Positions 1 to 64,000 of a DNA stretch of 64,000 bases are shown here, in pieces (the stretch's first letter is position 1; each line of letters begins with the position of its first letter). Source of the stretch: Apostichopus japonicus (Eukaryota > Echinodermata > Holothuroidea > Aspidochirotida > Stichopodidae); contig NC_092577.1 in the NCBI RefSeq assembly GCF_037975245.1, forward strand, positions 18,908,898 to 18,972,897, given 5' to 3'. Both the position numbers and the translations under genes were made by a program. Under the pieces are notes generated by a model that did not search any database, was not told the origin of the DNA, and saw only the letters and a program-made list of their open reading frames with translations.

Positions 1-254
1 GTAATGCTGACCTGTTACTAATAACTGGTCAAAATTAAAATGGGCCTTGTACCCCTTACTGGTAGCCCTGGTCCAGGTGTACTCTAGTATAATTATGCTG
101 TCATTGATTAGATGGGGAAGATCTATTTCCATGGTATTCATGTAGCTATAGGCTATGCCCTAAATGACTAGGTCTGACCTAACCCGGGTTTGGCTAAGCA
201 ATATATATAAAGTCCAAGTTATATGCATTATAAAGCAAAGGATATGCTAGTATA
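1..254. other. No recognisable feature
   Basis: AT-rich sequence left of the first transposon. I see no coding exon, RNA gene or obvious repeat structure. Confidence 0.5.
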
Positions 255-440
255 TTAAAGAGGCCATGACACGAAAAATCCAACTCATCGAGAGTAACTT
301 CCTCTGAATCTATGAGAAAATCTATGTTCAAAACTATCCTCAACACCTTGAAAACCTCAAGGACTAATTAGTAATTAACGTTTTAATATTCGCATCCGAA
401 AATAGATACCTGAGAATGCGATTTCACAACAAGACAATGA

Positions 441-448
441 TGACGTCA
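441..448. promoter_or_regulatory. CRE-like palindrome TGACGTCA, left subterminal
   Basis: TGACGTCA starts exactly 182 bp inside the left end of the element. A matching palindrome ends exactly 182 bp from the right end. It could be a CREB/ATF-type promoter site or a transposase-binding site. Confidence 0.5.
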
Positions 449-2169
449 TGTTAGGAACACACGTGCAAAGCTCAGGCATGTATCGGATGCGCGACGATCA
501 TACCGTTCCATATACAGTACACGCATATTTACACTGAGAGAACAACCACTGTATTACGCTATATCGTTAGAAATTTCAAGTTTGTTTTACAACTGTTGTA
601 AACTATCCGAGAGAAATGCCGGTCCGTTGTGTTGTTGGGGCTGCATAAATATCATTACCCATGCAATTAGCCTTCATCCATGGCTGAAGGACGAAAAAAA
701 ACACGGCGATTATGACCAAGTTAGTGCACAACACCAGCGCCGATTTCACTGGGCCTAGCCAGTATGCAGCTCCGAATGAAGCGAACACTTCACGGAAGCA
801 TACTACGATCCCTCCTTTTTGTTATGAAATAAAACAAATGGACTTTAACGGTTCGACATAAAAGAGTCATTCTTCTGTCAAGTAATCCACAAAAAACTAC
901 TCTGAAGACCAGATCGGGGAACAGGAAACCTCCAATGGGGCAAGTGGCGATCCTTAGGAGGTAGCGCGCCGAGCACTAGTAGTACTATAGTATGGTTCCC
1001 CTATAGTATTAGCGTTACTACACTGAAGTCGCAATAGACGAAGAGATTTTACTGTATCATCTAAATTAACACCCCCTTCATTGCTCTATTGTATACTAAT
1101 AAGCTATGAGGTTAGCTTCAGAGGCGATGGGTTACATCTTCTTGTGAACAAATCTCAGTGCCCCAATTTATTTCTGGAATATGCTGGATCAGTTAATTAT
1201 AGCAATAATTTCTTATGCCTATTCCAGGAAAACCATTTATTATGTTGTGGAGGGAGTGGGGGTAATGGGGATGGGTCAAAATAGGTAGGTAAAAAGATTT
1301 TATTCCAAAGGTTGTTTAATTAAATCTCAAAGCGATTTATTTTAAAGTCACAGAGCCAAAAATTCACACAACATAGTTCAAGTGTTAAATCATTGAACAA
1401 AATTTATTCAATATCAGTTCTAGACAGTCATTCTGGACAATCTGAACTAACATTAACAACAATCATTGTATTATATGACATAAAAGTAAAACTGTACTTT
1501 CCATAAACATTATCATTCTTAAATTACACTAATGTAATTTGTGACATCAAAGGAGGTTAAAAGAAAACAACTTACATGATTTTTTTTGCTTTAAGCCTAC
1601 AAAGCAGTTGCATGTCCATCGCTATCAATCGTTGTTGTGACAAATTAATTAGAATAATCCAGAAGCAAATACAATACAGGGTTATTTAAACCAAGAAACA
1701 CTGCACGACGCAACTCACATGCAAAAATGTTACCCACGCACGACGACACGTACAACACTGATGGGCAATGTGAAACACAGCATCACACGCATTAAAACAA
1801 TCGAAGACCATTAACAGGGTGTACTGCTGAGTTTTTGAAGAAAGACTACAAAACAAACCAACTGCTGCTGAAGAAACAGTCTAAACATTCAAGAGTTCTG
1901 CTGCCTCCATTGGTCTTTAATATGACTTTTCTGTCAAATATCATTGGTGATATGGTTATTTTGGCTTCCAGATTAAAGGTACGAATCAAACGAGGTAAAT
2001 GCCCCTAAAAAGGTCAATGCCCGTTCCCTTATGCACATATTATATGACATCACGGTCACGCCAATACTTGTATCCAAATGCTTCAAAACATGCCTTTTCT
2101 TTTATTGTTGATGTTGGGTCTGGAAAATAACCTTTTCATCCGGAATTAAAAGTCTTGAATTTCAATATA

Positions 2170-2402
2170 TCAACACTGAGGGAACCCTGACGGATTGATA
2201 ATCCAACACAATCGTAGTTTAGAAAGGCTTCCTATACAATGAGTTTTCTCCTGGCAACTTGAATCCAGTGTAATGACCATTGGCTGGAAAATCACTTCTG
2301 ATCCTTTGGACTGCACATGATGGTAGCACACCCCTGACGTGTCTTGCTAGGAACCTCAAGTATCATTGAACCTGTTGACCGTAGGCTATGTATCTGTACT
2401 GC
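2170..2402 (-). pseudogene. P2X7-C-terminal-like exon 2, copy 1, with nonsense codon
   Basis: Reading leftwards from a strong splice acceptor (pyrimidine tract then CAG before 2402), the translation gives QYRYIAYGQQVQ, then a TGA, then YLRFLARHVRGVLPSC, AVQRIRSDFP and YTGFKLPGENS. This follows the conserved block of the intracellular C-terminal domain of P2X7-like proteins (AYRQ, a Trp-containing stretch, LPSC, IR..FP, YTGF). The TGA sits where that family has a tryptophan, so a TGG-to-TGA change is likely. The second copy of the element carries the same TGA. The reading ends at a stop at 2170-2172. The frame is also lost near 2222, where about 28 bp are deleted relative to copy 2. The family assignment rests on motif recognition only. 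Confidence 0.65.
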
Positions 2403-2825
2403 CTGGGAAAAAATTTATGAAAGTTCAAAATGTATTGTTGGCCATGATGTCCACAATAACAAGCAGGCACACAATGTACAGTTATGGTTACATTTGTTGT
2501 GATTTTACACCTTCCATGTATCATGAAACATTCCTTTGTTTCAGAAAATTGATTTGCAAAACTCCAGGCCAAAGTACTAGCCAAGTAATAATGAGTATGA
2601 AATAACACATATGCCTACCTAGCATGGCTGCATAATGCAACTTACATCCCCGAGCCAAACTTTCAGTATGCAACCAACCCTACTAGTACTACACACTCTA
2701 CATATGGGTTGTAAGTTACCGTAACACAACGCACAATACGGTTTAGGGTGTTCCGCGAATTCCAACAACACATGCACAAAATGGACTGGATTTTGTTTTT
2801 AAATGCTTCGTTAATAAATTCTTAC

Positions 2826-3100
2826 CACGTTGTATGTTCCTTGCAATGGTTTCGAACGGATTTCTTCTTCGATATGTTGTGGAGCTTCAATTTCGGCTCG
2901 TTTAACAGGCTCGAACTGATACGGTTCTAACACTTCCGCTCCACCCTCAGCGTTCGGTTCAATATTGGAATGATCATCGCCTTCACTCTCTGCTACGAAT
3001 ATGAGAAAGGGCACTCTAATTATAGCCCAATTTCACTGCCTAGTGAAGAACCATTATCACTTTGAACTTCGGTTGCCGCATTTGGCTCTGGATCCGCCAT
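2826..3100 (-). pseudogene. P2X7-like first exon in transposon copy 1
   Basis: From an ATG at 3100 (MADPEPNAATEVQ) the frame runs into a TAA after about 26 codons. An acidic reading then continues in another frame with EVLEPYQFEPVKR and ends at a splice donor (GTAAGA read leftwards from 2825). The PY.FEP motif after an acidic start is typical of the N-terminus of multicopy invertebrate P2X7-like proteins. The ATG lies about 330 bp inside the element's right end and just past two TGACGTCA palindromes, so those may be its promoter. Copy 2 shares the frame break, so this exon was already broken before the copies separated. Confidence 0.6.
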
Positions 3101-3233
3101 TTCACAGGAAATTTTGATTTGATATCGCACTTGTGATCGGTGTTTTGTTTAGTAACTACTAGTGGTATGTGTACTTGTCTACTGTGTACGTGAATGGTAC
3201 CGTAGCAGCGACAACAAATATGTGTTCAAAACG

Positions 3234-3251
3234 TGACGTCACATGACGTCA
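3234..3251. promoter_or_regulatory. Paired TGACGTCA palindromes, right subterminal
   Basis: Two TGACGTCA sites (3234-3241 and 3244-3251). The outer one ends 182 bp from the right terminus, mirroring the left end. They lie upstream of the minus-strand ATG at 3100. Confidence 0.5.
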
Positions 3252-3437
3252 TGCGAATCGGAAAATTTTCGAGTAAACAAGGTTTCAAACGCCGAAAAGG
3301 GTAAATTCATTCTCAATTTTCGACTTGAAAAATCAAGTTTTAAACTGGCAGATTGGTTGATACATGTTCTAGAGAACATTCTTTGATGGATCCCAAAAAT
3401 ATAGGACTTTGAAATTTTCGTGTCATGGCCACTTTAA

Positions 3438-4410
3438 TACTTCAAGATTGAATTTGAAAGATGCCAATTGTAGCAATTAAAAATTAGACCCATTGGCAAC
3501 ATTTAATTTACATTCATCAAAGGAACATAAACATGAGGATTTTTTTGTATGCCAATGCCTAGCCTGTGAGAATATTATGAAAATATCAGCTGTTTTAACT
3601 TAATATTGCTACTGCTTGGCTAATTTTTATTGCAATTCTCTAAAATAATATGTGCGTCACCTTCAATCTTGAGGAAAAGAATAATTAAAAATGCTCCAAA
3701 TTTTGCTGTACAAATTTTCGTTGATGCATATACACACCTACTGTCTGACCCTGACCTATAAATAAGACCAGCGATGAAGTCTAGATGCCATGTGTACATG
3801 TGAATTATAATTAACTTTTTTTTCTGCTGGGAATTTCATTGATCTCCTATATTTCTTTGCTAAATTTGGTAAACATTTTTAAAAATGTAGGCCTAGTACT
3901 AATTTTAGTAAGCCTGCAGTAGGGGCCCTCAGTACTACTATAGTGGTACTAAACATGTACACAATTTTTCTGGCCGTTCCCGATAAGACTAAGCTCCCGT
4001 TTGCCACTATAAATGCACTTTTTAACAGGTAGAAAGTTCCTTTTTTTTCTATATTTTTATTTGACATTTGGAAGAAATTTGAACAGCTATTACTCTTTAT
4101 CAATTAAGCAGTAAATCCCACCGAATCAACTCATTAAGTTCTTTATTAAGGAATTACAACAGTTGACACGACTTACCTCATTCTGTTTCGTTAGCTTGAA
4201 TGATCAACTTTCCGACTTTTCTTGCACTTCATAACTTGGCGCTTTTTCTCTTTTCTCCCTTATGCGCATGCACAATGTTATAGCCGCGCCCACATTGCCA
4301 CTACTTCTGGCATGAGCGCATGCGTCGAAACGAATATCGTCTGGTTCACTTTCCTTGTGTTCTGGTTCGATGACGGGTAGCAACGTCTCACGTAGGCTTC
4401 AAGTATACGT
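3438..4410. other. Mostly unassigned AT-rich stretch
   Basis: No coding exon recognised. Only the short CpG-richer segment near 4260-4330 stands out. Confidence 0.4.
4261..4326. promoter_or_regulatory. Two NRF1-like palindromes in a CpG-richer patch
   Basis: TATGCGCATGCAC at 4261 and GAGCGCATGCGTCG at 4313 both resemble the NRF1 core GCGCATGCGC. They sit in a locally CpG-rich stretch, which would fit a broad promoter, but no adjacent gene is recognised. Confidence 0.3.
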
Positions 4411-5362
4411 GATCGGCGGCAAACGCGTATGGGAAGCCATGTAAGACCATGGAGCTATGGTAAGACAAACACTGAATAATATATCCGCGTATTAATTTGA
4501 ATATATACGCGTATAATTAAATTCGAACAAATACGTGTATATATTTTTAACCAATCGTAAGGTCCAAATATATCCGCGTATTAATTCCATTATAAACACG
4601 AATTAATTCGAATACATATATGAGGATTAATTCCTCAAAATTTTTAACCCAGAAGGTATACAAAATGTCAGAATCTTGACCTTTTATCTCCAAATTTTGA
4701 TTGTTAAAGTCAAATTCGTGACATAAAAGGTCAACATTTTGACTTTAAAGTCAATATTTTAATATTTTTAATATTTTAATATACTTGATAGGATGAAAAG
4801 AGATTTGTTTTATTTTTAATCTCAACATTTTGAGATAGAAAGTTAAAAATTATGAGATAAAAAAAGCAACATTTTGAGATTTGAGGACAACTTTTTTCCT
4901 TCCTTTGTTCCTATTAAGCCTCCGTGTGTAGTTGACAAATTAACTTCCAGGGGTAAGATTGAGAAGGGTCGCTTAGCTTCCTTCATCCGGAATAGAAGGC
5001 TTTCATGATATTTCCTACTTTTTACTATTTGATTTGAATTTTCGGGGAACTCCAAAGTGGAGGGTTGGGGAGTGATTGCTCCCCTGGGTAAGTCCATGCA
5101 CACGTTTTAATTCATATATATATAATGGCGTATTAAGTCATGATGTGGTCTAGATTTAGTACGTTGGCCAGGGCGTACGTCAATATAGAGACTAACTTTG
5201 TCATCTCTCATTTATTGAACTGGCGCGGCTAATGCGGGTGACAGATAAGACATGCAATATATGATTTAATACACGTATGAATTCGAATTAATACGAGGAT
5301 ATTAATACGAGGATATATGCGGTGTTTGTCCTATATGGCTTTGCCATACACGCGGCGCCGAT
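4411..5362. mobile_element. Inverted-repeat (MITE-like) element with repeated subterminal words
   Basis: The segment 4411-4500 is matched in inverted orientation by 5281-5362. Shared blocks include TCGGCG, GTATGG, AAGCCAT, GACAAACAC, and TATATCC followed by CGTATTAATT. The word CGTATTAATT recurs several times near both ends, as expected of transposase-binding subterminal repeats. The interior (4660-4880) is rich in permuted words such as GACTTT, TTTTGAGA and AAAGTCAA. Exact ends and a target duplication could not be fixed. No coding capacity. Confidence 0.5.
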
Positions 5363-5585
5363 GCAGCTTTACTGGATCGGAACGGCCGGTGTTATATTCA
5401 TATATTTAACATTTGCAGTGAATTAACAGGTAATCCATAAGTCCAAGAGGATCTGTTATTAGAATAATATAGAACGATAATCTGACGGCAAATTTAATTT
5501 GCTTATCTATTACCGATAAATTTCCAGCTTACGATATGAACAGGTCACTCAAAACGGCTTAAATACGTAAAGTAAGCGATATCGG

Positions 5586-5844
5586 CATGACGCCTCCGGC
5601 TCCCCGGCGGTATGCCGCTTACTGGCCGCCGGTGGCATCTCGGCCTTCATCCGCCGGCGGTAAACCGCTTCTTTACCGAGGGCGGCTTGCCGCCTGCTCA
5701 CCGCCGTCGGCCCGCCGGCGGCAGGCCGACGTCGGCAAGCCGCATGTTAGCCGACGTCGGCCCACCGGCGGGTATTAAGCGGTTTGCCGCTGCCGATATG
5801 CCGCTGGTATGCCGCCGGCGGCCCGACGTCGGCTTGCTGGCTGG
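5586..5844. repeat. GC-rich palindromic island
   Basis: About 260 bp of very GC-rich DNA in an AT-rich setting, built from permuted palindromic words: GCCGACGTCGGC-type, CCGCCGGCGG-type, and the recurring stretches TATGCCGC and AAACCGCTT. It abuts the 5' end of a truncated LINE. The long readings through it on both strands are a by-product of composition and are not genes. Confidence 0.6.
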
Positions 5845-5847
5845 GTA

Positions 5848-6643
5848 GAGGTGAGGCAGGAACTTGTCGTAACGGTTTTGGGTCGGTTTGGGGCTGTCAA
5901 GGCTGCCAAAATGTGCTCCTATGCACAAGCCCCTGGGGTGTTGAACGGGCACCGATAGGTTCGGATCGACCTGAAACAGGACATACCCTCCTTCCTGTTT
6001 ATAGCAGGGCATAAAGCCCACGTGCGGTATCCCGGTCAGCCCCGTACCTGCTTCAGGTGTGGGGAGACCGGGCACGAAGCCAAGGGCTGCCCAAACAAGA
6101 AATGTGGGCGCTGCCTTCGTCTTGGGCATGATAGCACCGCTTGCCCAAACGAGGTTGTGTGCTCACTATGTGGGAAGGAGGGATATGTCTTTCGAGCTCC
6201 TCCCTCCTCTTATGTCTCTAGGACTAAGAGTGGGGGTAAGTCAAGTTCCGACGCACCTACTACTTCACGAGAGGAGGGGGAATCTGTTGGGATTTTACCC
6301 TCCCCTGCACCTGGTTCACCCTCCCCCGTCGTTGCCCGCACCGAGAAAGTCTCCACCAGCTTCCCCCATCAACTCGTCCAGTTCCGTCCCCAGTCCGCCG
6401 CCGGTATCGCCAGATCCGGAGGCTTTGTCTGACGGAGAATCGGTGGTCATCGATTCTCCGGAGGCTCTGTCTGACAGCGACTCCGGTGAATCGGTGATCA
6501 GCGAGCCGAAACGTGCCACTGGGACGAGCTGGTACGACGAAATGGGGGAACCCTCTCTTAAAAGGTCGGCTTCAAGTGACGACTCGGACGACGATATGTC
6601 GTCTAGGGCGCGCTTGAAGCTTACGGAATCGTCGTCTTCGTAG
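5848..6643 (+). pseudogene. LINE ORF1 remnant, CCHC zinc-knuckle protein
   Basis: This covers the C-terminal part of ORF1. The knuckle block CFRCGETGHEAKGC is intact and the following knuckles are largely kept, with one Cys region altered (HVFRACPSS in the full copy is YVFRAPPSS here). A CAG codon of the full-length copy (GHRQVR) is TAG here near 5956, a nonsense change. A frame change after the proline-rich linker (about 6330) leads into the acidic Ser/Asp-rich tail ending in TESSSS at 6643. In the intact element the protein would bind LINE RNA. Confidence 0.8.
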
Positions 6644-6663
6644 TTTTGCCCCACTGCCCTCTC

Positions 6664-9600
6664 ATGGCCCATACACTTTCAGTTGCCACTTTGAACGTGA
6701 ATGGCATGAGGGATCATCGCAAGGGCAGTCGCATTTTCCAATATTGTAAATCAATGGAGGTCGACTGCGTTTGCCTGCAAGAAACACATATTTTGGAAGA
6801 AGATGTCCCTCTATGGGATTATGAGTGGGGTGGTGAGCTGCATGCTTCGTTTGGTTCGTCTTCATCCTGTGGAACTGTCATCCTTCTGTCAGCTCGTCAG
6901 GCGGGTTGTGCCACTAGGGTGGAGACGGATCACGAGGGCCGATTGGTTTGCATTCTATTCAAGTATCCACAGGGTAACATCGCCATTTGCAATGTGTATG
7001 GACCCAATCGGCCTTCTGCTAGACGAGATTTTTTTTAACACGCTGCCTTCCTTTGTTCCTGGTAGTGCGCCGTGTGTCATGGTCGGAGACTTTAACTGTG
7101 TCCCAGACTCGGGTCTTGACAGACTCGGAACTTCTGTGTCTGCTAGTCCTGACGCTGGAATCACAGAGCTGGACAGATTTACTTCGGCACACCTTTTGGC
7201 CGATGTATGGAGGTATATGCACCCGTGTAGTACGGGGTATACGTGGGTGAGGCCTAACGGAGAAGATGCCTCCAGGATAGATCGGGTGTATGCGCCCATG
7301 AGTTTTAAATTTTCGGGTTGCGAGACGCTCAGCTGTCCGCTCTCTGACCATGACACTGTAGTAGCACGTTTTGTTTTGCCTTCCATTTTCCCGATCGGGC
7401 GGGGCCTATGGAAGCTTAACTGTCGGATTCTTGGCGAGGCAGAGTTCCGCCAAGGTTTCGAGACCAGGTACAAAGGATGGCAAACATTGAAGCCGGCCTT
7501 TGCCTCTACATCCCAGTGGTGGGATGATGTCAAGTTGCGCATCAAACGCTACGCAATTCAGTATTGCGTGACCCGCGCACGGCGTCGAAGACAAAAATTC
7601 TCGAAGCTGTGCGCGGAGGTCAGGTTTGGCGACTCTTCGGCTGTCATCGCTTTGCAGACATATCTAGATGAAAAGTACCACGGTGCCCGCGTCAGGGCCC
7701 GTGTCGAAGCGGTGGAAGCAGAGGAGCGCCCATCACTTGAGGTTTTATCAGTCCGTAAGCTCATCGGCGGGTGACCGACGCGTCCCATCTGTGCGCGCTA
7801 CTGATGGGACCGTGGTTAGTGACCCTCACGGCATTGTCCGCGTATATAAAGAATATTATTCGAGTTTGTTTACGCGTGGCAATGTCGACTTGTCGGCACA
7901 GGCCGATTTGTTGCGGGGAATGTTAAAAACCGTTCCCCACGATGTAAATGATATTTTGGGGGGCGGAATAACCACTTGGAAGGCTTTGGAAGGCGCTTTC
8001 GAAGATGAAGAATGGCAAGTCCCCGGGTTCGGACGGGCTTCCGAGGGAGTTCTACCGGGCCTTCTGGGTAATGATATGACCCGACATCAGAGCCGTCTTC
8101 GAAGACGCCTTCCACAACGGACTGTTACACCAAAGTCAACGTCTGGGCATGATTACTTTGCTGCCCAAGTCTGGGGACCCCTTGAATCCTCATAACAAGC
8201 GTCCGATCACCTTGTTAAATGTGGACTACAAGTTGCTGGCCAAGGCTTTGTGCAACCGCCTTGCACTGGCTATGCCGCATCTTGTGGGTGACCTCCACAC
8301 TTGTGCAGTGAAGGGTCATTGCATCCAGCAGAACTTGTGGTTGATGCGCGACTTGACCGAATTTGTTATTGAGCGTGATCTGCCATGTGCATTGGTGTCT
8401 CTTGACCAGCAGAAGGCCTTTGACATGGTGGATCGCGGTTTTTTAATGAAGGTTTTGGAGACGTTTAGGATGCATCCAAATTTTCGTAAATGGATTTCTG
8501 TTTTGTATCAGGAAAGTGTCAGTTCTGTAATCGTAAATGGGTTTTGTTCGGAGGTTTTTGACGTAGAGAGGGGGGTGCGCCAAGGGTGCCCTCTGTCCCC
8601 ATTACTTTATGTTTTGTTTAGCGAGTCGCTCTCTCGTCTTTTGGAAAGGGACTCCAGACTTGCCCCATTCGTTGTGCCAGGGGGTGCCAAAGTGAAATGT
8701 ATTCAATATGCTGATGACGTCACGTGTGTAGTTTCGAGTCTGGGCTCCTTTCGTGCCCTCTCGCAGGATTTATCTATCTTTGAGAGAGCTACCGGGGCGA
8801 AGTTGAATCCGGGAAAGACAAAGGGCCTTCGTCTTGGTAGCTGGAGATACAGAGATTTACCATTCGGTGCGGCGTGGTCGGATCAGAATATCAAAATTAA
8901 TGGTATATGGTTCGGCTACGATGCACCTTGTGATGTCACCTGGAACGAGAGGGCTGAGGTTTTTGAGAGCAGGCTCGAAACTTTTGGCACCCGCTGGCTT
9001 TCGATCTTGGGGAAAGTCACCGTTATTAATCGTTTTGTTTCGCCAATCTTGTGGTACCCGGGCGTGGTGTACCCAATTCCGCGTCGCGTTCTGGTGCGGT
9101 TGGAGAGAGCGATATTTTCATTCATTTGGTCGGGTGGTACAGAGCTGGTCAAGAGGGCGGTATTGTACCAAAAACTGGAGAAGGGGGGACTAGGGGTGGT
9201 TCACCTGGGAAGTAAATTAACCAATTAAACAATTGTTTGTAGCGGTGACTGACCCAGGGTTGCCTTGTTCATATTTTGTACGTTTTTGGGGCGGATTGCA
9301 CCTGCGTCGATGGGTCCCGGCGCTGTTTGGCAACAGAGAACCGCATAGTAGTACTCCAAACAGGGTGGTGCGTGTCATTTGCTCCGCTCTGATTGAGTTG
9401 CCCCCTGTTGACCTGTCACAGCCGGCCCTCGTTCACAGTTCGTTGCGGGATAGGGCCTTGAATGCAATTTTTGTACAGGGACGTCATTCTGCCGAAGTAT
9501 GGCGTTCGGTGCATTCGAGGCTGAATGGTTGCAGGCTCCGTGATCTTGCAGGGAGAATTGCACACGGTGCCTTGGTGACCAACCTTAAAAGGTATCATTG

Positions 9601-9949
9601 GCGATTGGGTGATGGACTGTGCCCAAGGACCGGCTGTGACAGCTTAGAGAGTACCGCTCATGTTTTTTGGCATTGTAACTTTGTTTTAAACTTATGGGAG
9701 TGGTTCCAGACCTGGACCGACCGTGTAACGGGAGACCGTTCATGGTCGGTAGGACAGGGCTTTATATTATATGGGGTAGACCCTCCAGTTTGTTCGATTG
9801 CTGTATTGCATCGCATTATTTTTGTTTGCTCTATTGTGAAGAAACATGTTTGGCGGAATAGATGTGATGTGGTTTTTAGGGGGAAGGTTGCCAGTTGGCA
9901 GGCAGTCCTAGCTAGAGGCGGTGAAGTCGGACATTCGCCTTCAAGTTGA
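6664..9949 (+). pseudogene. LINE ORF2 remnant: endonuclease, reverse transcriptase, C-terminal zinc finger
   Basis: Starts at an ATG (MAHTLSVATLNVNGMRD) like the intact ORF2. The endonuclease motifs (LQETH, GDFNCVPD, SRIDRVYAP, SDHDTVV), the RT motifs (LDQQKAFDMVD, RQGCPLSP, QYADDVTC) and the zinc-finger end (CPRTGC..., HVFWHC) are all recognisable but lie in several frames. Clear lesions: a T8 run at about 7030-7037 where the intact copy has T7; an extra base near 7738; indels around 7970-8080; a frame change with loss of sequence near 9226; and another shift close to the end. It cannot encode a working protein as read. Confidence 0.85.
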
Positions 9950-10228
9950 AGGCGATTTTCGCCGTTTATCTGGGGCTGCCTTTTTTGGACGCTGGTGTGC
10001 TGGGGAAGGGTTTTTCGTTTCGCTGCGTGCGGGTCGTCCTTTTCTAGTTTTTTGAATGTTTCTGCGGGGGGGGGGGGGGGGTGTTGGGCGTTTTTGTCGC
10101 TGCAGGTCGGCGGGCGTTTTTTTTGGGGGCCTCGCTTGACCTGAGTTTCGTTTTTCAGAATGGGATGGTTCGGTAGTGCCGTTTGGCCGTGACGTTTTGT
10201 ATTCCGCATGGCGGATCACGTAAAAAGC

Positions 10229-11716
10229 ACAAATTACAACAAAATATGTGTACCATATGTCCTATGTGCTCACCATACAAGTAACAACTCCAAGAACTTA
10301 ATTTAATTGTGAAGAAGTACTGTCAATCCACCTTCTTACACAACATAACATACTGTACTTACTCACTCTATACGAGCAATTTATGTAATTTATTGTAATT
10401 GTCAACTTTCTTGTACCTTTTAATCTCCATAATCCTCTCCCTCCTTGTCAGTCACTTCCATCAAGCAATTGTTTTATCAGCTACTAAACACTGTAATGAA
10501 CACTTGTTTGCCTATACATCAAGAAAGGCTACTCAGAGTATCACTTTTCTGTGTGGTCAAAAGAGCTAGTGCACAGGTGCAATCATATCCATAAATGTCT
10601 GACTTACCTGAAAAGAAGTGCAACAAAAACTTACGGGTACTACAGAGTTATCTGACATCACTGTCTGTAGCTTCTTCCTCATTCTCTGGCTGCTAAAGAG
10701 AAACAAATACTCCTCAATTCAATGCACTTTAAAGAATTGATGTAAGTAGAGATATGAAGGGGGGGGGGGAGGTTCAGGTACCTAACGGTACTGTGCTAAC
10801 TTCTAGAATTACTGTAGAACATTACCAGACAGAACATAACATAAAGAAATCATAACAACTAAAAACTAGTCCATTGTTGGTTTTTAACTTGGGAAGTTTG
10901 CACTTACTTCTGCATCATTACTTTGAGTAAAAATATTGGCCATATTCCGAGGCCTGTTCTTATGTTACAACTGAACATTAGGCGTAACATATATCAATTC
11001 TAGAAAAATCAGACGTGTTTACTGATGAAATACAGTAGCAGCTTGTGACTATGGCGACTATGGATTCGAGTCGTATCAACATTTCTACAGTAACTGTAAT
11101 TTATTTTTCGGGGGCATTGTGGCAAACATTAAACACAATGCGGGAATAGGTTTCCTGAACAAACCTATACATTTTGTACAAAAGTATAACTTTACATTTT
11201 ACGTCGGAACCGGGTAGTATGTTCAGTTGTGCGGGTACTTGGGTTACTTGTGCAAACACTAGTTTATATCAAACTCATATCAAAGCTTTAAACAGACTAT
11301 TGCAGCCGGATGAAGACCTTTTCTGTATAATAACATGACACAAAATCTTAAAGATCTGTACTTACTGGCCCCATATTAAGCATGCTATCACTTTAAAAGC
11401 TTATGAGATTACATTCTAGCTGTAGACTGTAGAAGTTAAAAAAAAAGCTCGGACTTCAAATTAGCATGGAAATATATACATCATTCTTGTTATGTTTTTC
11501 ACTAGTATGTGTTCTTCTGGTACAGTTCAGTTTGCAAAGACGATGAAAAAATAAATGTTGTTAAACTGATTGATTCTGATCATGTCTAGCTTGGCTTGAG
11601 CTCTTGTAGAGTTGGCATGTTGAATGTTGGAATACAGCAAGCACACTTTAAGTTACATATAAACTCTGACAAAATGCTTTGTACTAAGTTTAACTGGAAA
11701 AGATACAAAATTTAAC
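10229..11716. other. Unassigned AT-rich stretch
   Basis: No coding exon or RNA gene recognised. It holds a short poly-G run near 10760 and nothing else notable. Confidence 0.4.
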
Positions 11717-11726
11717 AATGTACTGT

Positions 11727-12007
11727 GCTTTTTACGTGACCCGTCATACGGGATACAAAACGTCACGGCCAAACGGCACTACCAAACCATCCCATTCTTA
11801 CAAACGAACCTCAGGTCAAGCGAGCCAAAAAAAGTACATACGCTCACCGACCTGCAGAGACAAAACGCCCAACCCCCCACTGAAAAATTAAAAAACTACA
11901 AAAGGACGACCAGCACGCTGCGAAACAAAACACCCTTCCCCAGCACACCACCGTCCAAAAAAGGCAGCCCTAGATAAACGGCGAAAATCGCCTTCAACCT
12001 GAAGGCG
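11727..12007 (-). mobile_element. Tx1-like LINE 3' fragment (copy D)
   Basis: Minus-strand copy of the last 281 bp of the LINE, from within the ORF2 end to the CACGTAAAAAGC terminus. It is flanked by a perfect 10-bp duplication AATGTACTGT (11717-11726 and 12008-12017), so it is a genuine 5'-truncated insertion. The terminal hairpin reads CCCGT-ATG-ACGGG. Confidence 0.9.
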
Positions 12008-12017
12008 AATGTACTGT

Positions 12018-12820
12018 ACTGTACCTATTTTGTCATCTATCCAACAAGATGTCAATGAAGTGTGATCTGTTTTCTCTTTGCAGTAGTTAATAGCTGCCTG
12101 TAAATGGCTAGTTTTTCTTAATCTTGGACATAACTTCATCTACAGGTCTGAAATACAAAATAGGTGTAAGATGGATGGTCACAACTCTTCTAAGACTAAA
12201 GTAACAGTATAGGCATAGGATATGTTATGTTACTCTATGAGTATTATACATAGATGTGACTGAGTTCAAAGACATCCTTGTCTAATCTGCACTATTTGAA
12301 CAATTGTGTCTGGCCATAAATGAGTAAAAAATTCTAGACTAGTCAAGCATAGCAGGCTGGTAGGCTTTATCTCCAAAAGGTAGGTTGAAACGTGAGCATT
12401 CTCATTATGTTCCCTGTTGATTGAATATACAATCTTATGTGGACTAAAATGAAGTCAATCCACTTCCATAAGTCATGAAGATTTTGATTAAACAATTGTC
12501 CAGCCTAAGCTCAAATTTATTGACAGCCAAACCTTCCAATATTTCCCTATCAAAGCATTGTTCAATTGAAATTACACAATTCACATTGCCCTAACAAATC
12601 AAAAACCAATTGCATTTCATCAGAAAAATATGATTATTGAGAACTCCTTGGGTCCTTTATTCAAAGAAAATGGCCCAATACCACGGTAGTACTTTATTGT
12701 TCAAACTGTTGAGTGGTAATGGCAGTGGTGACAGCTGCTTTGATTTGCCAGCATGATAAATGTGATACTTACTTTCTTAGTGAGGATGCATTGAATTAGT
12801 TGAATTTGCGATTGATTAGC
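12018..12820. other. Unassigned stretch
   Basis: AT-rich sequence between two LINE fragments; nothing recognised. Confidence 0.4.
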
Positions 12821-12835
12821 CTACACGTCGTTTGT

Positions 12836-13624
12836 GCTTTTTACGTGACCCGTCACACGGGACACAAAACGTCACGGCCAAACGGCACCACCAAACCATC
12901 CCACTCTTACAAACGAACCTCAGGTCAAGCGAGCCAAAAAAAGTACATACGCTCACCGACCTGCAGAGACAAAACGCCCAACCCCCCACTGAAACATTAA
13001 AAAACTACAAAAGGACGACCAGCACGCAGCGAAACAAAACACCCTTCCCCAGCACACCACCGTCCAAAAAAGGCAGCCCTAGATAAACGGCGAAAATCGC
13101 CTTCAACCTGAAAGCGAATGTCAGACTTCACCGCCTCCAGGACTGCCTGCCAACTGGCAAATTTCCCCCTAAAAACATCACATCTATTCCTCCAAATAAG
13201 TTTTTTACAACAGAACAAACATAAATAATACGCTGCAACACAGCAACGGAACAAACTGGGGGATCTAATCCATACAAAACAAAACCCTGTCCTACCGACC
13301 AGGAACGGTCTCCCGTTAAACGGTCGGTCCAGGACTGAAACCACTCCCACAAGTTCAAAACAAAGGGGCAATGCCAAAAAACATGGGCAGTACTCTCTAA
13401 GCTGTCACAGCCGGTCCTCGGGCACAGTCCATCACCCAATCGCCAGTGATACCTTTTCAGATTGGTCACCAAGGCACCGTGTGCAATTCTCCATGCAAGG
13501 TCACGGAGCCTGCAACTATTCAGCCTTGAATGCACCGAACGCCATACTTCGACAGGATGACGTCCCTGTACAAAAATTGCATTCAAGGCCCTATCCCGCA
13601 ACGAACTGCGGGATACACGTCGAA
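12836..13624 (-). mobile_element. Tx1-like LINE 3' fragment (copy E)
   Basis: Minus-strand 5'-truncated copy covering the C-terminal part of ORF2 (zinc finger CPRTGC...HVFWHC) and the 3' untranslated region. It is flanked by a 15-bp duplication CTACACGTCGTTTGT (12821-12835 and 13625-13639). About 15 bp at its 5' junction are not LINE-like and partly repeat the flank, suggesting templated filler. The coding part has a one-base loss in the FRGKF region. The hairpin is CCCGT-GTG-ACGGG. Confidence 0.9.
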
Positions 13625-13639
13625 CTACACGTCGTTTGT

Positions 13640-15274
13640 AAGTTGTAGGACTACCAGTACTGCAGTACCTAGTACTAGGTATCACCATTCAATACATTAC
13701 ACGTGCAGTAGTAACTAACTGTAGTATAGTAAAGGCTTCATGATTGACGCACCCTCGTAATTGACACACCTTCAAATATTACTAGCAACGATACAGCAGG
13801 CCACCTAAACATTTTGCAGTGTAGCAGAATTACACATTTCATCAGCTTGAATCCATTTCAGCTATTTGCTGATCAAATTGTGGTTTTTCTTAAGCTGTTA
13901 ACACCCTCCACCCAGTTTTGCACGTTTCTTGGTCATTTGGAATCTTACACCCTAAAAATAACCAACATTACACCACTTATCTCTGTGACCTGACCTGTCT
14001 GAGCTTAGAGGCTCAGAGCATAGCAAACTGCATACAAAGTCAATTGATGTATACTAAGGCCTCACTACACTACACTACAGTTAGCTTATCAACGAATGTG
14101 TAAATTTAGGGGTATGAAAGAACTTGACACGGCAGACATTTTGATGTCAAATTCTGCTCAATTGTACAGTGCATAAGCACAGAACCCTAAATATTTAGAG
14201 ATCATTACATTTCTGAGGAACTACACATATGAAAAACACATACAGTTGAGTGATTTGGATTTTTCCTTCATATACAGTACATCGTTGATCAAATCCTATA
14301 GGCTTAAGTGCGTCAATTATCCCACCATGATACTAGTAGTAGTAACACGTAAATTGAGGCTACAATTCTTTAGAACAGCAAGGAAGCCCCAAAGCCCCCT
14401 ACTCATGACCTTCAAATATAAACAAGTAGCCTAATGAATGAAATAGGTACTTGTTCGGCTCGGCACACTCGATACCTCCTAGGCTACCCTATAGTACCTA
14501 GCTTAGGCTTGCCTAAGGTACAGTATGCCATACAACCGGCTAATATGCACAATTTCCATCCAATAATACTGCTGTTAGTGGCGACAAGTTTCACATAAAG
14601 TATATTGGATATTCAGGCAATGCGTAAGCCTTGGTTTCAAGTGAGCACCTTATCGGTAGTCTTTCACCGATAACATTACAGCTAAAATTAGATACTTACG
14701 TTGCTGGATGATATACAGGATGTGTACAACAGTCGTAGCCTACTTCGCGTACGTACGAACAGTGTACACCTCTGTGCTGTGTCTACAGTTGATGGCGCCA
14801 TGTCGTTACAAGTCTCGTACTGCGTTGGTCTAAAATTGCCAATTTTCGTTATTTTAGATCCAGAATATTCCAAATTTCACCAACAATAGCAATCATGTGT
14901 CTTTAATACAAATTCTGGATGTCGCTGATATATATATCCTAGTTTTCCCGTATATTGAGCGCAAAGTTGAGGTTAACATATATCCTACATACACCGTATG
15001 CGAAAATAACGTTATATACACTGTTGAGTGAGGCTCAGATTTGCACTAAAAATGCTCTTTATCGCAAGAACATACAATTAATTCTAAGTTAATTTCTGAT
15101 AAATACCATCATGTTGTCTACATTCGAAGTGAAATTTGTTTACACAACGCACGATATTTGAATTGGTAATGTCTCAGACTTATGTTTACCAAGAAGTTGG
15201 TAAACAGATGCGCAAGGTACACATAGGCCCCAGCTACCACCCACGAATGTAAACATATGCCCGCATTCATAACT
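13640..15274. other. Unassigned stretch
   Basis: About 1.6 kb with only short, unconvincing open readings. No exon, RNA gene or repeat recognised. Confidence 0.4.
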
Positions 15275-15297
15275 ATATATATATATTACAAGACTTT

Positions 15298-17232
15298 TCA
15301 AGACAGTTCAGTTCTCGAGAGTTCAGTTTTCAAGAGTTCGAGAGTTCAGTTCAGTTCTCAGACAGTTCAGTTCAATATTACAAGACAGTTCAGTTCTCGT
15401 GGAGTGCGGACGTGTTTTCGGCTGCTCTCCACCTTTCGTTGACCACACCTTTATTGTGTTTTTACGTTGGTTCTTCATTAGTTTACAGTTTGTTTTAGTG
15501 TAGTTTGTGTGTTTTGGGTTTGTTTCGTTTTGGTTTGTGTATAGGTGCGTGGCTTTGCCACACCCCTAGCTGTCATGGCGGCTCGCCGTGACAGCAAAAT
15601 CGTATTGTTGAGTTTTTCGGGGGAGGCTAAGGTCGTCCCCGTACAAGTTTTTTCAGTTTTGCGTTCTGTTGGTTTAAAGGTCCCTGGAGAGGTTGACGCG
15701 CTTCAGCGTAAACCTCTCCGGGGTATGAATTGTTTTGATGTACGGTTTACCTCGGAGGCTGCCCGCGTCCGAGGCGTCCATGTGTTGGAGAGAGTTGAGG
15801 GACTGAAGGTCACACCGTATGACAGTTCGGTGTGGGTGACAGTCCTCCATCTCCCTCTGGACATGTCTGAACAGGTTGTTGTGCGGACACTGGGGCGTTT
15901 TGGGAAAGTTACCGGCTACGAGGAGCCGGAATTCCTTGAATGTAAAGGTGTCAAGACCGGGACTAGACGAGTTAGAATCGAACTCAAGTCCGATATCCCC
16001 TCTACCTTGTGGGCTAATGGGCACAGGGCCCACATTGCATACCCGGGCCAGCCTCGCACTTGTTGGAGGTGTGGGCTGGAAGGGCATGAGGCCAGGTTGT
16101 GCCCGAACAAGCGGTGTAGCCGCTGTTTACAGGTTGGGCATACCCTGGCCGAGTGTAAAGGGGATATCGTTTGCAACTCGTGTGGGAAAACGGGCCATCT
16201 CGCCCGTTTATGCCCAGACCGCTCATACGCCGCGAGAGTGGCTACGGGCGTGGTTGAAGCGGTCCCTGTCCCGGCCTCTGACACCGTACCACATGATGCT
16301 CCTGTCATCGCCCCAGTGTCCGACACTAGCGCCCCGATGGAGACTTTCTTCCCCCTTTCGTGTCCGACCTCTCCCCTGATCGAACTTGCCGAGACTGCCA
16401 GCCTGCCCACTGAGGCAGAGCAGGACAAAACGGCGGAGATGGTACTAGCGGAGTGGCACGCGGCGCAGGATGCCGCTTGTACTGGTTCATCGGTAGCTAC
16501 GCCCGCTATCGGTGATACTAGTCGGGCCCCGAGTCAACCGGCCCAAGAGACATTAAGTGGCCCAGATTCTGACTCGCCAATGGAGGACTGCACTACAGCC
16601 TTATTAGTTGTGGCTAAGGAGTCCTCCGATTGGTTTGATGAGACAAAACAGGCCACTGATCTCATTGACTCGAGTGGCCCTTCCACCCTACCCGCAGCCG
16701 CTTCCGCTATACCGGACACGATGGTCGCTAGTGGACCTGTTCCTGACAGGGAGGTCCACTCGATCAAGGTTGACGAGGACTTAAGAACTCTGCTCCCTCG
16801 TAAGAAAAGGGGAAATACTGTTAGGGGCTTGAAAAGACCCGTATTGGGAAAATTTCGCAGGTAATGCGCAAGCCTGTCGTCTGCTATCGGGACGGCGTAC
16901 CCCAGATGAATTTTGGAGTTAGTTAGTTGTTATGTGTGGGGTGGGGGGTTTGTGTGGTCCTTACATAATATGGGTTGGGGGTTTTCTGTTTGTGGTTTGG
17001 TGTTGGCTTTTTGGGGCTGGTTTGTGGAGCTTTATTGTTTTGGTTCTGTTAGCCTTTGGGTCCGTGTCCTTTTCACGTCACGTTAAACGCTATATTTTAT
17101 ACATTTGTGGGTTAGTGAGAGATTTCTGTTTGTGGGTTTTCAGTTTGGTTTTTGCTGTTTGTTAAACAGACTGAGATTGTTTTTGGTTTTGTTGACCTTT
17201 GGTCCGTGTCCGTTTCTTTGCACGTAAAAAGC
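15298..17232 (+). mobile_element. ORF1-only LINE derivative (HAL1-like) with 23-bp TSD
   Basis: Flanked by a perfect 23-bp duplication (15275-15297 and 17233-17255; an AT run followed by TACAAGACTTT), which fixes both ends. The element has a 5' leader of repeated GTTCAGTTC units, then the motif GTGGAGTGCGGACGTGTTTT that is also near the 5' end of the full LINE at 18068. One intact ORF1 follows, then about 370 bp of G/T-rich 3' sequence ending in CACGTAAAAAGC, the terminus of the full LINE. There is no endonuclease or RT. A partial repeat of the 3' end (GGTCCGTGTCC...CACGT) occurs at 17059-17092. The layout resembles mammalian half-L1 elements, which carry only ORF1 and move with LINE enzymes. 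Confidence 0.88.
15575..16864 (+). CDS. Intact LINE ORF1 protein with three CCHC zinc knuckles
   Basis: An uninterrupted 429-residue reading. The ATG follows a leader that aligns with that of the full LINE (MAARRDSKIV here, MASRRDSRIV there). Residues 1-160 form the conserved N-terminal part ending in YPGQPRTC. Residues 163-213 hold three CX2CX4HX4C knuckles (CWRCGLEGHEARLC, CSRCLQVGHTLAEC, CNSCGKTGHLARLC). A Ser/Pro/Asp-rich region and a basic end (RKKRGNTVRGLKRP) follow. Proteins of this type bind element RNA in Tx1/L1-like LINEs. The sequence is clearly diverged from the ORF1 at 18269, so it is a separate lineage. No ORF2 follows. The intact frame in a unit lacking RT suggests selection on ORF1 or a recent insertion. 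Confidence 0.88.
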   Translation: MAARRDSKIVLLSFSGEAKVVPVQVFSVLRSVGLKVPGEVDALQRKPLRGMNCFDVRFTSEAARVRGVHVLERVEGLKVTPYDSSVWVTVLHLPLDMSEQVVVRTLGRFGKVTGYEEPEFLECKGVKTGTRRVRIELKSDIPSTLWANGHRAHIAYPGQPRTCWRCGLEGHEARLCPNKRCSRCLQVGHTLAECKGDIVCNSCGKTGHLARLCPDRSYAARVATGVVEAVPVPASDTVPHDAPVIAPVSDTSAPMETFFPLSCPTSPLIELAETASLPTEAEQDKTAEMVLAEWHAAQDAACTGSSVATPAIGDTSRAPSQPAQETLSGPDSDSPMEDCTTALLVVAKESSDWFDETKQATDLIDSSGPSTLPAAASAIPDTMVASGPVPDREVHSIKVDEDLRTLLPRKKRGNTVRGLKRPVLGKFRR

Positions 17233-17255
17233 ATATATATATATTACAAGACTTT

Positions 17256-17508
17256 AAATGCACATGTTGCCTTCTCACAGTACCAAGTACCATAAGGGCA
17301 GTGACGTCAACAGTTAAACTTATCACCATTAGCTCATCATTCAGCATTGACCATATAGACCATCCAATATAAAATCAGCAGGTCATATAAACCGTCCAAT
17401 ATTATGTCACATTTAACGGCAAATACAAGGTTACTGAGAGCATACAAAGCAATCAGATCCCTGTAACTCTTATAAACTTCCTAATATGACATGACCTCAA
17501 CATGTAGA
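17256..17508. repeat. Imperfect repeats of a CATATAAACC(A/G)TCCAATATTA unit
   Basis: Units such as CATATAAACCGTCCAATATT and CATATAGACCATCCAATAT occur here, and related units reappear right of the L2-like LINE (23985-24140). The LINE therefore appears to sit inside an older repeat array. Confidence 0.5.
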
Positions 17509-18067
17509 CTGGATCCGATTCCAACAAGCCTGCTCAAAAACTGTATTGATGTTCTTTTGCCGACCATCACTAACATTGTGAACCTTTCCTTGTGAAATGG
17601 GCACTTTCCGGACTCTTTAAAATGTGCTGATATAACACCTCTCTTCAAAAAAGGGAAGGTATGCAAAAATGACCTGAAGAGCTACCGCCCAATCGCAAAC
17701 TTGAAGTTCCTGGCCTGAACAATTGAACGTGTTTGCTCAGAGCAGATCCAGAACTATCTCCGGAACAATAAACTGCTTGGTGAGAAGCAGAGCGCTTATC
17801 GTGCCCACCATAGCACTGAGACGGCGCTGCTGCGCGTCTACAACGACTTGCTTCTCAATGCTGACAAGGGCGAGGAAGCCATCCTAGTGTTGTTGGATTA
17901 TTCGGCAGCATTCGATACCATTAACCATGACATCTTCTTTCAGCGTCTGCAGAATAGATACGGTGTGTCCGGCAACGCTCTGTCTTGGTTTAAATCATAT
18001 TTCACCAACAGATCCCAAGCTGTAGTTGTAAATGACTGTATATCTAATGTTCATAAACCAATAGGAG
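17509..18067 (+). mobile_element. L2-like LINE, 5' half of a split RT
   Basis: Degenerate translation with RT motifs: LDPIPTSLLK, ADITPLFKKG, KSYRPIANL, EKQSAYR.HHSTETALL, LDYSAAFDTINH and FKSYFTNRSQ, ending in NVHKPIG. Two in-frame stops (NLSL*, FLA*) show age. The reading resumes at 22936-22947 with GVPQGPVMGP, so the two parts were one RT interrupted by the younger LINE. The 5' end is truncated: no endonuclease is seen. Confidence 0.85.
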
Positions 18068-18268
18068 TGCGGACCACGTGGAGTGCGGACGTGTTTTCGC
18101 TCTTCATCTGTTACAGCTGTTATTGTACTGTGCTGTGCTATACTTCCCGCCAGGCGGGTGTGATAGCTTGTGTTCGTGTGTTTTCCTCAGTTCGTTTATC
18201 GTTTGTTGTTTCACTATCCTGTCCTTTGTTTTGTGTTACTCCCCTGTGGCCTAGCCACCTTCGGTATC

Positions 18269-19361
18269 ATGGCATCGCGCCGTGATTCTCGGATAGTTAA
18301 GTTGTCGTTCACCGGTGAACAAGCTGTTCCACCGGTGCAAGTTTTTAGTATTTTGAAGAGCAAGGGTGTTGTTGTGCCTGGAGAGGTTGATGCTTTGCAA
18401 GCTCTCCAGGGTCGTAATACGTACGATTTACGTTTTACCAGTGACGTGGCCCGTCAGAAAGGTGTCACGTTGCTGAGTAACGTCGAGGGGATGACAGTTA
18501 CTCCATATGAGCGATCCGTATGGGTAACTATCATCCACGTAGGACTAGAGGTGCGGCAGGAACTTGTCGTAACGGTTTTGGGTCGGTTCGGGGCTGTCAA
18601 GGCTGCCAAAATGTGCTCCTATGCACAAGCCCCTGGGGTGTTGAACGGGCACCGACAGGTTCGGATCGACCTGAAACAGGACATTCCCTCCTTCCTGTTT
18701 ATAGCAGGGCATAAAGCCCACGTGCGGTATCCCGGTCAGCCCCGTACCTGCTTCAGGTGTGGGGAGACCGGGCACGAAGCCAAGGGCTGCCCAAACAAGA
18801 AATGTGGGCGCTGCCTTCGTCTTGGGCATGATAGCACCGCTTGCCCAAACGAGGTTGTGTGCTCACTATGTGGGAAGGAGGGACATGTCTTTCGAGCTTG
18901 TCCCTCCTCTTATGTCTCTAGGACTAAGAGTGGGGGCAAGTCAAGTTCCGACGCACCTACTACTTCACGAGAGGAGGGGGAATCTGGTGGGATTTTACCC
19001 TCCCCTGCACCTGGTTCACCCCCCCCCCGTCGTTGCAGACCCCAACCTCGTGCCCGCACCGAGAAAGTCTCCACCAGCTTCCCCCATCAACTCGTCCAGT
19101 TCCGTCCCCAGTCCGCCGCCGGTATCGCCAGATCCGGAGGCTTTGTCTGACGGAGAATCGGTGGTCATCGATTCTCCGGAGGCTCTGTCTGACAGCGACT
19201 CCGGTGAATCGGTGATCAGCGAGCCGAAACGTGCCACTGGGACGAGCTGGTACGACGAAATGGGGGAACCCTCTCTTAAAAGGTCGGCTTCAAGTGACGA
19301 CTCGGACGACGATATGTCGTCAAGGGCGCGCTTGAAGCTTACGGAATCGTCGTCTTCGTAG
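18269..19361 (+). pseudogene. LINE ORF1, zinc-knuckle RNA-binding protein, one frameshift
   Basis: The ATG at 18269 (MASRRDSRIVKLSF) matches the start of the ORF1-only element. The N-terminal domain runs to YPGQPRTC. Three knuckles follow at residues 161-211: CFRCGETGHEAKGC, CGRCLRLGHDSTAC and CSLCGKEGHVFRAC. The frame then meets a C10 run at 19019-19028. Reading straight on gives an early stop at 19150, whereas a one-base change there joins the Ser/Asp-rich tail (SDGESVV, SDSDDDMSSRARLK) that ends at 19361, just ahead of ORF2. Copy C has a shorter C run at this place. The break is therefore either a single slippage mutation or a homopolymer reading error. The intact protein would be about 364 residues. 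Confidence 0.85.
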
Positions 19362-19381
19362 TTTTGCCCCACTGCCCTCTC

Positions 19382-22300
19382 ATGGCCCATGCACTTTCAG
19401 TTGCCACTTTGAACGTGAATGGCATGAGGGATCATCGCAAGCGCAGTCGCATTTTCCAATATTGTAAATCAATGGAGGTCGACTGCGTTTGCCTGCAAGA
19501 AACACATATTTTGGAAGAAGATGTCCCTCTATGGGCTTATGAGTGGGGTGGTGAGCTGCATGCTTCGTTTGGTTCGTCTTCATCCTGTGGCACTGTCATC
19601 CTTCTGTCAGCTCGTCAGGCGGGTTGTGCCACTAGGGTGGAGACGGATCACGAGGGCCGATTGGTTTGCATTCTATTCAAGTATCCACAGGGTAACATCG
19701 CCATTTGCAATGTGTATGCTCCCAATCGGCCTTCTGCTAGACGAGATTTTTTTAACACGCTGCCTTCCTTTGTTCCTGGTAGTGCGCCGTGTGTCATGGT
19801 CGGAGACTTTAACTGTGTCCCAGACTCGGGTCTTGACAGACTCGGAACTTCTGTGTCTGCAAGTCCCGACGCTGGGATCACAGAATTGGACAGATTCACT
19901 TCGGCACACCTTTTAGCCGATGTCTGGAGGCATATGCACCCGTGTAGTACGGTGTATACGTGGGTGAGGCCTAACGGAGAAGATGCCTCCAGGATAGATC
20001 GAGTGTATGCGCCCGTAAGTTTGAAATTTTCGGGTTGCGAGACGCTCAGCTGTCCGCTCTCTGACCATGACACTGTAGTAGCACGTTTTGTTTTGCCTTC
20101 CATTTTCCCCATCGGGCGGGGCCTATGGAAGCTTAACTGTCGGATTCTTGGCGAGGCAGAGTTCCGCCAGGGTTTCGAGACCAGGTACAAAGGATGGCAA
20201 ACATTGAAGCCGGCCTTTGCTTCTACATCCCAATGGTGGGATGAGGTCAAGTTGCGCATCAAACGCTACGCAATTCAGTATTGCGTGACCCGCGCACGGC
20301 GTCGAAGAGAAAAATTCTCCAAGCTGTGCGCGGAGGTGAAGTTTGGCGACCCTTCGGCAGTCATCGCTTTGCAGACTTATCTCGATGAAAAGTACCACGG
20401 TGCCCGCGTCAGGGCCCGTGTCGAAGCGGTGGAAGCCGAGGAGCGCCCTTCACTGAGGTTTTACCAGTCCGTTAGTTCATCGGCAGGTGACAGACGCGTC
20501 CCGTCTGTACGCGCTACTGATGGGACCGTGGTTAGTGACCCTCACGGCATTGTCCGCGTATATAAAGAGTACTATTCGAGTTTGTTTACGCGTGGCAATG
20601 TCGACTTGTCGGCACAGGCTGATTTATTGAGGGGAATCTCAAAAAACGTTCCCCACGATGTCAATGATATTTTGGGGGGCGAAATAACCACTGTTGAGCT
20701 TTGGAAGGCGCTTTCGAAGATGAAGAATGGCAAGTCCCCGAGTTCGGACGGGCTTCCGAGGGAGTTCTACCGAACCTTCTGGGCAATAATAGGACCCGAC
20801 ATCAGAGCCGTCTTCGAGGACGCCTTCCAAAACGGACTGTTAAACCAAAGTCAACGTCTGGGCATGATTACTTTGCTGCCCAAGTCTGGGGACCCCTTGG
20901 ATCCCCGTAACAAGCGTCCGATCACCTTGTTAAATGTGGACTACAAGTTGCTGGCTAAGGCTTTGTGCAACCGCCTTGCACTGGCTATGCCGCATCTTGT
21001 GGGTGATCTCCAGACTTGTGCAGTGAAGGGTCATTGCATCCAGCAGAACTTGTGGTTGATGCGCGACTTGACCGACTTGGTTATTGAGCGTGATCTGCCA
21101 TGTGCATTGGTGTCTCTGGACCAGCAGAAGGCCTTTGACATGGTGGATCGCGGTTTTTTAATGAATGTATTGGAGACGTTTCAGTTGCACCCAAATTTTC
21201 GTAATTGGATTTCTGTTTTGTATGAAGAAAGTTTCAGTTCTGTTATCGTAAATGGGTTTTGTTCGGAGGTTTTTAACGTAGAGAGGGGGGTGCGCCAGGG
21301 GTGCCCTCTGTCTCCATTACTTTATGTTTTGTTTAGCGAGTCCCTCTCTCGTCTTTTGGAAAGGGACTCCAGACTTGTTCCATTCGTTGTGCCAGGGGGT
21401 GCCAAAGTGAAATGCGCTCAATATGCAGATGACGTGACATGTGTTGTTTCGAGTCTGGGCTCCTTTCGCGCACTCTCGCAGGATTTATCTATTTTTGAGA
21501 GAGCTACCGGGGCGAAGTTGAATCCAGAAAAGACAAAGGGCCTTCGTCTTGGTGGCTGGAGATACAGAGACTTACCATTCGGTGCGTCGTGGTCGGATCA
21601 GAATATCAAAATTAATGGTATATGGTTCGGCTACGATGCACCTGGTGATGTCACCTGGAGCGAGAGGGCTGAGGTATTTGAGAGCAGGCTCGAAACCTTT
21701 GGCACCCGCTGGCTTTCGATCCTAGGGAAAGTCACCGTAGTTAATCGTTTTGTTTCGCCCATCTTGTGGTACCCGGGCGCGGTGTATCCAATTCCGCGTC
21801 GCGTCCTGGTGCGGTTGGAGAGAGCGATATTTTCATTTATTTGGTCGGGTGGTACAGAGCTTGTCAAAAGGGCGGTAATGTACCAAAAACTGGAGAAGGG
21901 TGGGTTAGGGGTGGTTCATCTGGGAAGTAAGTTAACTTGTTTGTTATTTAAGCAGTTGTTTGTAGCGGTAACTGACCCAGGGTTGCCTTGTTCATATTTT
22001 GTACGTTTTTGGGGCGGTTTGCACCTGCGTCGATGGGTCCCGGCGCTGTTTAGCAACAGAGAACCGCATAGTAGTACTCCAAACAGGGTGGTGCGTGTCA
22101 TTTGCTCCGCTCTGATTGAGTTGCCCCCTGTTGACCTGTCACAGCCGGCCCTCGTTCACAGTTCGTTGCGGGATAGGGCCTTGAATGCAATTTTTGTACA
22201 GGGACGTCATCCTGTCGAAGTATGGCGTTCGGTGCATTCAAGGCTGAATGGTTGCAGGCTCCGTGACCTTGCATGGAGAATTGCACACGGTGCCTTGGTG

Positions 22301-22774
22301 ACCAATCTGAAAAGGTATCACTGGCGATTGGGTGATGGACTGTGCCCGAGGACCGGCTGTGACAGTTTAGAGAGTACTGCCCATGTTTTTTGGCATTGCC
22401 CCTTTGTTTTGAACTTGTGGGAGTGGTTTCAGTCCTGGACCGACCGTTTAACGGGAGACCGTTCCTGGTCGGTAGGACAGGGTTTTGTTTTGTATGGATT
22501 AGATCCTCCAGTTTGTTCCGTTGCTGTGTTGCAGCGTATTATTTATGTTTGTTCTGTTGTAAAAAAACTTATTTGGAGGAATAGATGTGATGTTGTTTTT
22601 AGGGGGAAATTTGCCAGTTGGCAGGCAGTCCTGGAGGCGGTGAAGTCTGACATTCGCCTTCAGGTTGAAGGCGATTTTCGCCGTTTATCTAGGGCTGCCT
22701 TTTTTGGACGGTGGTGTGCTGGGGAAGGGTGTTTTGTTTCGCTGCGTGCTGGTCGTCCTTTTGTAGTTTTTTAA
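19382..22774 (+). CDS. LINE ORF2: AP-type endonuclease, reverse transcriptase, CCHC finger
   Basis: Uninterrupted 1130-residue reading from ATG 19382 (MAHALSVATLNVNGMRD). Residues 1 to about 235 are an AP-like endonuclease (VCLQETH, GDFNCVPD near 141, SRIDRVYAP, LSDHDTVV near 225) that would nick target DNA. The RT lies at about 490-850, with LDQQKAFDMVD near 577, GVRQGCPLSPLLY near 635 and the catalytic YADD at 681. The thumb region contains LGKVTVVNRFVSPILWYP. From about 987, CPRTGCDSLESTAHVFWHC is a zf-RVT-type finger. It acts by target-primed reverse transcription, with ORF1 as RNA-binding partner. A start at TTG 19364 is possible but less likely. This copy could still encode active enzyme. 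Confidence 0.95.
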   Translation: MAHALSVATLNVNGMRDHRKRSRIFQYCKSMEVDCVCLQETHILEEDVPLWAYEWGGELHASFGSSSSCGTVILLSARQAGCATRVETDHEGRLVCILFKYPQGNIAICNVYAPNRPSARRDFFNTLPSFVPGSAPCVMVGDFNCVPDSGLDRLGTSVSASPDAGITELDRFTSAHLLADVWRHMHPCSTVYTWVRPNGEDASRIDRVYAPVSLKFSGCETLSCPLSDHDTVVARFVLPSIFPIGRGLWKLNCRILGEAEFRQGFETRYKGWQTLKPAFASTSQWWDEVKLRIKRYAIQYCVTRARRRREKFSKLCAEVKFGDPSAVIALQTYLDEKYHGARVRARVEAVEAEERPSLRFYQSVSSSAGDRRVPSVRATDGTVVSDPHGIVRVYKEYYSSLFTRGNVDLSAQADLLRGISKNVPHDVNDILGGEITTVELWKALSKMKNGKSPSSDGLPREFYRTFWAIIGPDIRAVFEDAFQNGLLNQSQRLGMITLLPKSGDPLDPRNKRPITLLNVDYKLLAKALCNRLALAMPHLVGDLQTCAVKGHCIQQNLWLMRDLTDLVIERDLPCALVSLDQQKAFDMVDRGFLMNVLETFQLHPNFRNWISVLYEESFSSVIVNGFCSEVFNVERGVRQGCPLSPLLYVLFSESLSRLLERDSRLVPFVVPGGAKVKCAQYADDVTCVVSSLGSFRALSQDLSIFERATGAKLNPEKTKGLRLGGWRYRDLPFGASWSDQNIKINGIWFGYDAPGDVTWSERAEVFESRLETFGTRWLSILGKVTVVNRFVSPILWYPGAVYPIPRRVLVRLERAIFSFIWSGGTELVKRAVMYQKLEKGGLGVVHLGSKLTCLLFKQLFVAVTDPGLPCSYFVRFWGGLHLRRWVPALFSNREPHSSTPNRVVRVICSALIELPPVDLSQPALVHSSLRDRALNAIFVQGRHPVEVWRSVHSRLNGCRLRDLAWRIAHGALVTNLKRYHWRLGDGLCPRTGCDSLESTAHVFWHCPFVLNLWEWFQSWTDRLTGDRSWSVGQGFVLYGLDPPVCSVAVLQRIIYVCSVVKKLIWRNRCDVVFRGKFASWQAVLEAVKSDIRLQVEGDFRRLSRAAFFGRWCAGEGCFVSLRAGRPFVVF

Positions 22775-22909
22775 TATTTCAGTGGGGGGTTGGGCGTTTT
22801 GTCTCTGCAGGTCGGTGAGCGTATGTACTTTTTTTGGCTCGCTTGACCTGAGGTTCGTTTGTAAGAATGGGATGGTTTGGTAGTGCCGTTTGGCCGTGAC
22901 GTTTTGTAT

Positions 22910-22935
22910 CCCGTATGACGGGTCACGTAAAAAGC
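22910..22935 (+). promoter_or_regulatory. LINE 3'-end hairpin and terminal motif
   Basis: CCCGT-ATG-ACGGG (22910-22922) is followed by TCACGTAAAAAGC, the end of the element. Other copies carry CCCGC-ATG-GCGGG, a compensated base-pair change, so pairing is conserved. It is a likely recognition structure for the ORF2 RT. Confidence 0.65.
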
Positions 22936-22946
22936 ACCAATAGGAG

Positions 22947-23943
22947 GAGTTCCTCAAGGACCTGTCATGGGCCCTATATCGTTCACAATGTATACCTCAC
23001 CTGTATAGGATATTATTTAGGCCCATGGTATGAGCGGTATGTTATATGCGGACGACGCAGAAGTCTATGTGATTAAATCAGCAACAGTCGCAAAACTTGG
23101 AGCGTGTGTTTCCGATATAAGGTCGTGGTCTGCTGCAAATGACATGAAATTGAATGACGAGAAAACTGAAGTAATTGATATATCTTCTAAATTCCGAACT
23201 GCTGCTCCAATTCCTAAACTGAAGATTGGAACCACACACGTCGAGCCAGTCGACAATGCCAGGAATGTAGGAGTTACTTTCGACAAAACTCTGGATATGA
23301 ATCAACATGTTAATAACATATGCCGATCTGCTTCTTCTGCTCTTCATAAAATTGGAAAGATTCGCCGCTGCTTGGATCAGCAAACAGCCGAAACACTAGT
23401 CCACGCCTTTGTTTCATCCCGTGTTGACAACTGTAACAGTTTGCTATACGGTTTGCCCGATTAGCAGGTGAATAAGCTTCAACGGATTTCGGCGGCAAAA
23501 TTCGGCGGCAAGGTTGATAACCCGCACCAAACGGTCTGAAGATATCACACCAATCCTTCGTAATCTTCCACTGGCTTTCTGTGAAACAACGCATCAACTT
23601 CAAAATCTTGCTTGTAACTTTTAAATGTATCCATGGGCTTGCTCCAGTGTACCTACAAAACCTCATCCAGGACTATACGCCGCGTTGTTGCCTCCGATTC
23701 AGTTCGAAATCTTTACCGGTCACTCCTCCTGTATGCACTAAGTCATACGGCTCTCGCTCGTTTCAGTTCTCTTCCGCTGTCCTCTGGGATGACTTATCGA
23801 TCGAAGTTAAAGAAGCTCAGTCAGTAACCAGTTTCAAATCTCTCTTAAAGACTCACCTGTTCTCTTGTTTGTAGTTTTCTGTCCTTCAGCGCATAGAGAC
23901 TTAAGTGTGTATTTGCGCTTTATAAGAACTGTGTATTATTATT
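22947..23943 (+). mobile_element. L2-like LINE, 3' half of the split RT
   Basis: Resumes with VPQGPVMGPISFTMYTSP. The catalytic MLYADDAEVYV follows near 23039-23075, then DKTLDMNQHVNNIC, the LYGLPD block, LVTFKCIHGLAPVYLQNLI, RSFQFSSAVLWDDL and the terminal LKTHLFSCL ending at 23874. Stops and frame changes near 22990, 23462 and 23540 show decay. The tail TATTTGCGCTTTATAAGAACT followed by TATTATTATT is typical of L2-like 3' ends. Confidence 0.85.
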
Positions 23944-23984
23944 GTGACCAATATGAATATACATATAAGTCATATATAAGTTTG

Positions 23985-24140
23985 TGAGAGGACATATAAA
24001 CCATCTAGTATTAGGTCACTAGAGATCAAATCAAAGATAAGGTAACATTAGGTCACATATAGAACTAGATATCATACAAACCATCAAATATTAGGTCACC
24101 AGTCACCACAGGTCAAACCATCCAATATTAAGTAAATTTA
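23985..24140. repeat. Repeat units related to 17340-17410
   Basis: CATATAAACCATCTAGTATT, CATACAAACCATCAAATATT and AAACCATCCAATATTA, each followed by an AGGTCAC-like word, continue the array seen left of the L2-like LINE. Confidence 0.5.
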
Positions 24141-24479
24141 AAATAAAAAGGACAAGGTCGCATAGACTTGCTGCGTTGTTTCTAAATCAGCATGTCAAAC
24201 TGCAACTGCCCCTCAAGTCAACAGTTAAAATAAGAAAAATATGCTTATTTTAAGGGGAAAGAGGCAACAAACCATTACCAAATGTTCATTTCCAAACAAT
24301 TACTCCCAGTGATCACAAACAGTTGATGTTTTTTAATAAGTTGTGAATCCGGACATGGGAAATATATTGTGATGAAAGGTCAATTAACGATCCAAAACTA
24401 GTACTTTGGCAATATTCTGATAAGCAAGGAACCTCAGTGCCCTTGGGCTCTTGTTCTCCTGGCGGCTAGGCATTTCTTC

Positions 24480-25600
24480 ATTTCGAGAATGCCGGTCCGT
24501 GTGACTCATGTGATACATCCTTCGGGTTTCCAATGCAATATGTGAACGCAGATTGTAAGAAAGAGCCAAGCGAGAGAGTGCAGAACAGTCATGGTAATTC
24601 CAGCTATTCCACCACCACGCTTTCCCGTTCCGTTCAACCATTCTTGCGCTTGGTCAGGATCAACTTGATTGAATCGGTGACGTGATCCCTTCACAACCAC
24701 GTTTTCCCGCTGAACTCGATTAATACATCTTCTGGCAACTGTGGCATCTCTGCAAGATAAACGCGGAACCCCAACGCCTATAGTTATAGTGTTCATACCT
24801 AAGAAAGTAGGGGAACATCTCACGGAAGGCAAACGGGTGCAGATCCCATGCACCATCACGCTGGGCACGTGTGAACATAAGGAGAGTCTCAACCATTTGT
24901 ATGTATTTCCACAGAAGTCAAAGTTGTTTTCTCTCGTCTCTTTTCTTCAAAACTTTCCATTATTCTTCTGATTACTGACTGTTGAGAATTCATATCAGGT
25001 CTTGTGTATCAGCCTGTGAAATATAACCATATATTTGCTTGTCAGTAGCGTCAACATGGTGTAGAATATTTGGTCCTTGAAAACGCCACAAAGCCTGAAC
25101 TGTCAGTTGCCTTGTCCCTCTTACCATTCATTGCCTGTTGGTCAGTATGTTGTCCAAACATACCTGCCTCTATCCATACCTCTGCTAATCCCTGAGACCT
25201 CATATGTTTTCCAATGACGTTGAGAAAGTTCATTGATATATGAAGCCCTCCTAGTCGTGGTATGACGTTCTTATACTCTTTGAGCTCCATTAGCTTGCAG
25301 TATAAAGCTTGGTCAACAGTTACAACTGTAAACTCCTACCGTGCATGTGCGGAGACTTGTAAGCACCTACGAACAACTGTATTGAAAGTGTCATACTCAT
25401 GAGCTGGAGCCTGGATTATAGGCATATGGCCGACTGAAGTCATTGGTTGAGACAGAGAGGAAAGTTTTTCGTTGAAAAATGTCCAGTTGGAAGTAACTGT
25501 CCCTCTTTGCTGCAAATTAGCTTTTAAAATTGATCGCCTCTTTTTTTGGATCATCCAACATTGGGATTCAAAGATTTTTAATTCTTCAGTTATGCACAAA
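24480..25600 (-). pseudogene. Pseudogene of a conserved multicopy invertebrate family, function unknown
   Basis: Reading leftwards in changing frames: HMPIIQAPAHEYDTFNTVV, a TAG near 25340, TVDQALYCKLMELKEY, IPRLGGLHISMNFLNVIGKH, LAEVWIEAGMFG, LHHVDATDKQIYGYI, WWKYIQMVETLLMFTRAQRD, GAWDLHPFAFREMFPYF, NYRRWG, VVKGSRHRFNQVDPDQAQEW, GTGKRGGGIAGIT, YNLRSHIALETRRMY. I recognise this order of motifs from long uncharacterised proteins that are multicopy in cnidarians and other marine invertebrates. I know of no assigned function. At least one in-frame stop and several frameshifts show this copy is dead. Its multicopy nature suggests, but does not prove, a mobile-element origin. Confidence 0.7.
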
Positions 25601-25931
25601 TACCATCAAAATGGCGGCCATTTTAAATTTATGCAATTAAGTGTCAACTTATGACCTAATGATACAACTTATTATAATTGCATTCTTTGACCCTACAAAC
25701 AAGGGTATAGACACAAGAAGAAAGTCTCTACGGAACCTTAAATCTTGAGTTATGCACAAAAATCATAAAAATGTTGACGATTTTTAATTTATGGAAATTA
25801 GGCATGCTTTTCTTCAAAATTCCAGCTTGGGGACCAGACTTTCTGGAATTAAAGTCTATTAAAGACCCTTTATCAAACTTCAGTGGTCCCACATTTTTCT
25901 TACTGCTCGATAATTTGGTCTGGCACACGTG

Positions 25932-26277
25932 ATACTAATTTTAAGCTTCTTACTATATTACAAAAGAAAGCTGTCCGTCACATATCACATGCTACAGCAT
26001 GTGATCACACCAGCCCTCTATTCAAGGATCTTAATGTATTGAAAATGATGACATAATACGTGTAAATCTTGCCACCTTCACCTATAAGGTGTGCAATGGA
26101 CTCCTACCTAATGCATTTCATAATAATTTACTCAGTAATTCGGATATACATCATCACAACACAAGACACGCAAATCATGCGCACTCACAACACGTATACC
26201 TCAACAGCAATGTTAAGCCTCAGAAATCAAGGAATAAAAAAACCTGGAATGCTATTACTGACATTACTAAGAAATAA
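25932..26277 (+). pseudogene. Non-LTR retrotransposon RT C-terminus, fragment
   Basis: The translation LQKKAVRHISHATACDHTSP, LFKDLNVLKM, a one-base shift, then DDIIRVNLATFTYKVCNGLL, IHHHNTRHANHAH and KTWNAITDITKK ending in TAA at 26277 follows the C-terminal end of CR1/Rex-like RT proteins (LQKKA.R, PLF..L.IL...D, NTR.A). Only this end is present. Confidence 0.75.
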
Positions 26278-26510
26278 ATGATCCTGTAGAACATTTACAA
26301 AATGTAATATTAAAGAAATAATTGCATCATATTAATTAAAATGTCATAGAATTGATTTATTGTCGAAACGTTGAATTTGGAACATATTTTTTCTTCTTTT
26401 TTCTTTTCTTCTCTTCAGGGAGTCTTCTACATTGTTAAGCTATTGTATGCTTTATAGAAGACTTTCTTTCACATTGTATATTTGCACGTGGAAAAATAAA
26501 TAAATGAAAT
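26278..26510 (+). mobile_element. Probable 3' tail of the same LINE fragment
   Basis: Follows the RT stop and ends in GCACGTGGAAAAATAAATAA followed by ATGAAAT, a short A-rich tandem typical of LINE tails. Confidence 0.45.
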
Positions 26511-28190
26511 CTTGCAGTAAACAATTGTCCCTCCGTTACTGGTTTTCATTTTTACATTTTCATCTCAGCTGAGTGAGCTTTGCATAGCCTTCTGAGCTTG
26601 TTACGTTTGTTAAAATACTTTCGTTTTATTTGTTAACCAATCATGGCTGATGTTGTTCTTTTCATGGAAGTCTTCAAGTTCTCGGCAGGCTGCAATGGAA
26701 ATGGGGAATGCAATTGCAGCAAGAATATATATTTTTAAATATTGTAAATAATACCATATTCCACGGGAAGAGATTCCAACTACTCAAAGCAAGCCAGGCC
26801 TTTTTGATCCCTACCCAGAACCAGAATAATAACAGATTTCAACAATAGCAACAAAAAGGTTCCATATCTAAGATAATACCTACAAGAAGAAAAAACATAT
26901 CATTAATGTTTATGAGATGCAATAGCCAATGAAACATGTACATATACTCTACACTATTACATTATGGTTATTTCATTGAATAGCTGTTTCTCCTTTGTTG
27001 AACTTTAAAATGCCTTTATTGAAGGACATTTTCCTAATGGGAAATATACAAAGCAAAAATAGCCACTAAAGCTGGCATTGGAAGTGCTAAATGTACCTTT
27101 CACAATTTGGCCTATAAGCTTACATCTTATATGGGATGCTGACTTCAGTCATTTTTGGCTGGTAAATCGGTGCAATCAGTATTACGAATTGATATCTATG
27201 AAAACTCCCGAAATAATTACATTATATGTGAAAGGTACAGATGACTGGCAGCTGCTCTTACTTGGTAACTTCCTGTCTGCTGTACCCTGAATGTAGTGTT
27301 TAAACTCAGACATCACCATGTTTGCTTCCTCTGTGGTCTATTGGGAGTATTTTCTGGCTGGAAGTTAAATGTAAAGGAACAAATCACTACTTCTCTCCAA
27401 ACCAATGACAGGGAAGGGGTTATCAGGTAGAGGCAAATTCTCTAGGAGAATGTTTTCACTTCATAAGACGGAAGGAAAGTGATAGAGAACTTTAAAGCAT
27501 CTGCATAGTCATACTGTATATGAACACTGCATTGAACTGGTAATTGTACTGGTTAAGCAGAGGTCTGTCTGTAAAGAATAAACATTGTCTTCATCCTGCA
27601 GTAAAAAAATATGTATTCTTAAAATTACAAACATAAGGGAGATTACCATATCATTTACGTACTTGATATCAATGTGTTATGTTGCTTTTAAGATGTGAGC
27701 AAAACAATTGAGAATATCTGTTATGGTCCTACAGTGCTTGCTTGTAAATATCTGTCAACATACTGACAGGCAAATTTGGAGGGCAATATGTCCGTCAAAT
27801 ATGCATTTGGCAGAGCTGAAAAGTTAAGTCTTCCTATCATGCCCCTTGAACAAACAGCATTACCCTGCATAGCCTACTAACGGTGACAAGGTGGGTCAGT
27901 AACTATTATGTTGAGAAACAATCCAACTCATTTCTTAAACTCTACACGCTGCCTATAATCTTACAGGTTGAAAACCCTAACATTTCTTACCAGGCTTTTT
28001 GCATCTTTTACTGGTCTGAGCCCCCTGTTTAGGGAAGTCACATGTGATTGTAAATTGATTTGCTTTTTTGGCTTTTTATTAACTTGAAGCTCGAATAGTT
28101 TACCCAGCGATGTACAAATAACCAAGAATTTACCCAAAATATTCAATTAACATTATCATATAGCATGTAACAAGAGCAATTGGATGATAT
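26511..28190. other. Unassigned AT-rich stretch
   Basis: About 1.7 kb with no recognised exon, RNA gene or repeat. Confidence 0.4.
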
Positions 28191-28341
28191 TTAAAGGTCA
28201 AGTGACACGTAACAGATTTCCTTCAAACTTACACAAGTCGAAAAGCTACATATGAAAACCTTATATTCCAAATTTGGAGTTCCACAATTGTTTCTTTGCT
28301 GTTTTAATTAAGTTAATAACCAAGCTAATTCCGTAAGATAA

Positions 28342-28355
28342 TGACGTCACGGGGG
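28342..28355. promoter_or_regulatory. TGACGTCA with adjacent G run, left subterminal
   Basis: TGACGTCACGGGGGG lies 147 bp inside the left terminus. The same string occurs inverted near the right terminus (40225-40238). Confidence 0.45.
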
Positions 28356-30332
28356 GACCCGCCAATGTTACCAAAGCTAGATATGCCTAATATGCTAACC
28401 AAGATCAAAGCCGTAAACAAAATATCAGATGAGAATGGGTGCACAACAGTACAAGAAAGTTCCGTGTTCGTCAAACACTGTATACAGCGATAGCTTAGTA
28501 CCAGTGCACTCAGCCAGCCTAGCTGCCTAAGTACAGATTGGCTTGGACCTTCGAGCGAATCTTATGTGTGCAGTGCGCCCTTCACCAGTTAAAGTTTCGA
28601 TTCCTATCGCCTATCCGCGCAATTTGGACTTGGAACACCAACAGCTCGCCGTCTACAAGACAATGCCGTTCCTTCTTTATTTTGAGAAAGTATCTTCAAA
28701 TCTCGAGGAGATATAGAAACAAGTAGACCAGTAGTTGCGAAGCTGGATCGGAAAAGAGTAAGTGTATTTTCTGGCCTAGGCCTACTACAACAAGGACTAA
28801 CTTGGTATTATTACTAACTTACAGTAGGCTAATTCTTATAATTTCGTTCAGTTAGTTAGGCCATAAATTAGGTACGGCGACGATAAAGTTAGGCGTAGGC
28901 TGGGGCTATATTAACTTTTATCTGTGGTACATCATGAAAAATCCAGAATAACAAGCATAACATGTTTACATGTCATTTTGCCCAATGTTATAATGTGCTC
29001 CCACCTATCTATATTCAGAGTCATAGCTCATGTTTCACAGTAAATGACATCCTTATATTTTGCAATTTTTGTTACAAGGGAAAACGCTTGTGACAGGTAC
29101 TTTCAAACATATCAAACTGCTTTCTTAAATGAACTTTCATAACTTCCTTGTTATTTTCTTTCCCAATTTTCAATACTTAGATTAATGTAGAAGCTGTTCC
29201 CCAACCAACTGCAGTGAATATAAAGGCAGGATTCTGCAGAATGTGCATCTCCATCTAAAGGTAGCATGATCTTATAGACATGTGCTTGATATTACCGAAA
29301 AACAGTTGGGAAATGGGGGAGGGGAGGGTGGTGACAGGCATTAAAGATTTAAGTAGTCAGTTTTGAACGGGATACAAGGAATCTGCAGCAGTAAAACATC
29401 GTGGCATGTATATGGGGGGCAAGCTACCAGACAAAAAGGAGGCAGCAGTATTACGGCCGAAAGGTCCCCATAAATAGGCTTTAATAGAGTGAAGGATGGG
29501 GAGGGGGGTGGGGGAGAAAATGTGGTACAGAAGTGTAAGCTAGGGTAATACAAGGAAGAATGGAAAACTTCCATAAATCTATAGAGTATTCTATAGCAGA
29601 AGTGAGTACAGGGGCCAAAATTTTAAAAACAGTACTCGTTGAAAGCAAAATAGCAATTAAAACTGCACATCGGGCAGGCTGACTAGGGGATAATATACAT
29701 TGTATTTTATCCATCATATCCGCCTGCCTGACGAGAGTGGTTGAGGAGGCTATACCTGATGGCTTCACAGGAAAATATAAAGGCTACATCTATAGTTACT
29801 GAGAGAAGGGAGATTACATTGTAGTTATACTATATGAAACCAAGCTGAAGTCATTTGCAATGCTCATGGTGTGAGTGGCCCATATTTTTGCAGCCACATA
29901 AAGCAGGAGGATATGCTCTCCTTCAGAAAAAATAAGTGAACCATTAACCACCTAGGCAGCTGACCCCTGTCCAAGAGCAGCCTACTGTATGTGTGTGGTA
30001 TAATAAGCGTTTATTCTAATTGTATGTAGAAGTCCAGTGTTTCAACTTCAGTCACCATTGAAGTTGTTGACTGCACCAACAGAGACAAGAACACCATCAA
30101 AGCAACCCCGGCCATCTCACAGTGGCGATGATGGTCCGTCTGCTGCTGTGGCATCCACATCGGGATACACCGAAAAACCGCCAGGTAGTCCGGACTAACA
30201 TCAGTTAACTCATCTGAACATGACAAAGGTGACGCTTCAAGGTAATTTTCAAGATTGATAGTAGATTAGTCTGGAAATTCAATTGGTGCCATCACTTTCT
30301 GGAAAGAGGATCATTATTAATTTGACACCAGC
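28356..30332. other. Unassigned stretch
   Basis: The CpG-richer part 28500-28760 has coding-like composition but its readings match nothing I know. The remainder is AT-rich with G-rich patches near 29310 and 29500. No supported gene. Confidence 0.35.
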
Positions 30333-31635
30333 ACTTACCATTCGGTGCGTCACGGTCGGATCAAAATATCAACATTAATGGTATATGGTTCGGCAACGAT
30401 GCACCTTGTGACGTCACCTGGAACGAGAGGGCTGAGGTATTTGAGAGCAGGCTCGAAGCCTTTGGCACCCGCTGGCTTTCGATCCTAGGGAAAGTCACCG
30501 TAATTAATCGTTTTGTTTCGCCCATCTTGTGGTACCCGGGCGCGGTGTATCCAATTCCGCGTCGCGTCCTGGTGCGGTTGGAGAGAGCGATATTTTCATT
30601 TATTTGGTCGGGTGGTACAGAGCTTGTCAAAAGGGCGGTAATGTAGCAAAAACTGAAGAAGGGTGGGTTAGGGGTGGTTCATCTGGGAAGTAAATTGACC
30701 TTTTTGTTATTTAAGCAGTTGTTTGTAGCGGTAACTGACCCAGGGTTGCCTAATTGTTCATTTTTTGTACGTTTTTGGGGCGGTTTGCACCTGCGTCGAT
30801 GGGTCCCGGCGCTGTTTAGCAACACAGAACCGCATAGTAGTACTCCAAACAGGGTGGTGCGTGTCATCTACTCCGCTCTGATTGAGTTTCCCCCTGTTGA
30901 CCTGTCACAGCCGGCCCTCGTTCACAGTTCGTTGCGGGATAAGGCCTTGAATGCCGAAGTATGGCGTTCGGTGCATTCAAGGCTGAATGGTTGCAGGCTC
31001 CGTGATCTCGCATGCAGAGTTGCACACGGTGCCTTGGTGACCAACCTTAAAAGATATCATTGGGGATTGGGTGATGGACTGTGCCCTAGGACCGGCTGTG
31101 ACAGCTTAGAGAGTACTGCTCATGTTTTTTGGCATTGTTGCTTTGTAGTAAACTTATGGGAGTGGTTCCAGACCTGGACCGACCGTGTTACGGGAGACCG
31201 TTCATGGTCGGTGGGGCAGGGCTTTATTTTATATGGGGTAGACCCTCCAGTTTGTTCGGTAGCTGTGTTGCACCGCCTCATTTTTGCTTGCTCTATTGTA
31301 AAAAAACATGTTTGGCGGAATAGATGTAATTTGGTTTTTAGGGGGAAATTTGCCAGTTGGCAGGCAGTTCTGGAGGCGATTTTCGCCGTTTATCTGGGGC
31401 TACCTTTTTTGGACGCTGGTGTGCTGGGGAGGGGTTTTTCGTTTCGCTGCGTGCCGGTCGTCCTTTTGTAGGTTTTTGAACGTGTGGGGGGGGTGGGCGT
31501 TTTGTCTCTGCAGGTCGGCGGGCGTATGTTTTTTTGGCTCGCTAGACCTGAGTTTCGTTTGTCAGAATGGGATGGTTCGGCAGTGCCGTTTGGCCGTGAC
31601 GTTTTGTATCCCGCATGGCGGGTCACGTAAAAAGC
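30333..31635 (+). mobile_element. Tx1-like LINE 3' fragment (copy F)
   Basis: 5'-truncated, starting in the RT thumb region (LPFGAS.SDQ) and ending at CACGTAAAAAGC. The coding part has a stop (ATG TAG for ATG TAC, near 30643), an extra codon (LPNCSF for LPCSYF), a deletion that joins ALNA to EVW near 30954, and loss of the EAVKSDIR region near 31377. The hairpin is CCCGC-ATG-GCGGG. No clear target duplication was found. Confidence 0.9.
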
Positions 31636-33293
31636 ACACTGTGGGATAGTCTGGAATGTGTGGTGAGGCCATCAGTCTTTACTTCAATTAGCATATACAT
31701 ACTGTATCTGGTAGAGTTGTCACAGCTGTATGTGAACAAGAAATAAAGGCACAAACAAGTAGTTGGATTTAACAGAGTATATTATATCTTCACTTGGCTG
31801 GATATCTGCTACGGAATACAAATGTGAAAGTTGCATCTTATACACTCTTTTACCATGGATTACAAGGGGATGAGACAGGATGACCACACATCCTGCTGAA
31901 GATTACATAATCCATAATATTAGGTGCACAAACAGGTGTAGGGTTTTTGTTGTAAAAAATATATTGGAATTGTTCAGGCACAAGTTGTCAGGTAAAACCT
32001 GACCCATGTATCCACACCAATTGAGATGTACTCAGCTGTCGCCTTAGTTGGGCATGCAAAGAATTGACTAACAACTGTGCCATGCCTATTGACCGAAATG
32101 GTTTGATTGGAATGCCTCTATCTAAATGGTATGTTTTTATGAACTATTATTATATTATTCTTCATATCTTTACTATTCTACAGATTATGTATGGGAACTT
32201 CTTGACTGCTTGCACCAACTTCTGCAACTCTGGGAGAGGAGTGTCCTGTTCCTGTCAGAAAAGAGCCCCCCACCCCCACCACTTGCAAGCTCCTATGTTC
32301 ATCCGAACAATGAGGATGCCATAAAACAACACCGAAGCAGATTTCAAAAGCTTTGCTGAAGTACTGTAGTTGCTGGCCTCCCAATTTCTAATTTTGCTTC
32401 ATTGTAGTGGGGATCAATCGACTCTGTGAATCGTCTGTTCACATGATGTTTTGGCACAGCTGCAGAGCAGTGTTAATTAACAGGTCGCTACCAGCCTTTA
32501 GGGAAGTTGGTAAAGTTTTACATTAAAGTTTCACTTACATCTGCTTTCCATTGTAACTAACTAAATGATAACATAGTATAACAAAGTTCCAATGACAAGT
32601 ATTCGTCTCTAGAGAGCTTAGACTTCATAAATATAAATTTCATGCTGACTTCCTATTTGTATGCAACTTTGGTGTTTCAAACATGTTGCCAATTTTTTTG
32701 TTTTTCTCGAAAAGAGTTGACAGAAATTTGCTGTTTGTTCCTCGCATGGGAATAAAATGTGACTTTTTTTATCCCATTTATGATCAAGTAATCTTGATAT
32801 TCCATGGATTAATGATTGATTGATTCTCATTACACTTTTATTAAAATGAAAGCCTAAGCTCTCCAGATCCCATTGACATAGTGGTTTAGGGTACTTTATT
32901 CAAACTATTCTTCTATTTTAACCTAGTATATTTCAGATTTTAATCATCCAGATTTTGTTGGCAGGCTACTAGAAGTGACAGCTTTGCTTACAAGAGGGAA
33001 TACATAAAAAAAAATTAAATTGAGTTTTTCATTATTTATTACTGTTATGTACTTCCCAAACTTGAAAATGTAAAATTTCGTCCAAGACTGTAGTTAATAC
33101 CATGAGCCAGAAAAATGTAAGCTGGAATTCCAAAATGTTCACCATTCAGCCACAAAACAGACAGGGCTGAACCCTGTTTCTACAAAACTTTGCAGAAATT
33201 ATACTATGACTTGATAATTTAAATCCTTCATACTGTTCAGATAGTAAAGCTTCTCTAATCCTCCTTACTGCATAGGATGGGAGAACAACACAA
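31636..33293. other. Unassigned stretch
   Basis: A reading at 32179-32359 follows an acceptor-like TTTACTATTCTACAG and ends in FQKLC-stop, but it matches no family I know. The rest is AT-rich. Confidence 0.35.
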
Positions 33294-33318
33294 ATCTCCT
33301 TCCCTACAAACTGCTAGC

Positions 33319-33444
33319 ACACCTGACGATGATCACACAATCACAGTCCCGATGCAAGGGGACTGGGGCTGAGAGCGGATCAGTCGTTTGGTAGTTTGGT
33401 TTTCGTGCCCAGGTTCTTTCCTGGGTGACTTTTTCTTAAAAAGT
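33319..33444 (+). mobile_element. 5'-truncated SINE copy, same family as 42650-42832
   Basis: 126 bp nearly identical to the 3' two thirds of the U2-headed SINE, starting at ACACCTGACGATGATCACAC and ending in TTTTTCTTAAAAAGT. It is flanked by a 25-bp duplication with one mismatch (33294-33318 and 33445-33469). The truncated 5' end and long duplication indicate LINE-type target-primed insertion. Confidence 0.85.
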
Positions 33445-33469
33445 ATCTCCTTCCCTAAAAACTGCTAGC

Positions 33470-34567
33470 TCATCCGTGCAAGTTGTCTGTATGCTGTGTG
33501 TTTGTATTTCCTGTAAAATAATCAAATGAAAACCAGCTATAAAAGATGAAGACACACAAAAGCTTGATAGCCATCTGGGGACGTGAATTTCAAAATAAAT
33601 TTCTATATGATTTCCAGAATTTGCTTGGCCCCTAAATCTGCCTAGCTATGCCATTTATACAAACTGATCATTGTATCTCGGGGACTAAAATTTCTAAATA
33701 GATCGTGCACAAGCAAGGTGGACATTTTTGTGGGGCATTTGGTTCCATGGCTCAGTGTTCATGTCTACTATGTCAGTCAGCATGATAAGGGTTAACCTCA
33801 AGGGCATTGCACCAGTTTTTGGACAAAATGACCTAATCAGAAGCAGGTTTTGAACATGGTGCACAAATTTTCTTCATGAAATCTGTATCTTAATGTTATT
33901 CCTTTCACAATACAACAAAACTATGAATACACTGTATTGTTACATCTTTCAACAGCAGGTCAGAGCAATGAATAAAGGTATACAACAAAAATTCTGTAGT
34001 CTATATTTACTCTTGGATCCTGTTTTACTGTAGGCATCTTGCTGTAGGCATCACGGCACATTGGCCACAATGACACCTGTAAACAATACAAACCAGTTCA
34101 AATAATAAAGAGCCAATTCGATGACTTCATACCGACCTCAATTATTGGGGCATACTGTACTAACATTTTAAAATAGAAAAGGGGCACCTCTGAAGGGCAA
34201 TCTACCATTGAAGCTCCTTACAAGTAACATCACTAGTAAGGAGGGGGTAGCCTCTTCTTAGAAGTCTTGCCTCTGTTGGGAGAATGCTGTAAAGGAAAAT
34301 AAAACAGGCCGATGTTGCCTCGTTTCCCACTCTTTCCCACTTCTGAATCCATTCCCTAGATTGAGAAAATCTGGTGCCACCTTCTCCATCCCCCACCCTT
34401 TCCCTGATTTGTGGTAACTTCACTGATTTGCCACTACAACTGCTAGGAAGTTAATAATAGGCCACCTCTGAATTTGTTTTGCACTCTTCCAATTGGCTCC
34501 TTCAATCTACTAACCAAATGAAATATGTCTCTGTGACATGTTCCCGGGGCATGTGCTGCCACAACTT
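33470..34567. other. Unassigned stretch
   Basis: Nothing recognised. Confidence 0.4.
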
Positions 34568-36466
34568 TTAAAGAGGCCATGACACGAAAAATCCAACTCA
34601 TCGAGAGTAACTTCCTCTGAATCTATGAGAAAATCTATGTTCAAAACTATCCTCAACACCTTGAAAACCTCAAGGACTAATTAGTAATTAACGTTTTAAT
34701 ATTCGCATCCGAAAATAGATATCTGAGAATGCGATTTCACAACAAGACAATGATGACGTCATGTTAGGAACACACGTGCAAAGCCCAGGCATGTATCGGA
34801 TGCGCGACGATCATACCGTTCCATATACAGTACACGCACATTTACACTGAGAGAACAACCACTGTATTACGCTATATCGTTAGAAATTTCAAGTTTTTTT
34901 TACAACTGTTGTAAACTATCCGAGAGAAATGCCGGTCCGTTGTGTTGTTGGGGGCTGCATAAATATCATTACCCATGCAATTAGCCTTCATCCATGGCTG
35001 AAGGACGAAAAAACACGGCGATTATGACCAAGTTAGTGCACAACACCAGCGCCGATTTCACTGGGCCTAGCCAGTATGCAGCTCCGAATGAAGCGAACAC
35101 TTCACGGAAGCATACTACGATCCCTCCTTTTTGTTATGAAATAAAACAAATGGACTCTAACGGTTCGACATAAAAGAGTCATTCTTCTGTCAAGTAATCC
35201 ACAAAAACTACTCTGAAGACCAGATCGGGAACAGGAAACCTCCAATGGGGCAAGTGGCGATCCTTAAGAGGTAGCGCGCCGAACACTAGTAGTACTATAG
35301 TATTAGCGTTACTACACTGAAGTCGCAATAGACGAAGAGATTTTACTGTATCATCTAAATTAACACCCCCTTCATTGCTCTATTGTATACTAATAAGCTA
35401 TGAGGTTAGCTTCAGAAGCGATGGGTTACATCTTCTTGTGAACAAATCTCAGTGCCCCAATTTATTTCTGGAATATGCTTGATCAGTTAGTTATAGCAAT
35501 GATTTCTTATTCCTATTCCAGGAAAACCATTTTTTATGTTGTGGAGGGAGTGGGGGTAATGGGGATGGGTCAAAATACTAGGTAGGTAAAAAGATTTTAT
35601 TCCAAAGGGTGTTTAATTAAATCTCAAAGCGATTTATTTTAAAGTCACAGAGCCAAAAATTCACACAACATAGTTCAAGTGTTAAATCATTGAACAAAAT
35701 TTATTCAATATCAGTTCTAGACAGTCATTCTGGACAATCTGAACTAACATTAACAACAATCATTGTATTATATGATATAAAAGTAAAACTGTACTTTCCA
35801 TAAACATTATCATTCTTAAATTACACTAATGTAATTTGTGACATCAAAGGAGGTTAAAAGAAAACAACTTACATGAATTTTTTGGCTTTAAGCCTACAAA
35901 GCAGTTGCATGTCCATCGCTATCAATCGTTGTTGTGACAAATTAATTAGAATAATCCAGAAGCAAATACAATAAAGGGTTATTTAAACCAAGAAACACTG
36001 CACGAAGTAACTCACATGCAAAAATGTTACACAAGCACGACGACACGTACAACACTGATGGGCAATGTGAATCACACGCATTAAAACAATCGAAGACCAT
36101 TAACAGGGTGTACTGCTGAGTTTTTGAAGAAAGACTACAAAACAAACCAACTGCTGCTGAAGAAACAAAGTCTAAACATTCAAGAGTTCTGCTGCCTCCA
36201 TTGGTCTTTATTATGACTTTTCTGTCAAATATCATTGGTGATATGGATATTTTGGCTTCCAGATTAAAGGTACGAATCAAACGTCTGGGAGATAAATGCC
36301 CCTAAAAAGGTCAATGCCCGTTCCCTTATGCACATATTATATGACATCACAGTCACGCCAATACTTGTGTCCAAATGCTTCAAAACATGCCTTTTCTTTC
36401 ATTGTTGATGTTGGGTCTGGAAAATAACCTTTTCATCCTGAATTAAAAGTCTTGAATTTCAATATA

Positions 36467-36697
36467 TCAACACTGAGGGAACCCTGACGGATTGATAATC
36501 CAACACAATCGTAGTTTAGAAAAGGTGTTTCTGGAGGAATTTCTCAACCAAGGCTTCCTATACAATGAGTTTTCTCCTGGCAACTTGAATCCAGTGTAAT
36601 GACCATTGGCTGGAAAATCACTTCTGATCCTTTGGACTGCACATGATGGTAGCACAACCCTGACGTGTCTTGCTAGGAACCCCAAGTATCATTGAAC
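36467..36697 (-). pseudogene. P2X7-C-terminal-like exon 2, copy 2, distal part
   Basis: After the TGA shared with copy 1, the reading is YLGFLARHVRVVLPSC, AVQRIRSDFPANGHYTGFKL and PGENSLYRKPWLRNSSRNTF, ending in a stop at 36467. The motifs LG.L.RHVRVVLPSC and YTGF match the P2X7 C-terminal domain well. The exon is cut by the hAT element at 36698; its start continues at 38374-38404 (QYRYIAYGQQVQ). Confidence 0.7.
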
Positions 36698-38365
36698 CAG
36701 GGCTGGAAAACCTTGCGAACCTGCCGAACCAGGTTCGCGGGAAATCCGCGATGCTCGCGGGAAATCCAGCCTGGCTGGAGAAAAAAAAAATCGGGGAAAA
36801 ATAAGAAAAAAAAAAAACGGGACGAACCTTAAAAAAAAAAACACGAAGGAGCAAAAAAGTACATCTGTAAAAACAATATGGAAAATTTCAGAAGAAAAGT
36901 TTCAGAAACAAAAGAAAAATGTCCAGAGAGCGTGCTCGCAATTTTAGTCACAATAGCCTAGAACGAGTAATGGTGTGTCCCCAACCCACTCACAAAGGGA
37001 AATGTCACACGGACACACACGACCCAGCGCGGGAAGGTTGCTGTAATAAATCAGCCTCGCGGGAAATGTTTTGAACAATATTGCCATTCCACATTTGTTA
37101 TACTTATATTGTATGTTAGTTAGTCAACGTTTTCTTTCGTATGAATTTGACTTCAATTCAGTGTTCCCTCTAAGGTGCAGGATTCCCTTCAACTGACTCA
37201 GTAATCCCGCAAAGAAAACATTCGTCTGCTGGAAATCCCCGCATCGTTTTCTTGCATTCGCGATAAGTTTATACTCAATGCACATCGTATTCACTTGACT
37301 GTAAAAAAACTCCGAAAATCAGTAGAGAAATTACCAATTGTGTACGAGAAGTAAGTTGGTACACCTTTCAAATTTTACGAAAGATCCAGCAAAACACTTT
37401 CGAAAAATTCACGCGAAACTGGCATATCGTGCTAAATGCAACTAACGTCATGTAAACAAGGCTCTAGTACACCCATTTATGAATAAACCGTAAGACCACA
37501 TCTGGTGTTAAGCGGGGGGAAAAGAAAGTATTTTCTAGAATTTCAAAAAATACGGAAAAAATAATATCCTACCATAGTTAAGTGCATAGCAAATAGCCTA
37601 ACCACCTCGTCGGTTATGGATCTCACGTAACTACAAAAACACAACTAATTGTATTTTGCTAACTTGACATTTTCTACAAGAACATGGAAATAATATTAAG
37701 CATTTAGTTAATCATGCCAAGTGGCCTAAAACATATTTTATTACAAGGTTTTACTTTCATAAAGATGGCCATAGCTAGTGGGGCCTCGATGTGCTGCGTG
37801 TATCATGGGGAATACTCCATGAAACGTTTCTTGGAAACGTGCCAAAAATGTTAACAAACAGGTGTAAGACAGGGATGGGCGCGCAGTTGTTTGGTAAGGT
37901 ACAGTACCTGGGAAAATTCGCAGCACATGTACAGTAAGTAGCCTACCGTAGTATATAAGTAGGGACCGTACTGCAGTTGTAAACTGATGTACGTATAGTG
38001 TGCGCGGGGCTTTGCCGAACGTTGTTTGTTTCATAATATCGGAAGTTCTGTAAGTTAAACTTTTTAAAGATTGTAAGGCAGATTAAATCTTTTTTCATTT
38101 TATAACATAATATAGCTACTCTAACTTGTCATTTTCAAATTTTCATCAGCTTCCTGACAATTTAAATTCAAAAAGTTGTCAGTATTTTGCATCCTCAACT
38201 GCGAGTTTTTTATCGCCAGACACGCAAAATACTTTTCCCCCTCAACCCCACAAGGGGTTCCACCCCTTGACCCTACCAGGCCCCTAGGGGCGTGTTCGCT
38301 ACGCGAACACCGGCGGGAAATCGGAAGTGTGTTCGCGGGAAATTGAACAAGGTTTTCCAACACTG
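36698..38365. mobile_element. Non-autonomous hAT transposon, 1668 bp
   Basis: Perfect 8-bp duplication CATTGAAC (36690-36697 and 38366-38373). Terminal repeats CAGGGCTGGAAAACCTTG and, inverted, CAGTGTTGGAAAACCTTG differ at 2 of 18 positions. GCGGGAAAT words cluster near both ends, as expected of subterminal transposase-binding sites. No transposase is encoded. The empty site is present in copy 1 of the host element. Confidence 0.93.
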
Positions 38366-38373
38366 CATTGAAC

Positions 38374-38404
38374 CTGTTGACCGTAGGCTATGTATCTGTA
38401 CTGC
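38374..38404 (-). pseudogene. P2X7-C-terminal-like exon 2, copy 2, proximal part
   Basis: The first codons of exon 2 (QYRYIAYGQQVQ) after a splice acceptor (CAG, read leftwards, just right of 38404). Separated from the rest of the exon by the hAT insertion. Confidence 0.55.
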
Positions 38405-38836
38405 CTGGGAATAAATTTATGAAAGTTCAAAATGTATTAATGTTGGCCATGTCCACAATAACAAGCAGGCATACAATGTACAGTTATGGTTACATATGTT
38501 GTGATTTTACACCTTCCATGTATCATGAAACATTCTTTTGTTTCAGAAAATTGATTTGCAAAACTCCAGGCCAAAGTACTAGCCAAGTAATAATGAGTAT
38601 GAAATAACACATATGCCTACCTAGCATGGCTGCATAATGCAACTTACATCCCCGAGCCAAACTTTCAGTATGCAACCAACCCTAGTACTAGTACTAGTAC
38701 TACACACTCTACATATGGGTTGTAAGTTACCGTAACACAACGCACAATACGGTTTAGGGTGTTCCGCGAATTCCAACAACACATGCACAAAATGGACTGG
38801 ATTTTGTTTTTAAATGCTTCGTTAATAAATTCTTAC

Positions 38837-39111
38837 CACGTTGTATGTTCCTTACAATGGTTTCGAACGGATTTCTTCTTCGATATGTTGTGGAGCTTCA
38901 ATTTCGGCTCGTTTAACAGGCTCGAACTGATACGGTTCTAACACCTCCGCTCCACCCTCAACGTTCGGTTCAATATTAGAATGATCATCGCCTTCACTCT
39001 CTGCTTCGAATATGAGAAAGGGCACTCTAATTATAGCCCAATTTCACTGCCTAGTGAAGAACCATTATCACTTTGAACTTCGGTTGCCGCAATTGGTTCT
39101 GGATCCGCCAT
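38837..39111 (-). pseudogene. P2X7-like first exon, copy 2
   Basis: Same layout as 2826-3100: ATG at 39111 (MADPEP), the same frame break after GSEIGL, then the acidic segment with LEPYQFEPVKR and a GTAAGA donor. The shared defects show both copies descend from an already defective element. Confidence 0.6.
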
Positions 39112-39635
39112 TTCACAGGAAATTTTGATTTGATATCGCACTTGTGATCGGTGTTTTGTTTAGTAACTACTAGTGGTATGTGTACTTGTCTACTGTGTAC
39201 GTGAATGGTATGTTCGGAGGATCGTAAGCAACGACAACAAATGTGTTCAAAACGTGACGTCACATGACGTCATGCGAATCGGAAAATTTTCGAGTAAACA
39301 AAGTTTCAAACGCCGAAAAGGGTAAATTCATTCTCAATTTTCCACTTGAAAAATCAAGTTTTAAACTGGCAGATTGGTTGATACATGTTCTAGAGAACAT
39401 TCTTTGATGGATCCCAAAAATATAGGACTTTGAAATTTTCGTGTCATGGCCACTTTAAGGAAAATAGTAACTTCCTTAACTTAACTCGACAGCACTTTCA
39501 TGTTAATTTTGCTGCCCCATCAACAAATTGGCTAGCTAAGAGTATGAGCAAAGTTAGGAAACATTTATCGGTTCTAGGCCTAACTACTGACACAACTATC
39601 CTATATACAGTATAGTACGCTAGGCGTAACGTTAC

Positions 39636-39817
39636 CGTTGTATTCCGTCAAGACGATAAATTTCGACATCGCTGTCCGATCCCGCTTCCTCTTCGCTGGT
39701 CTCCGGTTCGAACATGTAGGGAAAAACTTCCCCACGATCGTCCACCATGTCCTCCATTTCCCTTACTTCTTCGCCGTTACTATCTAAATACTGTGTGTCA
39801 ATGCCACCGGCAGCCAT
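39636..39817 (-). CDS. P2X7-like first exon outside the nested element
   Basis: ATG at 39817 (MAAGGIDTQYLDSNGEEV) opens an acidic reading with VFPYMFEPETSEEEAGSDSD that ends at a donor (ACG then GTAACG, read leftwards) at 39636; 60 codons plus two bases. PYMFEPE after an acidic stretch is the N-terminal hallmark of multicopy P2X7-like proteins. It is distinct in sequence from the exons of the nested copies and has no stop. Downstream exons should lie further left, beyond the element inserted at 39454, and I did not find them. Confidence 0.5.
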
Positions 39818-40224
39818 TTCGCGATATGTATAAGCTATGCTATGCTGTGTATATATGCGTACTACAGTGCGTGTATAGAAACTGTATGTGGTAGCAATTT
39901 CGTATGCGACGATATCATTCACTTTGGACTTGGTAAACAAATGACGTCATTTGTTTTCGGCTTTCCCTGTACGAGTCAATGTAGCAGATTTTTGCGCAGT
40001 TTATGTTGCTTGATAGGAAGAAAATGCAAGGAATTTATGAAAAAAGAAGTCAATGGATGTTTTGTTCGATGTCTTATGTATAAATTTGTGATTTTTCATC
40101 TTAATCCAAATCTTAACTTTCTTGTAAGAGACTGCGAAAAAAGGTAATATTTTCGAGAAGTTTCAGATTTCTACATACCCAATGCACTGCGCAGAACATA
40201 TACAGTTTGCACTCTTCTGCGCTC

Positions 40225-40238
40225 CCCCCGTGACGTCA
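40225..40238. promoter_or_regulatory. TGACGTCA with adjacent C run, right subterminal
   Basis: Inverted match to the site at 28342, ending 141 bp from the right terminus at 40379, and upstream of the minus-strand exon at 39817. Confidence 0.45.
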
Positions 40239-40870
40239 TTGACTCTATTACGTAATAGTACTTTCTACCGATTTCTACCCCTTTGGAGACGGAAAAAAAT
40301 CGCGGTGTTGGGTTTTTGTTAATGTAAGAATTGTTAAGTTTAATATTATGTAAAGTCAAGTCTACGTGTCGCTTGACCTTTAACACAAAGTGGTATGAAA
40401 CAAATAGTGATGACTTCTCTGAAACTTTACATCACTCATAAATTCATTCAATAACAAAAACTGCAAATGAAATCCACTAGAAATATTATTATCAGCCAAT
40501 GATTCTTTCATGAGTGTCTTCTTTTACGTGAAATGTCGGGTTCTGTTAAGATCTCATTTTCAGCACTGCTGGGGTCCTCGTCATCAGTATCTGAAATGAC
40601 TAAACGAGTAGGATTTATAAGAAATAAAGACTTATTACAGCTCATATATTGAAACTCACAATTGTTAACTTCATATCATTGAATATAAAACATGAGAGTT
40701 GCTCATTATTTCACACCCTCCCTCTGTACCTAACCACACCCCTTCCATTTACTTTCATGGTGGCATCGTTAGCGGAAGGAGGTTCAATCCCTACAAACTT
40801 TTTATGCAACGGTACTGTGAAAGTTACATATACATTTTATGTAACGTTACATTACATACATCGGAAACAG

Positions 40871-41850
40871 ACATGCAACTTTGTGGACGCACATGCTTGT
40901 AACAGTTTCGTAATATGTTACGTCACCAAATAATGTAATCGTTAACTTAATTGTTACACAAAATGTTTGCATAATAGTAATGACCCAGTTACCTGACCCA
41001 GTTTTGTAAACATTTGGTTATATAATTTTGTAACATACATGTAACCTTGTGGACGCAGAGGCCTGTAACCGTTTGGTAATATTTTATGTCACCTAATAAC
41101 GGAACTGTAACAGAATTGTTATACAAAATGTTTGCATAATAGTAATGATCCATGTAACATGTTTTGTAAAATTTGGTTGTATAATTTAGTAACATACATG
41201 TAACCTCATGCACCAGCTTGTACCCGTTTTGTAATATTTTACGTCACTTAATAATGTAACCATAACAGAATTGTTAAAAAAAAATGTTTGGCATCTCGAT
41301 ATTAAAATTGTAATGATATGTTCCACAAAATATTATGTAATAGTATTGTTACACAACAGGGTTGGTAAATTGATAACCAAATTGTAGTTTTCTTGTTACA
41401 AAATATTGTATGTAACTTATAATGTAACTAAGAGAATTGTTACACAGAGAGTTTTCTATCTTAATAACCAAACTAACGTTTTTGTTAAAAAACATTTTAC
41501 ATAACCAGATAACATAACTGTGACAATATTTTTGACACAAAAAAGGTTTGTATTGTGATAACCAGAACTGCAATGTTTTGTTACAAAACATTATATTCAA
41601 TTTATAATGTAACTTTAACAGTTTTGTTACGTTTTTCTTACTTTAGTATGTTGATAACCAAACTGCATTGTTACTGTTACAAACATTCTATGTAACTGTA
41701 CAGTCAGTATTTTTACACAAAATGTTTGGTATCCTGATAAACCTAGTGTAATCTGGTATTGTAACAAAAGGGTTTTATATCTAAATAAGTAACTAAATTT
41801 TGATGATTTTGATGAATATTTTTTACCCTGGTAACATAATTTCAATATAA
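40871..41850. repeat. Diverged tandem array, unit about 160 bp, rich in GTAAC/GTTAC
   Basis: The phrase ACATG(C/T)AAC.TTGTGGACGC begins at 40871 and 41037, and a related phrase at 41195. AAAATGTTTGCATAATAGTA recurs at a matching interval. Further right the units decay into AT-rich DNA that still repeats GATAACCAAA and TTGTTAC. No coding exon. Confidence 0.65.
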
Positions 41851-42634
41851 CAGAATACTAAAAAAGTGAAGAAAATGCAAGGTTTCAATTCAATCATTTA
41901 TTCAGAAACAATCAAACATGATGAACAATTCAGCAGGTGTCTGAGTCTGACTCCAGTGTGCTGTTGTTCCCTTTCGCTTCTCATCGGGGAGGATCTTAGC
42001 CAAGATTCCACCCCATTTTTCACCAGCACCCTCAAGTCTTGTGTGCTCCGAAATCTTCCGAAAAAATGCAAGGGAAAAAGTATCATAACAACACTGAAGA
42101 AATGGTCTATTTAGGCCACAGCTGAAAAAAATACACAAGTAGGCTACAGTACTTATTCTATGTAATAATTTGAACGACCCTAACTTTTTGGAGCACTTTG
42201 GCAAAGACTCCCAATAATGCATAATCATTATGACAAACACTAAAGACCGTGCCATAAAAAAGAGACAAGCATTTATTATGTTTTCATGAAATGGCCACTA
42301 GGGGACCTTAAGCCCCAGCCTGGGTCGTGTGTGTCCCACCTCTTCCCCGGGCCACGCGCAACTCGAAACTGCCAGTAGTTACCAGAATTTTGACTTACAA
42401 ATTCAAAGCAAGTACATTTTAACATATTGAATTAATTAAGCAACTATAATTGAGAAATATACGTGTTTCTTTTCCCTTCAGTCTGACTCAGGCAAGTTGT
42501 ATATTAGATTTGGAAACATTTTTTCCAGTTCAGTAGTGGGTCTAGATCTACTCATGATGAATATGTATGTTCATCACACTAAAAATTGTGGCTCATACCT
42601 ATTACCTTATGTACACACTATGCTGAACCTACAT
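41851..42634. other. Unassigned stretch
   Basis: AT-rich; no supported feature. Confidence 0.4.
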
Positions 42635-42649
42635 ACCTTCATCAAAGTT

Positions 42650-42832
42650 CTCGGCCTTTTGGCTAAGATCATGTGTAGTATCTGTTCTTTTCGGGAATGG
42701 TGATACACACCTGACGATGATCACACAGTCACAGTCCCGATGCAAGGTGACTGGGGCTGAGAGCGGATCAGTCGTTTGGTAGTTTGGTTTTCGTGGCAAG
42801 GTTCTTTCCTGGATGACTTTTTCTTAAAAAGT
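42650..42832 (+). mobile_element. SINE with a U2 snRNA-derived head
   Basis: Flanked by a 15-bp duplication ACCTTCATCAAAGTT (42635-42649 and 42833-42847). The first about 41 bp, CTCGGCCTTTTGGCTAAGAT followed by CATGTGTAGTATCTGTTCTT, match the 5' end of U2 snRNA from about nucleotide 8 with one mismatch, including the branch-site-pairing GTAGTA. After that the sequence is not U2. The remaining about 140 bp match the SINE copy at 33319-33444 and end in TTTTTCTTAAAAAGT. It is not a functional U2 gene: the Sm site and 3' stem-loops are absent. SINEs with snRNA heads are a known class (SINEU). Confidence 0.85.
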
Positions 42833-42847
42833 ACCTTCATCAAAGTT

Positions 42848-43408
42848 GACCTTGAGAATGTTTACATGCTAGCTCTGCCTACTCATGAATATTATTCAGA
42901 TCAAATTTTGTATGTGTCCGAATCCCAACTGTTACAATAGCGCCAAATTTGAAGAACTTCTGACTTACGGTTGCAATCATATTGATGTCCAAGGAAATAA
43001 CATTAGGCCCTGCTTACTTCTTATTATTCATGCCATAAACACCAAAAACAATAGGTATTAATTATCTACTCACTGTGCTGAACCTACGTACCAGTATGAG
43101 CTTCATTGAAGGTGACTTTCTTGAGATATGTTTACAAGGAAGTGTCACACATACATACGCCATCATGATTGATTCCTTTTTGCCTCCGGCAGGGAATATC
43201 CAGTTACCATGTTATATACTACAGAACCAAAATGCAAATGCTTAAATTTTGGGAATAAATTTCCTCCCAGTGTTTGTTGGACTGCTCCAGCACGTCAATG
43301 ACACAAATGCCTACATGTGCTCCAAATGGTCACATTCAACTGAACTTTCGATATTGAATGCTGAGCATCAAACAGGAACGTCACCAAGATCTCAACTTCC
43401 AAGGTAGT
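42848..43408. other. Unassigned stretch
   Basis: No supported feature. Confidence 0.4.
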
Positions 43409-44642
43409 TGCTCTAGCAGGCCCGTCGCACCCGCTACGGTAGGTACGGTATTTACCGTACCACTTTTCAGCTAAAAAAAAAAGAGGGAGGGGGAGAAGAA
43501 AATAGGTGAGGGAGTTAGAAAATACAGTTCGAATCAATAAAATGCACGAGTCTTCATGACCAAAGCCGACCCTCTGTACCATCATTGTGTCCTATGATGC
43601 GATGAGCCCCGGATGGGCCGGCACGAATTATTCAACGAATCTCAAGTTGTAACTGGGGCGATAGGGGCCTACGATTCGAGTCGCACCGAATTTCCCCAAA
43701 CCCCCGAATTCCCCCCATTTCCCTAAGAAGGTGTCAAACCCGGAGATGTTTTACTTAGTTGAGCAGTGTAACAGTAAATACCGTCCGGATAATTAGGGCA
43801 ACGTACAATGTATAGGGCGTGTCCCCGCGCTGCGCTACACCGGCAACTCAACGCAAAGTGTTAGAGTAATACCTCTCCAGGATCGTAAAATAAAACGCCA
43901 TCAAATCATCATCCGATTTATGTATAGCCCCCTCTAATTGTAGAAAGTTCAGTTCAGAGACATCGCGGAATGGCTACCTGCACTTTCGTGATACTTCGAA
44001 CAAGATTCTGCGTTACATCACTGACTTCTGATCCTGTGACGGAAACGGTAAATAAATAATTTTTCATTCGATCATATGTACGGTCCAGGGGAGGGTCAAA
44101 ACTCATACAGTCTCGAATTTAGACCCGGCGTCCCGAAAGCATGCCGTCGCCGTGGTTGAAATCAGGTTTCCATGGGAAATACCATAGAGTAGGCCTAGGG
44201 TAGGCCTTGGCTTCCTGTTGCATTGACATGCACACGACAGTATGGGTGGCCTCAAATTCCGAATGATTTTGTGACCTAAATGTCATCTTCATCTCACATG
44301 GAAAAAATATAGGCAATCATGACAATGGAATGAATAGAATCCGGATTGATAACAGGTGTTTTGGAGAAATTTTGAACAATTCGAGAAATTTTGGGTGAGC
44401 TTCTCAAGTAGGCTACTGGGGGCATGATCCAGGCCTGTGTGAGACAAAATGGCGGTCGATTCGAGATCGAGACCATGAATTTACTATTTTACAAAATTAT
44501 TCAATTACAAAATTACCTGCAATAATCATAGGGCCTCAATCCCTCAGAATGTGAAGGATTAATGTTCAAATCGGGTCAAACGTTCCCATACACACATAAT
44601 TTACTTTGATAGTCTTCATGCTCATTCTTGCAGATAACCATT

Positions 44643-44919
44643 ATGTCCAGTGTCTCCCGATCTAGTGGTAAAAGAGTCGTAATACGACGTGAGAGGTGTG
44701 TGCTGACAGACAACGCGCGCGAGCAAGGTCTCCAGATACGATGGGATGTCCCGGGAGATGGATCGTGTTGGTTTCACTCCGTTTTGGATCAATGTGATGA
44801 ACTTGGCCTTCACATCCCTGACGTTGAACCGGGACACCACTTCACACTTCCCAGGCAAAGGCAGCGAATGAGAGCCATGCAGCTTAGGAACGCCGTTCTG
44901 GATTTTTTTTGGAACGCTG
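44643..44919 (+). CDS. OTU-type cysteine protease exon with catalytic Cys
   Basis: ATG at 44643, just after an acceptor-like CTCATTCTTGCAG. The reading contains WDVPGDGSCWFHSVLDQ; D39-G-S-C42-W-F fits the OTU catalytic motif DG.C.F. The exon continues through PRQRQRMRAMQLRNAVLDFF to a strong donor, CTG followed by GTGAGC (after 44919). OTU proteases cleave ubiquitin chains. It ends in phase 1, whereas the next exon starts in phase 0. The T8 run at 44903-44910 is where one base would reconcile them, so this may be a mutation or a homopolymer error. Confidence 0.65.
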
Positions 44920-45162
44920 GTGAGCGTTTTTCATGCCTAATTTTATTATATGATGATAGGCCTACAATTGTTAGAAATGGATATAAAACATTTGCATATC
45001 ACATGTTGAAAACTGATCTACTACCATTATAGGCCTAGTCTGATAGACTATCAGAAAGGAGACATCAGGACTTCTTACAATCTATCTAGGAATGACTGAG
45101 CAGACTCACAACATCGTCATCCCAGTATCTAACTCTGCAGCTATATTATTTTGTCCTCACAG

Positions 45163-45419
45163 GATCCCAATGACCCACTGGTGAGAGGCGTTCGCACACC
45201 AGGCTTGTTTCGTGAAAATACAGAGGAGAGAATGAAGGCATATAAGGAGTATGTCGACGAGTGGGTAGTGCGTGCTACTGCCCATTTGATCGGGCGTGAC
45301 ATACTCATAGTCACTAGTAGCGTCTCAGATTATCGGACGATGATAGTGCCAAACCCCAGGTGAAGATGAGCCACTTCTGATAGGACAACTTGTAGAGGGA
45401 TGCCATTTCATATCGTTAG
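45163..45419 (+). pseudogene. OTU-type exon 2 with catalytic His, one frameshift
   Basis: Begins after TTGTCCTCACAG with DPNDPLVRGVRTPGLFRENT, then YVDEWVVRATAHLIGRDILI. Near 45357-45361 the frame must shift by one base to continue GEDEPLLIGQLVEGCHFISL. The His in CHF (45404-45406) is in the position expected for the OTU catalytic histidine. The exon ends at a good donor, TTAG followed by GTGCGT. It ends in phase 1, and the next candidate exon (45865) begins with two bases, so those phases agree. With the shift, this copy would not make a full protease. Confidence 0.6.
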
Positions 45420-45696
45420 GTGCGTATAATGGCAGGGTTGGCATTTTCCCAGGGAAAAACCTGTTTTCCCGCAAAGTGGTGAAAACCAGGAAAAAAAACA
45501 GGAAAAACTCGTAAATACCGATGAATACCACTTCCGTTTTAGAAATTTCGCATATGATATGGACATATGTCTGTTATGCAGGGTCCACATATTGGACAAT
45601 CACAGGCTATATGCCTAATTGAATATGAAAACTTCTGTGGCAAGAAGTTTTTCGACAGTAGCTTGCCTAGATATCTTTCCATGCAGTGCGCACGGG

Positions 45697-46096
45697 CGGG
45701 GGGGGGGGGTCACTCTCCATTGGGCACAGGACATCACGCGCGACCAGAGGGTCAGAAAAAGTCCCCTAAACAAGTAAGCTCCCAGTTCTAAAATGTACCC
45801 CCAAACACGTATACCCAACACCGCGAAACGGCCGCGTATATCTATGATACACATGCAATTGCAGGCGTCTTCACTGTGGACCCGACTGCTGCCGGAGAGG
45901 CATCGGAGGCTCGGCTAGCTGGACAGTTCAAATGGTGGTTGCTTTTCAATTTCAAACTGCCCTTACAAATTTAGGCTTTTTGCTACCCTTTTCACGTTGC
46001 GTACGTACAGTGACCAATCTTGGAAAACAACCCTTTTTACGTGTTTTCTTGGTCGCGGGTGATGTACACACGTCAATGGAGAGTAACCCCCCCCGG
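45697..46096. mobile_element. Inverted-repeat element within the hAT
   Basis: The arms at about 45697-45770 and 46020-46096 share (inverted) GGGGG(T)(C/T)ACTCTCCATTG, ACATCAC.CGCGACCA and AAAAAG. Exact ends and duplication are unclear because of the G and C runs. Confidence 0.45.
45865..45940 (+). CDS. Candidate linker exon
   Basis: After GCAATTGCAG the reading GVFTVDPTAAGEASEARLAG continues to QFKW, in phase with the preceding OTU exon. The 3' boundary is unresolved: nearby GT donors give the wrong phase for the next exon, so a small exon may be missing. It lies between the arms of an inverted repeat, which makes it less certain. Confidence 0.35.
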
Positions 46097-46577
46097 ACCC
46101 TGCTGCCCATTTTTATGGCTCTATCCCCACCCCTCTTGAATTTTGCTGGCCTTCATGATGCCTAGGTGTTTCCTCTCACAAACACCAAGTGATGATATAA
46201 TTGGTATTGTGCAGCAGTGGCACAGTGTAGCCCATATAGACTGTTGATGATTTGTAATTACCATTCAATCACCCTGCAATCCAGTCGTTTTTTCCATGAG
46301 CACCACTGGAAAATGAAATTACTGACAAACTACACCCGTAGCTAGCATATATACAGTGCATGGACATGGTGATTCAACTTTAATTGAAATGCATGTTTTA
46401 ACAAGATGCCTGTAAATCTTAATTGTCGAACATTATGCCTAGGCTACAGACCACTTGGCGATTTTCAACGAATGCCTCGTGCGTATTGAATCAAAGGGAG
46501 TATAATTTTATGAATGACAGTATATGATAACCGGTAGACAGGAAGCAGGGTGACAGTTATTACAGTTGCTGTTTTCT

Positions 46578-46632
46578 GATTGGTCAGTATTTTATGAGGG
46601 GAGGCGTACTTCTGTATCAACGCGCATGCGTC
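46578..46632 (+). promoter_or_regulatory. Possible internal promoter: CCAAT box and NRF1-like site
   Basis: GATTGG (an inverted CCAAT box) at 46578 and CGCGCATGCGTC at 46621. If used, the transposase could be transcribed separately from the OTU exons. Confidence 0.25.
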
Positions 46633-47348
46633 AATAGCTAAATCGATATATCGTGGATACCGTCAGTGAACTGTAAATGCCCAGTGGAGTTTGCCAAACG
46701 CATATCGCTCAACATGAATTGAGGGGTTGCATTTATTTTCAAAACTGCTCCATATCAATTGAAGGGTAAACTGAAGGTCAGGAACAATCATTCATGAAAC
46801 AGATTTTCATATTAATTTTTGATATGCTCAATTTATCCATTAGACGAGAACTATTACCAGTTATTCGAGAAAGACTCAACATATCTACCCCCATTCAAAA
46901 TGGTCTCTTCCAAAACTATCGGCCATTCAGAAAACTGTACATTTTCTTTGTGGAGGCCTACTGCTTTACCACCTCCCCCTCCCCCCGCTCCCAACTGTTT
47001 ACACCTCTGTTGCTGTCAACACTCTCAAATATAGAATGAATGATCTTCTGGAATGATCTTTTGGGAATGAAAAATAGGTAGGTGATCTTGAGTTCCCAGA
47101 TTTTGCTTTATCATAAATCTTAGTCCCAGTTCCGGTTACCACCCCTCTTCCCATCCCAAAAAGTCATTTTCTTGCAGTTTTCGTGCTTTCCAACATGTTC
47201 CATACAATTATTTAGGAATTCATATAGAAATTGAGGTTTTCCCAGTTTTTCCCAGCTCACTCCAGGTCACGATATGAGTATATAAAGTACGTATAGCCCA
47301 ACAGTGTTGCTAAGCCCTGAGACAGCGTATTTTTTTTTTATCAAACAG

Positions 47349-47491
47349 AGAAAATAGATGGCAATGACGCTGAAGGTGCATCCCAAAGTAGTCCAGGTGG
47401 CCGTATAACTTATGCAGCGGCTGTTGCTCCAAGTTCAACAACCACTACAACCGTCACCAGTGAGGTTGCAAGGGCAAGAAAGCGAGAACAG
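47349..47491 (+). CDS. Transposase N-terminal exon, low-complexity linker
   Basis: Preceded by a T-rich tract and CAAACAG, and followed by GTAGGA after GAACAG. Only one frame is open: EKIDGNDAEGASQSSPGGRI, then TYAAAVAPSSTTTTTV and SEVARARKREQ. It begins with two bases and ends in phase 0, matching the next exon. Ser/Thr-rich linker ending in a basic patch; no domain recognised. Confidence 0.6.
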
Positions 47492-47632
47492 GTAGGATAT
47501 TGGGGGGGGGGGGGTTCACGTGTGTGGGGGCGCTCTTTGCAGGACAGTATGATATTCGTGCGATTTTTAGCATAACGACAATATATTCAACACTTGTGTC
47601 ATTTTTCTCTACATGACGCACAACCCACCCAG

Positions 47633-47693
47633 TCTTCCCCGAAACGGAAATGGTCTAAGCAGAAAACACTCTTCAGTTTCGGCCTTGTGACAG
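47633..47693 (+). CDS. Small transposase exon with basic patch
   Basis: Follows CAACCCACCCAG and reads SSPKRKWSKQKTLFSFGLVT. It ends before GTAGCA in phase 1, and the next exon (48758) starts with the two matching bases. KRKWSKQK may be a nuclear localisation signal; a basic patch followed by a short F-rich stretch before the TTF finger is common in this transposase group. Confidence 0.6.
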
Positions 47694-48757
47694 GTAGCAG
47701 CAATCGGCGACAAGCTGGTATGTCTTCAAACCCCAAACATTTGAATTGGTTACAAATTAGACCTATAGAGCAACGCGCCGACGCGTCACACATCACGTCA
47801 CACAGCAACGACACGCCCCTGCTGCAGTGAAAACACTGCCTTGTAGATGCCGTCTGCCATAGTACCCCCGCGATAAGCAATCATATTTGCCCACCTGTTT
47901 TCTTTCAATTGGTACTTCATTCATGGATTGTGTTCGAATATCATGTAGGGAACTTGTTTATCTGTATATTCTAGTTACATCAAGAAATAAATTACCTCCA
48001 ACCTGCGTGAAACGGTTCTCCGAACATGTAAACATTCACCGGTGAACCTGTGGGTTCCCCAGTCTGCAGCGATACCAATCACGATTTAGTTGAGGGAAGC
48101 CAAACATGTTTACATCAAGTGATTCCGAATGTTTGCAAATATACTGGATACTTCCCTAAAATATTTCACTGTGGGATTTGATCATTTGAGCGTGGACGTG
48201 TATTTTGATCAGGCGAATGAGAACCACGTTTCCCGCCAAGAAATACAATCGCTAACGTACGCAGCTTTGCATTGAGATTGGCACAATACATGGAACAGTT
48301 TCGTGACACGGGTAGGGCATAATTTGTTTGAAACACGAAGTAGAAAACCTTTTGGGAAGGCTAAACAGCATGTGAGTGTTCCAGAGGGAATTCTCCTTAT
48401 GATTCAGGGAATTCAAATCCCCAAACCCAAGTCAACGCAGTGTTTTTCCTTGTGAAATGTGTGGGTGGAGAATGTAAACAAACGCGAGTAATACGAATGT
48501 ACCGTGCACTGTACGACAGCCCAGTTGCTTTCACCGGCGAACTCAGTGGGATGCGCTTAACCTGAAAAGTTCCTGGATGACCGCCTCGGTCTATATGCAA
48601 TTACAACATAACTAACGCTCCCTTTGAAACGATGATGATGAAAGTTAATGTATAGGGACTATGATAGGAACATCTATTCATCTTTAGCCTACGGCAGCAC
48701 GATTTCAATGCAAAATAATTAATCTGTCTCATAGTTTGCCTCTTTTTACCTTCGCAG

Positions 48758-49731
48758 CACGAACACCACAGACAACACCCTCTTCTGTGATGTCATCGCC
48801 ACCGAAAGCATCAGTAGCATCCACGGGGATGTCATCGCCACCAGCACCACCAGTAGCATCCACAGGGATGTCGTCGCCATCAGCACCACCAGTAGCATCC
48901 ACGGGGATGTCGTCGCCATCAGCACAACCAGTAGCATCCACGGGGATGTCGTCGCCATCAGCACAACCAGTAGCATCCACGGTGATGTCATCGCCACCAG
49001 CACAATCATTTACTGCATCATCTGCACCCACACCATCGAGATCGTCATCTACGAGATCATCAGCTACGACGTCTTCGTCTACGACGTCCATGAGCTCTGC
49101 GACATCTCCGACCGCTACTCCTGAAGTAGGAGATATTCCGCACCAACCACCTGACTTCGTTTTTCCAAAACGTAGTTTCGGAAAGAAGAGCAACGCACCT
49201 CAATACTCATTTCAACCATCATGGTTCCGAACTTATAAATGGCTTCACTATGACGAAAGTCGAGATATGGCCTTCTGTCACACCTGCATCCAAGCCCATA
49301 ATAGGAAGATACGCTTGATATCTGGAGGAAATGTGGATTTGGCATTCATCTCTACCGGCTTCAGGAACTGGAAAGACGCAACCAGGCGATTCAGAGCTCA
49401 CCAAGAGACGACTCACAAAGATGCAGTAATGATGTCAGTGACACTGCCCAAAACGACTACAGATGTTGGAGAGTCCCTCTCTAGTCAACTGGTCAAAGAA
49501 AAAAAGGAGCGTCGGGAGATATTTTTGAAGATAATTTCCAACATTCGATTTCTTGCCCGGCAAGGCCTAGCTCTCACAGGTGACGGCGATGAGTCTGACT
49601 CAAATTTTATAAGACTCTTCAAGTTACGAGGAGAAGACGACTCACGAATGGAGCAATGGCTTGAGAGAAAAACAGACAAGTATGTCTCCGCCGAGATACA
49701 GAATGAAGTTTTGCAACTTCTGGCATTGAGG
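48758..49731 (+). CDS. hAT transposase exon: Ser/Pro repeats and TTF-type zinc finger
   Basis: Bounded by TTTTTACCTTCGCAG and by GAGG followed by GTAAGA. A 13-residue repeat (VASTGMSSP(S/P)A(P/Q)P) occurs five times at 39-bp spacing from 48814, then a Ser/Thr tract. FPKRSFGKKSNAPQYSFQPS and WFRTYKWLHYDESRDMAFCH open the TTF-type finger (C..C in FCHTC, then GFRNWKDATRRFRAHQETTH), followed by the start of the DUF4371-like region (FLARQGLALTGDGDESDSNF). This is the layout of ZMYM1-like hAT transposases. It ends in phase 0, in register with 51062. The exon itself is intact. Confidence 0.85.
48790..49008 (+). repeat. 39-bp coding minisatellite
   Basis: GTAGCATCCAC(G/A)G(G/T)(G/A)ATGTC begins at 48814, 48853, 48892, 48931 and 48970, in frame with the transposase reading. 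The number of copies is likely to vary between copies of the element. Confidence 0.85.
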
Positions 49732-49833
49732 GTAAGATTACATTAGTAGTAAGTGGAGCATCCATAGGCTTGAACCAATCAGCGTCACGTATTTTTATGA
49801 CGTCATAACTCATGAATGTGTAATGAGGTGGCT

Positions 49834-49999
49834 GAGTCATTATGGGCCACAGCCAATCAGCGTCGAGTATTTCGATGACGTCATGACCCATGTGACCTCA
49901 TCCTAATTAACTACGGTCATTGGTTACACCCATTCTCATTAAATATTCTTGACGTCATCGATATACTCGACGTTGATTGGCTGTGACCCATAATGACTC
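49834..49999. mobile_element. Palindromic MITE-like element in the transposase intron
   Basis: 50-bp arms, 49834-49883 and 49950-49999, are inverted repeats with few mismatches (GAGTCATTATGGG, CACAGCCAATCA, CGTCGAGTAT, TCGATGACGTCA). A diverged direct copy of part of the arm lies at about 49777-49833. No coding capacity. Confidence 0.75.
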
Positions 50000-50003
50000 C
50001 ACA

Positions 50004-50337
50004 CAGTGGCGTAACCAGTGGGGGCCGGGGGGAAGACTGCCCCTCCCGAAGAGCTACAACGGGAAGGGGAAGGCAAAAAATCGGGGAGGGAAGGAAGAAA
50101 GCGGAAACGGGAACGCAGAAGAAAGAACACTGAAGGTGCAGAAAAGCGGGCGGGCGAAGAGGGAACTGGGAGATAATCGGGAAATAGACGCACAATGTGT
50201 GCTTGAAAAGGTCCTCAGTTTTCTGGAGAGGGTAAATACGGTCTTCGATAGGACAGGCCACCCCATCGACGGAAGATTTTCGGGAAGTTTTGGGGATGTT
50301 GCCCTCCCCCGGACCGTGAGGTCTTGTTACGCCACTG
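50004..50337. mobile_element. Non-autonomous hAT MITE, 334 bp
   Basis: Ends CAGTGGCGTAAC and, inverted, CAGTGGCGTAAC. The 8-bp flanks ACTCCACA (49996-50003) and ACTCCACG (50338-50345) match at 7 of 8. It lies in the intron between the TTF and catalytic exons. The terminal sequence differs from that of the host hAT, so it belongs to another family. The long reading through it has no family resemblance. Confidence 0.85.
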
Positions 50338-51061
50338 ACTCCACGTGAAATGATTTATCGAATTCCATCGTGTCTTTTTGAAATAAGTCATATTAGTATA
50401 AACGGCGACTGCATTCTATGAAAACACAAATACCCTATGTCACCATTGAAGTGTCATGAACTGTCACAAGGTGGTAATGAATCGGCTAGCTGCTTATTCG
50501 AAAATGCTGACCGAGTCACAAGTATCCACAAAAAGATGCGAATTAGAGGCCTACTGAAATAATAGCGATAGGCAAACAAAAACCAGTTAACCGGTGTCAT
50601 CCCTCCTTACAACGATATACCTCACAATTAATAACCAACATAGGCTTAGGGGCCATTCATTTGGGCCCGGCCTGTTGGCATGAGCTTGTAGCTGCCCGGA
50701 AGTTCTGAGGACCCTTTTCTTGCGTTTCATCTTGTCATCGAATTACCTCGAGGGGGAAGAATTACTGTGTAACGGTAGATAAAATGTGTATATTCCAGCT
50801 ACTTCGCAATTAATTTCAGCGCCCCCTTTCCTTCCGAACTATGTCATGGTGGTCTGCCCGATTTATTTGAGCAGCCACACGAAATTTCATAGCATACTGC
50901 CCGGTTTTGCACAACACACTGCGCGAATTTTTGTATGAAAGTGCACGAATTGTTACGAAAATTTCGGTTTGGGTGCTCCAGCCCACTTCCCCCGCCTCCT
51001 ACGCCTATGATAACCAATTGAAATCACAAAATACTATGTGCTTTCTTGTGTTCTTTCATAG

Positions 51062-52585
51062 GTCCTGCGAGAAGTTGTATCCAAAGTGCAGTCTTCTGAT
51101 TTCTACACTCTAATGGTGGACGAAACACCTGACGTGTCAAACTTGGAGCAAGTTGTTATCTGTTTGCGCTGGGTTGACGGCGCATTTGAGGTTCACGAGG
51201 AATTCATAGGCCTATATACCACTGCGACGACAACAGCTGATCAGCTTCTTCTCATAATAAAAGACGCTCTGCTCAGGATGAACCTGTCATTGTCAAAAGT
51301 GCGTGGCCAATGTTACGATGGTGCGGCTGCAATGTCAGGTGTACATTCAGGGGTTGCGACTAAATTGATGATAGAGGAACTCACTGCTACGGCCACGCCC
51401 TCAATCTCGCGTGCTCAGACACTATAAAGAATATCGCACTAATGAGAGATGCGCTGGATAATACAAAAGAAATTACCAAACTTATAAAGAATTCGCCGAG
51501 ACGTGGCAGCAAATTTGAAGAAGTCAAATCAAATCTTGCGGAAGCTGCACCAATCGGCATACGTACCATGTGCCCAACGAGATGGACAGTTAAGGCGGAT
51601 GCTTTGGAAAGTATCATAGACAACTACGATACGCTCCAAAAGGTTTTCGAGGAGTGTTTAGCTATTGAAAAAGATGCAAACACAAAGGGGCGCTTAAGAG
51701 GGATCCTGTCATACATGAAGAGTTTCGATTACTTCTTCGGAGCCAAGTTGGGTCACCTCCTTCTGAGTCACAGTGACAATCTCAGCAGAACTCTCCAGAA
51801 AAAAGATATATCTGCGGCGGAGGGTCAAGAATGTGCCAGTAAAACTGTCCTTGCCAAAAAGCGTGACCAATTCCAGTCGTTTTGGACCAATGTCACGTCG
51901 GAAGCCTTAAAATTAGCCGTAGATGAGCCTGAACAAAAACGGCAGAGGAAAGTGCCAGCCAGATTAGTTTCTGGTTCGGCCGCGGATATCATGCCTCCAG
52001 AATCAGTGGAGGACTACTTCAGGCGAATATACCTGGAGGCAGTTGACACCATTTGTCAACTGCATCCGCGATAGATTTGATCAGGAGGGTTACAAAATCT
52101 ACTCAAAACTACAGCAGCTGCTTCTCAAAACGTGTAACCAACAACATGTTGACGAAGAACTGTTAAAATTCGTATGTGACTTTTACGGCGAGGATCTCCG
52201 TAAGGGCGAGCTCAGAGTCCAACTAGAAACCCTTGGGGAAACCATGGAAGCTACGGCCAAACAATCAGTGTGGACTTTGCCAGAGGTTGTTGACCACATG
52301 CGAGGGTTGAGTTTCGGTAATCGTGAGCTCCTCTCACAAGTGTGCACGCTTGTCAAACTAATTTTAGTGATGCCTGCGACAAATACAGTAAGTGAACGCT
52401 CATTTAGTGCTATGAAGCGTGTAAAGAGTTACTTAAGGTCTACAAAGACCCAGCAGCGACTCAACCACCTTATGATCTTACATGTACACAAAGATTATGC
52501 GGATCGATTGAATCTAGTTGATGCAGCCAACGAATTTACCAGTGCCAAAGACCATCGACGCTCGGTGTTTGGTACTTTCCATTGA
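51062..52585 (+). pseudogene. hAT transposase catalytic exon with two frameshifts
   Basis: Starts after TTGTGTTCTTTCATAG in phase 0. First part: VLREVVSKVQSSDFYTLMVD (D at 51119), ETPDVSN and RGQCYDGAAAMSG (D at 51317). At about 51383 a small deletion changes frame. The second part resumes HCYGHALNLACSDTIKNIAL and includes MCPTRWTVKADAL and VEDYFRRIYLEAVDT. At about 52055 one extra base shifts the frame again, giving FVNCIRDRFDQEGYKIYSKL and the C-terminal dimerisation block MPATNTVSERSFSAMKRVKS (E at 52394) to a stop at 52583-52585. The acidic residues and ERSFS block are those of hAT transposases. As read, it cannot make active enzyme. Confidence 0.88.
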
Positions 52586-53658
52586 TTTGAGTTCGCAGTA
52601 GAACGCTGCACACTAACCGATAGCCGGTGCTCCTTTTAACAGCGCCCATGCCCATGCTCTTCAGTATAGTAGTCGTTGTGATACCGGGAGCTTATAGGAG
52701 CATTAATTCCAGGAAGAAAGAGGGCTAAATTATACGAAAAATGCTCACATTTGCTGACCCTACAACTCTAATCCTCAACCCTAACAAAGGATACAGTAGA
52801 TCATCCTATACAACTGAATTGCTACAGGCAATCGGGTAATATCCTATATTCTGCGCCCCAACTGCAGAAAGAACAATGCTTGGAATTTGGAAATTGGAAA
52901 AAGTACTGCAGTATGGAGAGGATTCCACCCAGGTGTTGGTTGTCACCAACGCCGTAACGAAATAATCATTGTTAACGTTTATTGCATAATTTCAAAAGCC
53001 TCACAGAGACTAACCGCACTCGGCGAAATCTTTGCTCACCCACAAAACATTTTTGAAGCCCTAACCTCAAAGGAAGGTAGACTAATTGAGGAATCATTTT
53101 AGATAATCGTAACACTCATAAGAACTAGCAAGATTATCAAATTCGGATAAACTGTAACTATTACAGTACAGGCAGTTGTGAACCTTTCATTTATTTTTAC
53201 TGGCGTAACGACGGTGCGGCCGTCCCGCCACTAAGTTGGAAAAGACCTCCAGCCCGTCGGAATTTCTAACATTCATACCCCTACTATAAGACCCTAGCTA
53301 GTAGCTATACCGCCCTGCATACACTTTGTAAGTTGAAAGTGCTATATGCTCTTCCGGTGCAGCTGTGAAGGACATGGGCGCGAGAAGGTAGAACATCCAT
53401 GACTAAAGATGGGATTCTTCAGTTCATGTAGTTATAAATGAAAAAATACTGAGTTCGCAGGAGGAAAGTGTACAACATCGTGGCCAAATTTTGCCCCGCA
53501 AGTGCCATTTCCAGCCATCTGGGCGGTTAGAAGATTCAAAAATTTTCTTGTACGCTCCGCGCCAACCGATGGTGGCGCTCCGCTTAGATAGTAAATCGAA
53601 CCGGTGAACAAAAATACCGTACCACTTTCAAATACCTTCCGACGGGCCTGTGCTCTAG

Positions 53659-53996
53659 TACTACTTAGGTTACAATAATACTACCAAACTAGAGCACCAA
53701 TGGTGCAGAAGTTGTTGCAAGGCACACATCATTTTTGTAGGGCCCAAACAACGTTAGGGCCCCAACAAAAATTCCAAGCCCACACGATTTTAGGCGCACA
53801 AAATTGAGAAAAAAATTGTTTTCAGAGCCCACAACATTTTGGGCACACAAGGCCCAAAATTTAAGCATGACAGAAATTTTGGGGCATCCAAAAATGAGGG
53901 CCCTTCATTACAATTCAAATATGTTTCAACACTTGTTTAGCCAACAAAATTTAAATAAATACACTGAAGGAAATTGAATATACACCAATTGACCGT
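53659..53996. repeat. Low-complexity stretch with repeated GGCCC and AAAATT words
   Basis: GGGCCC, GGCCCAA, GCCCACA and CACAAAATT-type words recur through 53735-53910. No coding exon. Confidence 0.4.
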
Positions 53997-54601
53997 GCTT
54001 TTTACGTGACCCGCCATGCGGGATACAAAACGTCACGGCCAAACGCCACTACCGAACCATCCGATTCTGACAAACGAAATTCAGGTCAAGCGAGGCAATA
54101 AAACATACGCCCGCCGACCTGCAGAGACAAAACGCCCAACGCCCAACATTCAAAACACCAGCAGCACGCAGCGAAACGAAGAACCCCTCCCCAGCACACC
54201 ACCGTCCGAAAAAGGCAGCCCCAGATAAACGGCGAAAAACGGCGAATGTCAGACTTAACCGCCTCCAGGACTGCCTGCCAACTGGCAAATTTCCCCCTAA
54301 AACCCACATCACATCTATTCCGCCAAACAGGTTTTTTCACAATAGAGCAAACAAAAATAATGCGGTGCAACACAGCAACCGAAGAAACTGGAGGGTCTAC
54401 CCCATATAAAATAAAGCCCTGTCCTACCGACCATGAACGGTCCCCCGTAACACGGTCGGTCCAGGTCTGGAACCACTCCCATAAGTTTACTACAAAGCAA
54501 CAATGGCAAAACACATGAGCGGTTCTCTGTAAGCTGTCACGGCCGGTCCTTGGGCACGTCCATCACCCAATCGCCAATGATATATTTTTAGCTTGGTTAC
54601 C
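53997..54601 (-). mobile_element. Tx1-like LINE 3' fragment (copy G)
   Basis: Minus-strand 5'-truncated copy of the ORF2 end and 3' untranslated region, with terminus CACGTAAAAAGC at its left. The hairpin is CCCGC-ATG-GCGGG. Only a weak 5-bp duplication (ACCGT) is visible. The coding part is frameshifted (for example within FRGKF). Confidence 0.85.
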
Positions 54602-54636
54602 GTACCGGTCCATTTGTCATACTTGTTTATGACAAA

Positions 54637-54667
54637 ATAGCCCCCTCTCTATTAGAGAGGGGGCTAT
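54637..54667. repeat. Near-perfect 31-nt hairpin
   Basis: ATAGCCCCCTCTCTA, a single T, then its exact reverse complement. It precedes two direct repeats containing TTGACAAAGTT at about 54718 and 54924. Confidence 0.7.
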
Positions 54668-57100
54668 AGCGCTTTCCAGGGCTAAATCTCTGGGAAAACG
54701 ACTAAGTCCGTGTCAACACTGAGAGGTTGACAAAGTTTTCGCCCCCCAGGGAAAAACGCAACGTCTTTTCGCCCCCAAATTCATACAACATGAAGAGGGT
54801 GCATACGAAATTTATCACAACCCCCTTCATCGGGCTAATTCCCTTGTTTAATGGGGGCAATGGGCTCGTCAAGCCTGTCAACTTTGCCAATTTTACACCC
54901 GTTGACTTAGCAAGTCCGTAATCACTGAGAGATTGACAAAGTTCCCACCCCCGCGGGAAAACCTTTCTCATATCATTCTGCATTTCAATTACAGAGAGCC
55001 GCACAGCAAGTAGATGTACCTTTTGTTTGTTAAGATTTTCATTGTATATTTCTTCATTTTATCATTGCTTGTTTATCCCAACGTTTAATGTACAACTTCA
55101 GTTAGCCGATTAGTTTTGGTAATACTTTTGCGGTTGAAATTATTGTGAAAGGTGCTTTGTTTGCAATATACTCTTTAAACAATTGTTGGGGGTTTAAGTT
55201 TGTGCGATTCCAGTTTTACCATATCTTTAGTTTTAAAAGCACGTTTCATTATTTTTATGTGTTTACATTGGACTAACTTAATGCTGTTAGTGGAGATATC
55301 GAATTATTATTGATGAGATCAAGTTTTTATCTGAAAAAAGTACAACAAAGATTGTTAGCAATCTGTATATCTACTAATACGTATTAAAATATGTAAGTTT
55401 TGCATTTGCTCTTCCACATTCAGTTCAATAACTTTATCAATCTTGAATTGGGAAAAAATTGTATCTATTCCAAGTCTCACCGTCAAAGTTGTTGACAAAA
55501 AAACGTTCCAAGGGAACGAAATTCATTCGCTTGGTTTCCCATGAAAACAAATTTGAGCTGTGACATCTTTTAACAATGGCATGATCGAAGTAATTCATTT
55601 GTTAAATTTATACCGGTGACGTATGTATATTGATCGTCCCAAAACCTATGTAGGGATTGACCCACCACCCCAGCTCTTGGTTGTTTATGATAATTTTAGG
55701 ATTTTTTTATTACCTTGTTGTTATATATACATTAAATGATATTACAAACTTTAACCTAACTAAAAACATTTGCTTTGCGATGATTTAGTCTGCAATAATA
55801 ATTGTAAAACTTCATATGTGTGATAACAAGGAATTGTCTCGATGCAGTTCACCTTTAATCCAGCAAAAGATGTCTTATTTTGAAAGAAAGAATCGTTTCT
55901 TTAATGACGAATCTCTTCATCCACAAGGAAAGAACAGAGAAAGCTACAGAGTAGCTCTCAACTTCGAGAATATAGCGTAAACTATAAGCGGCTAAAAGGG
56001 TTGTGTATAGCCATACAGTATATAGTCTAGTCATATTTTTTCAGATTTTCAAAATGAAAGCAAAAAGCGTACATAATGATCATCTTTTCATTACTATGTT
56101 GACCCCTCTCCACCCGAGCCCCTGTGCATTTAACAACCTATTTGTCATCATAAATATACAGCGTTGCCTACAATGCTTTATGTCCCAAACAACATTGTGT
56201 TGTGGGAGTTTATCCGGATGTTGTATTGTCAACCAACATAACCTCAGAGAGAAGAGAGATGCTTAAATTTCTTTTCAACCTAATGAACCTATGACAATTG
56301 TAGTTTTATAACTTTATGGTCCAAAAAAGTTCCACCCGGCCGTAGCTATTCACTAAAATCAGAAAACGGATTAGCTTGTTAAGGGCAGCTTTATTGACTG
56401 ATACAAAGATTCAATTGATATGGATGTATCGGTCAAATGAAAGGTTGTCGTTGCATTTGGTTTGTTCGCCCAGCCCAGTTACGGGCCAAGTGAAATAAAC
56501 TGGATAAAAAGGGAAGGATGTATGGATGCCCTGTATGTCCATAGTTATTATATATTTGCTGTTGAATAATGTGTGCTATGGCTCCTTTTAATTTTGTGGT
56601 TTCGTTGCGCTCTATACTACCTTTCTAAATAGAAAATTTTGTTCACAGGAACCAGTAACTCGAATAGCAAATTGGTATTCTTCCTCATTAATGTTTATGG
56701 TTGTACATACAACTGAGAACCAGAATGCAAAATGCATTGAGGTTTCGATGACGTCAATGCAGTAGACCTCTGCTTGTCAGTATAACTAGATGTAGCTGTT
56801 ACAATAACACTATGGCATGCTAACACAGGTCAGTCTTCTGTACTGTACGTGGTTATACACACCTTCATCATAAACAGTAGGGTTCTTGTATTTAATGTTA
56901 TGAATCCACATACAAAGTATTACAAAACCAAACCAAATCTGTAATAATTTCGCACATTAAGGTTGCAGAGGAGTCCACTTATGTACAATTTACATTCGAA
57001 TTTGCCCACGAAACTTAAAAAAATCAACTTGAACGAAGCTATTACAAGTCACTGGTGGTTAACCTGAGGTCAAAGGTCGCCTTAATGCAGGTCGACTATG
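54668..57100. other. Unassigned stretch
   Basis: About 2.4 kb without recognised exon. The direct repeats ACTGAGAG(G/A)TTGACAAAGT at about 54720 and 54926 frame a small CCCCC/GGGGA-rich segment. The rest is AT-rich. Confidence 0.4.
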
Positions 57101-57129
57101 GTATTACGATAGCGTATCTTCCAACTTTG

Positions 57130-57710
57130 ATGTACATTTGGTTTTCAAGTTATTGCAAAAATACTAGTTTTTGACCGTTGATTGATCTTAGTTGACCTTG
57201 GATCACATGACTTTCATGTTTTGAAACGATCCCTTACCCCATTCACAACTAGTCCCAAAATATCAACCATGTCAGGCCCTGTCAATGGTAGTTTCACATT
57301 TTATTGTCAAAACAACACATTATGCCATCTAATTGACCTGTGGTGACCTTAAATCACATAACGGTTATTTTAGAAAACGCGCACAACCTTATTCACAACT
57401 TTTCCCAATATATCAGCCATGTCAGTCTTTGTGAGTAGATGTTGCTGCAAAACGTAGTCTAATTTGGCTTGTTTTTACACATAAGCAACGTTGAATGTTC
57501 TTGGATGGCCTAACGGTTTTTATCAAAAATTGTTTCTTTTGATAATGTGCACTCTGTCCTAAAATCCGAACCTTGATGGACATTTGGTTTTCATGTTATT
57601 GCCAAAATACTACTTTTTGACCCCTAATCGACCTTTGTTGATCTTGGATGACATGGCTCTTAGTTTGGAAACGATCCTTTACCCCATTCACCACTAGTCC
57701 ACACTTTCAT
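57130..57710. repeat. Diverged tandem array, unit about 150 bp
   Basis: TTACCCCATTCAC(A/C)ACTAGTCC recurs at about 57234 and 57677 (three unit lengths apart). TATCA(A/G)CCATGTCAG recurs one unit apart near 57259 and 57412. TACTA.TTTTTGACC occurs near 57163 and 57610. Words such as TTGACCTTGGAT(C/G)ACATG mark each unit. Non-coding. Confidence 0.7.
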
Positions 57711-58270
57711 AGACACCGATGGAAAGTGTCCATGATATCTAGTAAGAAAGATATTGTTTAAAATCGTTTTTCTCTTGTGCTGTAAATGTTTGTCTAAGTT
57801 ACGTGTGCTCGCGTCCTGAGGTCGTTGGCTTATAATTTGTAGCCTTTGCCACGACGACGGTTTTATAGTCTGATTACAGTGAGTTGGTGGACGCCAATGC
57901 GGGTCAGGCATGTGATATCAATTAACGCTTGTGGTGTGGTCCAATTATGCATGGTGTCCATTTATCTGTGGTGTGGTGATTGTTGGCTTCAGGGTTCATT
58001 TGTTTTTTGGTTTTTTTTTTTTTTTTATAGCTGGTTCACATAGTTCTGCTTTGCGAAGTCGGCCTCCAGCAGGTTTTGTAACGTCATCTCGTAGTTTATT
58101 GGCTTTATGTGTTTTTATTCTCTACTTCTGCGTGTTTCGGAGCAAAAGAAATCCCAGTCATGTTCTATATTGCTTTTTTTGGGCATATATCCGGCAGTTT
58201 CTTTGGTCTTTGATACTTTTGCTTTTTTTTTGGGGGGGGGAGGGGTTGGGAGGGATGATGTTTTATTTTT
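57711..58270. other. Unassigned stretch with T and G homopolymers
   Basis: A T15-type run near 58015 and T/G runs near 58220. No supported gene. Confidence 0.4.
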
Positions 58271-58280
58271 TATTAACATC

Positions 58281-58500
58281 CTACACTCTAAGAAAAAAGG
58301 GTTCTAGAGGGGGTTCTCGAAATGAAGAATGGTTCTCGTCAGAACCATGTGCCCTTGAAGAACCCATAAAGGTTCTTGATTCGTTTCTACTTGGTTCCAT
58401 ACCCACACAGAAAAGGTTCTGGGTACAAGATGGTTCCACAAAGAACCCCTAACTGCACGAATAGGGGTTCTAATCGTACTTATCACAAGTGTGTACATGA
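58281..58500. mobile_element. GGTTCT/AGAACC-rich MITE-like element
   Basis: Begins ACACTCTAAGAAAAAAGGGT and then repeats GGTTCT and AGAACC(C) many times in both orientations, for example GGTTCTTGATTC, AAAGGTTCTGGG and AAAGAACCCCT. Elements of this appearance are common in aquatic animal genomes. Clear terminal repeats and duplication were not found. Confidence 0.5.
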
Positions 58501-60494
58501 TCTATGAATAAACAAGTTCGGCAATTTTCATCGGGAAATGTAATTGTAAGGGAATAATAAAGTGTATAGAAGTGTTAATAATCTCATTTTCTCACTTTAC
58601 CATGGAATTTTTTTTGACTTGTGAACAAAATCGTTTATTTGAATACAACGCATTGAGTGGAATTTGCGTAATAATTTTAACCACTTTTCGCGGGCTCCAA
58701 AGTTCCGTCTGACCAAACGTACATATTACATGTAATTGTATAGTGAGTGCACCGAAGTTCGCCGCCTTTACGTACATAATATGCACTGTGTATGTTACCT
58801 ACGTGCTACCTACGTACATCATTATATGTATATTGCGTGCAGTTCTTGTGTCACGTACCGTCGATCATGTTCGAGTAGAAGTTGAAGCCCCGGTGCGGTG
58901 AGTTTCAGTTTTAATTTAGAAACATGTAGACCGAAATTTAAATTCAACTCCAGCGCAGACCTGCTAATAAGTTATCGGGTCGACCCTTGGTGAATACCAA
59001 ACGATTCCTTCATCGACATAAATGTCCATTGAGCAAACAATATTCGGATTAGGCTAGCCTAACGTATACTAGGCCTACTTTATAATTGTATGGGCATAGC
59101 CTAACGTTAGGCCCATTCTATAGTCAACAGAATTCTGTAGGGCTATAGGCCTAGCCTAGGCCATATTTGTAGGAAGACCGGACATTTAATTAATTAATCA
59201 CGATAACATTATAATAGTCTCAAAGAGCGCTACAACCTTACTGCCTCTGCCACAGCTCAACTGGGTTTCAGCCACATACGATGGAGTAGGCCTAGGCTAG
59301 CCTATACTATAGCATGGGAATTGGGATGCCTGTATAGTGCGCACCTAGGCCTAGGCCCCCCTAAGCTTTTTCAGCACAAATTTCTTCAAAATCCCTTAAA
59401 AAAATTCAGATGATGTCTGTACCGAACCTTTAGCATCTGATACACAAACCCACAATCCTGATATGACAGTTCTGTCCAACTTCCAAGTTAACGTTTGCTA
59501 AAAAGACCCGTTTACTGTTCTTAATGGAACAAGCGGTTGTGAACAGGCACACAGTACCTAGGCTATACCTACACTACAGTATTGATACGGTAATAATCCT
59601 TTAAAAAAAACTAAGGATTTTTCCAGAATTTGAGGGTTACGGGGGAGGGGGGGCCTAAATAACAAACTTAGCTTACACCTGATTAAGCAGATGCAGTGTA
59701 CTAGGCAAAAAAGACTAAGAATGAGGCAGAAATTGGAGTAAATTTACAACAATTCCATTCGAAAATTTCTTGGAAATGAAAATTTCGAAGTATCATACAA
59801 AAATTTGATTTATTTGGTCAAGATGATGAAAAACCAGCCTGTTTTGCATATATTATGGTTGAAAATAAGTAGCTAAGTTGTTATTCGTTCATAGCGCTTT
59901 TACAACACGTTGCTATGGTAATATTGGAACGTATTGTTAGGTCCCCAGTATTCGGGCACCCGCAGTATTCGGATACCTTGTTATATAGTCCTAGCCTAAG
60001 CCTTATTCCAGATATAGGCTACTGAGGGTGCTTCAAACACGGGCAAACGTCAGTTTGTAGACAACATTCCAACTTTAGTCAACTTTAAAATATCCATAAA
60101 ATATGTTTTTGACCAACCAACAGATTGAAACCATAGAATAATAAAAAGAATACATTATGATGAGCTCATGAAGAATGAATGCATCACTAACACGCAGAAA
60201 ATTGAGGAAAAATTCAATCAAAATGTTTCTGGCCACAATTTGGCATAATTTATACCACAATGCATTGCGATCGCGTCAATATACGTCATCTGGAATAAGG
60301 CTTATTGGTGTACGTGACCATGTGTTGACCACCTAGGCTAACAAACAATCAAGCTAAAAAATAAAGGAAGATGTAGGCCTACAGTAGGCTATCAAAAATG
60401 GATAAAACATTCCAGGGATCACCACTGATGTGTTATTCTTCTTCCCCAATTTAGCAAGTTTGCTTCGTATTGGAATAGGGTATGTGGGGAGAGC
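58501..60494. other. Unassigned stretch rich in AGGCCTA-type words
   Basis: Between 59060 and 59370, TAGGCCTA, GCCTAGGC, GGCCTAGGC and AGCCTA words are unusually dense. No exon recognised. Confidence 0.4.
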
Positions 60495-60740
60495 GGCGTT
60501 AGTTGGAACATTTTTCACAAAAATCTCTATTTTCAGAAACATCAATTCAGCAAACACTGCCCTATCCTGTTAGGATAGGCAGTCCATAAAACTGCTACAA
60601 TTGTTGATAGTTCAGGAGATAATCCAGTGAGAGGGTGTGTGCCGTGTGTCACAAATGAAGCCCATAAAACCACTACTCTTGTTGATAGTTCAGGAGATAA
60701 TCCAGTGAGGTGTCGGTGATAGGCGTTCCAACTAACCCCA
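60495..60740. mobile_element. Inverted-terminus element A (GTTAGTTGGAAC ends)
   Basis: Left end GGCGTTAGTTGGAAC, right end GTTCCAACTAACCCCA. Inside is a direct repeat of about 50 bp (TTGTTGATAGTTCAGGAGAT then AATCCAGTGAG) near 60600 and 60680. No coding capacity. Confidence 0.55.
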
Positions 60741-60744
60741 CCTA

Positions 60745-61120
60745 TGGGGTTAGTTGGAACGGGTGGTGGGTTAGTTGAAAGATGGATTCTTGCTCAAAAG
60801 AAATAAATGAGAACTTATCACAACTATACACATTGATACCTTGGTATATATATGCCTATTATAATATATCAAATGATATTAAAGCCAGACTCACTATATG
60901 GAAGTAAATGAGAATATAACTTTGCTACCAAAATTCTGGAGACATTTTTCATCCCAGCCCATTGAAATTAGGCAACATTGGTGAATCAGAATATTTTAAC
61001 ATCTGCTACTGTAACCTTGCAGTCTAAGTTTTTGGCATGTTTTTATGATTATAGGCAAATATGACCAAATTTGTGTGCATGTTCCAACTATTCCCGGCAG
61101 TAAATGTTACAACTAACCCC
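60745..61120. mobile_element. Inverted-terminus element B, head to tail with A
   Basis: Left end TGGGGTTAGTTGGAAC and right end GTTACAACTAACCCC. The abutting ends of A and B form a perfect 16-bp-stem hairpin with a CCTA loop at 60725-60760. Confidence 0.55.
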
Positions 61121-64000
61121 TTGGGCTAATCAGACCTTTGTATGCTCATTGCGCAGAACAGAGACCATCGACATAATTTTTTGCCCACCTCATTCTGAAG
61201 CTGCTTAATAAAGCTGTAAATAACCCCAACCTACAGTAGTATATTTTGGTTATTCCCTCCATGGAAATAAAACAACATTTTTAATTTCATAAAAAATACT
61301 GAGAGTGCCGAAAAACAAACATTCCTCACTATTTATTCTACTAATTATTATTATCATTATTTATTATGATTGTTATTAATTATTATTATTCCACCAACTT
61401 ATTCCACTAATTATTCCACCAATAATGATCGATCAGGTCTGGAAATAACCTGTCCATAATGAGAATTGATAACTGCACAGTAATTGGAAACAAAGACATG
61501 AAAAAAAGGCTGATTATAGTTTTAATTATACTTAGGCTATAGTGAATCACATTTCATTTACCTACATTGATTTGGGGGCGCCCAGGTCAATGGAGCGGTT
61601 CGCAATAATGGAATGGTCCTCTACATTTGAACTAACTTCACGGTATATAAACAAACACACGCTCATAGCATTCTCTCCAACCAGGGCCGTGGGCAAGTCT
61701 ATTCATGTAAAATGTTGTCACTAAGATACGAACTCCCTAGCATTTGCTATAGTATTAAAATTAGGCTTCATTAGAAGTATGTCAAAGGCGTTTAAGCGTA
61801 CATTTGCCGGCTATATCACCAGTGCGTTTTAGCCCCAAGTTTTATCTATTTCTTCGCTTGCCAATTTTATACCACTCACGCGCGTGCCACCGTAGACGAG
61901 CTTTACCGTGCATGGTATCAGTTTAGCGAATCTTTATCATAGCAGTTAGTATATGCGTACTTCATATACAAATATTATAGTAGGTTTATGATATAGGCGT
62001 ATTTTGCCGTTGCGTCGCCATTTAAGGAAGTGAAGTATAAATAGGACTTTCACTGTGCATCCCAGCTCTGCAAATGACCTGCTGAGGGAGCTTCAAGTTG
62101 GACTTCTGACGCAACCCTGCGACCCCTTAGCAGAGTAGAAAACTGATCTCTAATTAATCAGTCAGGTGGATATTCCTTTTCAGTGTGGCTTTTCAACAAA
62201 TCATGTCTAATTTTGGTGTATATTTCACTTTTATCTTCATATACAGCTTTGCAATGAGTTGGAAATGCTGACAGGGAGGAACGTTGTTGTTGAAATGAAG
62301 ACTGCTTTAGAAAAATATGCACCAAAGATAATCCAGACCAAAGCAAAAGAGCTGATGCGTGCCTACCGGTAGGAGGAGGAAGTCCTTCTTGAAGAGGACA
62401 AGAAGTGTATGTTATCACATAATTTGACCTTACAATTACTAGTAAGTCGATCAGAGTGGAAAATGATGGGCGGGAGTTACAGGAGGGTAAGCGAGAACCC
62501 ATAAAGATATTTAGGTAGAAACTGGTCCAAAAAACCGTACTGCCTGAAAGTAACTAGACAATTGCAATCAAACTCCCATGTACTCTGTTCTTCTGTAGAC
62601 AGAGAGCGGGAAATTAGGTGAACAAATGAGCATAAGGTGTGAGCAGAGCAACTTTACTGGGGTGTAGGAGCAGCTGAACAATTTTGATCGAAAGGGGAAT
62701 ATTGTTAGGAAATTAGGATTGCATGGAGAGTGTATTCACAGTGCAATCATTGCCCTCTTTGCATTCAAATTTGTCTAGTTACTTTTTGGCGGTACTTGTG
62801 GTCTGTTATTGCATAAGGGATGAAAAGGTGTCTGCACTTGTTGGTTCTGAGACACTGGATATCTGCTATTCAACAAGTAATTAGAAAGAGGCTAAGCTGC
62901 AGTCGACCAGCATTTCACACTGACAGTATGCCTACGTATATCATACTGTCGTACTGTACACTGACTGTACAGTACATACTACATAGGCATAGTACTCCAT
63001 ATGTACAGTGTGTGTGTGTAAATCACGAACGACAACCCTGTCGTTGTTGAGGAAAAAGTTAAGAGGAACTGCTGCCTGCTCTCTGTATGTTGAACTGATC
63101 GATTTTGCATGCTATGAGTTGACCCCAATTAACCCGTCAATTACAATGTTAATTACAATGTCAATTACAATGTTACTCCAACGTGGGGATATTTGTGCTA
63201 ACTGCTCATGTAATTCCATAAATCAGTGTTCAAAGGCTATTTGTCGGGCCGACAAAGAAACTTCCAGTCCGAGTTATGATAAGGCATATGGGACAGAGAG
63301 TGGTGATGATTGGGTCGTTTAGAATCCTTGTCTCATGAGGATTCGAAATAGGGTGGGTGAAATTCACATACAAGCAACTTCGTTTTTTGCCGGTCCAGAG
63401 CAAAGTCAGCAAGGGATCTTTAACATGGAAATCCCAGTTACTAGCCAGAAATAAAAAGTGTAGCCGATAAAACCACAAGTATAATGTTGTTTCTCTTCAT
63501 CGTGAGTTTCACAGCAGTTGGAACTACCGACAACAGAATATGGTTATTGGGGACAGGGTTCATAGAGAATCTTGACTTCATGCCCCCTATCTCATGATTT
63601 CAGTGACGAATGATACTGATTCATTTCCCCGTTGGAATAGCACAGGGGGTATAGATTTGGTGTTCATTTGGTTCATTCGGTGACGTCAAAGCCTCATAAT
63701 TATGAATATTTGGCTCTATTTTGGGAATGACATCTCTGGGATATTCACAGTTTGAAATCAATTTTCTCAACGTTACCTCCCATTTGCTTAAAAATGGTAC
63801 CGTTGGAAAGTGAAAAACTACTCTGTTTGCACACATAATGGAATGGCCATGTTATGCGGTCTTTAACGTTGAGCTTTGGTGGACTCCGACAGTAACGGCA
63901 GATGCATCTATGGTTCTCGCGGTACATTCTCCTGGGTCAGGTTGCCCTCGTACAGATCCTTTATCAGCCGGATGTACTTCTTTCTCTTTTGGGCATTTCA
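61121..64000. other. Unassigned stretch
   Basis: ATT-rich microsatellite-like DNA at 61320-61420 and a 13-bp triplet repeat (AATTACAATGT.) near 63138-63175. 63850-64000 is CpG-richer and coding-like on the minus strand (for example KKYIRLIKDLYEGNLTQEN, and in another frame CICRYC), but I cannot assign it and it runs off the window. Confidence 0.4.

Follow-up and report, generated by a model that had tools for sequence, protein, structure and literature searches.

Overall structure of the element

The window, i.e. the whole stretch of DNA analyzed here, comprises 64,000 nt of the Apostichopus japonicus genome (GCF_037975245.1, NC_092577.1, 18,908,898-18,972,897, forward strand). At positions 43417-53650 it contains a hAT element of 10.2 kb with an exact 8-bp target-site duplication (TSD), 11-bp inverted ends and exons for DUF4371 and Dimer_Tnp_hAT domains, which bears out the boundaries and the class given in an earlier note on this DNA. 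The TSD sequence does not recur on the + strand of the window, and the element is the sole place in the window where an 8-bp duplication flanks an exact 11-bp inverted pair 0.5-20 kb apart. With the ends relaxed to 9 bp, three pairs were found in the window versus a total of five across 20 Markov shuffles (the shuffles cover the 9-bp case). Other loci of the same genome are designated by C-number and position (C16, C14, C17 etc.). The features of the window copy are as follows.

43409..43416, no strand: TSD, left copy TGCTCTAG, exact duplication
43417..43427, + strand: left terminal inverted repeat CAGGCCCGTCG, 11 bp, exact
44643..44919, + strand: OTU exon 1 with the catalytic Asp/Cys motif GDGSCWF; frame broken here, open in the C16 copy
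45163..45419, + strand: OTU exon 2, containing the catalytic His motif (CHFISL) and ending in a phase-1 donor; frame interrupted here, open in the C16 copy
47349..47491, + strand: linker exon, entered in phase 1 and left in phase 0; it reads EKIDGNDAEG...ARKREQ in C16
47615..47693, + strand: linker exon with the KRKWSKQKTLFSFG motif; acceptor AG absent in the window copy, present in C16
48758..49731, + strand: exon with the Ser/Thr/Pro-rich linker (39-bp tandem repeats) and the TTF-type finger
51062..52585, + strand: exon for the hAT catalytic/DUF4371 and dimerisation regions; frame interrupted in the window copy
53640..53650, - strand: right terminal inverted repeat CGACGGGCCTG, 11 bp, exact partner of CAGGCCCGTCG
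53651..53658, no strand: TSD, right copy TGCTCTAG, exact duplication

OTU cysteine proteases are characterized by catalytic Asp-Gly-x-Cys and His motifs. As the earlier note had claimed, such motifs (DGSCWF at 44757 and CHF at 45401) precede the TTF and hAT exons on the same, + strand; CHF occurs again at 47597 and 53503. In a Pfam scan of the window exons, DUF4371 (4.2e-14) and Dimer_Tnp_hAT (2e-6) were above cut-off. The TTF finger matched weakly (zf-C17orf113), staying below cut-off in the window (0.083) as well as in the C16 protein (0.0017). No Rep/helicase, the hallmark of Helentrons and Helitrons, was found in nine window ORFs scanned or in the C16 fused protein, and no integrase model matched among the transposase ORFs scanned, where the matches were to hAT-type domains.

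The window copy is decayed: the two OTU exons and the hAT exon have length changes that disrupt the frame, and one acceptor lacks its AG. In the splice chain first proposed for it, we prefer, after the OTU donor at 45419, the acceptor at 47349 to that at 45865, and the next exon begins at 47615 rather than 47633. A third exon starting at 45865 has a phase-compatible acceptor but, by eye, no good donor downstream. The KRKWSKQKTLFSFG motif of the exon at 47615..47693 is PIP-like by consensus.

Other copies and the fused reading frame

A search with the left end yielded 16 matches at 14 loci, the window included, and 10 of the 13 other loci were fetched. The 8-bp TSD is exact in eight of these copies; the C15 copy agrees in 7 of 8 letters, and no matching TSD flanks the C16 copy. 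The only other full-length copy found, C16:620950-631444, carries the OTU at the same place between the same ends. The nine fetched copies without OTU are internal-deletion derivatives that have also lost all or most of the TTF exon, and the three unfetched loci span only ~4 kb by their end matches. Full copies lacking the OTU exons, which the earlier note had named as the case against its reading, were thus not encountered, and the sole full-length copy available for the comparison retains them.

Over 6968 aligned non-coding bases, the C16 copy differs from the window copy by 45 substitutions. Without any base being changed, six GT-AG exons with phases 0,1,0,1,0 give one open frame of 1,095 amino acids, whose predicted product has the order OTU, TTF finger, hAT. 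In both the C16 and the C8 copy the hAT exon is open over 514 aa. The fused C16 protein passes the cut-off for DUF4371, and its Dimer_Tnp_hAT match reaches 21.0 bits versus 21.4 required. A direct join of the OTU to the TTF exon (E2 to E6) is likewise open in frame, so that a shorter splice form is possible. Chains skipping one linker exon were rejected (42 stops for E2 to E5, 53 for E4 to E6).

A second, diverged family

A second OTU-bearing hAT is located at C14:3443564-3454595 (11,032 bp, TSD GACCTAGT). Its 15-bp inverted ends, with one mismatch, are unlike those of the window family, and the transposases of the two families are about 32% identical. The TSD of this family is exact at C14 and C23 and has one mismatched letter of eight at C15 and at C5; at the C19 copy the ends were not found. 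A decayed copy at C17:12990 has co-linear OTU-to-hAT homology.

Both families have the same exon order and the same intron positions in the OTU, one of phase 0 after LRNAVLDFFGTL / LRAEICDYMQYN and one of phase 1 after HFISL / HYVSL (window family / C14 family). The acceptors downstream of OTU exon 2 yield an identical SL-E junction, and in the C14 family the phases are compatible through to the TTF exon. An exon with the pattern KR..KQ.T[LI].SF is present in both families and matched in 0 of 2000 shuffles, the pattern having been written after viewing both exons. The KRKWSKQKTLFSFG linker exon thereby has a counterpart in the C14 family. In the C14 copy the proposed chain, for which we identified no start codon, has a stop within the linker. 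The C16 copy and this second family, with the same arrangement, support the core claim of the earlier note that a hAT element carries an OTU-type protease as a part of its own.

Identity and conservation of the OTU domain

The profile searches that had been suggested for the three domains gave a divided result: DUF4371 and Dimer_Tnp_hAT were recovered in the window and OTU in the C14 family, but OTU stayed below cut-off in the window family. In the C14 family, OTU scores 1.8e-13 (51.5 bits versus a gathering threshold of 23.3), DUF4371 2.1e-20, and Dimer_Tnp_hAT is above cut-off. The window-family OTU joined across its exons reaches 0.078 (13.9 bits, below the gathering threshold of 23.3); the two window OTU-exon ORFs taken singly give no Pfam match, and the C16 fused protein as a whole has no OTU among its matches with an E-value of 1 or less. 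An alignment of three OTUs, including a near-identical pair, shows the catalytic D, C and H columns (GDG.C and H) to be invariant. A profile of the same three, near-identical pair included, matches OTUD5/OTUD3 chains at 2e-5 and 1.4e-4.

The tests for selection between copies have low power. In the window family the OTU exons carry 1 substitution in 276 and 0 in 257 positions versus 45 in 6968, i.e. no depletion (p 0.47 and 0.20). In the C14 family the corresponding test gave p 0.04-0.14 for exon 1 and 0.25-0.44 for exon 2, and one exon 2 comparison gave a dN/dS of 1.5.

Relatives without OTU and stray OTU exons

Three sister hAT insertions with exact TSDs measure 4.5-5.5 kb, versus 10.2 and 11.0 kb for the OTU forms, and no OTU was seen in them. 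That these sister elements manage without OTU counts against the single-gene reading preferred below.

The loci C20:12338281 and C20:12171166 have an OTU exon 1, with its donor at the same place, followed within ~600 bp on the same strand by a decayed TTF-hAT. They were left out as a third OTU-hAT because they resemble one segmental duplication and neither ends nor OTU exon 2 were found. At C17:18471453, also rejected, OTU exon 1 stands alone and the hAT match lies on the opposite strand. The genome further contains a separate, decayed family of OTU-exon repeats. Besides the C14 and window families, the C20 pair, C17:18471447, C20:21132586 and C3:6750299, there are 25 further rows of exon-1 relatives; the four fetched resemble one another at 80-85%, and ~6 kb of sequence downstream of them contains no transposase match.

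Origin and organization of the gene

The two hAT families might have acquired their OTU independently from the same intron-containing source gene, a history that is compatible with a fusion and that we regard as possible, if somewhat unlikely. Of eight related loci, inspected upstream over differing lengths (1.5 kb for C17:23493), two have an OTU, and none was seen in the closer kin of C14 within 8 kb (C14:16239) and 7 kb (C4:4264) upstream. In the tree, the starred branches require the OTU label to change twice, and a single change suffices in 0% of 200 bootstrap trees. However, a single gain plus losses fits equally, and the families also have in common the linker exon motif and the SL-E junction downstream of the OTU, which would not be expected from capture of an OTU alone.

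Alternatively, the OTU could be a separate gene of the element with its own protein and 3' end, comparable to the OTU ORFs described as additional ORFs in Helentrons (PMC4067079). Read-through of the exon-2 donor in the C14 and C17:25350 copies leads to a stop right after SLGR, so that a short OTU protein might be made without splicing. Open phase-compatible chains also arise by chance: 32% of 50 intron shuffles gave a two-exon chain, and a one- or two-exon chain was possible in 68%. Nevertheless, we consider this organization improbable, since donor codon and phase, the SL-E junction and the order of the linker exons are the same in both families, and OTU exon 2 of C16 runs ~30 codons into the intron with no immediate stop. 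That a fragment of a host or other-element OTU gene was caught by chance in one hAT copy as a non-functional passenger fits the broken window copy, the decayed OTU-exon repeats and the two label changes in the tree, but is very hard to reconcile with two families of different ends and ~32% transposase identity that both have the two OTU exons in the same order, with the same introns and with the catalytic residues kept.

We consider it probable that this is a cut-and-paste hAT in which a single gene makes an N-terminal OTU-like domain followed by the motif exon, the Ser/Thr/Pro-rich linker, the TTF finger and the transposase. In this reading, splicing would join the six exons in a single mRNA, and the OTU domain would be an active ubiquitin hydrolase.

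For such a fused gene, the following mechanism seems the most likely. Carried to the element ends by the transposase, the OTU would remove ubiquitin in cis, either from the transposase or from repair or replication proteins at the break, and this removal might raise transposition or help the excision event to survive. The earlier note conjectured that deubiquitination may serve to stabilise the transposase or to blunt host control. The window copy, being decayed, could move only in trans. More speculatively, and in our view doubtfully, a lineage of hATs would possess a self-deubiquitinating transposase, in which an OTU placed before a PCNA-binding-like motif and the transposase edits ubiquitin at the replication/repair site of its own excision (e.g. 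on PCNA or the transposase); OTU-transposase fusion would then be convergent between hAT and Ginger1.

Comparison with known systems

The element resembles DUF4371/TTF-type hATs in its DUF4371 and Dimer_Tnp_hAT domains, its 8-bp TSD and its short ends starting with CA; it differs from its sisters of this type here in length and in the OTU. Among solved structures, those of OTUD5 and OTUD3 match the OTU profile best. The similarity is weak, and the OTU described here is transposon-encoded and a putative enzyme.

That other mobile elements such as animal Helitrons carry OTU domains, as the earlier note stated, is confirmed for Helentrons, whose OTU-like cysteine protease is described as retaining conserved residues (PMC4067079). 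Helentrons are likewise animal mobile DNA with such a protease, but they use a rolling-circle Rep/helicase and have the OTU as an additional ORF, whereas here it is apparently fused to the hAT transposase.

Another parallel is Ginger1, in which an OTU (or Ulp1) protease domain is in the same protein as the transposase and is suggested to act in transposition via ubiquitin-regulated DNA repair (Bao et al. 2010; PMC2836005). Both combine a DDE-type cut-and-paste transposase with an OTU in one protein, here a predicted one. In Ginger1 the transposase is Gypsy-integrase-like and the OTU C-terminal; here the transposase is of the hAT type, the TSDs measure 8 bp, and the OTU occupies the N-terminus in two exons of its own. 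An OTU-transposase fusion is known from Ginger1; a pairing of OTU with hAT was not found described in the literature searched, in which subscription journals were thinly covered. Provided that the fusion is real, cut-and-paste transposases have acquired ubiquitin-editing domains on at least two occasions (Ginger1, hAT). This would make testable the older suggestion that ubiquitin controls transposition, and the OTU-less sister families provide natural controls for any effect of the OTU on transposition.

The window element and its full-length relative

Window 43417–53650 is flanked by an exact 8-bp duplication and ends in an exact inverted pair of 11 bp, the sole such combination within the 64-kb window (C17:18908898–18972897), and the plus strand of this element carries a DUF4371 exon and a hAT dimerisation exon (Pfam). 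The earlier note's reading of a hAT element with a target site duplication (TSD) and matching ends is thus confirmed. Further features in the window are:

18167–22774 (+), presumably a non-LTR retrotransposon by its motifs, which include CCHC knuckles and an endonuclease/RT-like frame of 1158 aa
6005–9949, 13128–13688 (−) and 30647–31471, non-LTR retrotransposon fragments, likewise by motifs
49834–49886 and 49947–49999, 53-nt inverted repeat (92%, TGACGTCA cores) in the TTF-to-hAT intron
53444–53599, within the right end of the element, a short repeat found at >20 other places, mostly at 78–91%

Compared with the full-length copy at C16:620950–631444 (C numbers denote contigs of the same genome), length changes break the frame of the window copy in both OTU exons and in the hAT exon, and AG is missing at one of its linker acceptors. 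In the C16 copy the OTU exons are open and the TTF and hAT frames span 356 and 514 aa. Six of its exons with GT-AG borders join, letters unchanged, into a frame of 1,095 aa (end phases 0, 1, 0, 1, 0). This open chain alone is weak evidence, because chance chains were common in intron shuffles (n = 50; some two-exon chain in 32%, a one- or two-exon chain in 68%) and a direct OTU-to-TTF join is likewise open. As for the domains that the earlier note had proposed, DUF4371 and dimerisation were matched in Pfam, whereas the joined window-family OTU alone reached only E 0.078 and no OTU match with E of 1 or below was listed for the whole C16 fused protein.

Copies of the window family

A left-end search of the host genome (671.6 Mb, 35 contigs) gave 16 matches at 14 loci. 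Ten of the 13 non-window loci were fetched; the other three (C8:19.10, C6:7.22 and C9:33.69 Mb) span ~4 kb each, judged from end matches. The C16 copy is full length with OTU exons positioned as in the window, and its aligned non-coding sequence differs by 45/6968 substitutions. The remaining nine are internal-deletion derivatives (window coordinates):

C8:34.71 Mb, 44463–49852 deleted, contains a 9.2-kb insertion
C12, 43797–51701 deleted
seven loci (L005, L007–L012), common loss of 43858–51938 with 9 bp overlap

The seven have one common deletion yet differing TSDs, and therefore represent one multiplied non-autonomous form; five have an insertion at 53158–53166. In the C8:34.71 Mb copy, the deletion junction at 49852 falls within the 53-nt inverted repeat. 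TSDs were exact (8 bp) in eight of the ten fetched copies, agreed in 7/8 letters in C15 and were lacking in C16, whose flanks do not match (left TATATATA, right AGCTCAAG). OTU protein searches of the genome gave strong matches at the window and C16 only. Full-length copies without OTU exons, which the earlier note would have held against the fusion, were therefore not found among the 14 left-end loci (10 non-window loci fetched); the sole other full-length copy found has OTU.

A second OTU-hAT family

The argument rests on a diverged second family. A transposase search matched C14:3451237–3453312 at 32% identity, with OTU matches 3.1 kb upstream of it on the same strand, and the ends were located by way of deletion derivatives:

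C14:3443564–3454595, 11,032 bp, ends CATGGGCGTCAATCC/CAGGGGCGTCAATCC, TSD GACCTAGT

Among four derivatives fetched, the TSD was exact in C23 and agreed in 7/8 letters in C15 and C5; the ends were not found in C19. The OTU of this family matches the Pfam OTU model (1.8e-13), and DUF4371 is matched at 2.1e-20 by the 802-aa frame; a stop is met in the linker of the C14 copy. The C17:12990 copy contains OTU and hAT, decayed, and those at C17:12999/13015 and C17:25350 contain OTU, with no full transposase seen within the fetched stretches. These copies show OTU as part of the repeat. The C17:25350 region also holds a CCHC ORF similar to that of the window retrotransposon.

Both families have OTU introns at the same codons and in the same phases, and the exon after OTU reads SL-E at the junction. 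The motif of the next exon reads KRIEKQSTIHSFF in one family against KRKWSKQKTLFSFG in the other; a common pattern, composed after viewing both exons, occurred in 0/2000 shuffles. C14-family phases continue into the TTF exon, and the two later junctions differ in phase from C16. The Asp, Cys and His positions are retained between two OTUs only about one third identical.

Evidence for selection between copies is thin. Window and C16 differ by 1/276 substitutions in OTU exon 1 and 0/257 in exon 2 (not significant), and by 14/973 in the TTF exon, above the non-coding rate. C14-family exon 1 shows weak depletion (p 0.04, 0.14, 0.13), exon 2 none (p 0.44, 0.25). For exon 1, dN/dS was 0.48 and 0.56 against two decayed copies, and undefined for one pair (two changes, both non-synonymous); for exon 2 it was 0.31 and 1.5. 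The retained Asp/Cys/His positions are the better sign of selection.

OTU-less relatives and origin

Three insertions with exact 8-bp TSDs gave no significant OTU match, in a scan that covered all but the last 0.2–0.4 kb of the elements at C7 and C17:

C22:2235976–2241039, ends alike in 12/14 letters
C17:7007863–7013383, ends alike in 12/14 letters
C7:2.54 Mb, 4.47 kb, ends alike in 14/14 letters

Likewise, no OTU was detected in 8 kb upstream of C14:16239228 or 7 kb upstream of C4:4263890. On a 14-row tree, these OTU-less relatives and both OTU families share a group of nine rows (98/98), in which the window branch is not resolved. Because such relatives exist and the starred branches force two changes of OTU label, OTU is an extra of some hAT families. 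As the introns and SL-E junction are common to both OTU families, we favour one fusion, perhaps inherited with later losses, though OTU may have been gained more than once.

Further OTU sequences occur in the genome:

C20:23197080, C4:23162712, C7:26026197 and C12:29844864 (L055–L058), decayed members of a different repeat family, whose OTU exon-1 relative is 38–64% identical to the C14 OTU; no transposase match in ~6 kb downstream
C20:12326001–12342500 and 12158001–12175000, an apparent segmental duplication with OTU exon 1 and decayed TTF-hAT within ~600 bp; possibly a third OTU-hAT type
C14:7509386, C23:1203522, C17:24304477 and others, Pfam OTU matches in open frames of ~2300–2490 aa; perhaps, at a guess, a further kind of mobile element with OTU, for example a Helentron

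OTU pieces from two of these last frames (L029, L033) match the hAT OTU exon-1 profile weakly (0.0028, 0.001).

Proposed function and precedents

The PIP box (consensus Q..[IL]..F[F]) binds PCNA. The motif in the second linker exon seems to resemble it, being complete in the C14 family (QSTIHSFF) and without the last aromatic residue in the window family. Based on the position of OTU and on precedents for OTU in mobile DNA, Ginger1 and Helentrons (PMC2836005, PMC4067079), we propose that OTU may act in cis, editing ubiquitin on the transposase complex. None of the literature matches listed, judged by the listing, concerned OTU-bearing hAT elements, and "hAT" does not occur as a whole word in the main text on Ginger1 (PMC2836005). 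Among the literature listed, Ginger1 is the nearest precedent for OTU-hAT.
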